Assembly (NCBI GenBank): GCA_937930635.1
Contig: CALHCF010000009.1
Span: 194,702 to 258,701 of the forward strand
Reading direction: 5' to 3'
Origin: an uncultured Rhizobiaceae group bacterium
Lineage (GTDB): Bacteria; Pseudomonadota; Alphaproteobacteria; Rhizobiales; Rhizobiaceae
DNA: 64,000 nucleotides
Shown here: in pieces, positions 1-64,000 of the stretch
How the letters are laid out: every line of letters begins with the position of its first letter
How positions within the stretch are numbered: the first letter of the stretch is position 1
The notes under the pieces: generated by a model
What the model was told of the DNA's origin: nothing
What the model saw: only the letters and a program-made list of their open reading frames with translations
Databases searched by the model: none
Translations under genes and position numbers: made by a program

Positions 1-1522
1 ATCCTTTGGCGCACCGCGCATCACCAAAGATGGTGTTTCCGTTGCCAAAGAAATCGAGCTTGAAGACAAGTTCGAAAACATGGGCGCCCAGATGGTGCGC
101 GAAGTTGCTTCCAAAACCAACGATATCGCTGGCGACGGAACAACAACTGCAACTGTTCTGGCTCAGTCGATTGTTCGTGAAGGTGCAAAAGCTGTTGCTG
201 CCGGCATGAACCCAATGGATCTGAAACGCGGCATCGACAGCGCTGTTGATGAGGTTGTCGCTTCACTGAAAAAGATGGCCAAGAAAATCAAAACTTCCGA
301 CGAAGTTGCTCAGGTTGGAACAATTTCGGCCAACGGGGAAGCCGAAATTGGCAACCGTATCGCAGAAGCCATGCAGCGCGTTGGCAATGAAGGCGTCATC
401 ACTGTTGAGGAAGCCAAGTCACTTGAATCAACTCTGGAAGTTGTTGAAGGCATGCAGTTTGACCGCGGTTACCTGTCCCCTTACTTCGTAACCAACTCCG
501 AAAAGATGCTTTGCGATCTGGATGATCCCTACATCCTGTTGCATGAGAAAAAGCTGACTTCGCTGCAAACCATGCTTCCCATTCTTGAAGCTGTTGTTCA
601 GACCGGCAAGCCTCTTCTCATTATCGCTGAAGATATTGAAGGCGAAGCGCTGGCAACACTCGTTGTAAACAAACTGCGTGGTGGCCTGAAGGTTTCTGCT
701 GTTAAGGCTCCTGGCTTCGGTGATCGTCGCAAGGCCATGCTGGAAGACCTCGCTATCCTGACCGGTGGTCAGGTTATTTCCGAGGATCTTGGCATCAAGC
801 TTGAAACAGTTACCCTCGACATGCTCGGCACCGCCAAGCGCGTTTCTATCTCCAAGGAAGAAACAACCGTCGTTGATGGCGCTGGCAAGAAAAAGGACGT
901 TGCGGGTCGCGTTGCACAAATCAAGCAGCAGATCGATGAAACATCTTCCGATTACGACCGTGAGAAGCTTCAGGAACGCCTGGCGAAACTTGCTGGTGGT
1001 GTTGCGGTTATCTCCATCGGTGGTGCAACCGAGGTAGAAGTTAAAGAGAAAAAAGATCGTGTTGACGATGCTCTGAACGCTACCCGCGCGGCTGTTGAAG
1101 AAGGCATCGTTCCCGGTGGCGGTTGCGCACTCCTGCGCGCTTCAGCCAACATCAAGACTGAAGGTGCCAACGCTGATCAGGCTGCCGGTGTGGCTATCGT
1201 TCGTCGTGCGCTCCAGGCTCCAATTCGCCAGATTGCTGAAAACTCCGGTGACGAAGGTTCCGTGGTTGTTGGCAAGGTGCTGGAAGATAAAAAAGCAACC
1301 TACGGCTATAACGCTCAGACCGGTAAATTTGGTGACATGATCGGCATGGGTATTGTCGATCCGGTGAAAGTTGTTCGCCACGCCCTTCAGGATGCTGCCT
1401 CCATTGCATCCCTGCTGATCACCACTGAAGCCATGGTCGCGGAAGCGCCTGCTAAAGAAGGTGGTGGCGCACCAGCAATGCCAGACATGGGTGGCATGGG
1501 CGGTATGGGCGGCATGATGTAA
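1..1522 (+). CDS. groEL: Chaperonin GroEL, 60 kDa subunit (5' end cut off)
   Basis: ATP-driven folding chaperone that assembles as a double heptameric ring with GroES in the cytoplasm. The frame is open from the first base; the first whole codon (position 2) corresponds to about Ser43 of E. coli GroEL, so roughly 42 N-terminal residues lie outside the window. Visible hallmarks are the ATP-site DGTTTATVL segment, the KAPGFGDRR segment of the apical domain, the VPGGG(C/A)ALLR segment and the flexible Gly-Met tail [10 protein letters not shown] that ends the protein. The visible 506 residues plus the missing part give about 548, the normal family length. A strong terminator follows 90 bases after the stop. 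groES would be expected just upstream, out of view. Identity is certain; whether the genome has other groEL copies cannot be seen. Confidence 0.98.
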
Positions 1523-1610
1523 ATCGCCGCTCCAAACCGGTAGTTGGATCCATTGGATCCACAACTGGTCTGTAGCCGGCTCCGCTAAGGCGGAACCAGG
1601 TTCAAAATAC

Positions 1611-1641
1611 AAAGGCCGCGTTTCTCGACGCGGCCTTTTTT
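1611..1641 (+). terminator. Rho-independent terminator of groEL
   Basis: A perfect 10-bp GC-rich stem (1611-1620 with 1629-1638, loop 1621-1628) runs straight into a T tract. It lies about 90 bases downstream of the groEL stop. Confidence 0.92.
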
Positions 1642-1854
1642 ATAAATTTTTTCAACAAAAATTCCTTTAAAAACAAATGCTTATAAAAAAATTAGAAAAA
1701 TCCCAAAAAAATTCGAACACTGGCGGAACCAAAAAGCGTCCCATGCATTTTAAGGGTGTAACTGAGCCACTTGATCTCCCGGACTGAGGCACAGTTTTCC
1801 ACCACCGCCTCCCCCTCAGCGTTGGTGATGATAGCGTCTCTCCGACGCGTTACT
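1642..1854. other. Non-coding gap between convergent groEL and hisG
   Basis: AT-rich for the first ~100 bases, with several A tracts, then ordinary composition. I see no convincing ORF, promoter or repeat. It lies between two terminators. Confidence 0.5.
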
Positions 1855-1887
1855 AAAGGCTGCCCTTCCCCCGGGGCAGCCTTTTTT
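1855..1887. terminator. Hairpin terminator between convergent groEL and hisG
   Basis: Perfect 11-bp stem (1855-1865 with 1874-1884, loop 1866-1873), followed by T tract on the plus strand and TTTAGTAA on the minus strand. It sits 22 bases beyond the hisG stop, so it most likely ends the his transcript; the better plus-strand tail suggests it also blocks read-through from groEL. Confidence 0.75.
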
Positions 1888-1908
1888 CTGTCTGACTGTC
1901 AAATTGTT

Positions 1909-2601
1909 TCAGACGTTCAGCGCTTTAGAAATCTCATCCATGGTCTGACGGTCTGCAGCATCCCAGCCAGCCCGTTTGCTGGCAATCAGATTGGCCTGGC
2001 TTTTGAGAATGATACCATCTTCCAGGATTTTGAGATTGTTGGCCTTGATGGTGGAACCGGTGGATGTGATGTCAACAATCGCATCCGCGCTACCGGCAGC
2101 CGGTGCGCCTTCGGTTGCACCGAGACTTTCAACAATACGATAAACGCCGATGCCGTGATGGCGAAAGAAAGCCTGCGTCAACTGCCAGTACTTTGTTGCG
2201 ACCCGCAACCGGCGGCCACAAGTAGCCCGATAAGTTGCTGCCACATCATCGAGATCAGCCATCGTGTCGACATCAATCCAGGCATCAGGCACGGCAACAA
2301 CCACATCAGCATGGCCAAACCCCAGTGGAGCCACAAAATCCACGACGTCATCGGTGTTATGAATGGTTTCGCGGGCCAGATCTTCGCCCGTAACGCCTAA
2401 ATGAACCGACCCTGCGGCCAATTCGCGGGCTATTTCGGAAGCCGAAAGGAAAGCTATTTCTATGTCGTTTCGTCCCGTCACGCGCGTCTGATAGGATCGG
2501 GCATCGACCGGCGGTTCGATATCAAACCCGGCAGCGGAGAAGACTTCCAGCGTCTTTTCCTTCAAACGTCCCTTGGAAGGAACAGCAATCGTCAGGGTCA
2601 T
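1909..2601 (-). CDS. hisG: ATP phosphoribosyltransferase catalytic subunit, short form
   Basis: Catalyses the first step of histidine synthesis, joining ATP and PRPP to give phosphoribosyl-ATP. The protein has 230 residues and lacks the C-terminal regulatory domain of the long HisG, so it belongs to the short HisG(S) type that needs HisZ as partner. The PRPP-binding segment [15 protein letters not shown] is present near the C-terminus and the N-terminus ([13 protein letters not shown]) is typical. Its start overlaps the hisZ stop by four bases (ATGA), which indicates translational coupling of the two subunits of one hetero-octamer. It is the last gene of the tag-HEAT-hisS-hisZ-hisG run. Short form plus hisZ is direct evidence for the two-subunit enzyme. 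Confidence 0.96.
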
Positions 2602-3662
2602 ACTGATCCTCCTGCTTCCAAAACCCTGTCACAGGATATGGAGAAACCGACGGCCGGAACCGGCACCTTGCTGCCAAGCAATGTACACAGGCGGTCGTAG
2701 CGCCCGCCACCGGCAACAGCGTGTTCAAATCCATCAACACGGGCTTCAAAAAGAAGGCCTGTGTAGTAGTCCAGCTTTCTTCCAAAAGAAGCCTTGAACA
2801 TCAGTTGATCAACCTCAACGTCTCTTGCGCGAAGCTGTTGAAGCGATGTTTCCAGGTTTTGCAGCGCCGGGCCGAAAGCCAGACCGGAGGATTTCGCAAA
2901 CCGCTCAAGCTGGCCGGAAACCTCATCAAGCGGCGCTTCGATGGCAAGATAGCGCCGCAAAATATCAGCTCGTTCCGCCGAGAGGCTAAAACGGGCCTCC
3001 TGCGCCTTCTGTCTCATGCGGGCGGCGATGTCGCGGGGACTGCGGCCAGCGCGGGGCGACAGACCAGCCGATTTCATCATCACTTCGACCCGCTCAATCA
3101 ATGTGTCCTCATCTTCAACCGCAATTTCTGGACCTCTGCCATCTTCCATCGCGCTGATCTGTGCGCTGAGTTGTTGCGGGGCACCAAAATTGCGCATCAG
3201 GCGTTGTGCCAGCGTTGGGGGAAGTTCCAATCCGGCCACGACCACCTGAAAAACCTGTTGCTGACCCAATGTGACCACAACATTGTTCAAACCACATCGG
3301 GCCAACGCGTCCAGCATATCGGCCATGCAGGCAACATCTGCGGCTATGGAATCGGTATTGCCAAGATCCTCAAGCCCAGCCTGATTGAATTCGGTATTAT
3401 CTTTACGGCCTTGCTGAAAGACCGCGCCGCCATAGGAAATCCGCCGGGGCTGGGAGTGATTCTTCAAATAATCGAGACAAATGGGTATGGTGAACTCCGG
3501 TCGTATGCATCGCAGTTCGCCATTTGCTGTCTCAGTAAGATAAATACGGCGGCGCATATCTTCGCCAGCAGTTTCCAAAAAGGGGTCAGCTGGCTGAAGA
3601 TAGGGGATGGCGGCCACAACCGGCGCGACAGATCTTAGATGGGCAAGAAGAGTATCAGGCAT
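2598..3662 (-). CDS. hisZ: ATP phosphoribosyltransferase regulatory subunit HisZ
   Basis: A paralogue of the HisRS catalytic domain without tRNA-charging activity; it forms the complex with short HisG and confers histidine feedback control. The 354 residues carry class II synthetase-like motifs: [20 protein letters not shown] early on, and a C-terminal [12 protein letters not shown]...GGGRYDRL block that mirrors the histidine-binding loop of HisRS. The anticodon-binding domain of HisRS is absent. It lies 74 bases after hisS and overlaps hisG by four bases, so charging enzyme, regulator and biosynthetic enzyme are transcribed together. The family assignment rests on length, the missing anticodon domain and the hisG neighbour. 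Confidence 0.95.
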
Positions 3663-3736
3663 CGAGCTTGCGCAAGAGGCCGGGCTCTTCCCACCTCCCC
3701 CCTGAAAAGAGGTCTGAAGCGATGCTCAAGAGCATT

Positions 3737-5167
3737 TTAGTCATCCTGCTGGGCACTGAGCGTTTTGCGCACTTCAGAAATCAGATCATCGACCGCTGCT
3801 TCGCGCTGAGCGGGACGTGATGCGCGCCACTCTTCATTGTCGGCAATTTCTTCAGCCAGACGCGCACCCTCTGCCAAATCCTTGATCTGAACCACGTTAC
3901 GCTCACGTTCGTCTGACCCCTGAATGATCGCGATGGGCGAACCGCGCCGATCAGCATATTGCAGTTGTTTGCCAAACTGCTTGGGATTGCCCTGATACAT
4001 CTCGGCACGGATACCGGCGTTGCGCAGGCTCTGGACAATCTTCTGATAGACCGCGAGCGCTTGCGGGTCACGGTCCATGACCGTCACCAGTACCGGGCCA
4101 GGCAGCGCATGGTCATCAAGCTGACCGAGGTTTTTCAGCGCCGTCATGACGCGCGATACACCGATTGAAAAGCCTGTTGCCGGAATATCCTGGCCGGTAA
4201 AGCGCTTGATCAGCCCGTCATAGCGCCCTCCCCCGGCTACGGCACCAAACTGGACGGTTTCGCCTTTTTCGTTGGTGACAGGAAAGGTCAACTCGCATTC
4301 AAAAACAGTGCCGGTGTAATATTCAAGCCCACGGACGCAGGAAGGGTCCACCGAAATCCGATCATTATAACCGGCTTCAACGAGGAGAACCCGGATTTGA
4401 TCCAGCTCCGGCGTCAATTGAGCATTCTCGCCAATCGCAATGAATACCTGATCGATCTGATCCTCGGTAAGCTCCGCCCCCTTGGTGAAATCGCCGCTCT
4501 CATCCATTCGGCCTTTGCCCAGAAGGGCCTTCACCCCGTCGTCACCAAACTTATCGCGTTTGTCGATGGAACGAAGAATATTCAGGCGCTGAGAAGGATC
4601 GGTGACTCCCATTGAATCGAGATAACCATCCATCACCCGCCGGTCGTTCACGCGAACCACATAATCGCCGCGCTTAATGCCAAGCGCCTCCATCGTGTCC
4701 GCCATCATCATCGCCATCTCAGCATCGGCGGCGGGCCCCGGTGCCCCAACCGTATCGGCATCGAACTGCATGAACTGGCGAAAACGGCCGGGACCCGGCT
4801 TTTCATTGCGGAACACCCAACCTGCCCGATAGGTGCGGTACGGTGTCTGCAACTCGTTGATATTTTGCGCAAAATGGCGCGCCAGCGGGGCGGTCAGATC
4901 ATAGCGCAGGCTCATCCACTGTTCGTCATCGTCCTGCAGGGAAAACACACCTTCATTGGGGCGGTCAGTATCCGGCAGGAATTTGCCCAAAGCGTCAGTG
5001 TATTCAAACATCGGCGTCTCAACGGGATCGAAACCGTATCGCTCATAAACCTCCCTGATCCTGGTCATCATTGCTTCTGTCGCGCGAATATCGGTCGCGC
5101 TGCGATCCACAAAGCCACGCGGCTGGCGGGCCTTAAGTCTTTGAGGTTTCTTCTTCTTGTCGGCCAT
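3737..5167 (-). CDS. hisS: Histidyl-tRNA synthetase, alphaproteobacterial divergent type
   Basis: Class II aminoacyl-tRNA synthetase that charges tRNA-His in the cytoplasm. I chose the ATG at 5167 (protein starting [11 protein letters not shown], 476 residues) rather than one 24 bases upstream because it matches the usual start of alphaproteobacterial homologues. Motif 2 reads [14 protein letters not shown] and is followed by DADTVG, unlike the FRYERPQKGRYRQF of most bacteria. The histidine-binding GLEYYTG and GGGRYDG segments and a C-terminal anticodon-binding domain are present. The tRNA-His at 31799-31875 in this same window has A73 and lacks G-1, the known partner of this HisRS type. It is transcribed ahead of hisZ and hisG. 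Confidence 0.95.
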
Positions 5168-5268
5168 GAGTGGTCCACGCGGTGTGAGCAAATTGCGGTG
5201 GGAGATTTTCAGTCCGGGTGGTAGCCGATCACCGATAGGTGAGCAATGGGGTGCCTGATATCAGCCGG

Positions 5269-5790
5269 TTAAACTTCCAACAGCTTTTCCAGGCTCCTGG
5301 CTCTTGCCCGCACCGATGCGGCCCTATCGCGCCCGGCATTGTTCAACGCTTTATGAGCTCGAATTTGCAGGGCCTCATGCTGAAGCGCAAGCCGACACAA
5401 AGCATCAAGCGACCAGGCCCGCAGGAAAGGTCTTTTGTGTAATAAAAGCGGCTCAAGCCATGCTTCGATCATTGGCACATCGGCAGACGGAACGGCGATG
5501 TGCTGCAATGACTGGCACAGATGCAACTGGGCGGACCAGTCCGACACCTGATCAAGTTGAGCGATAAGTGCGCTGGTCTCTCCACGCGACAACGTCCCAC
5601 CCTGGTCAAGCCACGCTTTCAGCAACCATGTGGACCCAATCGAAAGCGCCACTTCCTTGTCAGAGACCAGACCAACAAGATTAGAGACATATGCAGGAAG
5701 AGAGCCAAAGCGTTGTTCAATGGCGTGCAGATATTGGGTATCGCGACCATCAAACGCCTGCAACGCAGACTTCAAGGTCTTTGCGGGCAT
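5269..5790 (-). CDS. Small HEAT-repeat-like protein coupled to tag
   Basis: Unrecognised 173-residue protein without signal peptide or membrane segment. It is rich in leucine and alanine and appears all-helical, with repeated amphipathic helix pairs such as FLRAWSLDALCRLALQH and ASVRARARSLEKLLEV, which resemble HEAT repeats. The start codon lies two bases after the tag stop (TAGTAATG), so translation is almost surely coupled to the 3-methyladenine glycosylase upstream. HEAT-repeat folds also occur in the AlkC/AlkD alkyl-DNA glycosylases, but this protein is shorter than AlkD (about 237 residues) and I see no catalytic signature. A role in alkylation repair is only an inference from the neighbour; it could equally be a scaffold protein. 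Confidence 0.75.
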   Translation of the reverse strand: MPAKTLKSALQAFDGRDTQYLHAIEQRFGSLPAYVSNLVGLVSDKEVALSIGSTWLLKAWLDQGGTLSRGETSALIAQLDQVSDWSAQLHLCQSLQHIAVPSADVPMIEAWLEPLLLHKRPFLRAWSLDALCRLALQHEALQIRAHKALNNAGRDRAASVRARARSLEKLLEV

Positions 5791-5792
5791 TA

Positions 5793-6449
5793 CTAAGCAG
5801 GTCTTTTGAAGGCCGCTCTTGCTGCATCCACCCTGTCACGGAAGCGACAGCCTTCGAGATGATCATTAACGATCCCCATGGCCTGCATGAACGCATAGCA
5901 AGTCGTCGGCCCCACAAAACTCCATCCCCGTTTCTTAAGCTCTTTCGACATTCTGGTTGACGTTTCCGTCTTGCCCAGCGTCATCAGGGACGCATGATCA
6001 AGTTTTGTGGGTCTGTCGGCATTGGCAGCCTCCTCCCAGCTCCAGAACCATTTTCCAAGCGAGCCCTCGTCCCGCTCCATTTCAAGAGCCCGTTTGGCGT
6101 TGTTGATTGTCGAAACAATCTTGCCGCGGTGGCGAATGATTCCCGCATCGTGAACCAGACGCTCGACATCGGAATCGCCAAACTTCGCCACCTTGTGGTA
6201 GTCGAAATCGGCAAATCCCGCGCGGAAATTTTCACGCTTGCGCAGAATGGTGAGCCAGGACAGGCCGGACTGAAAACCTTCGAGGCAGATTTTTTCAAAC
6301 AGGCGATGATTGTCATCCTGCGGCATACCCCATTCATCGTCATGATAAATCTGATAATCGGGCTTGTTGTCGTGCCAGAAGCAGCGCACCGCTCCATCAT
6401 CACCTTCAATCAGACCCTTGGGAAGTTTTTTTGAATTCGAACCAGCCAT
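5793..6449 (-). CDS. tag: DNA-3-methyladenine glycosylase I
   Basis: Removes 3-methyladenine from alkylated DNA as the first step of base-excision repair. The 218 residues align across the length of E. coli Tag after an N-terminal extension of about 20. The zinc-site cysteine (C23, in RCFW) and histidine (H36, in YHDDEWG) are present, as are the later histidine and cysteine in NDHLEGC. The active-site glutamate lies in CLEGFQSGLSW (about E57), and AGIIRHRGKI is the family's DNA-binding segment. It is the first gene of a minus-strand run that continues into the HEAT-like protein and hisS. Divergent from the DUF2927 gene at 6597. Confidence 0.95.
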   Translation of the reverse strand: MAGSNSKKLPKGLIEGDDGAVRCFWHDNKPDYQIYHDDEWGMPQDDNHRLFEKICLEGFQSGLSWLTILRKRENFRAGFADFDYHKVAKFGDSDVERLVHDAGIIRHRGKIVSTINNAKRALEMERDEGSLGKWFWSWEEAANADRPTKLDHASLMTLGKTETSTRMSKELKKRGWSFVGPTTCYAFMQAMGIVNDHLEGCRFRDRVDAARAAFKRPA

Positions 6450-6596
6450 TGATTGCTCCCAGTGCTGCCATGGGCACGCTTAAACGAAAGTCCTGAATTT
6501 GTGGATTTCGAATGCCTACGTCAATGTTATTGGCGTTTGCTGTCCATTGCTGGCAACATCATGGTCGGTCAAAAGCGGCAACATTTCTTGGAAATC

Positions 6597-7325
6597 ATGG
6601 TCTCTCGCCCCAATCTTGCGATATCTTTGGCGATTTCTGCGTTTCTTTGCGCTTCCGCAACCTTCTCTGCCGCATTTGCCTATAATAACAACGATCTGAT
6701 TGACGGGTTCAATAAGACGGTCTTTGGGTCGGAATATTCTCGTTTCAGCATCACCAGTCCCTATGTGCGCAAATTTCCCGGCACGGTGAAGGTTTTCATA
6801 AAATCCAAGGTCGGCGGTGCGCGCAAAGCTCAGGTAAGGCGTTTTGTTTTGAGCCTGAATGGCCTGATCAGCGGCCTGCGCACCCGCATCGTGACGAGGC
6901 GCGAAGATGCCAACTTTGTCGTCTATGTGGTCACACGACAAAACTATGAACGCACAGTCAGGGATGATGTCTACGGCCAGCCATCGGCGATGGTACGCGG
7001 ACGATGCATGGTGCGGACACAGTTCAACCGATCCGGCATTACACGTTCCGATGCCGTTATCGTGGCCGATGAAGGAAACCTGCTCTTTCGCCGGTGCATG
7101 ACGGAAGAGATCCTGCAGGGGCTTGGTCCGCTCAATGACGACCGCTCGCTGAAAGACAGCATGTTCAACGATACAAGCCGCTTCATTAATTTTCGCCGTT
7201 TCGACCGGATACTCCTGAACATGCTCTATGATCAGCGCATCAAGGTGGGCGCTTCGAAAACAGACGTTGCACCACTTCTGCCACGTGTGCTGCGCGACGT
7301 GCGGCGGCGCATAGAGCAGCGTTAA
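6597..7325 (+). CDS. Secreted DUF2927 family protein
   Basis: Probably a periplasmic or cell-envelope protein of unknown function. I place the start at the ATG at 6597 (242 residues) because it opens with a good signal peptide (hydrophobic LAISLAISAFLCASATF, cleavage near AFA-YN); an upstream in-frame ATG at 6453 would bury it. The conserved DUF2927 features are visible: NFVVYVV, the paired cysteines in GRCMVRTQF and FRRCMTEEILQGLGPLND, and a final SMFND. The EEI...LGPLND pattern is reminiscent of a degenerate metalloprotease, but no HExxH motif is present. Divergent from tag, 147 bases away. Cell-wall L,D-transpeptidases follow, which suggests an envelope role. Confidence 0.8.
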   Translation: MVSRPNLAISLAISAFLCASATFSAAFAYNNNDLIDGFNKTVFGSEYSRFSITSPYVRKFPGTVKVFIKSKVGGARKAQVRRFVLSLNGLISGLRTRIVTRREDANFVVYVVTRQNYERTVRDDVYGQPSAMVRGRCMVRTQFNRSGITRSDAVIVADEGNLLFRRCMTEEILQGLGPLNDDRSLKDSMFNDTSRFINFRRFDRILLNMLYDQRIKVGASKTDVAPLLPRVLRDVRRRIEQR

Positions 7326-7570
7326 AGACAGGGATCGGGCCAGGATTTCATCCCGGCCTGACGCTTAACCTTAACGGTTTGTCACATTAACCATCTCTAT
7401 TAGGCGGTGTTTTACCACGCCCAAAAGTAAACAGGTGGTTTCCACAGTCAGGACAATTTGATTCATAATTCGGTCGGTCATTTTGCGCATGATTGTTGCG
7501 CCAAGAATGCCGATGCGGTCTCGACTGACCATAATTGGCAAAACTGACGAAAAGTAGTGAGTACGTCCCA

Positions 7571-8383
7571 ATGAAGTTTTCTATCAAAGCTGCAACCCTG
7601 GCAGTGGTACTTGCCGGCAGTTTCGTATTGCCGTCTCAAAGCATAGCAGGGTCACGTTATGGCACTCCGCCGCCACTGACCCTCAGTCCTGACGTTACAT
7701 CGCCATGGACACTGCAGCTCAAGCCGCTAAAGAGACGGGCCACCCGTTCTGAGCGGCGGCGGGCAAAGCGTCCAAAAGGCTTGCGCGCCGCAAAGCAGCG
7801 TGAATTTCGTGTCCTCAAACCGTTGAAGCGGCGGCGTCAGGCGACAAGAACTCAACGCAGCGGCGTGACGACCACAGCTTTACGGAGTCAAAACAAGAGA
7901 CTGCAGAGATCGATCTCTCCAGAACACAAGCCGGAACTCCTGCCAACTGTCATCAATTACCATGGAAAAGAATCTCCTGGAACGGTGATCATCAACACGC
8001 CCGAGCGACGTCTGTATCTCGTTTTGCCAAATGGCAAAGCGCGCCGTTACGCTGTTGGTGTCGGGAAGCCGGGTTTTGAATGGTCAGGAACCCGCAAGGT
8101 TACCCGCAAGGCAGAGTGGCCGTCCTGGACACCACCCAAGGAAATGATTGCCCGAGAGCGTAAAAAGGGACGCATTCTGCCCAGCTTTATGGCTGGTGGC
8201 CCCAAAAATCCGATGGGCGCCCGCGCGCTGTATCTGGGTTCCACTCTTTATCGCATACACGGCACCAATCAGGCTTGGAGCATTGGACAGGCGGTATCTT
8301 CGGGCTGCATTCGGATGCGCAACGAAGATGTCATGGATCTCTATGATCGGGTGCCGGTCGGGGCGCGGGTTAAGGTCATTTAG
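7571..8383 (+). CDS. L,D-transpeptidase (YkuD domain), copy 1
   Basis: Periplasmic cysteine transpeptidase of the ErfK/YbiS/YcfS/YnhG family, which forms 3-3 peptidoglycan cross-links or attaches proteins to peptidoglycan. The ATG at 7571 opens a signal peptide (AATLAVVLAGSFVLPSQSIAG); an in-frame start at 7535 is less likely. A basic, arginine-rich linker of about 100 residues is followed by the YkuD domain from about residue 135. The catalytic motif is complete: H230 in YRIHGTN and C246 in SSGCIRM. It is 270 residues long. Closely related to the gene at 8586 over the whole catalytic domain, with identical WPSWTPPKEM and GGPKNP segments, so the two are tandem paralogues. Its own terminator follows. 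Confidence 0.93.
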   Translation: MKFSIKAATLAVVLAGSFVLPSQSIAGSRYGTPPPLTLSPDVTSPWTLQLKPLKRRATRSERRRAKRPKGLRAAKQREFRVLKPLKRRRQATRTQRSGVTTTALRSQNKRLQRSISPEHKPELLPTVINYHGKESPGTVIINTPERRLYLVLPNGKARRYAVGVGKPGFEWSGTRKVTRKAEWPSWTPPKEMIARERKKGRILPSFMAGGPKNPMGARALYLGSTLYRIHGTNQAWSIGQAVSSGCIRMRNEDVMDLYDRVPVGARVKVI

Positions 8384-8439
8384 AAATTGCCAGTCCGCTT
8401 TTGACTGCACACCATAATAAGACAGCAGTAATCAAACTC

Positions 8440-8465
8440 AGGCCGCCCAATGGGCGGCCTTTTTT
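8440..8465 (+). terminator. Rho-independent terminator after L,D-transpeptidase 1
   Basis: Perfect 9-bp stem (8440-8448 with 8452-8460) with a 3-base loop and a T tract to 8465. It separates the two transpeptidase genes into independent transcripts. Confidence 0.93.
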
Positions 8466-8585
8466 GTGCCGGACACTTTTTTGCCATGAGTTAATGAAGA
8501 AGCAATTGCAAGTCGGCATCAGCTCAACTAGTTTGCACGCGGGCGGGACAAAGAAAACAACTCAACCTTTGGGGGAAAAGGCTTT

Positions 8586-9296
8586 ATGTTTCGCACTCTG
8601 GTCGCAACGTTTCTTGTCGGCTTTGCGCTGATATTCAGTGGATCTGTCGTGGTGTCCGATGACGCCCATGCAGCCAAGAAAACTCAGCGTTTTGCGCTGT
8701 TCTCCGCCAAAAAGAAAGAGGCAAAAAAGCCACGCCGCATTTATCGGCGCAGGACGGTTTTGCCGAAATACCGACGCAAAGAGGTCCGTATTTCCACCAA
8801 GGAAAAACCCGGCACCATCATTGTCGATTCGCGCGCAAAATATCTGTATCTCGTGACCGGCAAACGCAAAGCCATCCGATATGGTATCGGCGTTGGCAGG
8901 GAAGGCTTTGGATGGTCAGGCACTGTGAAGCTTGGTCGTAAGAAGAAGTGGCCTTCATGGACACCGCCCAAGGAAATGGTTGAGCGGGAATGGCGGGAAA
9001 ACAAACGCCGGGTCAGCTTCATGAAGGGTGGCCCCAAGAACCCGCTGGGAGCGCGCGCACTCTATCTTTACGATGGCAAGCGCGACACTCAGTTTCGCAT
9101 ACACGGCACCAATGAGCCCTGGTCCATTGGACTGAACATGTCTTCGGGTTGTATCCGCATGGTCAACAAGGACGTCGAGCACCTTTATAAGCGCGCTTCT
9201 GTCGGTGCGAAGGTCGTCGTTATCGGACCGGACGGGAAAGGCCGCCGCCAAGTCTACTCGCGGTTCGTGAATCCAATAGCAGCTCTGTTTGATTAA
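8586..9296 (+). CDS. L,D-transpeptidase (YkuD domain), copy 2
   Basis: Second periplasmic peptidoglycan L,D-transpeptidase, 236 residues. An N-terminal signal peptide (LVATFLVGFALIFSGSVVV, cleavage near AHA-AK) precedes a short, very basic Lys/Arg linker and the YkuD domain from about residue 75. H173 in FRIHGTN and C189 in SSGCIRM form the active site. It differs from copy 1 in the shorter linker and in the 20-residue C-terminal extension after the VVVIG strand. Start ATG follows a purine-rich GGGGGAAAAGG stretch. The terminator between the copies implies separate control; rhizobial genomes carry many such paralogues, so individual roles cannot be assigned. Confidence 0.93.
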   Translation: MFRTLVATFLVGFALIFSGSVVVSDDAHAAKKTQRFALFSAKKKEAKKPRRIYRRRTVLPKYRRKEVRISTKEKPGTIIVDSRAKYLYLVTGKRKAIRYGIGVGREGFGWSGTVKLGRKKKWPSWTPPKEMVEREWRENKRRVSFMKGGPKNPLGARALYLYDGKRDTQFRIHGTNEPWSIGLNMSSGCIRMVNKDVEHLYKRASVGAKVVVIGPDGKGRRQVYSRFVNPIAALFD

Positions 9297-9336
9297 GCTG
9301 CCTGAACAAACGCGAAAACGTTAACCATAGCTCTCA

Positions 9337-9361
9337 CTGTTGCGTAACATTTACGCAACAG
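9337..9361. repeat. Perfect 11-bp inverted repeat, candidate operator
   Basis: CTGTTGCGTAA (9337-9347) and its exact reverse complement (9351-9361) are separated by CAT. No T tract follows on either strand, so it does not look like a terminator. It lies 142 bases upstream of the barrel-protein start and 40 bases after the transpeptidase stop. It may be a regulator-binding dyad or a transcript-stabilising hairpin. Confidence 0.6.
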
Positions 9362-9502
9362 AAGGGCCCAGAATCGTGCGTGTTCATCGGAATTGATTGT
9401 AAGAACAAACCTTTGGCCTCGACAGCATGTAAACTGGAGGCGTATTGATTAGGCGAAAGGGACGAAGTAATATTTTCGTTCATCGTTTAGAGGTTTCGCA
9501 AC

Positions 9503-10198
9503 TTGTTCAAAAATCGCGTAAATTGCCTGAAATCAGCGTCGGTGCTTGCCGCCGGAATGATTTGCCTTGCAACTTTCTCTTCGTCTGCTCAAGCTGAAGC
9601 GACAATCTCCGTGTTCGGTGGCGCAAACTTTTCTCCGCACTCCAATGTGGATTACGACCTAGGCCCCGGCGCGAATATCGCGCCTGGAAACGTTGGCGTG
9701 GGCTGGGACGGTGCTTCGTTTGAGGCTCCTCCCTATTACGGCGTGCGGGCGACATGGTGGCTCAATTCGATGCCTAACCTCGGTATCGCTGCTGAATTTA
9801 CCCATGCCAAAGTGAAAGCCGACCCGCTACCAGCCGGTTTCTCGACGCTGGAATTCACCGACGGCATAAACTTCGTCACGTTGAACGGTATTTATCGTCA
9901 CAATCTGGGTAATGGGTTCACGCCCTATGCCGGGATCGGTGCCGGTATTTCGGTACCGCATGTTGAGGTTGACGATGGTGCAGGTGGAGCGCCACGCACT
10001 TTCGAATATCAGGTCACAGGATTTGCCGCTCAGGCGTTTGTTGGCGTGGACTATCAGTTGACCGACAGATGGTCTGTATATGGAGAGTTCAAATCCACCT
10101 ACGGTCAGGTCGATGCAGACCTGGAAAATGGTGGAACGCTGGACACCGACATCATCAGCAATCAGGTAATTCTCGGCGTCACGTTCAAAATTTTCTGA
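9503..10198 (+). CDS. Outer-membrane beta-barrel protein, LpxQ (lipid A oxidase)-like
   Basis: Predicted 8- to 10-strand outer-membrane barrel of 231 residues. The TTG at 9503 is taken as the start because it alone gives a complete signal peptide (ASVLAAGMICLATFSSSAQA); an internal ATG at 9557 would cut it. The mature protein opens with ISVFGGANFSPHSNV, alternates polar and aromatic residues and ends in Phe, the usual barrel-assembly signal. Segments such as GVRATWWL, AAEFTHAKVKA, LEFTDGINFVTLN and GTLDTDIISN match what I recall of rhizobial LpxQ, which oxidises the proximal glucosamine of lipid A to aminogluconate. The enzyme function is therefore plausible but not proved; a plain opacity-type porin is the alternative. 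Followed by a terminator. Confidence 0.75.
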   Translation: MFKNRVNCLKSASVLAAGMICLATFSSSAQAEATISVFGGANFSPHSNVDYDLGPGANIAPGNVGVGWDGASFEAPPYYGVRATWWLNSMPNLGIAAEFTHAKVKADPLPAGFSTLEFTDGINFVTLNGIYRHNLGNGFTPYAGIGAGISVPHVEVDDGAGGAPRTFEYQVTGFAAQAFVGVDYQLTDRWSVYGEFKSTYGQVDADLENGGTLDTDIISNQVILGVTFKIF

Positions 10199-10225
10199 CG
10201 CGATTAAGTTTTCCGGGGAATGAAC

Positions 10226-10266
10226 AGAGGCTTTCGACACCAGTGTCGAAAGCCTCTTGCATTTTT
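10226..10266 (+). terminator. Terminator after the outer-membrane barrel gene
   Basis: A perfect 15-bp stem (10226-10240 with 10243-10257) with a minimal loop, then TGCATTTTTAT. It lies between this gene and the convergent glcF. Confidence 0.88.
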
Positions 10267-10293
10267 ATAGCAACAGTCCGCCACTGCAATGTT

Positions 10294-11595
10294 TTAGCCA
10301 AGCTCAGAGGGTTGATCACCGCCATGGGCCCAGTTCAACAGCTTTATTGTATGCACCACGGGAATTTCTGTCCCGCCACCGATCTGTGTCAGACACCCAA
10401 TATTGCCTGCAGCAATCACGTCCGGGGCCGTGCTTTCAATATTGGCGACCTTACGATCGCGTAACTGGTCGGCAATCTGCGATTGCAGAATGTTGTAGGT
10501 CCCGGCAGAGCCGCAACAAAGATGCGATTCCGGCGCTTCCTTGACTGTAAAACCCGCCGCACGCAGCAAATCTTTGGGCGCATTTCGAACTTTCTGACCA
10601 TGCTGCAATGAACAGGCCGCATGGTAAGCCACGGTCAGGTTCTGTGGATTTTGGGGCTGCGGCAGGTCAAGCGTCGCCAGATATTCGGTGACATCCAATG
10701 CAAGCGCCGACACCTTGGCGGCACGCTCCGCCCATTGAGGGTCGTTGCGCAGCATATAACCATAGTCCTTGATCGTGGTGCCACAGCCGGAGGTGGTGAT
10801 AACAATCGCGTCCAGCCCTCCCCTTTCAATCTCCTGCGACCAGACATCCACCATGTGACGGGCGGCATCCAGAGCCTGTTCTTCACGTCCCATATGGTGC
10901 ACCAGGGAGCCGCAACAGGCTTCGCCTTGCGGCAACACAGTCTCGATGCCGAGGCGTCCAAGCAGTTCGATTGTTGTCCTGTTGATTTCCGCATCCAGCA
11001 CGGGCTGCGCACAGCCGGTCAACAAGGCCACACGTGCGATCTTTTCACTGGATGGAGCAAAGACACCGGGAGATGTGTGAACCTGCGGCGCCTCTATTTT
11101 TGCTGGAGCAAGACGCAACATCGCTGCCAAAGGCTTGAGTGGCGGTACCATATCAAACACCGGAGCAAAGGGCCGCCCCAGCTTTGCCAGACGCAATGCT
11201 GCGCGCATACGACCGGGATAGGGCAATATCGCCGCCAGCATCGCCCGCATGAAACGGGTCAGGACCGGGCGCTTATGGGTTTTTTCAATGTGAACGCGCG
11301 CATGGTCAACCAGATGCATATAGTGAACCCCGGACGGGCATGTGGTCATGCAGGAAAGGCAGGAAAGGCAGCGGTCAATATGGGTTGTTATGTGTTCGTC
11401 AGCCGGCCGGTCGTTTTCCAGCATATCTTTGATCAGATAGATTCGACCCCGTGGCGAATCCAGTTCGTTTCCAAGCGTTACATAGGTTGGACAGGTTGCC
11501 GTGCAAAAGCCGCAATGGACACAGTTGCGCAAGATCGACTCGGCTTCCGCCACACCTGGGTCAGCCAGTTGGGCCAGTGAAAAACTGGTTTGCAT
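10294..11595 (-). CDS. glcF: Glycolate oxidase iron-sulfur subunit GlcF
   Basis: Electron-transfer subunit of membrane-associated glycolate oxidase, passing electrons from the FAD subunits to the quinone pool. 433 residues. Two [4Fe-4S] motifs are clear near the N-terminus: CVHCGFCTATCPT (about residues 25-37) and CLSCLSCMTTCPSG (about 75-88). Two CCG-type cysteine-rich domains follow, with GEACCGSLVHHMG and ESHLCCGSAGTYN, as in heterodisulfide-reductase-like proteins. Its start codon overlaps the glcE stop by one base (TGATG). Last gene of glcDEF. The complex also oxidises D-lactate in E. coli, and the nearby lut genes and lactate-type TRAP transporter make this activity likely. Confidence 0.95.
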   Translation of the reverse strand: MQTSFSLAQLADPGVAEAESILRNCVHCGFCTATCPTYVTLGNELDSPRGRIYLIKDMLENDRPADEHITTHIDRCLSCLSCMTTCPSGVHYMHLVDHARVHIEKTHKRPVLTRFMRAMLAAILPYPGRMRAALRLAKLGRPFAPVFDMVPPLKPLAAMLRLAPAKIEAPQVHTSPGVFAPSSEKIARVALLTGCAQPVLDAEINRTTIELLGRLGIETVLPQGEACCGSLVHHMGREEQALDAARHMVDVWSQEIERGGLDAIVITTSGCGTTIKDYGYMLRNDPQWAERAAKVSALALDVTEYLATLDLPQPQNPQNLTVAYHAACSLQHGQKVRNAPKDLLRAAGFTVKEAPESHLCCGSAGTYNILQSQIADQLRDRKVANIESTAPDVIAAGNIGCLTQIGGGTEIPVVHTIKLLNWAHGGDQPSELG

Positions 11596-12794
11596 CAGCC
11601 CATCCTTCCCGGATTCAGAATGCCTTTGGGATCGAAATTCTTCCTGTATCGATTGCTCAGTGCAGCCAGTGGGGCGGGCTGAGGTTGGAAGACGGGATCC
11701 GCACGGCGCGCAGTTGCATCGGCTCTGATCAACGTGGCATGGCCACCGCCATGAGAACTGACGGCCTCGCGTATCCGGTCCGCCTGCGGTTGACCATCTG
11801 GCATTTCAAGCCAGATCAATCCGCCTTGCCAGTCATAGAATGCGCGGGCATCACACCTGTCGCGGATGTCAGAAACAATTTTATGCCCTCTATCGGGAGT
11901 GCATGAGATACGCCAGACGGCACGCTCCTGATGTTCAGCAAATGGGAGAATGTCACGGACAGCCCACCACTGACCTCGCGAAGTTTCTGCGTCCAGTTGC
12001 TCATGACGACCAAAATCAGCCAGCAGCTTTCCAAGATTTTCGATGCGGTATTCAACCGAAGGCATGAAACCCTCCAGGCGCAACAGCGTGACCGATTGGT
12101 CATCAGCAATCCCCGCTGGCAGATGGGCCGCGCCGGAAACTTCCGCGCTGGACCCCAGGGCCATCGCCATGGCCTGCGTTGCCTGATCATCCGACAAGCC
12201 GCTCAAAGCGAGGGTTTTTTCCGTCTCGGCGCGCGGCAACACCTTAATGGTGATATCGGTGAGAACGGCCAGGGTGCCGTAAGATCCGGTGACACCCTTT
12301 GCCAGGTCATAGCCGGTGACGTTCTTGACGACGCGTCCACCGGATTTAAAAGCCTCTCCACGCCCGGAGACCGCGTTGATACCCAGAATATGGTCGCGCA
12401 CCGACCCCGCCTTCAACCGTCGCGGGCCGCAAATATTGGTGTTTACGAGACCACCCAGTGTCCCCTGCCCGGCTGTTGCACCAAGCAAAGGACCGAGATC
12501 ACAGGGCTCGAACTGCATTTCCTGATGATGCTGATCAAGAAGCGTTTGGATCTCGGCAAGAGGTGTTCCAGCCTTTGCAGAAAGCACCAGCTCTTCGGGT
12601 TCAAAAAGCGTGATGCCCGACAGGCCGCCAAGACTGAGTGTATGGGCAGTCTGTGTTGGATGGCCCATGGCACGTTTGCTGCCCTGTCCGATGACTTCCA
12701 GAGGAATTTCTTCCGCTGCAGCCCACCTCACTGCGGCAAGCACATCGTCATTGGTTTTGGAATGAAAATCTGATTCCGGTTTTTCGCTGGACAT
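11595..12794 (-). CDS. glcE: Glycolate oxidase FAD-binding subunit GlcE
   Basis: Second flavin-binding-type subunit of glycolate oxidase (399 residues). It carries the N-terminal FAD-binding type 4 fold (PLEVIGQGSKRAMG, then GATAGQGTLGGLVNTN and GRVVKNVTGYDLAKGVTGSYG) but is shorter than GlcD and lacks its full oxidase C-terminal domain. GlcE is required for activity in E. coli although the main catalytic flavin is thought to be in GlcD. It overlaps glcD upstream and glcF downstream by one base each, so the three subunits are made in a coupled fashion. Confidence 0.94.
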   Translation of the reverse strand: MSSEKPESDFHSKTNDDVLAAVRWAAAEEIPLEVIGQGSKRAMGHPTQTAHTLSLGGLSGITLFEPEELVLSAKAGTPLAEIQTLLDQHHQEMQFEPCDLGPLLGATAGQGTLGGLVNTNICGPRRLKAGSVRDHILGINAVSGRGEAFKSGGRVVKNVTGYDLAKGVTGSYGTLAVLTDITIKVLPRAETEKTLALSGLSDDQATQAMAMALGSSAEVSGAAHLPAGIADDQSVTLLRLEGFMPSVEYRIENLGKLLADFGRHEQLDAETSRGQWWAVRDILPFAEHQERAVWRISCTPDRGHKIVSDIRDRCDARAFYDWQGGLIWLEMPDGQPQADRIREAVSSHGGGHATLIRADATARRADPVFQPQPAPLAALSNRYRKNFDPKGILNPGRMG

Positions 12795-14290
12795 CAGAAC
12801 CTCGGCAGATCGGGAAACGGCAGTTTGCCTTTGTTGACATGCATCCGACCCAGTTCAGCGCAGCGATGAAGCTGGGGGAACACTTTGCCAGGGTTGAGCA
12901 GCTGATCCGGGTCAAAGGCACATTTGACACGTTGTTGTTGCTTTAGATCATCCTCGGTGAACATTTCAGGCATCAGATCGCGCTTTTCGACGCCCACCCC
13001 GTGCTCCCCCGTCAAAACCCCGCCAACCTCTACGCAGAGCTTGAGGATTTCAGCGCCAAATTCCTCGGTCTTTTCCAACTCGCCGGGCACATTTGCATCA
13101 TACAGTATGAGCGGGTGCAGATTACCATCACCAGCATGAAAGACATTTGCGACCCGCAAGCCGTAGTGGTCAGACAGTTCCCGCATCCGGGCCAGGACGG
13201 TTGGCAGTTCCTTGCGCGGGATTGTGCCGTCCATGCAGTAGTAGTCTGGTGAAATGCGCCCCACCGCCGGAAAGGCCGCTTTGCGTCCTGCCCAGAAGGT
13301 GTTGCGTTCATCTTCACTGTTGGAGATTTGCAGGGTCGATGACTTGTTCTTGCGGGCGATCGCTTCAACCCGATCTATCAGATAGTCGACCTCGGCTTCC
13401 GGCCCGTCGAGTTCGACAATCAACAGCGCCTCGACATCAAGCGGATAACCGGCCTGCACAAAATCCTCCGCCGCGTGAATGGCAGGACGGTCCATCATTT
13501 CCATTCCTCCGGGAATGATGCCATCTGAAATTATGTCAGCCACACACTGGCCACCATCTTCGGAAGTCGGGAAACCCACAAGGAGAGCGCGGGCGGTCTC
13601 CGGCTTTTGCAGGATACGCACAGTCACTTCGGTTACGACACCCAATAATCCTTCCGACCCGGTCATGATGCCCAGAAGGTCGTAGCCTTCGGCATCGAGA
13701 TGCTTGCCCCCGAGGCGCAGGATTTCTCCTTCGATGGTGACAAACTCGATACCCAGCACATTGTTGGCAGTCAGCCCGTATTTGAGACAATGCACACCGC
13801 CGGAATTCTCGGCAACATTTCCACCAATCGAGCAGGCAATCTGTGAGGACGGATCGGGCGCATAATAAAACCCTTCTTCGGCAACCGCATGGGTGATGCC
13901 CAGATTGGTGACACCGGGCTGAACAACTGCGCAGCGGTTGGGATAGTCAATTTCCAGCACACGGCTGAACCGCGACATGACCAGCAGAACGGCATCTTCC
14001 AGCGGCAACGCCCCACCAGACAATGATGTGCCTGAACCGCGGGGGACAACCTTGATGCCTTCGCCGTTGCAGTATTTCAGCACATCAGCCACCTGTTGCA
14101 CAGTTTCCGGCAATACGACCACAAAGGGCAGCGCCCTGTAAGCGGTCAGGCCATCCGACTCAAACACCCGCATGGCGTTCTCGTCAGCCACCACTCCTTC
14201 ACCGGGCACGATCGCCTGGAGAGACGCCACAATCTGCGCACGCCGCTCCAAAACGGCCTGGTCAAGCGCTGGCATTTTAAGGGATGTCAC
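12794..14290 (-). CDS. glcD: Glycolate oxidase catalytic FAD subunit GlcD
   Basis: FAD-linked oxidase of the vanillyl-alcohol oxidase superfamily that oxidises glycolate to glyoxylate and often D-lactate to pyruvate. 498 residues, normal for GlcD. The FAD pyrophosphate-binding loop reads VVPRGSGTSLSGGALP, followed by PDPSSQIACSIGGNVAENSGG; the C-terminal oxidase domain ends with NVFHAGDGNLHP and GVLTGEHGVGVEKRDLM, the family's substrate and flavin contacts. First gene of glcDEF. A palindromic site that recurs near the GntR gene lies 23 bases upstream of the start (14313-14337), which links the operon to that FCD regulator. Confidence 0.95.
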   Translation of the reverse strand: MTSLKMPALDQAVLERRAQIVASLQAIVPGEGVVADENAMRVFESDGLTAYRALPFVVVLPETVQQVADVLKYCNGEGIKVVPRGSGTSLSGGALPLEDAVLLVMSRFSRVLEIDYPNRCAVVQPGVTNLGITHAVAEEGFYYAPDPSSQIACSIGGNVAENSGGVHCLKYGLTANNVLGIEFVTIEGEILRLGGKHLDAEGYDLLGIMTGSEGLLGVVTEVTVRILQKPETARALLVGFPTSEDGGQCVADIISDGIIPGGMEMMDRPAIHAAEDFVQAGYPLDVEALLIVELDGPEAEVDYLIDRVEAIARKNKSSTLQISNSEDERNTFWAGRKAAFPAVGRISPDYYCMDGTIPRKELPTVLARMRELSDHYGLRVANVFHAGDGNLHPLILYDANVPGELEKTEEFGAEILKLCVEVGGVLTGEHGVGVEKRDLMPEMFTEDDLKQQQRVKCAFDPDQLLNPGKVFPQLHRCAELGRMHVNKGKLPFPDLPRF

Positions 14291-14312
14291 GGCGTGCGAT
14301 CCTTAATTTTTC

Positions 14313-14337
14313 AAGTGGTCAATAATTTTTACCACTT
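14313..14337. promoter_or_regulatory. Candidate GntR/FCD operator upstream of glcDEF
   Basis: AAGTGGT (14313-14319) and ACCACTT (14331-14337) form a perfect 7-bp inverted repeat with an AT-rich centre. Aligned with 18146-18170 it shares 20 of 25 bases, including AAGTGG, AAT and ACCA. It lies directly upstream of the glcD start, where a repressor would block transcription. Confidence 0.7.
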
Positions 14338-14510
14338 TAGCGATCAAAAGAAAAGATACTCTTTCAGCACTGCATGGCGGCCCAGCCGATCACATGCCGC
14401 CCCAATGATCAAACATGTGACCAAACAAGTGAACCAACAAGCGATCAAAGACGAGCCGCCTGCTCCAATGACCAAGGCCGAAATGCAGTGAGACCAGGTT
14501 TCTGCTGGTG

Positions 14511-16184
14511 TCAGTTCAGCAGCGTCCGTGGCAGCCAGAGCGCCAGGTCCGGGAACGCCATGACCAGGACAACCGCAATGACCTGCAGAATAACGAAAGG
14601 AATAATACCCTGATAGATCTGCTGAATGCGTATTGTTTTGGGGGCGACGCCCTTCATATAGAAGAGCGCAAACCCAAACGGTGGCGTCAGGAAACTGGTT
14701 TGCAGGTTCACCGCCAGCAAGATTGCAAACCAGTAGACGACCTCCTGTTTTGCAACATGGTCGCCAAAGTCCAGTCCAGCAACGATGGGGGCAAAGACGG
14801 GCAACACAATAAGCATGATCTCGATGAAATCGAGGAAGAAGCCCAGCAGAAAAACGATGGCCATGATGGACAGCAACAGGCCCCATGGCCCAAGTCCCAT
14901 GGCCTCGATCAGTGCATCAACCTGCGCTTCACCGCCGATGGCACGGAAAGTATAGGCGAACAGTGTCGCACCAACGAAGATTCCAAAGATCATGGCGTTG
15001 GTGAGCGCTGTTCGCATCACGACATCTTTCAAAGATCCCCAGAAGTGCCTGATCTCCGCACCAAATCCACCACCAACTGCAAGGTCATCAACACCGGCAT
15101 TGGCCATCTGGCCTTCGAAACTGATCTGCTCAAAATCTTCCGTACCATGCCCCTGCCTCAGGTGATTAAAGGTCCAGAAGTAGCTGACAACGGTGGCAAT
15201 TACCCCACTGAGAAATGCAGGCCAGGCCACCTCTCCAAATGGATTGATGCCAAACCCTGAAGCAATACCGAACAGCGCGGCTGAGATGACCCAGACGGCG
15301 ATGCCGAGATAGATGGGGGCAAACCAGACAAAACCGATTGTGGGAACGAGTACGAGGTTGAGAAAGGCGAGCAGCATGGCGCCCGCCGCCCCGACGCCAG
15401 CGGCCTCTGTTGGTGTTGCAAAGCCTCCAAGGATCGAACCGAGAACCAGAACGATCAGCACGACGGGTGGAACAAAAGAACGCAGCACCAGCGCCCACAG
15501 GCCAACCCTGTTTTTGGGTCCGATATCTGCAGAAAGAGGCGGCGCAAGCTCCGGGTTCAGCGAGGCACGGACAAAGATATAGAGGAGATACATGCCCGAC
15601 AGCATGAAACCGGGGATAACGGCAGCCACGAAAAGATTGCCTACCGACCGGCTCAGCAAATCCGCCATCAGTACCAGCATGATTGATGGAGGGATGAGAA
15701 TACCAAGAGTGCCGGAGGCAGCAATCGTGCCAGTGGCGAGGCGCGGATCATATTTGTTTTCCAGCATTACCGGCAAGGCAAGCAATGTCATCATGACAAC
15801 CGAAGCACCAATGATGCCGGTTGTGGCAGCCAGAATGGTGCCCATCAAAGTCACCGCAAGAGCAAGCCCTCCCGGCACCCGGCGCAACAGGACCTGCAGA
15901 CAATTCAGCAGATCACGGGCAACGCCCGAACGCTCGAGCATGGTTCCCATAAAGATGAACATGGGAATAGCGGTGAGGATGAGATTTTCCTCAATGCCAA
16001 AAATGCGCAAAGGAACCGCACCAAATTGCGGCCAGTCAAACAGCCACGGGTCGACAAAAATAGCGATGAACGCGAAAGCCAGGCCAACCCCGCCCAACAC
16101 GAAGGCGACCGGATAACCTGAAAACAGAAACAGCGCGAGCGCCAGAAACATCAGGAACGGCAGATAGGCTCCAAGCCATTCCAT
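14511..16184 (-). CDS. dctM: TRAP transporter large permease subunit DctM
   Basis: Main membrane channel of a tripartite ATP-independent periplasmic transporter, which uses the sodium gradient for organic acid uptake. At 557 residues it is longer than the usual 425-430 because of an insertion of about 100 residues, partly hydrophilic, around residues 310-400 (between GFGINPFGEVAWPAF and LTNAMIFGIFVGA). The DctM signatures are clear: FALFLFSGYPVAFVLGG at the start, MFIFMGTMLERSG, ATTGIIGASVV and GTLGILIPPSIMLVL. It is the last gene of dctPQM, 43 bases after dctQ. The insertion type is found in TRAP systems for 2-oxo and hydroxy acids; substrate is inferred from DctP and the flanking lactate/glycolate genes. 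Confidence 0.93.
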   Translation of the reverse strand: MEWLGAYLPFLMFLALALFLFSGYPVAFVLGGVGLAFAFIAIFVDPWLFDWPQFGAVPLRIFGIEENLILTAIPMFIFMGTMLERSGVARDLLNCLQVLLRRVPGGLALAVTLMGTILAATTGIIGASVVMMTLLALPVMLENKYDPRLATGTIAASGTLGILIPPSIMLVLMADLLSRSVGNLFVAAVIPGFMLSGMYLLYIFVRASLNPELAPPLSADIGPKNRVGLWALVLRSFVPPVVLIVLVLGSILGGFATPTEAAGVGAAGAMLLAFLNLVLVPTIGFVWFAPIYLGIAVWVISAALFGIASGFGINPFGEVAWPAFLSGVIATVVSYFWTFNHLRQGHGTEDFEQISFEGQMANAGVDDLAVGGGFGAEIRHFWGSLKDVVMRTALTNAMIFGIFVGATLFAYTFRAIGGEAQVDALIEAMGLGPWGLLLSIMAIVFLLGFFLDFIEIMLIVLPVFAPIVAGLDFGDHVAKQEVVYWFAILLAVNLQTSFLTPPFGFALFYMKGVAPKTIRIQQIYQGIIPFVILQVIAVVLVMAFPDLALWLPRTLLN

Positions 16185-16227
16185 CAGACTGTACTCTCAG
16201 ATTTACGGATCATCGTTGTTTGTGTCA

Positions 16228-16791
16228 TCAGTTATCGCCCCCCAGCGTGCCGGCTGTCTGATTGTCGGGCAAACTTCCGGTCAGACCGGCAACAGAGCGG
16301 ATAAACCCTGAAATTCCCGCCAGAAAAAGCAAGCCGAACATGATTGGGATTGTTGTCTTAAGTATCCATATATTCGACCATCCGATCACGGATTTCGACA
16401 CCTCCCCCTCAAGAAAGGATGTGTAGGCATTGTTGTAAGAAAAATAGAACCCGATAAGAGAGTAAGGGATCAGGAACATCAAACAGCCCAGCATCTCTAT
16501 GAGATATTTCTTGCGCAGGGATAAACGCTCCCGGATAAGATCAATGCGCACATGAGCCTGCCGCTGATAGGCGTATCCCAGCATCAGGGTAAACAGGATG
16601 GAGTGAAGCCAGTATTCGGACTCCTGAATTTGGGTGGAGTTGAGACCGAATGGCTTTGGAACACCGGCATAGCGCGAAATGACATCGTAGATAACGACAA
16701 TCACCAAAAACAGACCAGCCCAGGAGCCGACACGGCCAAAAAAGGCAACGATGGCGTCAATTGCTGTCGAAAACTTTAGAAGTGACCCCAA
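16228..16791 (-). CDS. dctQ: TRAP transporter small permease subunit DctQ
   Basis: Four-helix membrane subunit that supports the DctM channel (187 residues). Hydrophobic helices are visible near residues 15-40, 55-75, 95-120 and 145-170; the HVRIDLIRERLS segment between helices 2 and 3 is typical of DctQ. Translation starts at TTG (16791), chosen because GGGGAGG lies six bases upstream and no ATG is nearby. It is separated from dctP by a strong hairpin (16874-16911), which would let the binding protein be made in excess. Confidence 0.92.
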   Translation of the reverse strand: MGSLLKFSTAIDAIVAFFGRVGSWAGLFLVIVVIYDVISRYAGVPKPFGLNSTQIQESEYWLHSILFTLMLGYAYQRQAHVRIDLIRERLSLRKKYLIEMLGCLMFLIPYSLIGFYFSYNNAYTSFLEGEVSKSVIGWSNIWILKTTIPIMFGLLFLAGISGFIRSVAGLTGSLPDNQTAGTLGGDN

Positions 16792-16873
16792 CTGTTCCTC
16801 CCCGGCGCAATGACCAACCCTCCCGGCTGGTTTGCGTTGGCCTGTCTATATTTGCGGCGCTGAGCGATGTCAG

Positions 16874-16911
16874 CAAAAGAGGCTCCGGTTAACAAGAGCC
16901 GGAGCCTCTTT
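16874..16911 (-). terminator. Intra-operon hairpin between dctP and dctQ
   Basis: Perfect 13-bp stem (16876-16888 with 16899-16911) with a 10-base loop; TTTTGC follows on the minus strand. It sits 24 bases after the dctP stop and before dctQ. A leaky terminator here would raise DctP over DctQM, a common arrangement for transporters with soluble binding proteins. It might also stabilise the dctP mRNA 3' end. Confidence 0.82.
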
Positions 16912-16934
16912 CTATTTTGACAGGTTACCCCAGC

Positions 16935-17975
16935 CTATTTGAGATAGCCAAGTTCTTTCCAACCTGCATATTCGGCGCGGAAAGCTTTGAGGCTTTCCCA
17001 GGCTTCCTTGAAGTCTGCATTTGCAGCAGCCTGCTCTTCTGCCAGTTCGTTCCAGGTTTTCTCAAGAAGCGCCAGATCCTCTTTTGACCACGTGTGGGTT
17101 TTCACGCCCTTGGAACGCAGCTCTGCAAGTGCTTTACCCTGAATGGCCTCACCTTCCGCCATACCAATCGCGTAATTGGCCTGACAGGCAATCTCGAGTT
17201 GGGCTTTTTGAGTGTCGTTCATGGCATCCCATTTGGCCTTGTTGATGATCAGCTCAAACGTTGTCGACTGCTGATGCCAGCCTGGGAAATAATAGTTCTT
17301 GGCGATCTGATAGAAGCCAAGATTAAGGTCGATGGCAGGCATCGAAAACTCGGTCGCATCGATGGTACCGCGCTCAAGAGCCGGATAGATGTCAGCTGCC
17401 GCAAGAAGCTGTGTGTCAACGCCAAGCTTCTGCATTACCTTTGCGCCCAGACCGAAGAAACGCATTTTCTTGCCCTTCAGATCGGTCACCGACTTAAGCG
17501 GCTCACGGAACCAGCCAGAAGCTTCAGGGGCGATAACGCCACAGATAAGAGCATGAATGCCGTTCTTGGCATAGATTTTCTGATACATGTCCTGGCCACC
17601 ACCATAGTAGAGCCATGCAGCATATTCACCGGCAGCAGGACCAAATGGCACAGCAGAGAACAACGCCAGCGCAGGCTCTTTACCCTGCCAGTAGCCGGAG
17701 GTAGACCAGCCCGCGTCAACAGCACCGGACTTCACCGCATCAAACAGTTCCAGCGCAGGAACAAGCGCACCCGGCTCAAAATATTTCAGCTGGATATCGC
17801 CGCCGGAAATACGGTTGACGTTTTCTTCCAGCTTTTTACCCAGCGTGCCGAGCTGTGTCAGTGACGATGGAAATGTCGCACCCATTTTCAGGCGTACTTT
17901 TTCAGCGGATGCGCTGCTCATCGCCAGGCCGGTTACGGCGGTCGCCAGAATGGCGGATTTGATCAGTTTTTTCAT
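16935..17975 (-). CDS. dctP: TRAP transporter substrate-binding protein DctP, 2-oxo/hydroxy-acid type
   Basis: Periplasmic binding protein that delivers the substrate to DctQM. The ATG at 17975 is preferred over one 57 bases upstream because a strong GGGAGGG site precedes it and it opens the signal peptide (IKSAILATAVTGLAMSSASA). The mature protein has the segment LLAAADIYPALERGTIDATEFS and FYQIAKNYYFPGWHQQ, which closely match TakP-type proteins binding pyruvate and other 2-oxo acids with a sodium ion, and related lactate binders. It heads the dctPQM run; the promoter region is shared with the divergent GntR gene and holds the palindromic operator at 18146-18170. Lactate or glycolate is the inferred substrate. 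Confidence 0.94.
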   Translation of the reverse strand: MKKLIKSAILATAVTGLAMSSASAEKVRLKMGATFPSSLTQLGTLGKKLEENVNRISGGDIQLKYFEPGALVPALELFDAVKSGAVDAGWSTSGYWQGKEPALALFSAVPFGPAAGEYAAWLYYGGGQDMYQKIYAKNGIHALICGVIAPEASGWFREPLKSVTDLKGKKMRFFGLGAKVMQKLGVDTQLLAAADIYPALERGTIDATEFSMPAIDLNLGFYQIAKNYYFPGWHQQSTTFELIINKAKWDAMNDTQKAQLEIACQANYAIGMAEGEAIQGKALAELRSKGVKTHTWSKEDLALLEKTWNELAEEQAAANADFKEAWESLKAFRAEYAGWKELGYLK

Positions 17976-18145
17976 GCTTCCCTCCCGAGGATAGTTGGTT
18001 ATTTCGATGCTGAAATCTGCACCATGATTCAAATCTAACCCTACTTTGAACCAAAAGGCGATTCCTCACTCAAAAATATCCCAGAGGCTCAAAGTCAGCA
18101 ACGTATACATTGGAACATTCATTGTGTCGCCTGAAATTTCCTGCA

Positions 18146-18170
18146 AAGTGGACAACAATGTTGACCATTT
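18146..18170. promoter_or_regulatory. Candidate GntR/FCD operator between dctP and the GntR gene
   Basis: The 19-base core 18149-18167 (TGGACAACAATGTTGACCA) pairs at eight of nine positions around a central A. It lies between divergent dctPQM and gntR-lutABC, 96 bases before the regulator start. A near-copy (20 of 25 bases) precedes glcD, so one regulator probably serves all three transcripts. Confidence 0.75.
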
Positions 18171-18262
18171 ACGATGCCGCCCGGTAGGCTACGCCTGCTG
18201 ACAGCCTGTTTGCGCTTTACTCTTGAGCACAATCCAACCCCGAACCAACGTTCTGCTCCTTC

Positions 18263-19078
18263 ATGATTTTTTCCCAAATTGAACACGACCGGACATCGCG
18301 GGAGGTTGAGCGCCAGATCGAAAATCTCATTCTCGAAGGTGTGTTGCGGGTTGGTGACAAACTGCCCGGCGAACGCGAACTATCCAAATCGCTCAACGTT
18401 TCAAGACCGATTTTGCGCCAGGCTCTCGCACATCTGACCGAGAAGGGACTGCTTATTGCGCAGCATGGAGGCGGGACTTACGTCGCTGATGTTATCGGCA
18501 CCGTTTTTGCGCCACCGGTCGTTACGCTGATCGGCTCCAACGCAAAAGCCAAGGCCGATTATCTGGAATACCGGCGCGAAATTGAAGGCATGACGGCCGC
18601 TCTTGCCGCAAAGCGCATCACAGATGCCGACAAAGCCGTGTTGCAACGTATTATGGAGGATATGCAGTCCGCCCATAACGATCAGCGGGCCGATCGCGAG
18701 ACCGAGATTGATGTCGAGTTTCACAACGCCGTTGGCGAGTGCGCTCACAACATTGTTCTGCTGCACACGCTGCGGTCCTGTTATCGCCTTTTATCGGATG
18801 ATGTGTTTTTGAATCGCGAACTCATTTACAAAAGTGACGGCGCACGCGAAAAACTGCTGGAGCAACATCAGGCCATTCATGCTGCTGTGGTTGGCGGCAT
18901 TGCCGATGCAGCGGCAAAAGCTGCACAGGATCATATTACATTTATCATCGAAGCCACCAGCGATGCTGAACGTCATGATGACCGGCAGTCCGTCTCGCAA
19001 CTTCGCCTCGTTCAACACCACGAACGGCATGACGCCAAACGCAACAAGTCGGTCAGAAAGAGCACGACTGACCATTAA
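18263..19078 (+). CDS. GntR family regulator, FCD subfamily (LldR/GlcC-like)
   Basis: DNA-binding regulator expected to sense lactate, glycolate or a related acid. The N-terminal winged helix-turn-helix spans about residues 8-75 (LRVGDKLPGERELSKSLNVS, then HGGGTYV). The C-terminal all-helical FCD domain carries the usual metal or ligand ligands: the aspartate/histidine pair in EIDVEFHNAVG, the histidine in LLEQHQAIHAA and the later histidine in AAQDHITFII. The last 35 residues are charged and poorly conserved. It stands 12 bases before lutA and is divergent from dctPQM, with a matching operator between them and another at glcD. Repressor is the likely mode, as for LldR, but the sequence does not prove it. 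Confidence 0.92.
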   Translation: MIFSQIEHDRTSREVERQIENLILEGVLRVGDKLPGERELSKSLNVSRPILRQALAHLTEKGLLIAQHGGGTYVADVIGTVFAPPVVTLIGSNAKAKADYLEYRREIEGMTAALAAKRITDADKAVLQRIMEDMQSAHNDQRADRETEIDVEFHNAVGECAHNIVLLHTLRSCYRLLSDDVFLNRELIYKSDGAREKLLEQHQAIHAAVVGGIADAAAKAAQDHITFIIEATSDAERHDDRQSVSQLRLVQHHERHDAKRNKSVRKSTTDH

Positions 19079-19089
19079 TCAGGGCTGCA

Positions 19090-19872
19090 ATGCAGCCCAA
19101 GGGAGATACCCTTTTGACCCAACCTCATGTCGGTCTCTTTGTAACCTGTCTGGTTGATCTGTTCCGTCCCAATATCGGCTTTTCGGCCGTTGAACTGCTG
19201 GAGAAGGCTGGATGTCAGGTCACTGTGCCGCCAGCACAAACCTGCTGCGGCCAGCCTGCCTATAATTCCGGTGATCGGGCCAATACCCGCGCCATTGCCG
19301 AGCAGGTGATCGAGGCTTTTGAAAAATTCGACTATGTGGTGGCTCCGTCGGGCTCGTGCGCGGCAATGCTGAAAAAACACTATCCCGAGCTGTTTGCCGG
19401 CGATGCACAATGGGAGGAACGCACGACGAACTTTGCCGCCAAGGTATTCGAATTGGTTTCTTTCCTGAGCGATGTCATGTTTTTTCAGGAAATCGATGTG
19501 ACGTTCCAGGGCCGTGTAACCTATCACGACAGTTGCTCGGGCCTGCGCGAACTTGGGATCGCCCGCCAGCCCCGCAAACTGCTTCAGCAAGTGGAGGGAC
19601 TGGAACTAAAAGAGATGGAAAACCCCGATGTCTGCTGCGGGTTTGGGGGAACGTTCTGCGTCAAATATTCCGATATCTCCAATGCCATTGTGGAAAAGAA
19701 GACGGCAACCATTGAAGCGGCGGAGGTGGATATGCTGCTGGCCGGAGATCTGGGTTGTCTGATGAATATGGCTGGAAAACTGCAGCGCGAGGGCAAGACA
19801 ACCAAAGTGCGCCATGTTGCGGAAGTTCTGGCGGGGCGGCTGGATGGACCTGCGATTGGAGAAGGCAAATGA
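19090..19872 (+). CDS. lutA: L-lactate utilisation Fe-S protein LutA-like
   Basis: First subunit of the LutABC (YkgEFG-type) system that oxidises L-lactate to pyruvate with Fe-S proteins rather than a flavin dehydrogenase. Two CCG domains are visible: TCCGQPAYNSGD near residue 55 and VCCGFGGTF near 175. ATG at 19090 is possible, but a TTG at 19114, eight bases after GGGAG, gives the family's usual start (TQPHVGLFVTCLVDL) and may be the real one. The stop overlaps lutB by four bases. It follows the regulator by 12 bases, so regulator and enzyme are likely one transcript. Confidence 0.9.
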   Translation: MQPKGDTLLTQPHVGLFVTCLVDLFRPNIGFSAVELLEKAGCQVTVPPAQTCCGQPAYNSGDRANTRAIAEQVIEAFEKFDYVVAPSGSCAAMLKKHYPELFAGDAQWEERTTNFAAKVFELVSFLSDVMFFQEIDVTFQGRVTYHDSCSGLRELGIARQPRKLLQQVEGLELKEMENPDVCCGFGGTFCVKYSDISNAIVEKKTATIEAAEVDMLLAGDLGCLMNMAGKLQREGKTTKVRHVAEVLAGRLDGPAIGEGK

Positions 19873-21293
19873 AAATCACCACGCCGGAGTTCAAATCCAA
19901 CGCAGTCGAAGCGCTGAAAAATCAGACCCTGCAAAAGGCGCTCAGCCATGTGGAGGAAGGCTTCATCGACAAACGGCAAATGGCAGCAGACGCTCTTCCC
20001 GAATTTGAGACGCTGCGCGACAATGCCCGTGACATCAAGAACCACACACTCTCCCATCTCGATCTGTATCTGGAAGCGTATGAGGAGAAGGTGATCGAAT
20101 CCGGTGGACATGTTCACTGGGCGCAAACCGCCGAAGACGCCCGCAACATCGTGCTGGATATTTGTCGCAAAGTCGGCGCGAAGACCGTCACCAAGGGCAA
20201 ATCGATGATCTCGGAAGAAATCGGGATTAACGACTTTCTGGAAGGTGAAGGCATTGAGCCCATTGAGACCGACCTTGGCGAATATATCATCCAGTTGCGC
20301 AACGAGGCACCCAGCCACATTATTGCGCCAGCGGTGCATGTGCTGAAAGAACAGGTGGAAGAAGATTTCCGCGCCACCCATACGCACTTGCCCGAAGATC
20401 GCAATCTTGAAGAGCCGGAAACCCTGCTTGATGAAGCGCGTACCGTGTTGCGGCAAAAATTCCTCGATGCCGATGTTGGTATAACCGGAGCCAATTTCCT
20501 GATCGCAGAGACCGGCACCTCAATCATTGTCACCAATGAGGGCAATGGCGATCTGACACAGACGCTCCCCAAGGTGCACATCGTTTTGGCTTCACTGGAG
20601 AAAATTACACCAACTCTGGAAGATGTCAGCCAGATCCTGCGGGTGCTCGCCCGTTCCGCCACCGGTCAGGACATGTCTGTCTACACCACATTCTCTACCG
20701 GGCCGCGCCGGGAAAGCGACGTTGACGGCCCCGAGGAATACCATGTCGTTTTGCTGGACAATGGCCGCACCAACATGGTGGGAACCGAGTTTCAGGATAT
20801 GCTGCGCTGTATCCGCTGTGGTGCCTGCATGAACCATTGTCCAGTCTATCACGCTGTTGGTGGACACGCCTATGGCTGGGTCTATCCCGGCCCCATGGGC
20901 GCTGTCCTCACCCCTTCATTGACGGGTGTGGACAAGGGCGGACAACTGCCAAACGCTTCAACATTTTGTGGACGCTGTGAGGCAGTTTGCCCGATGCGCA
21001 TTCCGCTACCCAAGATGATGCGCCACTGGCGCGAGCGAGAGTTTGAACGCAATCTCAACCCGACTGCCCAACGCTTTGGCCTGAAATTCTGGGCCTGGTT
21101 TGCCAAACGCCCAAGGCTCTATGGGCTGGGTGCGAAAATCGCCATGCGTGGTTTAGCGATAATGGCAGGATCAAAAGGTCGCCTTTCCTTTATGCCGCTT
21201 GGCAGAGGCTGGACGAAATATCGTGATATGCCTGCACCGGAAGGAAAGACCTTCCAGCAGATGTGGGCCGAAAAGCAGGTGGGCAAGACATGA
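19869..21293 (+). CDS. lutB: L-lactate utilisation Fe-S protein LutB-like
   Basis: Large subunit of LutABC, 474 residues from the ATG at 19869, which overlaps the lutA stop (ATGA); earlier in-frame codons lie inside lutA. An N-terminal LUD domain (about residues 65-295, with TKGKSMISEEIGIN and GANFLIAETGTSIIVTNEGN) is followed by a ferredoxin-like region holding two [4Fe-4S] motifs, CIRCGACMNHCPVY and CGRCEAVCPMRIPL. The C-terminal tail is typical of LutB/YkgF. It acts with LutA and LutC at the membrane or in the cytoplasm, probably passing electrons to quinone. The context, with glcDEF and a TRAP importer, supports lactate as the substrate. Confidence 0.93.
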   Translation: MKITTPEFKSNAVEALKNQTLQKALSHVEEGFIDKRQMAADALPEFETLRDNARDIKNHTLSHLDLYLEAYEEKVIESGGHVHWAQTAEDARNIVLDICRKVGAKTVTKGKSMISEEIGINDFLEGEGIEPIETDLGEYIIQLRNEAPSHIIAPAVHVLKEQVEEDFRATHTHLPEDRNLEEPETLLDEARTVLRQKFLDADVGITGANFLIAETGTSIIVTNEGNGDLTQTLPKVHIVLASLEKITPTLEDVSQILRVLARSATGQDMSVYTTFSTGPRRESDVDGPEEYHVVLLDNGRTNMVGTEFQDMLRCIRCGACMNHCPVYHAVGGHAYGWVYPGPMGAVLTPSLTGVDKGGQLPNASTFCGRCEAVCPMRIPLPKMMRHWREREFERNLNPTAQRFGLKFWAWFAKRPRLYGLGAKIAMRGLAIMAGSKGRLSFMPLGRGWTKYRDMPAPEGKTFQQMWAEKQVGKT

Positions 21294-21964
21294 GCGCCCG
21301 CGACGCAATCTTGAGCAAAATCCGCAATCAGGTTGCTGGTGATGAAGACCAGACGGCCCGCCGTGCCGCGGTGGCAAACCGGCTGGCAACTGCGCCCAAG
21401 GGCACCATCCCGGCACGGGGGCAGCTCAACACACGTGACCGGCTCAAACTTTTCTGCCAGCGGGCAGAAGCCGTTTCAACAACCACTGTCACTGTGAAAT
21501 CCTATGATGATGTGCCGGAAGCGGTGGCGGAATATCTGCGCAACCGTAACCTGCCTCAGGCGGTTCGGATGGGCGATGACGAGCGTCTTGGCGGTGCGGA
21601 CTGGTCGAAAACGCCGGCCCTGACCAAAGATGTCGGTCCCAGTGACGGCAGCGACCTTGTGGGGCTCAGCCATGCGACCTGTGGGGTCGCCGAGACCGGG
21701 ACACTGGTGCTGACTTCCGGTTCGCAAAATCCGACAACTGTGAATTTCCTGCCGGAGAATCATATCGTGGTGATCCACGTTTCTGATATTGCGGGAGACT
21801 ACGAAACAGCGCTTGATCAGGTGCGCCAAATGAACGGGAAAGGGCGGATGCCCCGCACCGTCAACATGGTCACCGGTCCTTCGCGTTCAGGCGATATCGA
21901 ACAGAAGATCCTGCTGGGGGCGCACGGCCCACGCAGCCTGCATATTGTTGTTGTGGACGACTAG
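21290..21964 (+). CDS. lutC: L-lactate utilisation protein LutC-like (LUD domain)
   Basis: Third LutABC component, 224 residues, made of a single LUD domain. The ATG at 21290 overlaps the lutB stop by four bases and gives the expected N-terminus (SARDAILSKIRNQ). Family segments include GVAETGTLVLTSG and FLPENHIVVIHVSDI, and the end reads GAHGPRSLHIVVVD. LUD domains resemble the sugar-isomerase fold and have no obvious catalytic cysteine. The exact part in lactate oxidation is not settled for the family, but loss of any of the three abolishes growth on L-lactate in Bacillus. No clear terminator follows. Confidence 0.92.
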   Translation: MSARDAILSKIRNQVAGDEDQTARRAAVANRLATAPKGTIPARGQLNTRDRLKLFCQRAEAVSTTTVTVKSYDDVPEAVAEYLRNRNLPQAVRMGDDERLGGADWSKTPALTKDVGPSDGSDLVGLSHATCGVAETGTLVLTSGSQNPTTVNFLPENHIVVIHVSDIAGDYETALDQVRQMNGKGRMPRTVNMVTGPSRSGDIEQKILLGAHGPRSLHIVVVDD

Positions 21965-22031
21965 TTTTGGTCATCAGTATTGGCGAAGCGGGTTTGCCCG
22001 GCACTTATGGGCCGCAGGTCGTGAAATCAGA

Positions 22032-22187
22032 TCAGCTGTCGTAAATCGAATTCACGGCGATGCCATAGCCATCGACACTTTGGGCGGCGTTTACTTCATC
22101 ACCCAAGACAATCGCCATGCCAACGACACTGGCGACAATCAGGCTTAAAGCAGCAAGAAAGGTCAGGCTTGCATGAGCGGGATTCAT
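22032..22187 (-). CDS. 51-residue single-pass membrane protein
   Basis: Very short gene found by reading the gap between lutC and the next plus-strand gene. It starts at ATG 22187, with GGAG seven bases upstream, and encodes 51 residues. One hydrophobic helix covers about residues 8-29 (LTFLAALSLIVASVVGMAIV), and the short C-terminal part VDGYGIAVNSIYDS is polar. It may be an uncleaved membrane anchor or a small secreted peptide. Codon use looks like the neighbours and the reading frame has a proper ribosome site, which argues for a real gene. No function is known to me. It is convergent with lutC and divergent from the gene at 22283. Confidence 0.6.
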   Translation of the reverse strand: MNPAHASLTFLAALSLIVASVVGMAIVLGDEVNAAQSVDGYGIAVNSIYDS

Positions 22188-22282
22188 CGGTTTGTCTCCA
22201 TTTGATTACAGGTGGTTGCAGGAGCGCAACGTGTCTGGTTAACAATCGGTTTCAACACAAACCGGTGATTTGAAAGTGAGAC

Positions 22283-22912
22283 ATGGCCCTACAGAATCGC
22301 GTCACGCCCGCTGGTGATATCGTGGCGCATCCGGCTCGCGGTCTCTTCATGGGCAATCGGGGCGGTCGCGTTCACGACCCCGACACGCGCACGCTTTTGC
22401 CAACACGGCGCTGGGCAAGCCGCCAGTGGATCTGTTGTGTGCTCAAATTCAAGAACCGCCACAGAGCCGTAATGGCACCTGGTCAGTATACGCATATGTT
22501 CTTTCTTGACGAAGTAACCGCCCTTGCAGCAGGCCACAGGCCCTGTTTCGAATGTCGCCGCCGGGAGGCTGTCCATTTTGCCGAGTGCTGGGGACGATCA
22601 CGCCGTGATGGGCGGCCGCTCAAAGCACCGGAGATGGATCACATACTTCAAAATGAAAGGGTGATCGCAAGCACGCGAACGAAGAAAACGCTCAAGCGGC
22701 AATTCGATGAAATTTCACATGGCTCCATGGTAGAACAGGATGGCAAATTCATTGCCCGTCATGGCGAAGATGCACTCTTGTGGACATGGGAAGGATACGA
22801 GAAAATCAAACCACCGAAAGGCTGGTGCAACCTGCTTACGCCCGCTTCGATAGACGCGCATGTTTTCGCTGGCGGCTATGAACCCGGCTGGCATCCCAGC
22901 GTTTCGACCTGA
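22283..22912 (+). CDS. Conserved hypothetical protein with Ada-like CxxC segment
   Basis: Unrecognised 209-residue soluble protein; no signal peptide or membrane helix. Residues about 70-100 ([21 protein letters not shown]) resemble the second half of the Ada metal-binding domain, whose pattern is FF...EA.AAGFRPC..CR. A pair of adjacent cysteines (WICC) about 40 residues earlier could complete a zinc site. Elsewhere it has an acidic/aromatic core ([18 protein letters not shown]) that I cannot assign. Its stop lies two bases before the rsmE start, so the two are probably cotranscribed and coupled. Function cannot be named; a nucleic-acid-binding zinc protein is a reasonable guess. Confidence 0.75.
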
Positions 22913-22914
22913 CA

Positions 22915-23658
22915 ATGCCGCGCTACGACTTCATCTCCCAGCGCTTGTTCGTCGAGGCTGATCTCGCTGCCGGCCAGCGGCTCGAGGCCGATCGTGGACA
23001 AGCAAATTATCTGCTCAACGTGTTACGGCTAAAAGAGGGAGCGTCGATCCTTCTGTTTAATGGACGCGATGGAGAATGGCGGGCGGAGATCGAACCCGCC
23101 GGACGCAAGAAAGCTACCCTAGTGCTTCGTGAACAGACACGCGCTCAGCCGGAGCAACCTGATCTCCATTATCTTTTTGCTCCACTCAAACAGGCGCGCC
23201 TTGAATATATGGTTCAAAAAGCCGTCGAGATGGGAACAGGCGTGTTACAGCCGGTTATCACCCAGTTCACCCATTCGCGCACCCTCAAAGTCGACCGCAT
23301 GAAAGCCCATTCAATCGAAGCTGCCGAGCAGTGTGGCATCCTCACCTTGCCGGAAGTTCGACAAGCAGTTCCACTGGAAACCGCTGTTGAAGGTCTTGGG
23401 GAAAGCCGCCAGTTGATTTTTTGTGATGAAGGCGAGGAAAGCCAGAACCCGCTTCGTGCCCTTTCAAACGTCAAAACAGGGCCGCTTGCTGTGTTGATAG
23501 GGCCGGAAGGCGGCTTTTCGCAGGAGGAACGCGTGATGTTGCGAAGCCTGTCCCATGTAACGCCTATCCCCCTTGGCCCCCGGGTTTTACGCGCCGACAC
23601 GGCGGCCGTTGCGGCACTTGCCCTGGTGCAGGCGACGATTGGTGACTGGCGCGATTGA
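22915..23658 (+). CDS. rsmE: 16S rRNA m3U1498 methyltransferase RsmE
   Basis: Methylates N3 of uridine 1498 in helix 44 of 16S rRNA using S-adenosylmethionine. 247 residues: an N-terminal PUA-like domain (about 1-75) and a C-terminal SPOUT knot domain. The knot signatures [12 protein letters not shown] (about 195-206) and [18 protein letters not shown] (about 220-237) are diagnostic. The gene is two bases after the Ada-like protein. In many rhizobia it also lies next to gshA, as here. Housekeeping enzyme; nothing unusual in length or motifs. Confidence 0.96.
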
Positions 23659-23765
23659 ATGCTAAATCCAGCAGCTTGTGATCTTTGCAATTAAAAACAC
23701 TCTTGCGCCGCTTGCGTCACAGCGTTAGCGGTTTTTGAAAATAGTATTTCTGGAGGCGATTGCCC

Positions 23766-25127
23766 GTGGCTCGCGATACCACAAACGAAACGCCGCTTGA
23801 GTCACGCGCTCAGCTGCTGGAAGCACTTGAGGGTGGTTGCAAGCCCAAAAGCGACTGGCGCATTGGTACTGAACACGAGAAGTTTGGGTTTTATAAATTC
23901 GACTGTTCCCCTGTCCCTTACGAAGGCACCCGCGGCATCCGTGCATTGCTGGAAGGCATGCAAGCCAAGACCGGATGGGAACCTATAATTGATGCGGGCA
24001 ACATTATTGGTCTGGTAGCCAATGATGGTATGGGCGCAATTTCGCTGGAACCGGGCGGACAGTTCGAACTGTCTGGAGCTCCACTGAAAACGGTTCATGA
24101 AACCTGCCGGGAATCAAACACCCATCTGGCGCAGCTGCGCGAGGTGGCGGAGCCTATGGGCATGGGTTTCCTGGGTCTTGGCGGCAGCCCCAAATGGACA
24201 TTTGAAGATACGCCCCAAATGCCGAAGTCCCGCTATGACATCATGCGGGCCTATATGCCCAAGGTTGGCACCCAGGGTCTCGATATGATGCATCGTACCT
24301 GCACGATTCAGGTCAATCTGGATTTCTCCTCTGAAGAAGACATGCGCACCAAGATGCAGGTTTCAACCAAGCTGCAGCCGGTCGCATCGGCCTTGTTTGC
24401 CAATTCACCCTTCAGCAACGGCAAGCCCAATGGCCTGCTTTCCTGGCGTTCCGACATCTGGCGCGATACTGATAATCAACGATCCGGGCTGCATGAATTT
24501 ATCCTGCAAGACGATTTCAGCTTTGAACGTTACGTTGATTGGGCCCTCGATGTACCGATGTATTTTATCATGCGGGATGGCGAATACAGGGATTGTACAC
24601 ACATCACGTTCCGTGACTTCATGAACGGCGGCATAGAGGGAGAGGTTGCCAATGAGGGCGACTGGACAAACCATATCTCCACGCTGTTTCCCGATGTGCG
24701 GCTAAAGAAATTTATTGAAATGCGTGGTGCCGATGGTGGCCCCTGGCGGCGCATTTGTGCCCTGCCCGCTCTTTGGGTCGGCCTGATCTATGACGAACAG
24801 GCGCTGGCGGATGCCAAAACGCTAACGGATGAGTTAAGCTATGAAGATGTGCGCACGATGCGCGATGCAGTTCCCCGCGATGGATTGCTCGCACCTGCCG
24901 GCAAGCGGACAGTTCATGAACTGGCGAAAGATATGCTGAATATTTCGCATAAGGGTTTGACCGCCAGAGCCTGTTTCAACAATCAGCAGGTTGATGAAAA
25001 CCATTTCCTTGCCCCGCTGGACGAAGTCGTTGCATTGGGAGAAACGCAGGCCGAACGGTTGCTTAAACAATTCCAGAGCAACTGGGATGGCGATATAGAT
25101 CACATCTTTGAAGAATACGCCTATTGA
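23766..25127 (+). CDS. gshA: Glutamate-cysteine ligase
   Basis: First enzyme of glutathione synthesis, ligating glutamate and cysteine with ATP. It belongs to the plant/alphaproteobacterial GCS2-type family, not the E. coli GshA type. I choose GTG at 23766 (453 residues, starting MARDTTNETP) because GGAGG lies nine bases upstream; a TTG six bases earlier would be too close. Early RIGTEHEKFGF is the ATP/glutamate-binding segment; ISLEPGGQFELSGAP and MHRTCTIQVNLDFS are further family blocks. Independent gene, 107 bases after rsmE. Enzyme identity is secure. Confidence 0.95.
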   Translation: MARDTTNETPLESRAQLLEALEGGCKPKSDWRIGTEHEKFGFYKFDCSPVPYEGTRGIRALLEGMQAKTGWEPIIDAGNIIGLVANDGMGAISLEPGGQFELSGAPLKTVHETCRESNTHLAQLREVAEPMGMGFLGLGGSPKWTFEDTPQMPKSRYDIMRAYMPKVGTQGLDMMHRTCTIQVNLDFSSEEDMRTKMQVSTKLQPVASALFANSPFSNGKPNGLLSWRSDIWRDTDNQRSGLHEFILQDDFSFERYVDWALDVPMYFIMRDGEYRDCTHITFRDFMNGGIEGEVANEGDWTNHISTLFPDVRLKKFIEMRGADGGPWRRICALPALWVGLIYDEQALADAKTLTDELSYEDVRTMRDAVPRDGLLAPAGKRTVHELAKDMLNISHKGLTARACFNNQQVDENHFLAPLDEVVALGETQAERLLKQFQSNWDGDIDHIFEEYAY

Positions 25128-25136
25128 TTGAGGCAA

Positions 25137-26072
25137 TCACGCCAGCCCCATCCATTGCAGGGCGAACGCCACCGTCACCACCGCCAGCATTGTGGAAATG
25201 AGGATAGCCGCGGACAGGCGTCGCACCATGATGTCGTAGGCTTGTGCAATCACGAAAACATTGCCCGCAATCGGCATTGCCGCAAGCACAACGCCCACGG
25301 TCAAAAAGAGACCATCCACGCCAAGGGCCGCCAAAACAACCCACGCCGCGACGGGATGAATGGCGAGTTTGAGGATGTTGAGCACGGCAATCGGTCTCGC
25401 ATCAGCCACAAGGGAGCGCCCCGCCAGAGAGGCCCCGAGCGAGAAAAGGGCGGCCGGTCCGGCGGCCCCGGCCAGGAACCGGACAAACCTGTCTGAAGGG
25501 CCAGGAAGCCCTAAACCGCTGGCAGACAGCAAAACCCCGACTGCTATCGCCAGGAAAAACGGATTGACCACAGCACCCCGCAGAGAGGATGCGAAAGCTG
25601 CGGCAAATCCACGACCGCCGCGTTTTGCCGATTCCAAAACAGCAATCGAGAATGGAATGATAATAACGAGGTCAATGATCAGGGCCGCTGAGACTGGAGC
25701 CGCAACTTCCGCCCCAATTGCAGCAATCAGAAGTGGCAGTGCCAGAAAGCCCAGATTGCCAATCGAAGCGGCCTGCCCAAACAGGGCTGCCTCTTGTCGC
25801 CCACCCTTGAAAAGCAGAATGCTGCACAAGGCTCCCAACGCATAGACCAACGCCGCGACCAAAAACCAGCCAAGCAGAAATCGCCCATTCACAAGCACTG
25901 AAAAATCCTGCCGCGCCAACGCGTTGATAATCAGGGCCGGCATCGCGAAATTGAAAACAAAGACGTTGATCGCCTTCACGCCATCCTTTGGCAGCCAGTT
26001 CAGCCGGCTGGCCAAATAGCCGAGCGCAACAACCGCGAAAAATGGCAGGGTAAGGTTGAAGATCAAAGACAT
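25137..26072 (-). CDS. AEC family permease (auxin efflux carrier-like)
   Basis: Inner-membrane transporter of the AEC superfamily, 311 residues, with about ten predicted helices in two five-helix halves. The N-terminal PFFAVVALGYLASRLNWLP and the mid-protein polar loop are typical. In bacteria such proteins move malonate, malate or amino-acid-like substrates, and some are exporters; nothing in the neighbourhood fixes the substrate. Convergent with gshA and divergent from the DUF937 gene. The stop is only 10 bases beyond the gshA stop. Confidence 0.88.
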   Translation of the reverse strand: MSLIFNLTLPFFAVVALGYLASRLNWLPKDGVKAINVFVFNFAMPALIINALARQDFSVLVNGRFLLGWFLVAALVYALGALCSILLFKGGRQEAALFGQAASIGNLGFLALPLLIAAIGAEVAAPVSAALIIDLVIIIPFSIAVLESAKRGGRGFAAAFASSLRGAVVNPFFLAIAVGVLLSASGLGLPGPSDRFVRFLAGAAGPAALFSLGASLAGRSLVADARPIAVLNILKLAIHPVAAWVVLAALGVDGLFLTVGVVLAAMPIAGNVFVIAQAYDIMVRRLSAAILISTMLAVVTVAFALQWMGLA

Positions 26073-26184
26073 GACAGGAAAATCAGAAAAGAGAACCCGG
26101 GTTCCTTACAAGATTGATCGCGCCGCGCCCACCTGCCATTGTGATATGGAAACACCGAAAGAACATAACTTCTGGAGACCCCTT

Positions 26185-27123
26185 GTGAATCTCACGCAGC
26201 TTCTCGTTACCCAAGACAATGTCGATATGCTCACGCAACAATTTGGCCTGACTGAAGAACAAACGCTGGAAGCTATGGGTGCGCTGATACCGGCTTTTTC
26301 TCATGGCCTGAAACGCAATGCCACATCACCACAAGGCGCTATAGGCCTGATAGAGGCACTGGCTACGGGCCGCCATGCCCATTATGCGGAAGCCCCCGGC
26401 AATGCCGCTTCGACCTTTGGGGTCCAGGAAGGCAATGCCATTTTGGGTCATCTCTTTGGCAACAAGGATGTGAGCCGTGCGCTTGCCGATCAGGCTTCAC
26501 AGTCATCGGGTGTCGGTTCATCGATCCTCAAAAGTATGTTGCCGGTCATTGCCTCCATGCTTATGGGATCGCTGTTCAAAGGGGCGACGGCAGGCCGAAA
26601 TGCCCGTGGAGGCGGCCTTGAAAGCGTGTTGGGTAATGCTTTGAGTGGCAGGCGGTCCCGCGGTGGCGGGGGAATACTTGGTCAGATCATCGAAGGTCTG
26701 GCAGGTGGTTCTCTGGATGGTGCCAGTAATGGGCGCGGTCAATCAGGTGGTGGCCTTGAAGATCTGCTGGGTGGAATACTGGGTGGCCAACAAAGCTCTC
26801 CAGCAAGGACAAGACGCAGAAGCCGGACAAGACAGGGCCAGCCCACCCAAAGAAGACGCCGCACACAATCAGGTGGTCTTGGTGCAGATGGTCTTGGTGA
26901 CATTTTTGACGAACTTCTGGGCGGCGGACAGCGCACACGTACACGCCGCACAAGCCCCTCCTCGCGAAACCGGACGACCAGAAGAACCTCGCGTCGCACC
27001 AGGCGCAGCGGCGGGGGGCTGGGCGATATTTTTGGCGATATGCTGGAAGCTGGCGGCAATACCAGCGAGGATATCCAGCGCAAGACAGGCAGTGTTTTCG
27101 ACGAGCTTCTTGGCCCCAATTAG
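26185..27123 (+). CDS. DUF937 protein with Gly/Arg-rich low-complexity region
   Basis: Conserved bacterial protein of unknown function. The GTG at 26185 (312 residues) is preferred because GGAG lies seven bases upstream and the protein then begins MNLTQLLVTQDNVDMLTQQFGL, the usual DUF937 start; upstream in-frame ATGs would run into the divergent AEC gene. The DUF937 helical domain covers about residues 1-115 (QTLEAMGALIPAFSHGLKRN, SILKSMLPVIASML). After it comes a low-complexity region rich in Gly, Arg, Gln and Ser with several GGGLGD(I/L) repeats (about 140-300). Codon use is normal. Cytoplasmic; the basic disordered part could bind nucleic acid, but that is only a guess. Confidence 0.85.
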   Translation: MNLTQLLVTQDNVDMLTQQFGLTEEQTLEAMGALIPAFSHGLKRNATSPQGAIGLIEALATGRHAHYAEAPGNAASTFGVQEGNAILGHLFGNKDVSRALADQASQSSGVGSSILKSMLPVIASMLMGSLFKGATAGRNARGGGLESVLGNALSGRRSRGGGGILGQIIEGLAGGSLDGASNGRGQSGGGLEDLLGGILGGQQSSPARTRRRSRTRQGQPTQRRRRTQSGGLGADGLGDIFDELLGGGQRTRTRRTSPSSRNRTTRRTSRRTRRSGGGLGDIFGDMLEAGGNTSEDIQRKTGSVFDELLGPN

Positions 27124-27137
27124 GGCCTTGAAGCTGG

Positions 27138-28076
27138 TCAGTCCTTGCCGCCTCCCAGAACCAGCACATTGCCAGCCATAACAAGAATGAGCCCGGCAAC
27201 GGCGATTGCGGGAAAACCGTATCCTTCAAAGAACGATGATATAAGCAACGCGAGCACCGGGAAGACCACCGTGGCATAGCTTGACCGTGCTGCGCCAATG
27301 CGCCCGATCAGGGTCAGGTAGGACCAAAAGGCGATAACGGATGAGACAATCGCCAGAAAAAGCAAAGATCCGATATAGACCGGGTTCCAGTCGATATTGA
27401 ATGAATGTCCTAGTGACAGGGTCATTATGGCACTGAAGGCCGCGCCATAAGACATGCCCCAGGCACTTGCCGAAACAACCGGAATTTTGCGTTGCTGAAG
27501 CGCAGCCGAAATCTGACTTCCAATACAAAACGATACTGTCCCGGCAACACACAGCCCCAGACCCACAACGCCGTTGCCGGTCCATGTCTGACCGGCAATT
27601 TCTGGCCAGAACATAAATGCAATACCGCAGATGCCAATCAGGGCGCCGCCAAGAACCCGGCCACGCGGCATTCGCCTTCCAAAGACAAATCCCAGCACCA
27701 GATTGAAGACAGATGCCAGAGAGAAGACAACCGACAACAACCCGGAAATCAGATATTGCGAACCATAGTAGAACAACATGAAATTCAGGCAGAAAATAAA
27801 CAGCCCCATAGCCGCAAAGGCCAGATGAAGTTTTGGCGCAAAGCGTATCGGGCTGCGCTTTAGCAAAACCCAGACCCACATAATGGCGGCGGCCACCGCA
27901 AATCGCCAAAACAACGAAGTCTGGATTGCGACGGTACCAACCTGCAAGGCAAGCGCATACCAGCTGGCGCTCCAGGAGAGCACCAGCGCCGTATATAGCA
28001 CGTAGTCAAAAAGTGTCAGACGCCGCTCGGACGAGGTGAGTGTCGCTTTCAAAGTGTGTCGCGATTGCGCGTCCAA
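27138..28076 (-). CDS. EamA/DMT family transporter
   Basis: Ten-helix inner-membrane carrier of the drug/metabolite transporter superfamily (312 residues), with two EamA repeats (about residues 25-155 and 170-310). The second repeat ends in AGLILVMAGNVLVLGG. Such carriers often export amino acids or related metabolites. The start lies inside the end of the DUF1127 gene (overlap 28 bases), so the two are probably cotranscribed from the region shared with the divergent LysR gene, which may control them. No residue indicates the substrate. Confidence 0.88.
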   Translation of the reverse strand: MDAQSRHTLKATLTSSERRLTLFDYVLYTALVLSWSASWYALALQVGTVAIQTSLFWRFAVAAAIMWVWVLLKRSPIRFAPKLHLAFAAMGLFIFCLNFMLFYYGSQYLISGLLSVVFSLASVFNLVLGFVFGRRMPRGRVLGGALIGICGIAFMFWPEIAGQTWTGNGVVGLGLCVAGTVSFCIGSQISAALQQRKIPVVSASAWGMSYGAAFSAIMTLSLGHSFNIDWNPVYIGSLLFLAIVSSVIAFWSYLTLIGRIGAARSSYATVVFPVLALLISSFFEGYGFPAIAVAGLILVMAGNVLVLGGGKD

Positions 28077-28318
28077 AATCGCCGTTTTGCAGCAATGGCG
28101 CGCAAGTTAAGCGCCGGATTGCCGCTTGTGGCAAGGGCTTCATGCACGTCTCCTCGCGTTACACCCATATCCTTCAGCACCCAATCCTCCTGTTCCAGCA
28201 GAGCGGCAATTTGACGCCGCTTCCGCCGTCTCACAATCCATTTTTGCAATATGCCAAAAATATCCAGCGGGCTGGGAATAAAATGCGAGCTGCGGGCGCG
28301 ATGTTCGATCAGGGACAT
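28049..28318 (-). CDS. DUF1127 small basic protein
   Basis: 89 residues from the ATG at 28318, chosen because GGGAG lies seven bases before it; a start 36 bases earlier has no such site. The DUF1127 core (W..RRRKRRQIAALLEQ, then VLKDMGVTRGDV) is preceded by about 30 variable residues. Members in alphaproteobacteria include small arginine-rich proteins tied to phosphate and RNA metabolism. Its end overlaps the start of the EamA gene. Divergent from the LysR gene 198 bases away. Confidence 0.85.
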   Translation of the reverse strand: MSLIEHRARSSHFIPSPLDIFGILQKWIVRRRKRRQIAALLEQEDWVLKDMGVTRGDVHEALATSGNPALNLRAIAAKRRFWTRNRDTL

Positions 28319-28468
28319 CTCGATTCTCCCTTTGAGAATTGCACATGTTTGCACGGCCCTTGGATGGGCAATCCAGGGGCAGTCATAAACACGTTGGGTT
28401 ACAGGAGTGGTTCAGTAAAACCTGATCCACAGGCAGAGATATGCCACCTGTTGATAAATTAGACAAAC

Positions 28469-28507
28469 GAATGTTATTTATCGCATTCATCAAAGATATT
28501 CATGAAT
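28469..28507. promoter_or_regulatory. Dyads upstream of the LysR gene
   Basis: GAATG/CATTC (28469-28473 and 28484-28488) flank ten AT-rich bases, and a 10-base perfect palindrome ATTCATGAAT (28498-28507) lies nine bases before the LysR start. They could be an autoregulatory site; short AT-rich dyads also occur by chance. Confidence 0.35.
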
Positions 28508-28516
28508 TAAAGCTCC

Positions 28517-29479
28517 ATGCAAACCCTCGATATCGATCAGCTTCGAACCTTCATTGCTGTGGTTGAAACACTGAGTTTCACCCAGGCGGCAGACAAAGTT
28601 GCCCGCACCCAGTCCGCCGTTTCAATGCAGATGAAAAAGCTTGAAGAAACCGTTGGCAAGAAACTGTTCCGCCGCCAGGGGCGCGGTATTGAAATCAGCG
28701 CAGAAGGGTATCGGCTAGAGGGGTATGCCCGCGATATCGTGGAACGGTCGGTTGAAGCGCTGGCTGCCTTTGATGACAGCGCGCTGAGGGGCAGCGTCTA
28801 TCTTGGGACAGCTGACGATTATGCAGAACGGTTTTTGCCCACTATTCTGGCTGGCTTTTCGCGCAGCAACCCGCTGGTTGAAGTGAGTGTGGTTTGCGAA
28901 AACACATTCGGCCTCACCAACCGAATCCGTGCCGGCGAACTGGATATGGCAATCGTGACGCATAATGAGGCGAAACTGCATTCGGAACTTGTTCGCGTTG
29001 AACCCTTGTTGTGGGTAACATCAGCCCGGCACAGCGTTCACAACAACGACCCGTTGCCGGTTGCCCTGGGCAGCCCGCAATGCATTTGGCGCAAGGCCGC
29101 GATGGAAGCGCTGGACGACGTTGGACGCCCTTTCAGGATGCTCTACACCAGCTATTCGGCCACTGTGGTTGGCGCAGCTGTGACGGCCGGTCTTGCTGTT
29201 TCGGTGCAACCGGAATCGGCCCTGCGCCCTGGTATGCGGGTTTTGACTGAACGCGATGGTTTCCCCACCCTGCCGGAATGCCAGATTGGTTTCCTGCGCG
29301 GCAGCCGGGAAAAAACCGATGTTACGGAAGCTCTGGCCAGCCACATAAAGGCCAGCCTTGAGGCCATCACTGCGCCTGAATATTCACTCGACAGTTTGAC
29401 GGTTGATGTCGATACAATTGCGCGTCCGGTGCGAAGCTCACCACGGTTACGCCCCGGTCATATGCTGCATAACTGGTGA
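28517..29479 (+). CDS. LysR family transcriptional regulator
   Basis: DNA-binding regulator of 320 residues. The helix-turn-helix lies at about residues 5-64 (FTQAADKVARTQSAVSMQMKKLEE), and the periplasmic-binding-like effector domain at about 92-295. It is divergent from the DUF1127-EamA pair, so control of that exporter is likely by LysR habit. The last 35 residues (PVRSSPRLRPGHML) form a basic tail. No terminator; xseA begins 49 bases later on the same strand. Effector cannot be told from sequence. Confidence 0.93.
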   Translation: MQTLDIDQLRTFIAVVETLSFTQAADKVARTQSAVSMQMKKLEETVGKKLFRRQGRGIEISAEGYRLEGYARDIVERSVEALAAFDDSALRGSVYLGTADDYAERFLPTILAGFSRSNPLVEVSVVCENTFGLTNRIRAGELDMAIVTHNEAKLHSELVRVEPLLWVTSARHSVHNNDPLPVALGSPQCIWRKAAMEALDDVGRPFRMLYTSYSATVVGAAVTAGLAVSVQPESALRPGMRVLTERDGFPTLPECQIGFLRGSREKTDVTEALASHIKASLEAITAPEYSLDSLTVDVDTIARPVRSSPRLRPGHMLHNW

Positions 29480-29528
29480 TGGAGAAGATTGACGCTGGCC
29501 GCACCATCCTGTCGTGATAAACAAACCC

Positions 29529-31097
29529 ATGGCTGATTCAAAATCCAACGCCCTAGAAGTCACGGTCACAGAGCTTTCCGGCAAGCTGAAACGCACTGTC
29601 GAAGATACATTTGGCCACGTGCGGGTGCGCGGTGAAATTTCAGGATACCGAGGGCCGCATTCATCGGGCCACAGCTATTTTTCCCTCAAGGACGAGCGGG
29701 CGCGGCTGGAGGCAGTGATCTGGCGTGGACAGGCGGCAAAGCTGAAACATCTGCCTGAGGAAGGGCTTGAAGTGATCGCTTCAGGCAAGCTGACAACCTA
29801 TCCCGGTTCCTCAAAATATCAGATTGTCATTGATAATCTTGAACCTGCTGGCGCAGGAGCCTTGATGGCGCTGTTGGAAGAGCGGCGCAAGAAGCTTGCT
29901 GCGGAAGGACTGTTTGATGAAGGCCGCAAGCAATTGCTCCCCTTCATGCCGAAAGTCATTGGAGTGGTGACCTCACCAACCGGCGCGGTTATTCGTGATG
30001 TCCTGCACCGTATTGCCGACCGGTTTCCCGTCCATGTCCTGATATGGCCGGTTCGGGTTCAGGGAGATTCCTCCGGCTCTGAAGTCGCCAATGGGGTGCA
30101 TCGGCTGAACACACTTCCTGAAGACGGAGACATTCCAAGACCTGATCTGATCATTGTTGCCCGTGGTGGTGGATCGCTTGAAGATCTCTGGGGATTTAAT
30201 GATGAAGTTCTGGCTCGTGCTGCAGCAGGATCAATGATCCCGTTAATTTCGGCAGTTGGGCACGAAACTGACTGGACCCTGATAGATCATGCGGCAGACT
30301 GGCGCGCTCCCACGCCCACCGCTGCAGCAGAGAAGGCTGTTCCGGTAAAGGCTGATCTGGAAGCCACGCTTGCTGATCTTGGCGCGCGATTGCGCGGGTC
30401 GATCAGCAGGCTGATGGAAAAGCGCCGCAACGATGTTCGTTCAGTTTCACGCGGGTTGAAAAGTCCTGATCTGCTGCTTTCCCTGCCCCGTCGCCAGTTT
30501 GATGAGGCGTCCGGTCGCCTTGGCCGCGCTCTTGGTGCGCGAGTGGTTCTTGCACGGACCCGCTTCAGCCAGACCTCCGGGCGGCTGTCGACCCAGACCC
30601 TGCAGCGGCTCAGTCTCGCAGCGCGCGAAAAGCTCTCTCGTTTGTCGTCGGCACATGACCGGTTGCTGATTAATCTTGTTGGGCAGCGTCGGGAGCGGTT
30701 CACGGCGGTTTCAAGACAGATACGCCTTGCGCCCCTCGAAAGGCGTCTGCAACACAACAGAACCGCGCTTGATGGGTTTGGGAGACAGCTTGGAGCGCGG
30801 TTTTCAGACTGTCTGGCCACAAATTCGCAGAGGCTGAACCGCAACAGCCGTCTGCTGGCATCTTTATCCTACCACAGCGTTCTCCAAAGAGGGTTTGCAG
30901 TATTGCGGGATGAAAGCGACGCTCCGCTTACCAGCGCAAAGGCTGTAAGCATAGGGGCACGGCTTTCCATCGAGATGCAAGACGGCAGAATAGCAGCCCT
31001 GGCCGAGGGTGATGCGGCAAAACCGGCAATGAAAAGCCGCAAGCCAAAAAAAGGAGGCGGCACCAAGCCTCTGGAAAATCAAGGTAATCTTTTCTAG
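29529..31097 (+). CDS. xseA: Exodeoxyribonuclease VII large subunit
   Basis: Large subunit of the single-strand-specific exonuclease VII, which degrades from both ends and takes part in repair; it needs XseB, not seen here. 522 residues from ATG 29529; a GTG at 29514 is also possible. N-terminal OB-fold (EVTVTELSGKLKRTVEDTFGHV...GEISGY), then the catalytic region VIGVVTSPTGAVIRDVLHRI and IIVARGGGSLEDLWGFNDE, SAVGHETDWTLID, followed by a long helical coiled region (about 290-450). The normal XseA fold and length; the C-terminal 20 residues are Lys/Pro-rich. A hairpin terminator follows 38 bases downstream. Confidence 0.95.
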   Translation: MADSKSNALEVTVTELSGKLKRTVEDTFGHVRVRGEISGYRGPHSSGHSYFSLKDERARLEAVIWRGQAAKLKHLPEEGLEVIASGKLTTYPGSSKYQIVIDNLEPAGAGALMALLEERRKKLAAEGLFDEGRKQLLPFMPKVIGVVTSPTGAVIRDVLHRIADRFPVHVLIWPVRVQGDSSGSEVANGVHRLNTLPEDGDIPRPDLIIVARGGGSLEDLWGFNDEVLARAAAGSMIPLISAVGHETDWTLIDHAADWRAPTPTAAAEKAVPVKADLEATLADLGARLRGSISRLMEKRRNDVRSVSRGLKSPDLLLSLPRRQFDEASGRLGRALGARVVLARTRFSQTSGRLSTQTLQRLSLAAREKLSRLSSAHDRLLINLVGQRRERFTAVSRQIRLAPLERRLQHNRTALDGFGRQLGARFSDCLATNSQRLNRNSRLLASLSYHSVLQRGFAVLRDESDAPLTSAKAVSIGARLSIEMQDGRIAALAEGDAAKPAMKSRKPKKGGGTKPLENQGNLF

Positions 31098-31134
31098 GCC
31101 CGAGTATCTAAACTTATAACCAAATTGGAAGCCG

Positions 31135-31173
31135 TTCCTTTAACCCTTTGTGGCAGGGTTAAGGGGGTTTTTT
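31135..31173 (+). terminator. Terminator after xseA, 14 bases before the next start
   Basis: The stem pairs 31135-31147 with 31155-31167 (13 bp including three G-T pairs, 7-base loop) and ends in six T residues. The next gene starts only 14 bases later, leaving no room for an ordinary promoter between them. Confidence 0.8.
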
Positions 31174-31187
31174 GGGGTTGTATAAGA

Positions 31188-31754
31188 ATGATGTCTCAAC
31201 AATACGCTTTTACAATGGATGACTTGGCCGAGCCGAGCATGTCTGATCTCGAACAAGAGATTGCACGTCTGCGCGGGTTGCTCGATACCGCAGAACGGAT
31301 GGGAAAGTATGATCGCATTTCCGGCCTGCCCAACCGGGGATGGTTTCTGGAACGCGCGACTGCTGAATTTCAACGGGCAAAACGCTACGACCACGCTCTG
31401 GCGGTTGTCGTTGTGAGGCTGACTGATCTTGAAAGCACACGCCTGCGTCACGGTCCGGATGCGGCAGACCTTCAGATTACCGGTCTGGCTCAAATCTGCG
31501 AGACAGCATGCCGGGCTGGCGTCGATATTACCGGGCGAACCACTGAAGACGAAGTTACAATTTTCCTTCCTGAAACAAACCTCTCCGGCGGCCTGCAGTT
31601 TTTGGACAGGTTGCATCGTATGCTGAACGATACACCCATTCAGATGAATGACCGTTTTGTCCGCCTTAAGGTGGAAATCGGCGTTGACGGTTTGCTCAGC
31701 GATGATGTGAACTTCATCCAGATCATGGAACGCGCGGCCCATAACCTTGCCTGA
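31188..31754 (+). CDS. GGDEF-domain protein with degenerate active site
   Basis: Cytoplasmic 188-residue protein made of a short N-terminal coiled coil (SDLEQEIARLRGLLDTAERM) and a GGDEF fold. The entry motif YDRISGLPNRGWF is normal, but the active loop that should read GG(D/E)EF is TEDEV, in GRTTEDEVTIFLP. Diguanylate cyclase activity is therefore unlikely; it may act as an effector or scaffold. Start taken at ATG 31188 or the adjacent ATG 31191; an upstream ATG at 31125 would place the terminator hairpin inside the gene. Expression must come from read-through of that terminator or from a promoter upstream of it. Confidence 0.8.
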   Translation: MMSQQYAFTMDDLAEPSMSDLEQEIARLRGLLDTAERMGKYDRISGLPNRGWFLERATAEFQRAKRYDHALAVVVVRLTDLESTRLRHGPDAADLQITGLAQICETACRAGVDITGRTTEDEVTIFLPETNLSGGLQFLDRLHRMLNDTPIQMNDRFVRLKVEIGVDGLLSDDVNFIQIMERAAHNLA

Positions 31755-31798
31755 TCCCGGCAAGTAAGACGGTTTCATCGGCATAGACATGGGGGAAA

Positions 31799-31875
31799 TG
31801 GTACGGCTGGGGGGATTTGAACCACCGACCTCTGGATCCACAATCCAGCGCTCTAACCAACTGAGCTACAGCCGC
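31799..31875 (-). tRNA. tRNA-His (anticodon GTG)
   Basis: 77 bases including encoded CCA. The anticodon loop TTGTGGA gives anticodon GTG. Acceptor arm: position 1 G faces T72 as a wobble pair, then six Watson-Crick pairs; discriminator is A73, and position -1 is T in the genomic DNA, not G. This is the known alphaproteobacterial departure from the G-1/C73 rule and fits the divergent hisS in the window. One T.C mismatch lies in the middle of the T stem (31824 against 31812). Confidence 0.96.
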
Positions 31876-32214
31876 AAACTTTTCGACCCGCCACCACCAT
31901 TCAAATGGTTTTATCGCGAGCGCTGTTGGCTTAAATCCAAATAGCGATTGGGGCAAGTGTGTTCAGGCACAACACCAGGCTGAAAATTGCAAAATCGGAC
32001 CAAAAATCCTGATGAATGCCCCGGTCAGGCCGGTTAACTGTGCTTTCCGAAAATTTGGGGTCTTGGCGCTTGGCGGTAGATTGTGCAGGCCAAAGACTGT
32101 ATTTACTCTTTGTTAACTGGTTTCAGACGGCGTGCGACCAGCAATGGGCAGGGGGCATAGTGCCTCTAAATTCACAACAATAGTAAGGCTCGCAAGCCCG
32201 GCGAGTGACAGCGA
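31876..32214. other. Non-coding gap before the PdhS-like kinase
   Basis: 339 bases with no convincing ORF. It must hold the tRNA-His promoter (minus) and the kinase promoter (plus). TTTA, seven bases, TTAAC at about 32101-32116 is a near-match to a CtrA site, but a single imperfect copy is weak evidence. No repeat or strong hairpin is visible. Confidence 0.5.
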
Positions 32215-35200
32215 GTGACCGCCATGGGACAGGCGAACTATCCATATCTGGACCTATCGGTCTTACCGGAAATCCGCAATCACGTGATTGCGCCGAATGC
32301 TGCCGTACTTTTTTCTGCCGATCTGGAGCGTGTTCTGTGGGCAAATGGCGAAGGAGCTTCGCTGATAGGTTCACCCGCCATTCGGCGGGCACTCGAAGGC
32401 TCGATAGAAGTCAATCCAGCCACAATGCGCCAGATCGAAATGGCCGTTGACCGGCTCGCAGACAGCGATTCCTCGACCGCCATCATGCGTATGCGTGGTG
32501 GGTACAAGACCCGGTTGCTGGGTTTTACAGTATGTCCGATAAATCTCCCAAAGGGGGAGGCAGCGATCCTGCTCGTGACGGAAAGCCTGCATGGCCGAAG
32601 CCACGGATTTGACGACATGGCCCGAGTGGCGGTGGACTGTCTTGATGGGTACAGCCATGCATCCGCCATTCTTGACGACCAGGGCGGGATTATTGCGGCG
32701 TCTGAACATTTCTCCAAGCTGAACGTCGCCAATTCTGCGCTTTCCAAACTGGTGAGCGAGGTCTCAACCGAAGATGACCGGCTGGTTAAACGGCTGATTG
32801 AAACTGTCGCAGAAGACCTGCCCGCTGGCATTGCGCGGTTGAGCGATCAACCCGCCAGCCACCTGCTTGTTATTGCCGGGAACACGGACGCCATTGCCAG
32901 GCCAGCTCTCCGCGAAGCCCCAGAACGAGAAGCCCCGCAACAAAATGATACGCTCATTGACGAGGTGGCCGACCCTTATGAGCCTGTAGAAGAGGCCATC
33001 GAACCTCAGATTGAGGCAACTCCTGAGGAACCTGCTCCCGTTATTGGCGCATTTTCGAACCGTCGCGCACCCTCCCCCGATTCAGCATCAGTCAATCGAT
33101 GGTACTACAAAACCCCAAGGCAAAGTGATGCTCTTTCATCAGATGGCTTGGAGAACAATACCGAAGACCCCCGTCATAGCGATCCGGCAGATTCCGCCGA
33201 ATACGCCGAAGACACAGAAGACAATGCCCGCAATGAAACAGCATTTGAGACCGCCCAGTTTGAAGATCTGACAACCGGCGAAATGGTCGACCAGGTGGTC
33301 AGCGAAGAAGAAGTCTCCGTTTCCGGGCCAGAGTTCATCTTTCAGGGTGATCAAAAGCCTGTTCGTTTTATCTGGGAAATGGATACGGAACAGCGGTTTG
33401 TCTCTGTCTCCGATGAATTCTCTGAAGCTGTCGGATCACAGGCCGCCGATATAGTCGGCAAGACCTGGGATGAAGTCAGCAGCGCGCTGAAAATCCAAAA
33501 CGCGGCTGATGTTCGCGCTTTGCTTGAAAAGGGCGACACCTGGTCTGGCAAAACCGTTTTGTGGCCCATCGAGAACACACCCTTGCTGGTGCCAATCGAT
33601 CTGGCTGGTCTGCCCTCCTATGGGCGTAACCGTTCATTTGAAGGTTTCAATGGTTTCGGTATCGTGCGGACCGCCGATGTTGTGCCAGACCCTCAGTCGA
33701 GAGGCACCCAATTTGGCACCGCTGACAGCACGACTGACAATGATGAAAAGGATGAGAAACCGGCTATCGGGTTCCTCACCGAAGCGACGCGCAAGGTAAG
33801 CAATGACGACACGCCGCCAGAGTCATCGTCACGCATAGTCGATCTGCAGGACAGGCGTTCGGTCATGGCTGAACGCGCGCTTTCCGATGACGAGAAAGAA
33901 GCTTTCGAGGAAATTGCTGAGAAACTGTCAGACGACGCAGCAAATGACAGTGCCGATACGCTGAAGCGGCCTTCATCATCATCTGACCAACAAACCAAAG
34001 ACGACGATCGGGAAAACAAGGAAGAAGCGCCGGAACGGGCTGATTTCATTCCCTCCGCATTTGCCGGAGCAAGCAGTCGGCGCGACACTTCACAACCAGC
34101 CCCCTCCATCAGTGAGCAGGCTTCGTCGCCTTCATCCCCTTCATTGATTGACACGACGCCACCGTCATATCCGTCGCCCGACAACGACAAGCCTGCGGCA
34201 ACGCCGGTCGAACTCAAGGGGCCGTCTGCTTCAGAAGTCGATACTTCCATTCTTGCCCGGCTGCCCATACCGGTGCTGGTTTACCGCGAAAATAACCTGC
34301 TTTTTGCAAACAGCGATTTTTTCGGCCTCACCGGATATGAGACCCTGCAAATACTGGATGATGCCGGTGGTCTGGAGGCACTGTTTGGTTCACGGCAGTT
34401 CAGCGGAGATGAAACAGCACAGGTTTATCATCGCAACGGCGAACGCCTTGACGTACAGGTTCATCTGCAGCGTGTTCCCTGGGATAATGAACGCGCGATG
34501 CTGCTCACGCTTCGCAAAAGCGACGGGGGAAATTCCGACAACACACCAGGAGAAAGCGGATCCGGCAGCGACCCTACGGGCGATACCCGCCCCGGTGTGC
34601 TGATCGGTCGTGATCAATCATCACCCACACATGGAACACCGCCAATCATGAAGTCGCCACCGTCAGCCCCGCGGCTTGCAACGGTGACCCCGCTTCATCC
34701 CCCAACCTCGGCACCGCCGTCCCGATCATCCGACGGTTCCAGGCAAGTCGAGGCCTTTGGTGGGCTTGGGCCGGAGGATTTGCGCAGCATTCTGGACACG
34801 GCGACCGATGGCGTGGTGGTCTTGTCGGACGACGGTAACGTGCTGGCGCTGAACAAATCAGCTGAGGCATTGTTTGATGTTGAATCCAGTAAGATGGCGG
34901 GAAAACCGTTTGTCAGCCTGCTGGCTCCCGAGAGCCACCGCTCGGCGATGGACTATCTTTCGGGCATCACCGGCCCCGGCGTTGCCAGTCTTCTCAACGA
35001 TGGTCGCGAAATTATCGGTAAGACAATAAAGGGCGGTCTGATCCCGTTATTTCTGACAATTGGCCGCCTTGATAAAACCGGCACCTGTTGTGCGGTCATG
35101 CGGGACATCACGCAGTGGAAAAAGGCTGAGGAAGAACTGCTGACTGCCAAAGCGCAGGCAGAAACCACCAGCCAGCAGAAGACCAATTTTCTTGCCCAGG

Positions 35201-35880
35201 TAAGCCATGAAATCCGTACTCCGTTGAATGCGATTATCGGCTTTTCCGACCTGATGATTGAGGAACGTTTCGGCCAGATCGAAAACGACCGGTATCGCGG
35301 TTATTTAAGAGACATCAAACGTTCCGGGTCACATGTGCTGGATCTGGTGAATGAACTGCTCGATATATCCAAGATTGAAGCAGGCAAGATGGATCTCGAT
35401 TTTGATGCCTGTGATCTCAACACGCTGGTTTCAGAAACTGTAGCGTTGACCCAACCCAACGCAAACAAACAGCGGGTCATCATTCGCACATCGCTTTCCG
35501 CGATGGTTCCCAAGGTTGTTGCAGACCCCCGCAGCCTGCGCCAGATCGTGCTCAACCTCGTTTCAAACAGCATCAAATACACCAAGTCCGGTGGTCAGGT
35601 TATTGTTTCCACCGTTTACGAGGAAACCGGCGAAGTGGTGCTGAGAGTGCGCGATACAGGCGTTGGCATGAGTGATTCTGATCTCGTCAGAGCACTTGAA
35701 CCGTTTCAGCAGGTCGGCACATCTCATGACCGGGAAAAACAGGGCACCGGCCTTGGACTCCCGCTGACAAAAGCCATGGTAGAGGCCAATCGCGCCAACT
35801 TCCATATCGAGAGCAAGCCGGATGACGGTACATTGGTGGAAATACATTTCCCCATCCAGCGGGTTTTGGCAGATCGGTAG
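32215..35880 (+). CDS. PdhS/PleC/DivJ-like PAS sensor histidine kinase
   Basis: Large cytoplasmic histidine kinase (1221 residues), of the PdhS type that controls DivK/CtrA-based cell polarity and division in Rhizobiales. No transmembrane helices are evident. N-terminal sensory region (about 1-220), a long acidic low-complexity linker (about 230-360 and again 480-680), PAS-like domains at about 375-470, 685-770 and 855-960, then HisKA with H998 in QVSHEIRTPLNAIIGFS and a HATPase domain with N box NLVSNSIKYT, DTGVGM and GTGLGLPL. GTG at 32215 or ATG at 32224 may be the start. A DUF3303 gene follows six bases after the stop. PdhS identity rests on domain order and the HisKA sequence; which paralogue it is cannot be told. 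Confidence 0.88.
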   Translation: MTAMGQANYPYLDLSVLPEIRNHVIAPNAAVLFSADLERVLWANGEGASLIGSPAIRRALEGSIEVNPATMRQIEMAVDRLADSDSSTAIMRMRGGYKTRLLGFTVCPINLPKGEAAILLVTESLHGRSHGFDDMARVAVDCLDGYSHASAILDDQGGIIAASEHFSKLNVANSALSKLVSEVSTEDDRLVKRLIETVAEDLPAGIARLSDQPASHLLVIAGNTDAIARPALREAPEREAPQQNDTLIDEVADPYEPVEEAIEPQIEATPEEPAPVIGAFSNRRAPSPDSASVNRWYYKTPRQSDALSSDGLENNTEDPRHSDPADSAEYAEDTEDNARNETAFETAQFEDLTTGEMVDQVVSEEEVSVSGPEFIFQGDQKPVRFIWEMDTEQRFVSVSDEFSEAVGSQAADIVGKTWDEVSSALKIQNAADVRALLEKGDTWSGKTVLWPIENTPLLVPIDLAGLPSYGRNRSFEGFNGFGIVRTADVVPDPQSRGTQFGTADSTTDNDEKDEKPAIGFLTEATRKVSNDDTPPESSSRIVDLQDRRSVMAERALSDDEKEAFEEIAEKLSDDAANDSADTLKRPSSSSDQQTKDDDRENKEEAPERADFIPSAFAGASSRRDTSQPAPSISEQASSPSSPSLIDTTPPSYPSPDNDKPAATPVELKGPSASEVDTSILARLPIPVLVYRENNLLFANSDFFGLTGYETLQILDDAGGLEALFGSRQFSGDETAQVYHRNGERLDVQVHLQRVPWDNERAMLLTLRKSDGGNSDNTPGESGSGSDPTGDTRPGVLIGRDQSSPTHGTPPIMKSPPSAPRLATVTPLHPPTSAPPSRSSDGSRQVEAFGGLGPEDLRSILDTATDGVVVLSDDGNVLALNKSAEALFDVESSKMAGKPFVSLLAPESHRSAMDYLSGITGPGVASLLNDGREIIGKTIKGGLIPLFLTIGRLDKTGTCCAVMRDITQWKKAEEELLTAKAQAETTSQQKTNFLAQVSHEIRTPLNAIIGFSDLMIEERFGQIENDRYRGYLRDIKRSGSHVLDLVNELLDISKIEAGKMDLDFDACDLNTLVSETVALTQPNANKQRVIIRTSLSAMVPKVVADPRSLRQIVLNLVSNSIKYTKSGGQVIVSTVYEETGEVVLRVRDTGVGMSDSDLVRALEPFQQVGTSHDREKQGTGLGLPLTKAMVEANRANFHIESKPDDGTLVEIHFPIQRVLADR

Positions 35881-35886
35881 GCGTTC

Positions 35887-36171
35887 ATGCTGTTCATGAT
35901 TATCGAACGCTTTGAAAATGACGATATGATCCCGATTTACGAACGGCTGGAAAGCCAGGGCCGGATGCTGCCCCCGGGGCTGGAATATGTGGACAGTTGG
36001 ATCGAAGCCAACTTCAGCAGATGTTTTCAGATCATGAAATGTGATGATGCCGCAATGCTTCAGGAATGGGTGCTTGGATGGCGCGGTACAGGCGCAACCT
36101 TTGAAATTGTCCCCATTGTACCCAGCAAACGAACCCGTGAAGTTGTGGCATCCAAACTGCCTTCCAGCTGA
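35887..36171 (+). CDS. DUF3303 family small protein
   Basis: 94-residue soluble protein of unknown function. The family pattern is clear: MLFMIIERF, MLPPGLEYVDSWIEANFSRCFQIM and the ending VPIVPSKRTREVV, resembling a ferredoxin-like dimeric alpha-beta barrel fold. It begins six bases after the kinase stop, so cotranscription is likely, but I know of no functional link between them. Downstream, 231 bases of non-coding sequence lead to the iron operon. Confidence 0.85.
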   Translation: MLFMIIERFENDDMIPIYERLESQGRMLPPGLEYVDSWIEANFSRCFQIMKCDDAAMLQEWVLGWRGTGATFEIVPIVPSKRTREVVASKLPSS

Positions 36172-36254
36172 CGTATCCGCACACAGACCGTCAAGCTCTT
36201 GAACTTGCACAAGAAAGCGCGTTTTTGTTGTCGGAGAGCAATCCTAGTTTTACA

Positions 36255-36269
36255 TTAGAATATTTCTAA
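36255..36269. promoter_or_regulatory. Irr box (iron control element)
   Basis: TTAGAATATTTCTAA matches the Rhizobiales Irr consensus TTAGAA-N3-TTCTAA at every defined base. It lies 26 bases upstream of a predicted -35 and 134 bases before the ferric-iron binding protein gene. The position upstream of the promoter fits activation by Irr under low iron rather than repression. Confidence 0.75.
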
Positions 36270-36294
36270 CCTATTGTTTTTTATCGTTTTTTCC

Positions 36295-36323
36295 TTGACC
36301 CGCCTCTGCGGCGATTCTAGAGA
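36295..36323 (+). promoter_or_regulatory. Predicted promoter of the iron transporter operon
   Basis: TTGACC (36295-36300), a 17-base spacer and TAGAGA (36318-36323) resemble alphaproteobacterial -35 and -10 elements. The Irr box lies just upstream. Predicted only by consensus. Confidence 0.5.
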
Positions 36324-36402
36324 GACAGGGTATTCGCATTTTGCGAATGCATCCCATATCCACTCCACGGGGCCTTGAACCCCGAAGGTTGAAGGAAAAA
36401 AC

Positions 36403-37461
36403 ATGACATACCCACTGAAAAATGCGGGGCGCATGCTTGCCCTGCTTATCGGGTCGCTGGGAGCGGCCTATACAAGCACTTTTCCTGCGGTTGCCGGTGA
36501 TACCGTCAATATCTATTCCTATCGTCAGCCGGGTCTCCTAAAACCGCTGCTCGATGATTTCACAGCCAAAACGGGCATTAAGACGAAAGTTCTTTTTGCC
36601 AAAAAAGGGCTGGACCAGCGCATCGCCTCGGAAGGTCGCAATTCTCCCGCCGATGTTCTTCTCACCGTCGATATTGGAAGACTGGATGCAGCCAAAGCGC
36701 TCGGGATTACCCAACCGTACTCAAGCGATGGCCTTGCGGCCAATATTCCCGCGCAGTTTCGTGATCCTGACGGTAACTGGTTTGGTCTGACGACGCGCGC
36801 CCGCATCATTTATGCCTCAAAGGAAAGGGTGCAGCAGGACACGATTACCTATGAAGAACTGTCCGATCCAAAATGGAAGGGCCGCATCTGCACCCGCTCC
36901 GGCCAGCACGTCTATTCCGTCGGGTTGTTTGCATCAATGATCGCTCACCTTGGCACAGAAAAGGCCGAAACCTGGCTCACAGGTCTGAAAAACAATCTCG
37001 CTCGAAAGCCCACAGGCAACGACCGGGCACAGGTCAAAGCCATCTATGCCGGTGAATGCGATATTGCTTTGGGCAACACCTATTATATGGGAAAAATGCT
37101 GACCAACGAAAAAGAGCCGGAACAGAAAGAATGGGCCGCTTCCGTAAAACTGATCTTCCCCAACGCTGAGGATCGTGGAACACATGTGAATCTATCTGGT
37201 GTGGTGATGGCCAAACATGCCCCCAATTTGGAAAATGCCAAAAAGCTCATTGATTTTCTGGCTGGAGAAGACGCTCAGAAACTCTATGGCGCTGCTAATT
37301 TTGAGTATCCGCTCAAGCCAGGTGTCGCACCTGACCCGCTGGTTGCTTCCTGGGGCTCTTTGAACCCCGATACTCTGCCGCTTGCCGATATTGCCAAACT
37401 GCGTAAGGCAGCCTCGGAGATGGTGGACCGTGTTGGTTTTGACCAAGGTCCGGATGCCTGA
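36403..37461 (+). CDS. Ferric-iron ABC transporter substrate-binding protein (FutA/FbpA type)
   Basis: Periplasmic iron-binding protein, 352 residues. A signal peptide (LALLIGSLGAAYTSTFPAVAG) precedes the mature start near DTVNIYSYRQPGLL. The pair of tyrosines in GNTYYMGKM and the tyrosine in IYSYRQ match the iron ligands of FutA-like proteins. A Fe3+ ligand is inferred from these and from the Irr box. Its stop overlaps the permease start by eight bases. The start follows AAGGA at good spacing. No ATPase gene is found beside the pair. Confidence 0.92.
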   Translation: MTYPLKNAGRMLALLIGSLGAAYTSTFPAVAGDTVNIYSYRQPGLLKPLLDDFTAKTGIKTKVLFAKKGLDQRIASEGRNSPADVLLTVDIGRLDAAKALGITQPYSSDGLAANIPAQFRDPDGNWFGLTTRARIIYASKERVQQDTITYEELSDPKWKGRICTRSGQHVYSVGLFASMIAHLGTEKAETWLTGLKNNLARKPTGNDRAQVKAIYAGECDIALGNTYYMGKMLTNEKEPEQKEWAASVKLIFPNAEDRGTHVNLSGVVMAKHAPNLENAKKLIDFLAGEDAQKLYGAANFEYPLKPGVAPDPLVASWGSLNPDTLPLADIAKLRKAASEMVDRVGFDQGPDA

Positions 37462-39163
37462 CACCACTCTGTACAGTTCTTATACCTCCAGGCGCAGCGT
37501 ACTTGGTTACGTTGCGCCTTTCGGTTTAGTTGGCCTGCTGGTTGGACTGGCGGTCTTACCAGTTGCCACGCTGATATGGATCGCTCTTGACGGTTCCAGC
37601 GATGTATGGCCGCATCTGTTGAATTATGTCTTGCCTGCAACGATGGTCCAGACACTTATGTTGTTACTGCTGGTTGCTTTTGGCACGACCATAATCGGGG
37701 CCGGTACAGCGTGGTTGGTAACGATTTGCCACTTCCCGATGAAACGGTTTTTCAATTGGGCGCTCGTTCTGCCACTCGCCGTGCCAACCTATATCGCAGC
37801 CTATACCCATGTGGAATTTCTGGACTTCTCCGGACCGGTGCAAAGTCTGATTCGGGAAATTGGCGGTTTTGCCACTTCAAGGGACTATTGGTTCCCCGAT
37901 ATTCGCTCCACCGGCGGGGCGGCGCTTATCTTTTCTCTGGTCCTCTACCCTTACGTTTATCTTACCTGCCGACTGGTATTTTCAATGCAGGGAGCATCGG
38001 CACTGGATGTCTGCCGATCTTTAGGGGCATCTCCTGCGCGAATGTTCTGGCGCGTTGGGTTGCCAATGGCTCGCCCCGCAGTCGCGGCTGGTGTTGCTGT
38101 CGCACTGATGGAGACATTGAACGATATCGGTGCGGTTGAAATTCTTGGTGTGAAAACCCTGACCTATGCAGTGTTTGAAACCTGGCTTAACCGCGACAAT
38201 CTAACCGGTGCCATGCAGTTGGCTATTTTAACTTTGCTTTTGGTTGCTGGTTTGATCTGGCTTGAGCGAATTGCCCGTCGGGGCAGAGGTTACAACGCAT
38301 CTGTCCGCGAACGGCCACCGGCGCAACTGCATCTTACCCCGCTTAAACAGGCACTTGCATTTGCTGCATGTGCGCTACCAATTCTGGGCGGGTTGGGGGC
38401 GCCGTTGTTTATTCTGGGCAGCTACGCGGCACGGCGGATGGAACAACTCAGCGAGCCGGACCTGATCAATGCAATCACCAACAGCCTGACTGTTGCCCTC
38501 CTCTCCGCAGCTCTTGCAACAGCCATCGCTTATGGAGTCTTGCAGTATGCGCGCATTTCAAGGCGCAACGGCATTGCCACGGTTGGGCGGATGGCAAGCC
38601 TTGGATATGCTGTGCCAGGAACCGTGCTTGCCCTTGGTTTGCTGATCGCTGTCGCCGGTTTCGACAACTGGCTGGATGGTGTGATGCAACTCAATTTCGG
38701 CGTATCGACCGGACTGTTGTTGAGTGGATCGATTGTCACACTGATCTATGCATACACATTGCGGTTCCTTGCCATCGCTTATGGAACCATTGAATCGGGG
38801 TTTGCGCGCCTGTCGCACCAGGTGGACTGCGCTGCACGGGCGTTGGGGCGCACACCAATGCAACTGGCGCTTCAGGTTCACACGCCAATTCTGCGCAAAG
38901 CACTGGCCGCTGCATTTTTGCTGGTGTTTGTGGACAGCATGAAAGAACTTTCCGCCACTTTGCTGCTGCGTCCCTTTGATTTCGAGACACTGGCCACAAT
39001 GATCTACGACCGCGCCTCGCAGGCAGCGTTAGAGGAGGCAGCAACTGCGGCATTGTTGATCGTGATTATCGGACTTGTTCCCATGGTGCTGTTGTCCAAC
39101 ATTATCGATGGTCAGCATGGCACAAAAAAAACGCGGACATTGCTGCCCGCGCTTGGAAAATAG
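37454..39163 (+). CDS. Ferric-iron ABC transporter permease (FbpB type, fused two-domain)
   Basis: Inner-membrane permease of 569 residues with two repeats of the BPD domain and about twelve helices, as in FbpB. Two cytoplasmic ATPase-docking loops are visible: LDVCRSLGASPARMFWRVGLPMA in the first half and ALGRTPMQLALQVHTPI in the second. The ATG at 37454 overlaps the stop of the binding protein gene; an upstream ATG at 37382 would run through it. No fbpC-type ATPase follows; the partner must be elsewhere or shared with another system. Followed by a 422-base structured gap. Confidence 0.92.
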   Translation: MPDTTLYSSYTSRRSVLGYVAPFGLVGLLVGLAVLPVATLIWIALDGSSDVWPHLLNYVLPATMVQTLMLLLLVAFGTTIIGAGTAWLVTICHFPMKRFFNWALVLPLAVPTYIAAYTHVEFLDFSGPVQSLIREIGGFATSRDYWFPDIRSTGGAALIFSLVLYPYVYLTCRLVFSMQGASALDVCRSLGASPARMFWRVGLPMARPAVAAGVAVALMETLNDIGAVEILGVKTLTYAVFETWLNRDNLTGAMQLAILTLLLVAGLIWLERIARRGRGYNASVRERPPAQLHLTPLKQALAFAACALPILGGLGAPLFILGSYAARRMEQLSEPDLINAITNSLTVALLSAALATAIAYGVLQYARISRRNGIATVGRMASLGYAVPGTVLALGLLIAVAGFDNWLDGVMQLNFGVSTGLLLSGSIVTLIYAYTLRFLAIAYGTIESGFARLSHQVDCAARALGRTPMQLALQVHTPILRKALAAAFLLVFVDSMKELSATLLLRPFDFETLATMIYDRASQAALEEAATAALLIVIIGLVPMVLLSNIIDGQHGTKKTRTLLPALGK

Positions 39164-39211
39164 TTAAGAGGCTGTCAGGTCGTAGGATCGTATCTCGTCA
39201 ATTTGATTGAT

Positions 39212-39243
39212 CGGGTAGAGAAAGGTTGAACCTAGACTACCCG
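39212..39243. repeat. Nested inverted repeat 1 in the asmA upstream gap
   Basis: CGGGTAG (39212-39218) pairs with CTACCCG (39237-39243); inside lies a second dyad AGGTT-G-AACCT (39223-39233), with AGA on both sides of it. The two stack into one extended stem with a symmetric internal loop. No T tract follows. Confidence 0.6.
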
Positions 39244-39313
39244 GTCTGTGAGGTCACTTTGGGCTGTAACAATTAAACACTGATTTCCAAATGTGTTAAA
39301 ATTTTAGCAATCG

Positions 39314-39330
39314 TGACCCGATGTGGGTCA
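39314..39330. repeat. Inverted repeat 2 in the asmA upstream gap
   Basis: TGACCC (39314-39319) and GGGTCA (39325-39330) pair perfectly with a 5-base loop. The right arm shares its last two bases with the next, longer hairpin, so the two stems compete. Confidence 0.5.
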
Positions 39331-39364
39331 GGGTAAATATCTCATTTGGAAAATATTTACCCTG
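39329..39364. repeat. 12-bp inverted repeat 3 in the asmA upstream gap
   Basis: CAGGGTAAATAT (39329-39340) and its exact reverse complement (39353-39364) are separated by a 12-base loop; TTTGTT follows. It could act as a weak terminator of the iron operon or as an operator. Confidence 0.65.
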
Positions 39365-39585
39365 TTTGTTAGGGTTGCTGGACAGGCCCGGCCAAAACAG
39401 GGCTTTCGACGGACAATGATTAACCATCAGCTTTTTTGACACCAGGCGAAATGGGTGATTGGTGCAAAAAAGCCTAATTCCGCCACAATGCGGTTCTCAA
39501 ACCAGTATCAAGGCCTTAACATCAAAACGTCGCTCGGGGCGGCGTGCCGGGCAACCGGCTTTCTTGGTGGGGACATTGTTAGGCA

Positions 39586-41424
39586 ATGAGACGTTTTGCA
39601 AAAATTGCAATTGCGCTGGCCGTTCTGGTGGCCATTGTCACTATTGGTACGCCCCGATTCCTTTCAAGTGACCTGGTCAAACAAAAAGTCGCAGACCAGC
39701 TGTCCGCTTTAACGGGCCGCACAGTTTCACTCAACGGCAGCAGTTCGGTATCGCTCAGCCCCTATCTGGGGGTTGCCTATGACAACGTGACGTTCGGTCC
39801 TGATATTGCCGGCGGCGATGACGCCTCACCCAACTTCATCTCCATGGACAAAATGCGGGCCAGACTGGGAAAAATCTCAGCGCTTTGGGGCGACGCAAAA
39901 TTGACCGAGGTTACGCTCGTGCGTCCTCGGATCAACCTGCGTATCGATGAAAACGGCGAACCGAACTGGCTGGTTAAAAGTGGGCCGCTCGCGCAACGCC
40001 TTTCACTTGAACCGGGAGAAGCCCCCTCTGCCCTCTCCCTGGGCACCATTGTCATCGAAGATGGCATTGTCGACATAGCAGATGCCCGGTCTGGAACGAC
40101 AACCAGCGTTACTGGTTTAAACGGCGAAATTTCATGGGCCGATATTGACGCTTCCGGCTCCGCCCAACTCACAGCAGTATGGCGTGGCGAAGTGGTCAAG
40201 CTGGATGCGCAGGCTCAGTCACCATTCGAGTTGATGCGGGGCGGAAAGTCCGATCTGACCGCAAGCCTGACCGCAAAACCTTTAACAGCGACCTTTAAAG
40301 GTTCTGTTGACACGCAGCAAAAGACAACCGCGAATGGCCAGTTCAACAGCACGTCCCCCTCACTGCGGCGTCTTTCTGAGTGGTTGGGGCGCTCTCTGCC
40401 CGCTTTTGAAAGCGTTGGCAGCACATCCCTGTCGGGCCAGGTAGTTGCGACACCGGGCAATATGGAATTTTCAGAAGCGCGGGTAAAACTGGATGAGCAT
40501 TCAGGCACCGGGCGTCTGCAAATTGCGGTTGATGAAAATGAAGCACTTTCGGTCAACGGCACGTTGGCCTTTGAAACCCTAAGACTTCCAAGCCTTCTGG
40601 ACCTTGCCACAGCAACAAGTCAAAGCCAGACTGACGGCACCAAAAACGATAGTGTCCTTGATTTTTCATTTCTGAGTGGTCTGACCCTCGATCTCCGGCT
40701 CTCGGCAGAACTGGTGGTCAGTGAGCCATTTCAACTCAGCAATCTGGCCGCATCCGCCATTGTTCGCGAAGGCAACGCCATTTTTGACATCGGTCAGGCC
40801 AACGGACTTGACGGGACATTGTCAGGGTCCATCGCCTTGCGCAGCAATGAAGACAGACCATCAGTTGCCACCGATCTTGTTCTGACGGATATTGATCTGG
40901 AGGAATTCTCAAGCCTCTACGGAACGAGTATTTTTTCTCTCTCCGGCCGCGGCAACGCCGAGTTCAAACTCAAGACCACCGGCTTCCATCCCAAGCAGGA
41001 ACTACTCCATCTCAATGGTGAGGGCGAGGTCACGTCAGCTAATGGGACGCTGCATGGCATTGACCTTGCAAAAATTGTCGACTTTGAAGACAAAAAGGAA
41101 GATGCATCATCTGATTTCAGCGGCACCACCGACTATCAGAAACTCAGGATCGGTGTTTTTATTTCCAATGGTATCGCGTTTATGCGCAACAGCCAGCTTG
41201 AGGGCGACAATCTGGTTGCCCGCCTGAGTGGGCGCAGTGACCTGGCACGGCGCAGTCTGGCTCTGCGCGGACAGATACGACGGGCTGAGGAAGAAAATCC
41301 TGCGACAACCGTGCCATTTCTTATTGGTGGCGTCGCTTCGGCGCCCCTGTTTGTCCCTTTGTCCGGGCTGGGACCGAAAAAGGGAACATCTGAACCCGCA
41401 GAAGATGAAGTGCCAAGCCAGTAA
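39586..41424 (+). CDS. AsmA family protein
   Basis: Large envelope protein anchored to the inner membrane by one N-terminal helix (AKIAIALAVLVAIVTIGTPRFL), with the rest in the periplasm (612 residues). AsmA-like proteins form long beta-taco tubes that help move lipids to the outer membrane. Two AsmA regions are recognisable (about 30-230 with LSALTGRTVSLNGSSSVSLSPYLGVAYDNV, and about 400-560). The C-terminal part is a charged, Pro/Glu-rich tail. RBS before ATG is unclear; the long region upstream may matter for control. Convergent with the adenylate cyclase gene. Confidence 0.88.
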   Translation: MRRFAKIAIALAVLVAIVTIGTPRFLSSDLVKQKVADQLSALTGRTVSLNGSSSVSLSPYLGVAYDNVTFGPDIAGGDDASPNFISMDKMRARLGKISALWGDAKLTEVTLVRPRINLRIDENGEPNWLVKSGPLAQRLSLEPGEAPSALSLGTIVIEDGIVDIADARSGTTTSVTGLNGEISWADIDASGSAQLTAVWRGEVVKLDAQAQSPFELMRGGKSDLTASLTAKPLTATFKGSVDTQQKTTANGQFNSTSPSLRRLSEWLGRSLPAFESVGSTSLSGQVVATPGNMEFSEARVKLDEHSGTGRLQIAVDENEALSVNGTLAFETLRLPSLLDLATATSQSQTDGTKNDSVLDFSFLSGLTLDLRLSAELVVSEPFQLSNLAASAIVREGNAIFDIGQANGLDGTLSGSIALRSNEDRPSVATDLVLTDIDLEEFSSLYGTSIFSLSGRGNAEFKLKTTGFHPKQELLHLNGEGEVTSANGTLHGIDLAKIVDFEDKKEDASSDFSGTTDYQKLRIGVFISNGIAFMRNSQLEGDNLVARLSGRSDLARRSLALRGQIRRAEEENPATTVPFLIGGVASAPLFVPLSGLGPKKGTSEPAEDEVPSQ

Positions 41425-41441
41425 GCCAATCAGAGGCGGGC

Positions 41442-42722
41442 TTAATGTGTCATCTGATTTCTGGCCGACAGATCGGTATCTTCAAGCATCTTCGATGGTT
41501 TTTCTGTGGGTTGATCAGCGCTTTGCTTCAACCTGAAAAGCTCTCTCTTGTGTGCCACTCCGGCCAATTGCTGTTCCCCCACAGATACCCAGTTTTCCGG
41601 GTCCTGGGCGGCAATTTCTTGAGTCACAAGCGCCTTGGCTTCAAGAACCTTGGTCAAGGCCTCAATGCGTTCAACTTCATTGATATTTGGCCCGATAACA
41701 GAAAACGCGAGGCGTGATGCCACGCCTATATTGCCAAACATGAAGGTGCCAACATTGATACCGAGACCAAAATCAATAGTGACCTTCCCGGCCTTCTCGC
41801 GATTCTCATTGACCTCAGCCAGCAGTTCAAGTGCCTTCTCCATGGCCATCGTCGCGCACTGGATGGCCTGAGTTTTCCCGCTTTCCTCTGCGAAAGGGAA
41901 TATCGCCAATACGGCATCTCCAATGAAGTCCAGCACCTCCCCGCCAAACTCGATTGCCGGGCCGGCTGTGCAACTGAAATAATCGTTGAGCAATTCGAGA
42001 AAATCGGCAGGAAGCATCGTGTCGGCAAGCGCGGTTGAGCGGCGCATGTCTGCGTACCAGACAACGGCTTTTGTCTCATTGCCATCGCCCAGCTTGATGG
42101 CGCCTTCGAGAACCTGCGACCCCGCGTAGCCTCCCAGATAGGTTTCAGCAATGTTGCGGGAAATCCGCCGTTGAACAGCCGTCTTGCACGCTGCTGCAAA
42201 CCGTCGCTGGATGGTGCTGAGCGCCGCAATATCATCATCGGAAAAACCGCCGGGACGATCAGAGGACCACGTCACCAGAAGACCGCTCTCCTGCTGCGTG
42301 TTTCGTACCTTGGACATGGAAAACGATGTTGCAATTAGCAGGTAGTCGGTATGGCCCTGTTCAACGAGGTCTTCCAGGATTGGAAAGTCGAGCATCTTGT
42401 TGGGGCCATCAAGATTGCGCCGCAGCATGTCGAGACCGTTTTCCAATGCGTAGAACATGGGGCTTCGCCGCCATTCATCCGACGCTTCCTCCTGATGGCG
42501 AAACTGCTCAAATTCAATCTCGGCATCCTTTCGCCACAAAATCGTTTCGGCCTGAAAAAGCGGATGCAGTGTCGGCCATGTCAAACGCGCACGACTAAGA
42601 GGTACACCAACCCCATAGAGCCGGGCGCAAACCTGCTGAAACATGTCGATGATATCGGGCTCGGAGAGAACCTGGTCTATCAGCCATTCACCAATATCGT
42701 TAATTAGGGTTTCACGGCTCAT
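41442..42722 (-). CDS. Class III adenylate cyclase with N-terminal regulatory domain
   Basis: Predicted to make cAMP. 426 residues from the ATG at 42722, with GAGG nine bases upstream; an in-frame start 57 bases earlier is less likely. About 200 N-terminal residues of unknown type precede the cyclase domain (about 215-385), in which the first metal aspartate lies in WYADMRRSTALAD and the second in FIGDAVLAIFP; GLGINVGTFMFGNIG is the glycine-rich segment. It is 67 bases behind potI on the same strand and could belong to the putrescine operon. Rhizobial genomes carry many such cyclases. Confidence 0.88.
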   Translation of the reverse strand: MSRETLINDIGEWLIDQVLSEPDIIDMFQQVCARLYGVGVPLSRARLTWPTLHPLFQAETILWRKDAEIEFEQFRHQEEASDEWRRSPMFYALENGLDMLRRNLDGPNKMLDFPILEDLVEQGHTDYLLIATSFSMSKVRNTQQESGLLVTWSSDRPGGFSDDDIAALSTIQRRFAAACKTAVQRRISRNIAETYLGGYAGSQVLEGAIKLGDGNETKAVVWYADMRRSTALADTMLPADFLELLNDYFSCTAGPAIEFGGEVLDFIGDAVLAIFPFAEESGKTQAIQCATMAMEKALELLAEVNENREKAGKVTIDFGLGINVGTFMFGNIGVASRLAFSVIGPNINEVERIEALTKVLEAKALVTQEIAAQDPENWVSVGEQQLAGVAHKRELFRLKQSADQPTEKPSKMLEDTDLSARNQMTH

Positions 42723-42789
42723 CAATATGCCTCGGATGCTGTATTTTCGGTATGTCGTGCGTCCGGGCGGCAATTTCAACCACCAGGGC

Positions 42790-43608
42790 TTATCCTCTTG
42801 CCGCCAGTTGTTCAGCGCGCATACGCCGCACGTCCCGCCGCTTCATGGTAACGGACGCGATGATAACACCGCTTGCCACCAATCCTACCAGAATAGTGCA
42901 GACCGCATTGATCTCGGGGGTTACGCCCAAACGTACCTGACTGAAAATCTTCATCGGCAGCGTTGTGGCTCCCGGCCCTGAATTGAACTGAGCAATAACC
43001 AGATCATCAAGCGAAAGCGTGAAGGCAAGCATCCAACCGGCAAGAACAGCCGGAGCAATGATTGGCAGAGTGACCGAAAAAAACGCGCGTATTGGAGTGG
43101 CGCCGAGGTCAAGCGCAGCTTCTTCCAGAGAACGGTCAAGACCGGCCAGCCGCGACTGAACCACCACCGCAACGAAACACATGGAAAAAGTGATATGAGC
43201 CATGATCACTGTTTCAATGCCCCTATCCACATTCATGGCGACAAATAACAGGAGAAGCGACAACCCGGTAATCACCTCCGGCATGACCAGTGGGGCATAG
43301 ACCATTCCGGAAAACAGGAAACGTCCGCGAAACCGGGTGAATTTGGCAAGAGCCAGTGCGGCAAGCGTACCCAATATTGTGGCGGCAGTAGCGGAGACTA
43401 ATGCCACCCGCAGTGTCACCCATGCCGCACTCACAAGTGCCTCATTTGCAAAAGCTGCTGCATACCATTTGACCGAGAAACCAGCCCAGACGGTCACCAG
43501 TTTCGATTCATTGAAGGAATAAATGATGAGCAGAAGAATAGGGATATAAAGGAAGGCAAAACCGGCAACAACGGAAGTGACATTGAAGGGTGACCAGGCG
43601 CGGTTCAT
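42790..43608 (-). CDS. potI: Putrescine/spermidine ABC permease, PotI/PotC type
   Basis: Second inner-membrane permease of the importer, 272 residues with six helices. The ATPase-contact loop EEAALDLGATPIRAFFSVTLP is clear. Its start overlaps the potH stop by four bases. Together with PotH it forms the channel for the substrate brought by PotF. The last gene of the transport set, followed 67 bases later by a class III cyclase. Confidence 0.92.
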   Translation of the reverse strand: MNRAWSPFNVTSVVAGFAFLYIPILLLIIYSFNESKLVTVWAGFSVKWYAAAFANEALVSAAWVTLRVALVSATAATILGTLAALALAKFTRFRGRFLFSGMVYAPLVMPEVITGLSLLLLFVAMNVDRGIETVIMAHITFSMCFVAVVVQSRLAGLDRSLEEAALDLGATPIRAFFSVTLPIIAPAVLAGWMLAFTLSLDDLVIAQFNSGPGATTLPMKIFSQVRLGVTPEINAVCTILVGLVASGVIIASVTMKRRDVRRMRAEQLAARG

Positions 43609-44516
43609 GACGCGGCCTCTCTGCTGCGCGCCTCACTTCGCTGGAAAAGCATGATCGGCACCACCAGAATGAGCAGCAAGATCACCGCCACCGCTGAGGA
43701 AACCGGCCAGTCGCGATTGAGGAAAAATTCGTCAAACAGTGTGCGACCGATCATCAGCGTATCAGCCCCACCAAGCAATGACGGGATAACAAACTCACCC
43801 ACAACAGGTATGAAAACGAGAAAACAACCAGCCAGCACGCCCGGTAAGGACAGAGGCCAGGTAATTTTCCAAAAGGCCTGAGTGCGCGTACAGCCAAGAT
43901 CACTTGCTGCCTCCAGCAGTGTCAGGTCTTGACGCTCAAGATTTGCGTAGAGAGGCAACACCATAAAAGGCAGATAGGAATACACGATGCCAACATAGAC
44001 TGCGGTGGTTGTGTTGAGGATTGTCAGCGGTTCGGTAATGACATGAGCCCACAGAAGAAACTGGTTGAGCAGACCTTCTTTCTTGAGAATGCCAATCCAC
44101 GCATAGACCCGAATAAGAAACGAGGTCCAAAAGGGCAGGATAACCAGCATCAGCAACAAGGGACGCAGCGTGCGCGGTGCCCGCGCCATACCATAGGCAA
44201 GCGGATAACCGATCAGCAGAGCCAGAAAAGTCGACACAAATGCTATCCAGACACTGGACAGGTAACTGCGCCAATAAAGAGAATCTTGTGTGATGAAAAC
44301 ATAATTTTCCAGCGAGAAACGCTTTATGTCGGCCCACCAGCCTGCTGGTCCCTCCGCCAATGTCAGTACCGGATTATAGGGCGGGATTGAAATCGCCGGT
44401 TCCGACAAAGACAGTTTTGCAACCATGACAAAGGGAGCAAGGAAGAAGATCAGCAACCACAGATAGGGAAGCCATATGACGGATCGGGAAACCACTCCAT
44501 TCCAAACGGCTTTCAT
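43605..44516 (-). CDS. potH: Putrescine/spermidine ABC permease, PotH/PotB type
   Basis: First inner-membrane permease of the importer, 303 residues with six helices. The ATPase-docking loop LLEAASDLGCTRTQAFWKITWPLS is typical. It overlaps potG upstream and potI downstream by four bases each. Putrescine rather than spermidine is preferred because of PotF-like SBP and the puu genes nearby. Confidence 0.93.
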   Translation of the reverse strand: MKAVWNGVVSRSVIWLPYLWLLIFFLAPFVMVAKLSLSEPAISIPPYNPVLTLAEGPAGWWADIKRFSLENYVFITQDSLYWRSYLSSVWIAFVSTFLALLIGYPLAYGMARAPRTLRPLLLMLVILPFWTSFLIRVYAWIGILKKEGLLNQFLLWAHVITEPLTILNTTTAVYVGIVYSYLPFMVLPLYANLERQDLTLLEAASDLGCTRTQAFWKITWPLSLPGVLAGCFLVFIPVVGEFVIPSLLGGADTLMIGRTLFDEFFLNRDWPVSSAVAVILLLILVVPIMLFQRSEARSREAAS

Positions 44517-45655
44517 GCGGACAGCACCATTGCCGCGTCCGGTGCACAGCTCAGCCAGACCCGGTCCTCCCAGGTGATGGGGTTGTCGACATCGACCCTT
44601 GTGTTGAGAACCGATGCTTTGACAAAGATACCATTGTCCAGCTTCACCCTGTATGCGGTCTGATCGCCCAGATAGGCGATATCCCAGACCTCACCGAAGA
44701 ACAGATTATCTCCTGAAGCCGGTTTGGTCCGCGAAATCTCCAGTTTCTCGGGTCGTACGGCAAACCACACCACATCTCCCTTTGTGGCAGAAACGTCACC
44801 GACGGTTTTCAGCGTGCCGCCCTGCGATGTTTCCAGCGAGACGGTGCCTTTGGTCGTGCCTGCAAAGGTGGCTTCGACGAGATTGATGTCACCCAGGAAG
44901 TCCGCCACATAGCGGCTTTGAGGCCGTTCATAAATCTCAGTTGGGGGAGCAGTCTGGACTATACGACCATGGTCCATGACCGCGATCCGATCTGCCACCG
45001 TCATCGCTTCCTGCTGGTCATGGGTCACAATCATGAAGGTGATGCCAAGGTTTTCTTGTAGATCGACCAGTTCAAACTGCGTTTCCTCCCGCAATTTTCG
45101 ATCCAGAGCACCCAGCGGCTCATCCAGCAAAAGGACTTTTGGCTGCTTGGCAAGGGAACGCGCCAGCGCCACCCTTTGCCGCTGACCACCGGAAAGCTGA
45201 TCAGGTTTGCGTTTGGCGAATGCTTCCATCTTGACCAGTTCGAGCATCTTCGACACCCGCGCAGCAATATCAGCCTTGGCCATGCCTTCCTGTTTCAAAC
45301 CAAAGGCGATGTTCTTTTCGACCGACATATGAGGAAACAGTGCGTAGGACTGGAACATCATGTTGACGGGTCGGCGGTAGGGCGGAACACCGACAAGATC
45401 GTTTCCCGCCAGCAAAACGGACCCGGCTGACACCTCTTCAAACCCGGCGAGCATACGCATCAAAGTGGTTTTGCCGCAGCCGGAAGGGCCAAGCAGAGCA
45501 AAAAACTCCCGCTCGAAGATCTTCAGCGAAAGATCATTGACCGCTGTTACCGCACCATAGCGCTTGGTGACATTGCGAAACTCAATAAAGGGCGTCGCAT
45601 CAATGTCATCCCATGGCTGGAAGGAACGACGAAAGGAAGCGACCTGTTTGTTCAT
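44513..45655 (-). CDS. potG: Putrescine/spermidine ABC ATPase, PotG/PotA type
   Basis: ATPase that drives polyamine import. 380 residues from ATG 45655, chosen over one 33 bases earlier for a better fit to homologues. Walker A GPSGCGKTT, signature LSGGQRQRVALARSL, Walker B LLLDEPLGALD and the H-loop VTHDQQEAM are complete; the C-terminal TOBE domain lies at about 300-375. It starts 81 bases after the potF stop. No terminator lies between them. Confidence 0.94.
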   Translation of the reverse strand: MNKQVASFRRSFQPWDDIDATPFIEFRNVTKRYGAVTAVNDLSLKIFEREFFALLGPSGCGKTTLMRMLAGFEEVSAGSVLLAGNDLVGVPPYRRPVNMMFQSYALFPHMSVEKNIAFGLKQEGMAKADIAARVSKMLELVKMEAFAKRKPDQLSGGQRQRVALARSLAKQPKVLLLDEPLGALDRKLREETQFELVDLQENLGITFMIVTHDQQEAMTVADRIAVMDHGRIVQTAPPTEIYERPQSRYVADFLGDINLVEATFAGTTKGTVSLETSQGGTLKTVGDVSATKGDVVWFAVRPEKLEISRTKPASGDNLFFGEVWDIAYLGDQTAYRVKLDNGIFVKASVLNTRVDVDNPITWEDRVWLSCAPDAAMVLSA

Positions 45656-45736
45656 AACGCAAAACTCAAAAGCAAAGAGGTCGCACACAACATCGCGGCT
45701 GCGAGCGACCTCATTAGCTTGTCCAACCCAACGACC

Positions 45737-46828
45737 TTACTGGCCGGTTTTTACCTTGGTCCAGGCTCGGGTGACTACACGTTGTGTCCGGGCGTCATAG
45801 GGCGTGGTGATGTAGAGTTTTTCCAGCGTCGCCGCATCAGGATAGATCGCCGGATCTCCGGTCACTTCCTTGTCCAGCAAAGGCTGAGAAGCCTTGTTGC
45901 CATTTGCGTAGAACACGTAATTGGATGCCTTGGCGATAACTTCCGGCTTCATGATGTAGTTCAAAAAGATATGGGCTTCTTCCACATTCTTTGCATCCGC
46001 CGGGATCGCCATCTGGTCAAACCACATCAACGCCCCTTTTTTGGGAATGGCATAGCCAATCTCCACGCCCGCCTTGGCTTCCGCCGCACGGTCACGGGCC
46101 TGGAAGACATCACCGGACCAGCCCACGGCAACGCAGATATCACCATTGGCCAGCGCGTTAATGTATTCGGAGGAGTGGAATTTCTGGACATTGGGGCGGA
46201 TTTTTTCCAACAACGCTTCAGCTGCCGCAATATCATCCTTGTCTTTGCTGTCAGGGTTCTTGCCCAGATGGTTGAGCGCCGCTGGAATAAGTTCAGCCGG
46301 TGCATCAAGAACATGCACGCCGCAATCTTTGAGCTTGGCCAGTTTCTCCGGGTCAAAAATGACATCCCATGAAGAAATTTCTTCACCCAGGCGCTCCTTT
46401 ACGGCCTTGGTGTTATAACCAATGCCGGTCGTTCCCCACATGTAGTTGATCGAATATTTATGTCCCGGGTCGTAGGTCGCCGTGCGATCAAGAACCGAGT
46501 CCCACATGTTTACACTGTTGGGCAATTTGCTTTTGTCGAGCGGTTGAAAAACACCCGCCTGAATCTGCCGCGCAAGAAACACGCCAGACGGGACAACGAC
46601 ATCATAACCCGTGCCGCCAGCCAGCAACTTGGTTTCCAGAATCTCGTTTGAGTCGAAAACATCATAGACCACCTTGATGCCGGTCTCCTTGGTGAAGTCG
46701 GCTAGAATGGATTCATCGATATAATCTGACCAGTTATAAACATTGACCACACGCTCCTGGGCACCTGATGTACCGACAAGAGCAAACGTTGCCGCGCAAA
46801 GCGCGAGAGACTTCAATACAGATTTCAT
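45737..46828 (-). CDS. potF: Putrescine ABC transporter substrate-binding protein PotF
   Basis: Periplasmic polyamine-binding protein, 363 residues. The ATG at 46828 opens the signal peptide (LKSLALCAATFALVGTSGA); an earlier in-frame start at 46945 is poor. The mature start VVNVYNWSDYIDESIL matches PotF/PotD, and the tryptophan and aspartates of the binding pocket are represented by NYMWGTTGIGYN and VAVGWSGDVFQA. It is the first gene of potFGHI. The promoter is presumably in the 128 bases between it and the terminator of the lytic transglycosylase gene. Confidence 0.94.
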   Translation of the reverse strand: MKSVLKSLALCAATFALVGTSGAQERVVNVYNWSDYIDESILADFTKETGIKVVYDVFDSNEILETKLLAGGTGYDVVVPSGVFLARQIQAGVFQPLDKSKLPNSVNMWDSVLDRTATYDPGHKYSINYMWGTTGIGYNTKAVKERLGEEISSWDVIFDPEKLAKLKDCGVHVLDAPAELIPAALNHLGKNPDSKDKDDIAAAEALLEKIRPNVQKFHSSEYINALANGDICVAVGWSGDVFQARDRAAEAKAGVEIGYAIPKKGALMWFDQMAIPADAKNVEEAHIFLNYIMKPEVIAKASNYVFYANGNKASQPLLDKEVTGDPAIYPDAATLEKLYITTPYDARTQRVVTRAWTKVKTGQ

Positions 46829-46956
46829 TTCCGCAGACCCCTTAGTTTTGATTACTGCGATGACCTGACGCCATCTTGGCTCAAACTTTAAGGCAGCAAG
46901 GTCTCGATATGCAAACAAAATTGAAGCCGGATAAACCAGACGCAATGTGAAACCCT

Positions 46957-46990
46957 AAAAAAAAGGGCCGCCGGAAATGGCAGCCCTTTT
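46957..46990 (-). terminator. Terminator of the lytic transglycosylase gene
   Basis: On the minus strand an 11-bp stem with one G-T pair and a 6-base loop is followed by eight T residues. It lies 20 bases after the stop of the gene at 47010. Confidence 0.9.
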
Positions 46991-47009
46991 AAATACTATG
47001 GGAGTCGCT

Positions 47010-47819
47010 TCAGCGCGCGATTGATGCGGCGAACTTGGCAATAGATTTTTGATAAACCGTGGCTGCGTTCCATTCTTTAAGAACGTTGTAGTTGTGCGAA
47101 CCGGGTTGATAGGAACCCCCGGCTTTCCAGCCGTAACCACGCAGATAATTTGCAGTGGAAGCCATCACATCAGGTACGGAGCGAACCAGGTCACGCCGGC
47201 CGTTACGGTCATAATCTACGCCGAAAGCCACATAGTTCTTGGCCATGAACTGAGTCTGGCCAATCTCGCCGTGACGGGCACCACGCATCTGGCTGCGCTT
47301 CATCCAGCCCTTGTCGATAATTTTCAGAGCCGCCAGCAGATTGGGGCGGAAGAACGCTGAACGACGGCAATCATGTGTGAGTGTTGCCAGGGATGTCACA
47401 ATATCATGTTTTCCCGAGAAGCGGCCAAATCCGGTTTCCATACCCCAGATCGTAATCAGCACTTCTTTTTGAACACCATATCGTTTTTCAATACCATTGA
47501 GCAGACGGGCATGACGCTTCATCTGCCGTTTGGCCGGTCCGGCAAGCCCGGTCGTCCGCAATTTGTAAAAGGCGTTAAAGCCCTTCTTGAACGATTTGCG
47601 TTGCGCACGGTCAAACTTGATGACTGATGGAGAGTATTTTGTTGACGCCAGCGCGTTGATCCCGCGCTTTCCAACGCCATTTTGCTTGGCATAGACAGCA
47701 AAGTCTTTCTTGAAAGCGGAAAACCCCTTGCTTGAATTGCTGCACTTTGCCGCCAGCGCAGGCCCAGCCGTAAAGGCAAGAACAACCGCACCTGCGATAA
47801 CACTGATTTTTCTGCTCAT
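47010..47819 (-). CDS. Lytic murein transglycosylase, MltB-like
   Basis: Periplasmic enzyme that cleaves the glycan strand of peptidoglycan, forming 1,6-anhydromuramic ends. 269 residues; signal peptide (ISVIAGAVVLAFTAGPALA) then mature start AKCSNSSKG. The catalytic glutamate is in WGMETGFGR (about E125), and AFFRPNLLAALKIID, GEIGQTQFMAKNY and ANYLRGYGW are family segments. Shorter than E. coli MltB and without a C-terminal peptidoglycan-binding domain. Single gene with its own terminator. Confidence 0.92.
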   Translation of the reverse strand: MSRKISVIAGAVVLAFTAGPALAAKCSNSSKGFSAFKKDFAVYAKQNGVGKRGINALASTKYSPSVIKFDRAQRKSFKKGFNAFYKLRTTGLAGPAKRQMKRHARLLNGIEKRYGVQKEVLITIWGMETGFGRFSGKHDIVTSLATLTHDCRRSAFFRPNLLAALKIIDKGWMKRSQMRGARHGEIGQTQFMAKNYVAFGVDYDRNGRRDLVRSVPDVMASTANYLRGYGWKAGGSYQPGSHNYNVLKEWNAATVYQKSIAKFAASIAR

Positions 47820-47945
47820 CGTTTCCTCTTACGTTTTCTAGCCCGTTTCGCGGTGGTAGTGGGCGGTGGTTGTACCGCGAGCCCCCAACACACCGTTTAT
47901 AACTCAAAATCTGCTTCAATACTTAATCAAATGCTAAGATTGACG

Positions 47946-47971
47946 GTTTTGTGTTCCTAAACCCACAAAAC
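47946..47971. repeat. 8-bp inverted repeat after the ScfR-like gene
   Basis: GTTTTGTG (47946-47953) and CACAAAAC (47964-47971) pair perfectly with a 10-base loop, 17 bases after the regulator stop. No T tract, so terminator function is uncertain. Confidence 0.4.
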
Positions 47972-47987
47972 AATCCCTTGTGAACAA

Positions 47988-49505
47988 TCAGGTCAGGCCA
48001 TGGGCCCCAAATCCCTGGGTAAGGTCATCCAGACCCAGGGGACGGGTTAACGGTGGCGCGGCGCGCGCCACACAGTCCTGTCGCTCACAAAGGCGACAAG
48101 AGGTGCCAATCGCAACCGGAGAGACTTGTGCGACATCAGCAAGCAAACGCGCGTGGGCAATTTTTGTCCCAAGACCAGTTTCACCGGCCTCTCCGGCAGC
48201 CCTTGCAGCAGCGGCGACTTTATCTTGAAGCGCCTTAACCCGGTTGCTTGCTTCTTCATCTTCAAGACCCAATAGAATCGCGGTGCGGCGGGGTCTCTCC
48301 CCTGCCCCGGCCCGAACCCCTTCTACTGTGCAACTCAGCGTGAGAAATACCTGCTTTTGCGGCGTGATAACTCGTTCGGCAAGCAATTCGCCCGGCTTTG
48401 CAAAAGCAGCATGAACGGCAAGTTTGGGACAATCGCCACCAAAACCCGCTCTTGGAAAGCCCTTTGTTCCAAGGCGGCGCAGGACATTGCCAGCCTGATC
48501 AACCTCAAACATGAAAAAAGGCAGTCCCGCCCGGTTTCCGCCGCTACGGTTTGCCAGTGAGGACAGGCGCTGTGCTATCTGGGAAAACCCAGTTTCAAAC
48601 CGGGTTGCCAACACAACAGGGTCGTAGAATACCCGTTCAGCAGTTCGAAGAAACCGCTCATACGGCATCAAAACAGCCAGAGCCGCATAACGGGCCAGCT
48701 CGGCGCGGGCCAGCCGCCGGGCTTCATCGCCTCTGATCTTCAACAGATCGATTTCCTCGTCCAGAGCCCGGCTTTCCCGCAGGACAACCAGCTCTTCGGC
48801 AAGCAACAACGCGCGGTCTGCCAGTGGCAGTCTTTCCGAGATAAACAGTCTTTGAGAATGGCGATCAAAGCGCTTGCGCCACACCGGCATGACCTCGACC
48901 GGAAGCACCTGCGCCGATATGCCATGGGCAGACCGTAACAGGTTCAGCAGAGATTCCATTTTTGCCGGTTTGGCGCCAAGCGCATCCACGATGCGCGCAG
49001 CAGCAGTCTCAAGCGCCGGAAAACACCACGGTATCGTTTCAAACACCGAACGCACGGTGTCGGCAGGCAGACGTTGCGTTTCCTCGTTGAGAACCGGACT
49101 GGCCTCTCCCAGCAACCGGGACAAATCGCTCAAACGTTCCTGCTGTTCGCAATAGGCCCGGTATAGTTTGACAATGCCAATTGCCGCGTTTGGGGCTCCA
49201 TCAGATAACTCAAGCAATTCGGACTGACCCGGCAACTCTCCCTGCAGCAATGGGTCTGAAAACACTTCCCGCAAGGCCGAAACGGAACCGGTGTCACCTG
49301 ACGGCTGGAGCTCTTCGACATCGATTTTGTAGGTCGCAACAAGTTTCAGCACCAATTGTGCCGTCAAAGGACGCTGGTTGCGCTCAATCAGGTTGAGGTA
49401 GCTTGGTGAAATCCCAAGCTCTCCGGCCATCGCAGTCTGCGTGAGATCGAGTTTGTTCCTGATACGCCGAACCCGCGGTCCGGCAAAAATCTTGGAATCC
49501 GCCAC
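47988..49505 (-). CDS. ScfR/RamB-type acyl-CoA/acetate regulator
   Basis: XRE-family regulator (505 residues) of the short-chain fatty acyl type, which controls acetate and glyoxylate-shunt genes. An HTH_3 domain (about 10-65, LTQTAMAGELGISPSYLNLIERNQ) is followed by a ligand-binding region with the ImmA/IrrE-like fold and a C-terminal DUF2083 block holding CRLCERQDCVARAAPP (C-x2-C-x4-C), a possible metal or Fe-S site. GTG start (49503-49505); no strong ribosome site. Divergent from the small gene and aceA, the enzyme such regulators are known to control. Confidence 0.88.
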   Translation of the reverse strand: MADSKIFAGPRVRRIRNKLDLTQTAMAGELGISPSYLNLIERNQRPLTAQLVLKLVATYKIDVEELQPSGDTGSVSALREVFSDPLLQGELPGQSELLELSDGAPNAAIGIVKLYRAYCEQQERLSDLSRLLGEASPVLNEETQRLPADTVRSVFETIPWCFPALETAAARIVDALGAKPAKMESLLNLLRSAHGISAQVLPVEVMPVWRKRFDRHSQRLFISERLPLADRALLLAEELVVLRESRALDEEIDLLKIRGDEARRLARAELARYAALAVLMPYERFLRTAERVFYDPVVLATRFETGFSQIAQRLSSLANRSGGNRAGLPFFMFEVDQAGNVLRRLGTKGFPRAGFGGDCPKLAVHAAFAKPGELLAERVITPQKQVFLTLSCTVEGVRAGAGERPRRTAILLGLEDEEASNRVKALQDKVAAAARAAGEAGETGLGTKIAHARLLADVAQVSPVAIGTSCRLCERQDCVARAAPPLTRPLGLDDLTQGFGAHGLT

Positions 49506-49699
49506 TTTTACAGACTTTCTTCGAAATCAGCCAATTTTCTGTGACAAATTTTACAACATGACAAATCTTTTGAGTCAAGCTTACACAAAATGACTCGAAT
49601 TCCGGCCTCATCCACCTCAAAATACGAGACATTTTCAGCGTTCTGCGTTTCTGTAAGGTCAATTCATAATTGGGCAGCTGAGTTTTACAAACTATGACA
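49506..49699. promoter_or_regulatory. Divergent control region with repeated TTTTACA and TGACAAAT motifs
   Basis: TTTTACA recurs at 49506, 49549 and 49683, the last two in the wider context TTTTACAA...ATGACA. TGACAAAT is repeated directly at 49542-49549 and 49559-49566. The copies lie on both sides of the promoters of the ScfR-like gene and aceA cluster and are candidate operators. The motif TTTGTAAA (reverse at 49683) resembles the TTTGCAAA half of actinobacterial RamB sites. Confidence 0.5.
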
Positions 49700-49731
49700 C
49701 AACTGCACTCAACAGAATACGGAGACATGCC

Positions 49732-49986
49732 ATGACTGACACCGTTACGCCGATCAAGAAAGCCAAACAACGCGCCGCCGATGTGTCTGCGGAGCATCAG
49801 TCAGCCGTGTCACATGATCAGGAAACAGCAATTCGGCAGTTGGCTAATGATCTGCACCGCCTCAACCATGCTGTCATGAACGCGGTGGACGCCGGCGTCA
49901 GCGTCGAACTCGTCCGCTCCGCCCGCCATCACGGTGGCGCTGGCAACTGGGGAGACATGATGGTCCCCGTGATTGTGAAGGGCTAA
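49732..49986 (+). CDS. Small conserved protein upstream of aceA
   Basis: 84-residue soluble protein, function unknown. A helical stretch (AIRQLANDLHRLNHAVMNAVDAGVSVELV) leads to a conserved-looking end SARHHGGAGNWGDMMVPVI, which I recall in short ORFs before aceA in other Rhizobiales. ATG 49732 follows GGAGA. It stands between the regulator and isocitrate lyase, 124 bases before the latter, and is likely cotranscribed with it. A role in acetate or glyoxylate metabolism is an inference from the neighbour only. Confidence 0.78.
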   Translation: MTDTVTPIKKAKQRAADVSAEHQSAVSHDQETAIRQLANDLHRLNHAVMNAVDAGVSVELVRSARHHGGAGNWGDMMVPVIVKG

Positions 49987-50009
49987 GCCCCGACATCAAG
50001 AAAATCTTC

Positions 50010-50028
50010 GTCTTCGCCTCCCGAAGAC
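50010..50028 (+). repeat. First hairpin in the aceA leader
   Basis: GTCTTCG (50010-50016) and CGAAGAC (50022-50028) pair perfectly with a 5-base loop. It begins 23 bases after the small-gene stop. Confidence 0.5.
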
Positions 50029-50036
50029 ATATTCGG

Positions 50037-50060
50037 AGCCGCCCGGAATTTTGGGCGGCT
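50037..50060 (+). repeat. Second hairpin in the aceA leader
   Basis: AGCCGCCC (50037-50044) pairs with GGGCGGCT (50053-50060), loop of eight bases, followed by TCGC rather than a T tract. It lies 50 bases before the aceA start and might limit read-through into aceA or stabilise its mRNA. Confidence 0.55.
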
Positions 50061-50109
50061 TCGCTAATCCAACACGACAAATAGAACGGGTAAGAAGGAT
50101 CATACCCCA

Positions 50110-51702
50110 ATGAGCTATCTTGAAGAAATTCACGCCGCCACAAGAACGATCAGTCAAAATGGCAAGAGCTGGGACGCGATTGATGCTGAATCAGTTGCCC
50201 GTATGCGGTTGCAGAACCGGTTCAAAACCGGACTGGACATTGCAAAATACACAGCCGGTATCATGCGTCGGGATATGGCGGCCTATGACGCAGATCCCAG
50301 CCAGTACACCCAGTCACTTGGCTGCTGGCACGGCTTTATCGGCCAGCAGAAAATGATTTCGATCAAGAAGCATTTTGAAACGACCAAAGGCCGTTACCTT
50401 TATCTGTCTGGCTGGATGATTGCGGCGCTGCGCTCCGAATTCGGTCCGCTGCCCGATCAGTCCATGCACGAAAAGACATCAGTTCCAGCTCTTATCGAGG
50501 AATTGTATACATTTTTGCGTCAGGCAGATGCCCGCGAGTTGGGCGGCCTGTTCCGCGATCTTGATACAGCACGCGAGGCTGGTGACGAGGTTGCGGTCAA
50601 GCGTATTCAACAAGCCATCGACAACCACGAGACCCATGTCGTGCCGATTGTGGCCGATATCGATGCCGGTTTTGGCAACGCAGAAGCAACCTATCTTCTG
50701 GCCAAGAAAATGATCGAGGCGGGAGCGTGCTGCCTGCAGATCGAGAACCAGGTGTCGGATGAAAAACAGTGTGGCCATCAGGACGGTAAAGTTACGGTTC
50801 CGCATGAGGATTTCATCGCGAAGATCCGCGCGATCCGCTATGCATTTCTGGAAATGGGTGTGGAAGACGGCATTATCGTCACCCGCACCGACTCCCTGGG
50901 AGCGGGTCTGACCAAACAGATCGCTGTCAGTCATGAGCCGGGCGACCTGGGCGACCAATATAATTCTTTCCTCGATTGCGAAGAAATCGATCCTGCCGAC
51001 ATGCAAAATGGCGATGTGGTTCTTAACCGCGAAGGCAAGCTCATGCGTCCCAAGCGCCTGGCCAGCAATCTGTTCCAGTTTCGCTCAGGAACAGGCGAGG
51101 CACGCTGCGTGCTCGACTCCATAACCTCGCTTCAAAATGGGGCCGACCTTCTCTGGATTGAAACTGAGAAACCGCATATCGGCCAGATCAAAGGAATGAT
51201 TGACGAGGTGCGCAAGGTCGTTCCAAACGCCAAGCTGGTTTACAACAACTCACCATCCTTCAACTGGACAATCAATTTCCGTCAGCAGGTCTTTGACGCA
51301 TGGCAGGAAGAAGGCCGGGACCTCTCTTCTTATGATCGGGCCGAATTGATGGATGCCAGATATGATGACAGCGAGTTAGCCGCCGAGGCCGATGAGCGCA
51401 TCCGGACATTCCAAGCTGATTCATCTCGTGAAGCCGGTATTTTCCATCACCTGATTACGCTGCCGACTTATCACACTGCCGCCTTGTCCACCGACAATCT
51501 GGCAAAGGAATATTTCGGCGATCAGGGAATGCTTGGCTATGTTGCCGGTGTTCAGCGCAAGGAAATCCGCCAGGGTATCGCCTGCGTCAAGCACCAGAAC
51601 ATGGCTGGCTCCGACATTGGCGATGATCACAAAGAATATTTTGCCGGTGATGCTGCGCTCAAGGCATCAGGTGAAGACAACACCATGAACCAATTCGCTT
51701 AA
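50110..51702 (+). CDS. aceA: Isocitrate lyase
   Basis: First enzyme of the glyoxylate shunt, splitting isocitrate into glyoxylate and succinate. 530 residues, the longer bacterial/eukaryotic-like class rather than the 430-residue E. coli type. The active-site cysteine is C221 in KQCGHQDGKV; the usual second position of the signature is K or R, here Q. VADIDAGFGNAEATYLL provides the metal-binding aspartates, and NNSPSFNW is a further family block. It pairs with the ScfR/RamB-type regulator across the shared region. Glyoxylate could also come from GlcDEF in this window. Followed by a strong terminator. Confidence 0.95.
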   Translation: MSYLEEIHAATRTISQNGKSWDAIDAESVARMRLQNRFKTGLDIAKYTAGIMRRDMAAYDADPSQYTQSLGCWHGFIGQQKMISIKKHFETTKGRYLYLSGWMIAALRSEFGPLPDQSMHEKTSVPALIEELYTFLRQADARELGGLFRDLDTAREAGDEVAVKRIQQAIDNHETHVVPIVADIDAGFGNAEATYLLAKKMIEAGACCLQIENQVSDEKQCGHQDGKVTVPHEDFIAKIRAIRYAFLEMGVEDGIIVTRTDSLGAGLTKQIAVSHEPGDLGDQYNSFLDCEEIDPADMQNGDVVLNREGKLMRPKRLASNLFQFRSGTGEARCVLDSITSLQNGADLLWIETEKPHIGQIKGMIDEVRKVVPNAKLVYNNSPSFNWTINFRQQVFDAWQEEGRDLSSYDRAELMDARYDDSELAAEADERIRTFQADSSREAGIFHHLITLPTYHTAALSTDNLAKEYFGDQGMLGYVAGVQRKEIRQGIACVKHQNMAGSDIGDDHKEYFAGDAALKASGEDNTMNQFA

Positions 51703-51721
51703 TCTGCGTCTATCGGGTTTA

Positions 51722-51763
51722 AAGGGCCATCCGTGCAATCCGCACGGGTGGCCTTTGTTTTTT
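51722..51763 (+). terminator. Terminator of aceA
   Basis: 15-bp stem with two G-T pairs around a 5-base loop, followed by TTTGTTTTTT. It starts 20 bases after the stop. Confidence 0.9.
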
Positions 51764-51858
51764 GAATTGGGCCTTGGAGCATTTCAGTAATTACGGACAC
51801 CTGAGGGCGGCGAAGTACTGCCCGGCACTTGTGTCCCGAAACGGCCGAGGGTCGAGGC

Positions 51859-53928
51859 TTAGTGTCCGCCGCTGCGCCAGCGGTTGAAAACTTCCAGCGA
51901 TTGCTGGGATGTTGTTACCGGATTTGAATTGCCGAAAACATTGGCTTCCGCACCCGGCAGCCACTGCTGCGGCAAATTGCGGAACAGCATACGCATCGGG
52001 GTGCTCATGCCTTCACCAAAGGCGATACATTCCCGGTTTGCGAGGGACGAAATGAACGCAATCGTGCTCGCCGAGGACGACGAAATCGCCTTTCGGATAA
52101 TCTCCTGGTCAAAATCATTGGTTAGGCGCAGGGAAAACACGGTGGAGCACTGTGACAGGATGGTCGGGTCAAGTTCTGATGGGCGCTGCGAGATAATTGC
52201 CATAAATGACCCGTATTTACGGCCCTCTTTGGCGATACGGGCGATAGCACGGCGGGTCGGCTCGAAGCCTCCCTTGCCCACTGGTACATAACGGTGTGCT
52301 TCCTCGCAAACGACAAGAATTTTCAGATTGCCCTTGGCAGCGATGGCCAATTCAAATGCAAGACGACACAGAACAGATGCAACGGCATTAACAACCTCTG
52401 AGGGCATGCCAGCCATCTGAATGATGGTGGTCAGCGCACCGTTGCCAGGCAGACAGAAGAAATTGCCGATAACCTGCGGGGCAATATCCTCAATGGTACG
52501 GTGACGAAACATGAAAGCATAACGAGGGTCATTGCAGTGCGCATTGATACGCGCCTTCAGTGCTTTGAGAACCGTCTTGTCATAGCGCGAATCCAGCAGA
52601 CCCATTTCCTCATCGATCAGAGCAATAACGTCCTGCACCCGGTAAGGCGCAGCGGTGTCAGCTGTCATTGAGGATGAACCGGAGTCCGAACGCAGTTTCA
52701 CGCGATCTTCGCCATCACGAAAGCGGATTTTCGCTTCAGGAATAAACTCGCGCAGAGCATCAACTTCCTCGTGGACGATCGGCTTTCCTCGAAAGAGAAC
52801 CTCAACATATTCCTCAAGCTGAAAAAGCCAGAACGGCATATCAAGATCTGCCTGATCAATCGTATTCCCTTCCGGGAAAGCCCGTGTGTATTCATTGTGC
52901 GGGTCAAGCATGATGGTTCGAAGATCAGGGATGATTTCCTGTGCTGCGTGGAGAAGCAGCGAAACAGACGCTGATTTACCGCAACCGGTCGATCCAAGAA
53001 CCGCAAAGTGCTTTGACAGCATATCGGGAATATCAACATAGGCCGGAATTGAATCATCCTGCGAAAGGTTGCCGATTACCGCATTGCGGGAGCCGGTGGC
53101 TGCATAAATTGCGGCAAGGTCCGCCGCTCTGATCTGGTGAACAACCGAACCAACACCTGGATATGATTTAATCCCCTTGGCAAACTTAACGTTGCCCTCG
53201 CCATCATCCTGCACTTCGCCCTGAAGCTCGAGCTTGAAATGCAGCAGTGACTTGGTGTCGATGTCGTAATTGCCTGTTGGCATGTCGATATCACAAACCA
53301 TGCCAACAATGCGGTTGCTGCCCACGACAATTGAGAGCATTCGGCCAACAGCCCATGTTAGCCCCGTTACTGTGTCGATACAGCTGGTGTCACCCTGCAC
53401 AATGGCCATATTGCCATTACAGGCAATAACAAAAGCCTCCGGGCGCTCCTCACGCCGCATGGGACGTGGTCCGTCATCAGGGTCAACCGGCGCAGGTGGC
53501 TCGGGAAGAAAAGACATCAACTTTTCAGCATGCCGGGCCGGTGCGGATTCCGCTTCAGGCATTATCTGATCCGCAGTATATTCAACGGGCTGCGGTTCAA
53601 CCGGAACCTCGGGCGTCTGCATAGGCGGAGCATTTACCGGGGGCTGATGATGATGAACATCATGATGCCCCGGAGGTGCCGCTTGCGGGGCCGGGGTCGC
53701 TTGAGGTGGCTGTTGTTGATAGGTCTGTTGTGGCGCAGCAACCCCTGAATCCGGCCCTGAATCCGGCGTAATCGGTTTTCGAAGGATCGATGGTCTTGGG
53801 CTTACAGGCTGTTGAGGCGTTGCGCTCTGTGCTGGATGTGCCTGCGCCGGTACGGGAGGAGCTGCCGGGGCGGATTTCTTCGCCTCGGTCGCCGCCGAAA
53901 TTCGCCGCAACAGTGCATCATTGTCCAT
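51859..53928 (-). CDS. HerA-like ATPase (DUF87) with Pro/Gln-rich N-terminus
   Basis: Hexameric FtsK/HerA-class ATPase (689 residues from ATG 53928; an upstream in-frame ATG at 54012 has a poorer context). An N-terminal region of about 160 residues rich in Pro, Gln and Ala appears disordered. Then a HAS-barrel-like domain (about 165-295) and the ATPase domain with Walker A GSTGCGKS (312-319), Walker B LKILVVCEEAHRYVP and RPSELDPTILSQCSTVFSLRL. No NurA-type nuclease or other DNA-repair partner lies beside it; the neighbours are aceA and puuA. Role in DNA processing is inferred from the family. Confidence 0.85.
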   Translation of the reverse strand: MDNDALLRRISAATEAKKSAPAAPPVPAQAHPAQSATPQQPVSPRPSILRKPITPDSGPDSGVAAPQQTYQQQPPQATPAPQAAPPGHHDVHHHQPPVNAPPMQTPEVPVEPQPVEYTADQIMPEAESAPARHAEKLMSFLPEPPAPVDPDDGPRPMRREERPEAFVIACNGNMAIVQGDTSCIDTVTGLTWAVGRMLSIVVGSNRIVGMVCDIDMPTGNYDIDTKSLLHFKLELQGEVQDDGEGNVKFAKGIKSYPGVGSVVHQIRAADLAAIYAATGSRNAVIGNLSQDDSIPAYVDIPDMLSKHFAVLGSTGCGKSASVSLLLHAAQEIIPDLRTIMLDPHNEYTRAFPEGNTIDQADLDMPFWLFQLEEYVEVLFRGKPIVHEEVDALREFIPEAKIRFRDGEDRVKLRSDSGSSSMTADTAAPYRVQDVIALIDEEMGLLDSRYDKTVLKALKARINAHCNDPRYAFMFRHRTIEDIAPQVIGNFFCLPGNGALTTIIQMAGMPSEVVNAVASVLCRLAFELAIAAKGNLKILVVCEEAHRYVPVGKGGFEPTRRAIARIAKEGRKYGSFMAIISQRPSELDPTILSQCSTVFSLRLTNDFDQEIIRKAISSSSASTIAFISSLANRECIAFGEGMSTPMRMLFRNLPQQWLPGAEANVFGNSNPVTTSQQSLEVFNRWRSGGH

Positions 53929-54081
53929 GGACTCGCCCCCTGGCAGGTTTAGTACAGAACCTAGCTGCACTATTATTAAGATTCTGTTGCCGGCGGCGTA
54001 TGCGATTGCCACCCCGTAACTGTTTTCACTTTCAGCCGGGTCTGGTATCCCAAAGCATCAACAATTCATGATGACAGTCCC

Positions 54082-55515
54082 ATGACATCGTTTCACACGA
54101 ACCCTGAAGACACCGTGCTGACATTGACGCCTCAAAATGAGGAGAAAAAATCGGAGCTGCGCGGCGTTGAAAACATGGCAGAGGCGGCCCAATGGCTGAT
54201 TGCACGGGGCATTGAGGACATTGAGTGCATCACACCTGACATAGCCGGGGTTGTTCGCGGCAAGATGATGCCATCGACCAAATTCGTTGCAGCTTCAACG
54301 CTGGCCCTGCCAAGTTCTGTTTTCATGCAGACGATTTCGGGCGAATACCCCGAAGAAAGCGACACCTTTCGCTACCCGCCCCACGATGGCGATTTGAGGT
54401 TGATACCTGACCTTTCGACCCTGTGTGCTGTACCGTGGGAAACAGACCCGACGGCGCAGATCATCTGCGATATGAGCGATCATAAGGGGACACCAGTCGG
54501 TTACACCCCGCGCGCGGTCTTGCGCAACGTCGTTGACGCCTATCTGGCCAAAGGCTGGAAACCAGTCGTTGCGCCCGAAATCGAGTTCTATCTCGTCAAA
54601 ACCAACGAAGACCCGGATTTTCCTCTGGAACCGCCAATTGGCCGCTCCGGGCGACCCATCGCCGGTGGCAATGGCTATTCAATTGCCGGCGTGAACGAGT
54701 TCGATGAACTGATCGACGATATCTACGATTACTCCAGCGCTCAGGGGTTGGAAATCGAGACACTCATACATGAAGAAGGCGCTGCACAGCTTGAGATCAA
54801 CCTCAATCATGGGGATCCGGTGATGCTGGCTGATCAGGTGTTTCAGTTCAAACGCACCATTCGTGAAGCCGCTCTCAAGCACGGCATGTATGCAACTTTC
54901 ATGGCCAAGCCAATTCAGGGACAGCCGGGGTCCGCCATGCATATCCACCAGTCGGTGGTGGATGCAGAAACCGGATCCAATATTTTTTCAACCAGCGCCG
55001 GTGAAGAGTCAGATCACTTCCGCTCCTTTATCGCAGGTATGCAACACTATCTGCCGCGAGCACTGGTTGTCATGGCGCCCTATGTGAATTCCTATCGCAG
55101 GCTGACGACCCATTCATCAGCGCCGGTCAATGTGCAATGGGGATACGATAACAGGACAACGGGCCTGCGTATTCCGGTTTCTGACCCTGGTTCACGCCGG
55201 GTAGAGAACCGCCTCCCCTCCTCTGACGCAAACCCTTATCTCGCCATGGCAGCCTCACTGGCTTGCGGCTATCTGGGAATGGTTCAGAAACTGGTTCCTG
55301 AATCGGCAATAAGCTCGACCGCCAACGAGGGCAACAACAGCCTGCCGCGCGGATTGCTGGATGCACTTTCGTTGTTTGAAGACGATGATGGTCTCAAGGG
55401 ATTGCTGGGCGAAGAATTCATGGGAGTCTATGCCGCGATCAAACGCGAGGAATTCGAAACCTTCATGAAGGTGATTTCTCCCTGGGAGCGCGAATACCTC
55501 TTGCTCAACGTCTGA
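54082..55515 (+). CDS. puuA: Glutamine synthetase-like, gamma-glutamylputrescine synthetase
   Basis: Glutamine synthetase-fold ligase (477 residues) that most likely joins glutamate to putrescine with ATP. The N-terminal beta-grasp region (IEDIECITPDIAGVVRGKMMP) and the catalytic domain (VVAPEIEFYLV, GAAQLEINLNHGD, PGSAMHIHQSV, NRTTGLRIP) are complete. The preference for PuuA over true GlnA comes from the FAD oxidoreductase six bases downstream and the putrescine importer nearby. Divergent from the HerA-like gene; 153 bases between the two starts. Other gamma-glutamylamine synthetases cannot be excluded. Confidence 0.88.
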   Translation: MTSFHTNPEDTVLTLTPQNEEKKSELRGVENMAEAAQWLIARGIEDIECITPDIAGVVRGKMMPSTKFVAASTLALPSSVFMQTISGEYPEESDTFRYPPHDGDLRLIPDLSTLCAVPWETDPTAQIICDMSDHKGTPVGYTPRAVLRNVVDAYLAKGWKPVVAPEIEFYLVKTNEDPDFPLEPPIGRSGRPIAGGNGYSIAGVNEFDELIDDIYDYSSAQGLEIETLIHEEGAAQLEINLNHGDPVMLADQVFQFKRTIREAALKHGMYATFMAKPIQGQPGSAMHIHQSVVDAETGSNIFSTSAGEESDHFRSFIAGMQHYLPRALVVMAPYVNSYRRLTTHSSAPVNVQWGYDNRTTGLRIPVSDPGSRRVENRLPSSDANPYLAMAASLACGYLGMVQKLVPESAISSTANEGNNSLPRGLLDALSLFEDDDGLKGLLGEEFMGVYAAIKREEFETFMKVISPWEREYLLLNV

Positions 55516-55521
55516 TCTGGA

Positions 55522-56808
55522 ATGACGCTGTACCAATCCCCGATCTCGCCCGGACGCTCATGGTACGAGGACAGTTGCGGCGAAAGACCTCATTATCCGC
55601 AACTTGACGATAATCGGCATTGCGATGTGGTGATTGTTGGCGGCGGTTTCTGCGGCCTTTCCTGCGCCCTTCATCTTGCCAGCAACGGAGTGGATGTCGT
55701 GGTGCTGGAAGCACATCGCCTTGGCGATGGGGCGTCGGGGCGCAATGGCGGACAGATCGGCTCAGGGCATCGCGCCGGTGTTCTTGAACTGGAACACGAG
55801 CTGGGTTTTGAACGCAGCAAGGCGCTGTGGGACCTTGCGCAGGATGCCAAAAAAGCACTGATCGAAACGGCAGAAAATCATGGATTTGAGACCGATTATC
55901 AACCCGGTCAACTGACGCCGCTGCACCGCCGGCGTTTCGAGAAAGAAACGCAGGCAGAGGTAGCCGCCTTACACGACCGCTATGGCTACGAGGAAATTGG
56001 CTTTCTGCACCGTGATGCGATGGCAGAGGCCCTTGGCAGCAGGGCCTATTATGGCGGCACCCGCGACAACGGGACAGGCCATATCCACCCGATGAAATAT
56101 CTGATTGGTCTTGGAAAGGCCGTTTCGGCTGCTGGGGCATCGGTATTTGAAGAGACACCGGCAACAAAAATTACCGGGGGGCCGAAAATCAGTATCGAAA
56201 CACCAAGGGGAACAATCACCGCTGATCGTTGTCTGTTGGCGATGAACGGTTATCACAACGATATGCGTGCGGAGCTTGCCTCTCATGTGATGCCGATTCA
56301 AAGCTTTATCGGCGCGACCGTTCCTCTGGAGGCCGACACGAGCGTTCTGCCCAACGGCGAAGCTGTCGATGACAGTCGCTTCGTCGTGCGTTACTTCAGA
56401 AAATCAAAAGACAACCGATTGTTGTTTGGAGGCCGCGAGGCCTACGGGAGTGCTGCACCAGGGAACATCCGGCGCACCATTCGAAAGCAGATCACGGAAA
56501 TCTATCCGCAACTGGCCGACATTGAACTTACCCACGCCTGGGGCGGGAATGTGGCCATCACTATGCCCCGCCATCCTTATGTGCGCGAACTGGAAAACGG
56601 GTTATGGACTGCTGGCGGGTTTTCCGGCCATGGGGTGATGTTGTCAAACTATACGGGGCGGATGATTGCACAAAATTTTCTTGGTCAAAGTGAACAGATA
56701 AAACTTCTGCAAGACCTTGAAATCAAGCCGTTTCCGGGAGGCTCCACCTTCCGCAACCCGTTAAAGATTCTGGCTCTGACCTGGTACGCCATGCTCGACC
56801 GGATTTAG
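55522..56808 (+). CDS. puuB: FAD-dependent oxidoreductase, gamma-glutamylputrescine oxidase-like
   Basis: Flavoprotein amine oxidase of the DAO family (428 residues) acting on the product of PuuA. FAD Rossmann motif near residue 38 (VVIVGGGFCGLSCALHLA), then DGASGRNGGQIGSGHR and the C-terminal WTAGGFSGHGVMLSNYTG flavin contact. It begins six bases after puuA. Converts gamma-glutamylputrescine to the aldehyde with release of ammonia and H2O2 in the Puu pathway. Convergent with the KAS III-like gene. Sarcosine-type specificity is possible but less likely next to puuA. Confidence 0.9.
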   Translation: MTLYQSPISPGRSWYEDSCGERPHYPQLDDNRHCDVVIVGGGFCGLSCALHLASNGVDVVVLEAHRLGDGASGRNGGQIGSGHRAGVLELEHELGFERSKALWDLAQDAKKALIETAENHGFETDYQPGQLTPLHRRRFEKETQAEVAALHDRYGYEEIGFLHRDAMAEALGSRAYYGGTRDNGTGHIHPMKYLIGLGKAVSAAGASVFEETPATKITGGPKISIETPRGTITADRCLLAMNGYHNDMRAELASHVMPIQSFIGATVPLEADTSVLPNGEAVDDSRFVVRYFRKSKDNRLLFGGREAYGSAAPGNIRRTIRKQITEIYPQLADIELTHAWGGNVAITMPRHPYVRELENGLWTAGGFSGHGVMLSNYTGRMIAQNFLGQSEQIKLLQDLEIKPFPGGSTFRNPLKILALTWYAMLDRI

Positions 56809-56865
56809 CTTTTTGGTGTAGTGAAGCAACGACGAACGAAATTCGTGAAACGCCTGTCTGAAAGC

Positions 56866-57993
56866 TCAATCGAGCTTCCGCACAATAACATTGCCAACCG
56901 AATAGCCCGCGCCAAAAGAGCAGATTATGCCAATCGCATCTTTGGGGAGGTCATCGCTGTTTTGTGAAAATGCTATTATCGAACCTGCCGAAGATGTGTT
57001 CGCATATTCCTGCAGAATGTTTGGCTGTTCATCAGGCTTGGGGACCCGGCCGAGGACCTTGCGGCCAATAAAATCGTTCATCGATTTGTTGGCCTGATGC
57101 AGCCACATGCGATTCAGCTTTGCAGGGTCGATCCCCTCCTGTTCGCAATGACTGACCACCATATCAGAGACAATAGGCACCACCTGTTTGAACACCTGGC
57201 GGCCATTTTGCATGAACTGCATGTCACGGCGGTCGCAAACGCCATCGGGCCGGGTGCGCCGCAAAAACCCGTTATTGTTTCGGATATTGTTTGAAAACTG
57301 GGTCAGGCAGCGGGTCGACAATATCTCAAACTGACCTTTGGCCGTTGCCTGCGATTTTTCTTCCAGCACGACAGCGGTGCAAACATCACCAAAAATGAAA
57401 TGGCAATCCCGGTCCCGCCACTCCAGATGACCCGAGCATATTTCCGGATTGACCATGAGAATACAGTTGGCCGACCCTGAGCGGATCATATCAGCAGCCG
57501 CCTGAATGCCGAAGGTGGCCGATGAACACGCGACGTTCATATCGAAGCCGAAACCCTGGATGCCCAACGCTTCCTGAATTTCAATGGCGATTGCTGGATA
57601 AGCGCGCTCATGATTGGAGGCAGCGCAGATCACGGCATCAACTTCGTCAGGTCTGCGGCCAGCTCTTTGCAAGGCATTTCGGGCTGCTTCAAGTGCCATC
57701 TCTGTCATGATGCCCGGTTCATCATCATCGCGCTGGCGCAGTTGCGGGTGCATGATTTCAGGATCCAGCACACCGACCTTGTCCATGACATGACGCCGCT
57801 CGATGCCTGAGGCCTTGAAGATGAAATCTTCGCTGGAGTGCTCCATCGGTGTTCGCTCACCGCTGGCTATCTCTTCAGCAAATTGCTCGTTTTGAGCATC
57901 CGCATAAGCATTATACGCCTCCACCAATTCAGCGTTGGTGATGACTTCCGGGGGTGTAAAAACACCCGTCGCGCTAATGACAACCTGTCGCAT
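56866..57993 (-). CDS. Beta-ketoacyl-ACP synthase III-like enzyme
   Basis: Thiolase-fold condensing enzyme, 375 residues. The catalytic triad is complete: C156 in NVACSSATF, H299 in LHQAN and N332 in NTSSAG. It closely resembles the Pseudomonas aeruginosa PA3286 type, a FabH-like enzyme that uses medium-chain acyl-CoA such as octanoyl-CoA to feed fatty-acid synthesis, rather than the standard FabH. I conclude this from the N-terminal segment SSEDFIFKASGIERRHVMDK and EICSGHLEWRDRD. Single gene; no acyl-carrier or FabD gene beside it. Substrate length is inferred. Confidence 0.88.
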   Translation of the reverse strand: MRQVVISATGVFTPPEVITNAELVEAYNAYADAQNEQFAEEIASGERTPMEHSSEDFIFKASGIERRHVMDKVGVLDPEIMHPQLRQRDDDEPGIMTEMALEAARNALQRAGRRPDEVDAVICAASNHERAYPAIAIEIQEALGIQGFGFDMNVACSSATFGIQAAADMIRSGSANCILMVNPEICSGHLEWRDRDCHFIFGDVCTAVVLEEKSQATAKGQFEILSTRCLTQFSNNIRNNNGFLRRTRPDGVCDRRDMQFMQNGRQVFKQVVPIVSDMVVSHCEQEGIDPAKLNRMWLHQANKSMNDFIGRKVLGRVPKPDEQPNILQEYANTSSAGSIIAFSQNSDDLPKDAIGIICSFGAGYSVGNVIVRKLD

Positions 57994-58077
57994 ATTCGCT
58001 CGTGACCCCTTGTGTTGTGATCAAAACTAGGACCAACTGGTCTCGATCACAAGCGCAGCCAGCATCCGGCAACACAT

Positions 58078-59271
58078 ATGATTCCCATGATTTCGGCCAA
58101 TCCATCCGCCCGCGACTGTATTTCAATGCTTGAACGGTTGGTCGCCTTCGACACCACGTCGCGAAACTCCAATCTTGCTTTGATTGAAGATGTCCAAACC
58201 TTGTTGTCGCAATTGGGTATCGAATCGAGACTGACCTTCAATGATGAACGCAGCAAGGCCAATCTGTGGGCTACAATCGGGCCAGCTGATCGCGGAGGAA
58301 TTGTGCTTTCCGGCCACACCGATGTCGTGCCGGTGGATGGTCAGGACTGGACGTCCGATCCGTTTGGGATGGACGAACGAGACGGGCGGCTATTTGGACG
58401 AGGGGTTGCTGACATGAAAGGTTTTGTAGCCTGTTGTGTTGCTCATGCAGCCCGGATGAACGCAGCCAGCTTAAAGACACCGCTGCATTTTGCCTTTTCC
58501 TATGATGAAGAAGTTGGCTGCACGGGTGTACGAGGCCTGATTGATGACATGAGCGAGAACCTGCCCTCTCCGCTTGCTGTCATTGTCGGTGAACCGACAT
58601 CCATGCAGATTATCGGCGCCCACAAGGGAGGCCACAGCTATGTCACCACCGTTCATGGTGTGGATGGTCATTCGAGTGCCCCGGATCTGGGCGCAAACGC
58701 GATTTTTCATGGCGCGCGCATCATTGGTTTTATCGAGAAACTGGGACAACGACTGAAAGAGGGAGGAGACCCAACAAACGGTTTCTCACCTCACTACACC
58801 ACGGTTGACTGTGGTCTGATAGAAGGCGGTACCGCTGGCAATATTATTCCTGCCCGCTGTGAATTTCATTGGGGCTTTCGCAATGTTCCAGGAGATGACA
58901 CGGATGCCCTGTGCAACGAAGTATTCGATTTTATCACCCGTGAGATCGAGCCTCCGCTCAAAGCCATTTCACCCAAAGCTGGCGTTACCCATGAACTCAG
59001 GCATCATCTGCCTGCAATGACCCCGGATGAACAATCGCCTGCAGAAACATTGTTGCGTCATCTCACCGGCCTCAATCAATCCGGACGGGTGTCCTATGGT
59101 ACAGAGGCATCGCATTTCCAGAATGCAGGGGTGCCCGGCGTGATCTTTGGCCCCGGCTCCATCGAACAAGCCCATTTGCCAGACGAATTTATCGATGTCT
59201 CCCAAATGGAAGCCTGCCATGACTTCCTGATCAAGTTGACCGACTGGGCGGCGAACAATGATGAAATCTGA
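58078..59271 (+). CDS. argE: Acetylornithine deacetylase (ArgE), M20 family
   Basis: Zinc-dependent deacylase of the M20 peptidase family that removes the acetyl group of N-acetylornithine in arginine synthesis. 397 residues; start at ATG 58078 or 58087. Metal-site segments are SGHTDVVPVDG (His), GRGVADMKGF (Asp) and SYDEEVGCTG (Glu pair). The dimerisation domain is at about 180-290. First of three overlapping genes. An adjacent polyamine/ornithine function fits the Puu genes, but other M20 amidohydrolases remain possible. Confidence 0.9.
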   Translation: MIPMISANPSARDCISMLERLVAFDTTSRNSNLALIEDVQTLLSQLGIESRLTFNDERSKANLWATIGPADRGGIVLSGHTDVVPVDGQDWTSDPFGMDERDGRLFGRGVADMKGFVACCVAHAARMNAASLKTPLHFAFSYDEEVGCTGVRGLIDDMSENLPSPLAVIVGEPTSMQIIGAHKGGHSYVTTVHGVDGHSSAPDLGANAIFHGARIIGFIEKLGQRLKEGGDPTNGFSPHYTTVDCGLIEGGTAGNIIPARCEFHWGFRNVPGDDTDALCNEVFDFITREIEPPLKAISPKAGVTHELRHHLPAMTPDEQSPAETLLRHLTGLNQSGRVSYGTEASHFQNAGVPGVIFGPGSIEQAHLPDEFIDVSQMEACHDFLIKLTDWAANNDEI

Positions 59272-60268
59272 TTGTGCGGCCTTTCGGTTCCTGATTGTCC
59301 TTTGCCTTGTGCTGATCAATCAATCAGCGTTGGCGCAAAGTGGTCTGATCCCTAAGACATGGCAATCAGCCTATTTTGCCGATAACCCGCTTGTTGGAAA
59401 AACATTCGACGGCGCAGGAAAACCCGTCACAGAAACCGAAATTACCACGGCGCTTTCAACCCATGATTTTGTGCTGCTGGGAGAAACCCATTCCAATGCC
59501 GATCACCATATTATTCAGGCGCGAGCGCTTGAAGCACTGGTCGCAGCGGGCCGCACGCCGGCGGTTATTCTGGAAATGGTTCCTGCAAAACTTGCCAATC
59601 AACTGAACAATCCAAACCTTGATACCGACCCTCAACTCGACGATCTGGCGAAACGGCTGAAATGGGAAGAGCGGGGCTGGTTTACCTGGGAAATCTACCG
59701 GCCAATTGCCATGGCTGCGGTGCGCAATAAACTTCCGCTTGTTGCCGGTAACCTTGACCGCGAAGTCACACGGTCTGTTTCCAGAAAGGGGATCGGCGCC
59801 CTCCCCAAGCTTCAGCAGGAACGTTATGGGCTCCAACAGCCTTTGCCAGACACGCATGATGCTTCACTGCAAAAGGAACTCGCAGATTCCCATTGCGGTC
59901 TCCTGCCAGAACAGGCGCTTGCTCCCATGGCGATGGTGCAAAGGGCGCGAGACGGTTCAATGGCCGATGCCCTGTTACAGGCAAACTCCGGGAACGGCGC
60001 CGTTCTCATTGCGGGCCGCGGGCATGTGCGCAGGGATCGCGGTGTAGCTTTCCCCTTGCGGCTTCTGGCTCCCGGAAAATCGATAGTCTCCGTCGGTCTT
60101 ATGGAAGTGGATGAAAAACGAACCCGGGTCGAGGATTACCGGCTTGAAGGCGACGATGGAAAACCACTGTTTAATTTCGTCATATTCACTCCCCGCTCTG
60201 ACATCAAAGACCATTGCGCAGAACTCAAAAAACGGTTCAAAAAGAGCCAACCAAAAAATGGAAACTGA
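59258..60268 (+). CDS. ChaN family (haem-binding, Tiki-like) protein
   Basis: Predicted secreted or membrane-attached protein, 336 residues. A signal peptide (FLIVLCLVLINQSALA) precedes the ChaN domain: DFVLLGETHSNADHHIIQ, PAVILEMVPAKL, IAGRGHVRRDRGV. The first two histidines (GETH and DHH) match the Tiki/ChaN metal or haem site. No lipobox cysteine is evident. It overlaps argE by 14 bases and the downstream PLP gene by 11 bases. Function is poorly known; iron or haem uptake has been suggested for some members. Confidence 0.85.
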   Translation: MMKSDCAAFRFLIVLCLVLINQSALAQSGLIPKTWQSAYFADNPLVGKTFDGAGKPVTETEITTALSTHDFVLLGETHSNADHHIIQARALEALVAAGRTPAVILEMVPAKLANQLNNPNLDTDPQLDDLAKRLKWEERGWFTWEIYRPIAMAAVRNKLPLVAGNLDREVTRSVSRKGIGALPKLQQERYGLQQPLPDTHDASLQKELADSHCGLLPEQALAPMAMVQRARDGSMADALLQANSGNGAVLIAGRGHVRRDRGVAFPLRLLAPGKSIVSVGLMEVDEKRTRVEDYRLEGDDGKPLFNFVIFTPRSDIKDHCAELKKRFKKSQPKNGN

Positions 60269-61412
60269 AGCGCCAGTGGCTGACAGAAAAAACGCACCAT
60301 CTCTGGACACTCTTTTTGCGCAAGCCAACGGCGCAATTGATGCGCAGACCGGCGCAGTCGTGCCACCTGTTCAGTCAGCGACCACGTTTGTTCGCGATGA
60401 ATTATATCAACCGATTTCTCCCAATCACGTCTACAGCCGCGACGACAATGATCTACTTCGCCTGACCGAAGAAATGCTCGCACGGGCCGAACATGCTGAA
60501 GACGGATTATTGCTGCCATCAGGTATGGCCGCCGTTGCCAGTGTCATGCGAACCGTTGGCAATGGTGGTCGCATCATCCTGCAATCCGGCATCTACTGGG
60601 GCACAACAAAATTCGCGCGGGACTTCTGTAACAGACGCGGAATTGACCTCATTGAGGTGGATTGCGCTGATATTGATGCCCTGCGGGACGTGGCTAAACC
60701 GGCCGATATTTTGTGGATCGAGACACCCTCCAATCCTTATCTGAAAACGGTTGATATTGCTGCGTGCTCGAAGATTGCACGAGCCATCGGGGCTGCCCTG
60801 GTGGTGGATTCCACAGCAGCAACACCAGTGCTTTCACAACCGCTCGACCTGGGCGCCGATATTGTCATGCATTCTGCAACCAAGGCCATTAACGGTCATA
60901 GTGATGTGCTGGCAGGTTTTCTGGCTTGTGCAAGACAAGAAAGCGATTTGTGGCAGCTGATGCGTGCAGACCGGCATGATGCAGGCGCGATGATCGGCTC
61001 TTTTGAGGCCTGGCTGTTGATCCGCGGCATGCGGACCCTTCCCCTGCGCGTTGAGCGCATGAGCGCAACCGCCCTTTCGATTGCACAATTTCTGGACTCG
61101 CATCCACGTGTTGAAAAAGTCTTGTATCCCGGATTGCCAGATGATCCGGGGCATGACGTTGCCTGCCGTCAGATGAGCGGTGGCTATGGCTCTCTGCTCT
61201 CCTTTCTGGTTCGCGGGTCGAGAGAACAGGCCCTGGAAAGTGTGGGCAAACTGAAGCTGTTCAAGCGTGCCACCTCGCTGGGCGGCGTTGAAAGCCTGGT
61301 CGAGCACCGCCACACCATTGAGGATACAGTACCAGACACGCTGTTGCGCCTTTCCGTTGGCATTGAAAATCCAACTAACCTGATCGGTGACCTTGAAGCG
61401 GCGTTAACCTAG
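60258..61412 (+). CDS. Cys/Met metabolism PLP-dependent enzyme (cystathionine gamma-synthase/beta-lyase family)
   Basis: Trans-sulfuration enzyme using pyridoxal phosphate, 384 residues. The ATG at 60258 overlaps the ChaN stop by 11 bases; upstream in-frame ATGs run deeper into that gene. The PLP lysine is about K209 in HSATKAINGHSDVLAG; YSRDDNDLLRLTE and IETPSNPYLKTVDI are family segments. Which reaction (MetB, MetC or a related lyase) cannot be decided from sequence alone; MetC-like beta-lyase is the commonest annotation of this subgroup. Translationally coupled to ChaN. Confidence 0.88.
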   Translation: METEAPVADRKNAPSLDTLFAQANGAIDAQTGAVVPPVQSATTFVRDELYQPISPNHVYSRDDNDLLRLTEEMLARAEHAEDGLLLPSGMAAVASVMRTVGNGGRIILQSGIYWGTTKFARDFCNRRGIDLIEVDCADIDALRDVAKPADILWIETPSNPYLKTVDIAACSKIARAIGAALVVDSTAATPVLSQPLDLGADIVMHSATKAINGHSDVLAGFLACARQESDLWQLMRADRHDAGAMIGSFEAWLLIRGMRTLPLRVERMSATALSIAQFLDSHPRVEKVLYPGLPDDPGHDVACRQMSGGYGSLLSFLVRGSREQALESVGKLKLFKRATSLGGVESLVEHRHTIEDTVPDTLLRLSVGIENPTNLIGDLEAALT

Positions 61413-61504
61413 ATTTCAAACAGGCATTCGCGTTTACCCGCTTGTTAAGGCTCTCGCTGGCATGATCCCGTCCGAATTTGCCAACATCAAGACGGGAAAT
61501 CTTT

Positions 61505-62482
61505 ATGGTTCACCAACGCCGCAAAAGCGACAATAAACAAGGTTCAAGCGCTACCAGGAAAGAGTGGCCGACCGTTGCTCGCCAAAAAGAAAAACGTGCT
61601 TTACTGCTTGCGAAATCGAGCCGCGGTGTTGCCGTTTTCGATGCGCATGAGCGTCTCATTGACTGCAATGATTCCTTTCGCAACTTTCACAATCTCCCAG
61701 ACAATCTGGGCGTGGAAGGAACCTTATTTTCCGATATTCTCAACCATCAGGTCGATACAGGAAATTTTGAAGGTACAGACCCGCAGACTTATGTGGCGTC
61801 TCACTTCAACACTGTGCGCAATGCCAAACTGGGAACACGTATTGAAAGCCTTCCGGATGGACGGACCGTTTCGGTTGGGCATATTCCTGTTGAAAGCGGT
61901 GGCTGGATCACAACGCTTGACGATATGAGCAACATCTTCGCAATAAAAGATGAACTGGAACATGCTGGTTTTTACGACCGCCGTACCAGCCTGCCCAACA
62001 AACGTGTTTTGCTGAAATGCATTGAAGATGCCTATGTCAACAGTTGGGAAGAAGAGTATTTTGCGGTTCATTACCTCAAGATCACCAACCTGAACGACCT
62101 GAGCGCACGCCTTAGCGAACACGGCGTTCATATGCTCATGAAACGGGTAGCTTGCCGCCTGCGCGATTCAGTCCGTAAGGAAGACCTAGTTGCCAAGGTA
62201 GAGGGTGCAGAATTTGCAGTCATTCAGCAATCAATGACCGAGCCGGATGACGGACAGGCGATGGCCACCCGTCTCCTCACGACCCTGCAAATGCCGTATG
62301 AAGTTGATGGTGTGACCGTTCTTGTCGAGTTCGTGGTCGGCATCGCGCTGCCAAACGCAGAAAACGACTGCGAAAAGCATATGCTCGAATCTGCCCGCGA
62401 GGCCTGCGACGTTGCCGTACATCAAACCGGACAACGCTATGCCTACGCGAAACTGGAAGACCCGGTCGCGCTTTCAGCCTGA
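61505..62482 (+). CDS. PAS plus degenerate GGDEF protein
   Basis: Cytoplasmic signalling protein of 325 residues from ATG 61505; another ATG at 61478 lacks a better site. The PAS_7-type domain covers about residues 35-140 (AVFDAHERLIDCNDSFRNFHNLPDN, GHIPVESGGWITTLDD). The GGDEF-like domain follows (about 150-315) with entry motif YDRRTSLPNKRVL, but the active loop reads VEGAEF rather than GG(D/E)EF, so cyclase activity is doubtful. No EAL domain. It may bind c-di-GMP or GTP. The second degenerate GGDEF in the window. Confidence 0.85.
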   Translation: MVHQRRKSDNKQGSSATRKEWPTVARQKEKRALLLAKSSRGVAVFDAHERLIDCNDSFRNFHNLPDNLGVEGTLFSDILNHQVDTGNFEGTDPQTYVASHFNTVRNAKLGTRIESLPDGRTVSVGHIPVESGGWITTLDDMSNIFAIKDELEHAGFYDRRTSLPNKRVLLKCIEDAYVNSWEEEYFAVHYLKITNLNDLSARLSEHGVHMLMKRVACRLRDSVRKEDLVAKVEGAEFAVIQQSMTEPDDGQAMATRLLTTLQMPYEVDGVTVLVEFVVGIALPNAENDCEKHMLESAREACDVAVHQTGQRYAYAKLEDPVALSA

Positions 62483-62504
62483 ATCCAATGATCGCGGGCG
62501 TTGT

Positions 62505-63251
62505 CTATACACAACGTCCGCCATCAACCTCCAAAGCCACTCCCGTAATAAAATCAGCTTCATCTGACACGAGATAAAGAGCGGCATTGGCCATATCGCG
62601 GGGCTGACAAAACCGACCCAGCGGGACGACGCCTTTAAACTTCTCGCGAATTTCAGGTGTATCCTCACCCATAAAATCGGCCAGCATGCCCGTTTCTCCC
62701 GCAACGGGGCAGAGCGCATTGACCCGAATATTTTTTGGCGCAAGTTCCACAGCCATGCATTTGCTGGCGTTTATGACCCAGGCTTTTGAAGCGTTATACC
62801 AGACAAGACCAGGGCGAGGCCGCAAACCGGCAGTTGATGCCGTGGTCAGGATGGTCCCTCCCCCCTGTTTCTCCATAACCGGCACGACCGAACGCGTCGC
62901 ATGATACAGGGCTTTCATGTTGACATCGCCAATACGATCAAACGTCTCCTCATCGACTGCCAGCATATCCATGTTCTTGTGAGTGAAACCGGCATTGAGG
63001 ACAAAGATATCCAGCGTTCCGAAGTTTGACAGAGCAGCCTGAACCATCGCGTTATTGTCTTTGGCAAGCGACACATCGACTTCAAGCGCAACGGCCTGTT
63101 GACCGATATCAGATGCAACACGCTGTGCCTGATCACCACGCAGATCAGCCACAACGACATTCGCCCCCTCGTCAGCAAAGCGCTTGGCCATTCCTTCGCC
63201 AAACCCTGCTCCACCACCCGTAACAATGGCCGTTTTTCCTTCCAGACGCAT
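62505..63251 (-). CDS. SDR family oxidoreductase
   Basis: Short-chain dehydrogenase/reductase, 248 residues from ATG 63251; starts six or two codons earlier are possible. Classical Rossmann motif TGGGAGFGEGMA (about residue 10), NAG at about 83 (FVLNAGFTH), the catalytic Ser in TASTAGL and Tyr-Lys in YNASK. NAD(P)-dependent, probably a 3-oxoacyl or sugar-alcohol dehydrogenase; substrate not evident. Convergent with the PAS-GGDEF gene and divergent from the GNAT gene. Confidence 0.9.
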   Translation of the reverse strand: MRLEGKTAIVTGGGAGFGEGMAKRFADEGANVVVADLRGDQAQRVASDIGQQAVALEVDVSLAKDNNAMVQAALSNFGTLDIFVLNAGFTHKNMDMLAVDEETFDRIGDVNMKALYHATRSVVPVMEKQGGGTILTTASTAGLRPRPGLVWYNASKAWVINASKCMAVELAPKNIRVNALCPVAGETGMLADFMGEDTPEIREKFKGVVPLGRFCQPRDMANAALYLVSDEADFITGVALEVDGGRCV

Positions 63252-63470
63252 GGTGTTCTCCATTCTCAAACAACCCAGGATGGATACTGGGCTAAATATC
63301 TTTGACCCCGGTCATGACACGTTCTGCCAAAATAAAACAAGCATGATTGACGACTGGCCGTCTTTGGGCGCATTGGCTATCGTCCGCAATGTCGCACCGT
63401 ACGGGTTCGCGCAAAGTGCGGTGGATTTGAATAACACTCCTCTTCAACATCCTCAGTCTGGTGAAAAATC

Positions 63471-63938
63471 ATGCATAGTTCGATACGCGATGCGATGCCG
63501 GAAGATCTTGAATTTCTGCGCTCCTGCGCCCACGCCGCTTACGAAAAATATGTCGAAAGGATTGGCCAGAAACCAGCTCCGATGATCGCAGATCTGAGTT
63601 CCGCAGTTGCTGATGGTCACGTGCAGCTGTTGATTGCAGAAGATACGCGAGCCGGATTCATGGTTGTGTATCGCGAAAACGGACACCTGTTTCTGGAGAA
63701 CATCGCCATCCTGCCCGCATTTCAAAACCTGGGTCTGGGGAAGTTCCTGCTGGAAGAATGTGATCGCCTTGCGCGTGACCTGAACCTCAGCACCATCGAG
63801 CTCTATACCAACGAGGCGATGCACGAAAACCTGGCGCTATACGACCATATGGGATTCACAGAAGTTGAGAAGAAGACCGAAAACGGATTCAAGCGGGTGT
63901 ATTTTCGCAAATCCGTATCTGATCAACATCAAAGATAA
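63471..63938 (+). CDS. GNAT family N-acetyltransferase
   Basis: Acetyl-CoA-dependent N-acetyltransferase, 155 residues. The acetyl-CoA-binding motif is ENIAILPAFQNLGLGKFLLEEC (Q/RxxGxG pattern with Gln-Asn-Leu-Gly-Leu-Gly). C-terminal half NEAMHENLALYDHMGFTEV is typical. The substrate cannot be inferred. It ends 62 bases before the window edge, where nothing else is visible. Confidence 0.9.
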   Translation: MHSSIRDAMPEDLEFLRSCAHAAYEKYVERIGQKPAPMIADLSSAVADGHVQLLIAEDTRAGFMVVYRENGHLFLENIAILPAFQNLGLGKFLLEECDRLARDLNLSTIELYTNEAMHENLALYDHMGFTEVEKKTENGFKRVYFRKSVSDQHQR

Positions 63939-64000
63939 GTAGTGTTTTACAAGCGAATTTAAATCGATTAAATGAAACCTGTTGCGCTGAACTGGAAAAG

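Follow-up and report, generated by a model that had tools for sequence, protein, structure and literature searches.

Long-spaced palindromes before glcDEF and gntR-lutABC as candidate operators of a PdhR-like GntR/FCD regulator

What reads the two closely similar palindromes that precede glcD and gntR in a 64,000-nt stretch of Rhizobiaceae DNA (the window), and do they place glycolate oxidation, lactate oxidation and a TRAP importer under one control? The sites, AAGTGGTCAATAATTTTTACCACTT and AAGTGGACAACAATGTTGACCATTT, carry identical letters at 20 of 25 positions, as the first-pass annotation had reported from the window. Over the full 25 bp, 10 of 12 pairs are symmetric in each; the inner 19 bp, described there as near-perfect dyads, indeed match at 7 of 9 pairs in site 1 and 8 of 9 in site 2, and both sites have the half-site layout TGG-N13-CCA. 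The same annotation had put the GntR gene between the sites, which is wrong: gntR lies beyond the second site, and dctM, dctQ and dctP occupy the interval (Table 1). Judged from sequence, the sites are very probably operators of the adjacent PdhR-like GntR/FCD repressor of 2-hydroxy-acid use, which a 2-hydroxy acid or pyruvate would release.

Table 1. Coordinates of genes, candidate operators and predicted promoter elements in the window.
Feature	Position	Strand	Basis or remark
glcF, iron-sulfur subunit	10294..11595	-	NF008434 above cut-off
glcE	11595..12794	-	best model GlcE, 272 vs 284 bits
glcD, glycolate oxidase FAD subunit	12794..14290	-	best models GlcD, under NCBIfam cut-offs
Candidate operator 1	14313..14337	.	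upstream of glcD; window match, relatives' matrix, genome scan, conservation
Candidate operator 1, core	14316-14334		TGGTCAATAATTTTTACCA; 26-44 bp 5' of glcD GTG start
dctM, large TRAP permease subunit	14511..16184	-	Pfam DctM, TIGR00786
dctQ, small TRAP permease subunit	16228..16791	-	Pfam DctQ
dctP, TRAP solute-binding protein	16935..17975	-	Pfam DctP
Candidate operator 2	18146..18170	.	between dctP and gntR; window match, relatives' matrix, gntR-locus alignment, genome scan
Candidate operator 2, core	18149-18167		TGGACAACAATGTTGACCA
Predicted -35 box (TTGACC) for gntR-lutABC, within operator 2	18161..18166	+	alignment of 91 loci
Predicted -10 box TAGGCT, 18 bp past -35	18185..18190	+	alignment of 91 loci
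gntR, FCD/FadR-subfamily regulator, PdhR/LldR/GlcC-like	18263..19078	+	Pfam GntR and FCD; NCBIfam best models below cut-off
lutA-like cysteine-rich protein	19090..19872	+	Pfam CCG
lutB (LutB/LldF)	19869..21293	+	TIGR00273 above cut-off
lutC-like LUD-domain protein	21290..21964	+	Pfam LUD_dom

Two inverted repeats can look alike by chance, and the AT-rich centre of the sites is the sole point in favour of such an origin. Yet when the 64-kb window is scored with a weight matrix derived from 132 relatives' sites, its own sites excluded, the two take the top places, at 33.7 and 26.1 bits; the third rank scores 11.1, so that even the weaker site leads by 15 bits. This ranking leaves practically no room for chance similarity, and the conservation of the sites in relatives, at both gntR and glcD, speaks against it as well.

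The regulator combines a GntR winged helix with an FCD domain (Pfam E 1.1e-20 and 7e-20, both above the gathering score), and this domain build settles its FadR/FCD membership. Within the subfamily it misses the NCBIfam cut-offs for PdhR (NF007001; 195.7 vs 330 bits), LldR (NF007741; 177.6 vs 311 bits) and GlcC (NF007442; 153.9 vs 301 bits). Orthology to E. coli GlcC is unsupported, the latter falling in a separate starred clade of a quick tree; by its sequence, we classify the window protein as PdhR-like. GT-N3-AC and GT-N2-AC are given as the typical operators of the FadR/FCD subfamily (PMC4494728). The sites of close-orthologue loci, with an N11 spacer between TGGT and ACCA, do not follow this pattern, and the window operator is a variant of it.

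The scan of relatives that the first-pass annotation had proposed found the dyad retained. Upstream of the regulator gene, a site (10 or more of the 14 half-site bases, located at -130 to -40) is present in 91 of 100 close-orthologue loci. Among the other nine, the upstream sequence of L158 ends at a contig edge, L118 carries its site farther out, at -184, and seven have no site in the stretch tested. Before glcD, all 43 of the relatives' loci with both glcD and gntR carry a site, a partly circular count since the matrix was trained partly on these loci, which were picked by glcD and gntR sharing a locus and come from related, non-independent genomes. Free of that circularity is the converse sample: the site precedes glcD in none of 30 same-family genomes chosen for having glcD and lacking the regulator. 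It is sequence evidence that ties the GntR protein to the dyads, and in principle a different regulator might bind them, with the gntR gene a bystander. This is highly improbable, as the site tracks the presence of the regulator (all of 43 against none of 30), precedes the regulator's own gene in most loci, and is built from the TGGT/ACCA half-sites of the FadR subfamily and LldR. Because the site is conserved and co-occurs with the regulator, the predicted single regulon of glcDEF and gntR-lutABC is well supported.

Scanning the bacterium's own genome with a model built from 50 relatives' sites (150 of 947 first-look candidates scored) yielded three hits with E <= 10. One precedes glcD (E = 0.0017), one precedes glcB, which encodes malate synthase G (0.0021), and the third precedes gntR (0.20, the weakest of the three and not significant alone). 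Among the candidates scored, all three precede 2-hydroxy-acid or glyoxylate genes. The glcB site is nearly identical to the other two, and glcB can be added to the putative regulon in this genome. As a general member it was rejected: across 30 loci among the matches listed (from 141 genomes with a match, own locus included), the motif stands in the own locus only. None of the 29 relatives' loci has it, and for 22 of these the genome encodes the regulator; one of the 29 shows a bare TGG-N13-CCA with the rest of the motif missing. At dctP, a strong site of its own is found in three of eight relatives' loci with upstream DNA (L252 left out), and control of dctPQM is plausible but weaker. The one regulon of uptake and oxidation envisaged by the earlier annotation therefore holds for glcDEF and gntR-lutABC, by conservation and co-occurrence, and for dctPQM in part only. 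The closest solved structures to DctP are 2hzk (SmoM) and 7ug8 (a ketoacid-binding protein), with a weaker match to 7e9y (lactate-binding TTHA0766).

Before gntR-lutABC, the right half of operator 2 doubles as the -35 box of a promoter with the layout TTGACC-N18-TANNNT. Across the 91 aligned gntR loci, operator and promoter elements overlap, and 18 bp from TTGACC the columns read T (81%), A (84%), NNN, T (78%). Because the right half-site is the -35 box, repression here would act by blocking RNA polymerase. Ahead of the glcD operator, T prevails at -19 and -18 (77% and 86%) in a set of 44 loci that includes the window. The window has this TT too, but with no clear -35 its glcD promoter is hard to make out.

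The half-site spacing sets these operators apart. Upstream of the regulator, N11 is found in 82 of 100 close-orthologue loci vs 5.9 expected from shuffles, and in 31 of 43 more distant alphaproteobacterial loci vs 2.2 expected; N3 occurs in 12 of the 100 close-orthologue loci vs 6.8 expected. Outside the Alphaproteobacteria, 28 of 32 relatives' loci carry TGGT-N3-ACCA, whereas alphaproteobacterial relatives mostly carry TGGT-N11-ACCA. In 14 of the 28 non-alphaproteobacterial N3 loci (14 of 80 sides), a third half-site lies exactly 8 bp on, giving an outer spacing of N11; other offsets from 4 to 16 account for 0 to 3 of 80 sides each, and the remaining 14 loci have no third half-site. With few exceptions, N11 and N3 regulators alike have a linker of 28 residues, so that linker lengthening was rejected as the origin of N11; their recognition helices are also similar. 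The family thus offers a clean case of repressors that shift operator spacing by 8 bp while retaining half-site and linker. The first-pass annotation had suggested that the long spacing might define a new site class; the spacing is real and tracks the alphaproteobacterial regulators, but the class is not wholly new, as alphaproteobacterial GlcC motifs are described as differing from beta- and gammaproteobacterial ones in spacer length (PMC5343134). The alphaproteobacterial spacer of that study is likely N11.

How a protein with an unchanged linker reads the longer site admits two answers, which differ on binding mode only and both fit the operator explanation preferred here. A single dimer could bridge the outer half-sites through an altered arrangement of its DNA-binding domains, for which the chances are nearly even. 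The alphaproteobacterial operators, with just two conserved half-sites, favour it, but linker length is the same and the helix nearly the same as in N3 binders, and an added 8 bp moves the half-sites ~27 Å apart and round the helix. The other answer, which we hold at somewhat under even, has two overlapping dimers 8 bp apart on the N11 operator, each on one outer TGGT and a poor inner half, as on a PdhR-type operator minus its middle half-site. It draws on the third half-site of the N3 loci, on the shared linker and helix, and on NanR of the same family, whose dimers can bind DNA in close, cooperative packing (PMC8012715). Against it, the alphaproteobacterial inner halves are not conserved as ACCA, half of the N3 loci are without the third half-site, and NanR packing requires a 32-residue N-terminal extension (PMC8012715), whereas the GntR domain of the window protein starts at residue 12. 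N11 may, from the motifs, be a reduced two-dimer operator. Extended to the whole group, a tentative and rather doubtful scenario would be that the operators of alphaproteobacterial PdhR-like repressors take two dimers and are built on half-sites at an 8-bp pitch. Elsewhere, many PdhR-type operators would consist of left, right and right+8 half-sites; with the middle one lost in the alphaproteobacterial line, an N3 palindrome with a helper box would have become an N11 palindrome, half-site letters and linker length unchanged.

Under the operator explanation, the regulator would occupy TGGT-N11-ACCA when inducer is lacking. At gntR-lutABC, where the right half-site and the -35 box coincide, it would mask that box; at glcDEF, either the promoter or the stretch just 5' of the start codon would be covered, and in this genome the regulator would also sit before malate synthase G. 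Release of the regulator, by glycolate or lactate as the 2-hydroxy acid or by pyruvate, would then switch on uptake, oxidation and the assimilation of glyoxylate jointly. The motif makes glycolate/lactate regulons of Rhizobiaceae readable from sequence.

Systems of this kind are largely familiar: both the spacer difference (PMC5343134) and a GntR-type glcDEF repressor (PMC11323563) are in print. B. subtilis LutR is likewise a GntR-family repressor of lutABC (PMC11734750), but its operator is TCATC-N1-GATGA. E. coli LldR, which governs lactate and glc genes, has a box, AAnTGGTCnGACCAnTT, whose outer letters resemble AAnTGGTC...GACCAnTT of the window; its halves are 8 bp closer, and it is described as an activator of glc (PMC10272880). 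The RegPrecise GlcC regulogs share the departure of the alphaproteobacterial spacer from the beta/gamma one; the text there states no length (PMC5343134). E. coli GlcC and the window protein lie in different clades of the quick tree. Paracoccus denitrificans GlcR (Pden_4400) is an alphaproteobacterial GntR/FadR regulator of the GlcC/PdhR/LldR group encoded beside glcDEF, which it represses until loosened by glycolate (PMC11323563). We liken it to the window protein by description; the words 'motif', 'lutabc' and 'trap transporter' do not occur in that account. E. coli PdhR has the same GntR-FCD build, linker length and TGGT/ACCA half-sites, and 37 of 67 residues of its DNA-binding region are identical to those of the window protein, yet E. 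coli pdhR is preceded by an N3 site and the window genes by N11. In the window genome, sites stand before glc, gntR-lut and glcB and at no other place among the 150 of 947 candidates scored. PdhR also governs glcDEFGBA, glcB included (PMC3265435); by taking in malate synthase G, as seen in this genome alone so far, the putative regulon mirrors the E. coli glc operon.

The palindromic operator upstream of glcD and of the GntR/FCD regulator gene gntR is conserved in relatives, as the first-pass annotation had proposed to check by a motif scan, and the two copies in the window are identical at 20 of 25 positions. Their layout differs from that first described: the TRAP importer genes, and not gntR, separate them, and gntR lies beyond the second site (table). 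It starts 93 bp past the end of that site and is closely followed by lutA, lutB and lutC, apparently in one operon; glcD, glcE and glcF run leftwards, away from the first site. With a weight matrix trained on 132 sites of relatives, excluding those of the window, the glcD site scores 33.7 bits and the gntR site 26.1, the next best place in the 64 kb reaching 11.1.

Coordinates of features in the window
Feature	Position	Remark
Adjacent gene of the pair	7535-8383	sequence like that of the next gene by eye
Adjacent gene of the pair	8586-9296	product with YkuD (L,D-transpeptidase) domain
Outer-membrane protein gene	9503-10198	beta-barrel; next after 8586-9296
glcD site	14313-14337	
dctM, dctQ, dctP		interval separating the two sites
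gntR site	18146-18170	
Putative -35 box of gntR-lutABC	18161-18166	
Putative -10 box of gntR-lutABC	18185-18190	TAGGCT
gntR	18263-19078 (+)	

All 17 named loci found have the dyad 72–121 bp upstream of the regulator gene; they come from Mesorhizobium, Chelativorans, Pseudaminobacter, Hoeflea, Nitratireductor and MAGs, one titled uncultured Rhodobacteraceae. Ten carry a separate copy near glcD; in seven, a single site in a short divergent spacer serves both genes. A larger sample of 185 loci, 175 after deduplication, comprises 100 close orthologues (regulator at least 47% identical to that of the window, whose own locus is counted; nearly all from its family), 43 more distant alphaproteobacterial loci, including four from that family (L112, L113, L114, L164), and 32 loci from outside Alphaproteobacteria. 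At least 10 of the 14 half-site bases are in place at 91 of the 100 close-orthologue loci; among the other nine, the upstream region of L158 is cut off and the site of L118 lies at -184. In the place that dctPQM takes in the window, between glcD and gntR, L003 has a DUF3422 gene (Pfam PF11902; 8239-9564); L004, L011 and L015 hold a similar gene there, the Pfam test having been made on L003.

Before glcD, the motif reaches at least 15 bits in all 43 loci holding both glcD and the regulator gene and in 22 of 24 with a more distant glcD-like neighbour, sites that also helped to train the matrix. As a control we picked, from the family genomes without the regulator (no match better than E 2.4e-33), a sample of 55. 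A glcD match is present in 48 of them, and none of the best 30 loci reaches 15 bits (maximum 10.6). Presence of the site thus tracks presence of the regulator, among related genomes that are not independent. Two loci from the regulator-less genomes (L270, L271) have a weak, decayed-looking operator 99 bp before glcD (10.6 and 7.2 bits). Even inside the genus the regulon is patchy, since the regulator is missing (best match E 7e-4) from the one genome of that genus sampled.

We scanned the 3.04-Mb genome of the window with a sequence-only model built on 50 relatives' sites, scoring 150 of 947 candidates. Three places among these have E <= 10, before glcD (0.0017), glcB (0.0021) and gntR (0.20); the genome is 77.8% complete, so the scan may have missed others. 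The copy before glcB (L022:1478-1519, on contig C23) shares 23 of 25 positions with the glcD site, and its core lies 23–41 bp upstream of the ATG of the malate synthase G gene. The motif is absent from all 29 relatives' glcB loci examined.

The TRAP importer genes are likely, but not firm, members. In the window, dctP starts 171 bp from the gntR site. A family search gave nine further dctP loci in eight genomes; of eight with upstream DNA, dctP is preceded by a site of more than 20 bits in three (L245, L248, L249) and by none above 10 bits in the other five. The regulator lies on a separate contig from dctP in G025 and ~50 kb away in G012, so two of these sites are not merely shared with gntR; L248 adjoins its own, 38%-identical regulator. 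The best solved-structure sequence matches of DctP are 2hzk (named SmoM) and the ketoacid-binding protein 7ug8, with lactate-binding TTHA0766 weaker. Of the single regulon first proposed, glcDEF and gntR-lutABC are well supported, the site following the regulator, and dctPQM (three of eight) is supported in part.

The alignment of 91 loci gives TTGACCA as the right half-site and TANNNT (T 81%, A 84%, T 78%) 18 bp past TTGACC, so that this half-site doubles as the putative -35 box of gntR-lutABC. RNA polymerase would be shut out by a protein bound to the dyad; the regulator is thus most likely a repressor of its own gene and of lutABC. Upstream of glcD, 44 loci (window included) share TT at -19/-18 (77%, 86%), then G (50%), a pattern by which the -10 box would fall within the operator, less clearly so in the window's own promoter. 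As to a possible inducer, GlcR of Paracoccus is described in PMC11323563 as loosened by glycolate.

Half-site spacing upstream of the regulator was scanned with the pattern T[GT]G[AT]-Nk-[AT]C[AC]A for every k from 0 to 18, taking mononucleotide shuffles as expectation. Spacing k = 11 occurs in 82 of 100 close-orthologue loci (5.9 in shuffles), alongside k = 10 in 19 (6.5), k = 3 in 12 (6.8) and k = 8 in 11 (5.5), and in 31 of 43 more distant alphaproteobacterial loci (2.2). Outside Alphaproteobacteria, k = 3 occurs in 28 of 32 (3.0), followed by k = 11 in 16 (2.9) and k = 4 and k = 10 in 8 each (2.5 for both). A quick tree was built from 92 proteins: 20 of the 100 close orthologues, chosen randomly inside identity classes, 36 (the first in order) of the 43 distant alphaproteobacterial and all 32 non-alphaproteobacterial proteins, the window protein and three from E. 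coli. On it, N11 and N3 interchange 3 times versus 22.9 with shuffled labels, with 28 of 88 inner branches open, 23 rows without a clear site uncounted and alphaproteobacterial L178, which has both spacings, labelled N3. Two N11 sites lie 30 bp (~three helix turns) apart upstream of the regulator in the alphaproteobacterial loci L098 and L103, in L103 between dctPQM and the regulator; non-alphaproteobacterial L194 has N3 and N11 sites 21 bp apart upstream of gntR.

How can related proteins read such different spacings? The recognition helix, SRPILRQAL, is nearly identical to SRPSLREAI of PdhR, and the wing-to-FCD stretch is 28 residues long in all 100 close orthologues, in 39 of the 43 other alphaproteobacterial proteins and in 28 of the 32 non-alphaproteobacterial ones. 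The half-site is therefore read without visible change, and a longer linker is rejected as the cause of N11. Either one dimer opens differently on the N11 operator or two dimers share it. The latter is made attractive by the non-alphaproteobacterial loci: 28 of them hold 40 strict N3 palindromes, and on 14 of the 80 sides (in 14 loci) a further half-site lies at exactly +8, whereas any other offset between 4 and 16 gives 0 to 3; the k = 11 excess there is mostly this third half-site. Earlier work on the family (PMC4494728) had noted weaker extra boxes 7–12 nt from site centres. NanR sets three dimers on closely spaced repeats, but does so through an N-terminal extension (PMC8012715), and the window's regulator leaves little space for one. 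The binding mode is a testable question.

Its domains place the regulator in the GntR/FCD family; against the NCBIfam models of PdhR, LldR and GlcC it stays under each cut-off. A literature search, mostly without subscription papers or supplements, found no description of an N11 operator or of a glc-lut-TRAP-glcB set. The suggestion that the site class may be new holds for its spacing, N3 (or N2) being given as typical in PMC4494728, but less for its novelty: according to PMC5343134, GlcC motifs already differ in spacer length between alpha- and beta/gammaproteobacteria, most likely the same phenomenon as N11 here.
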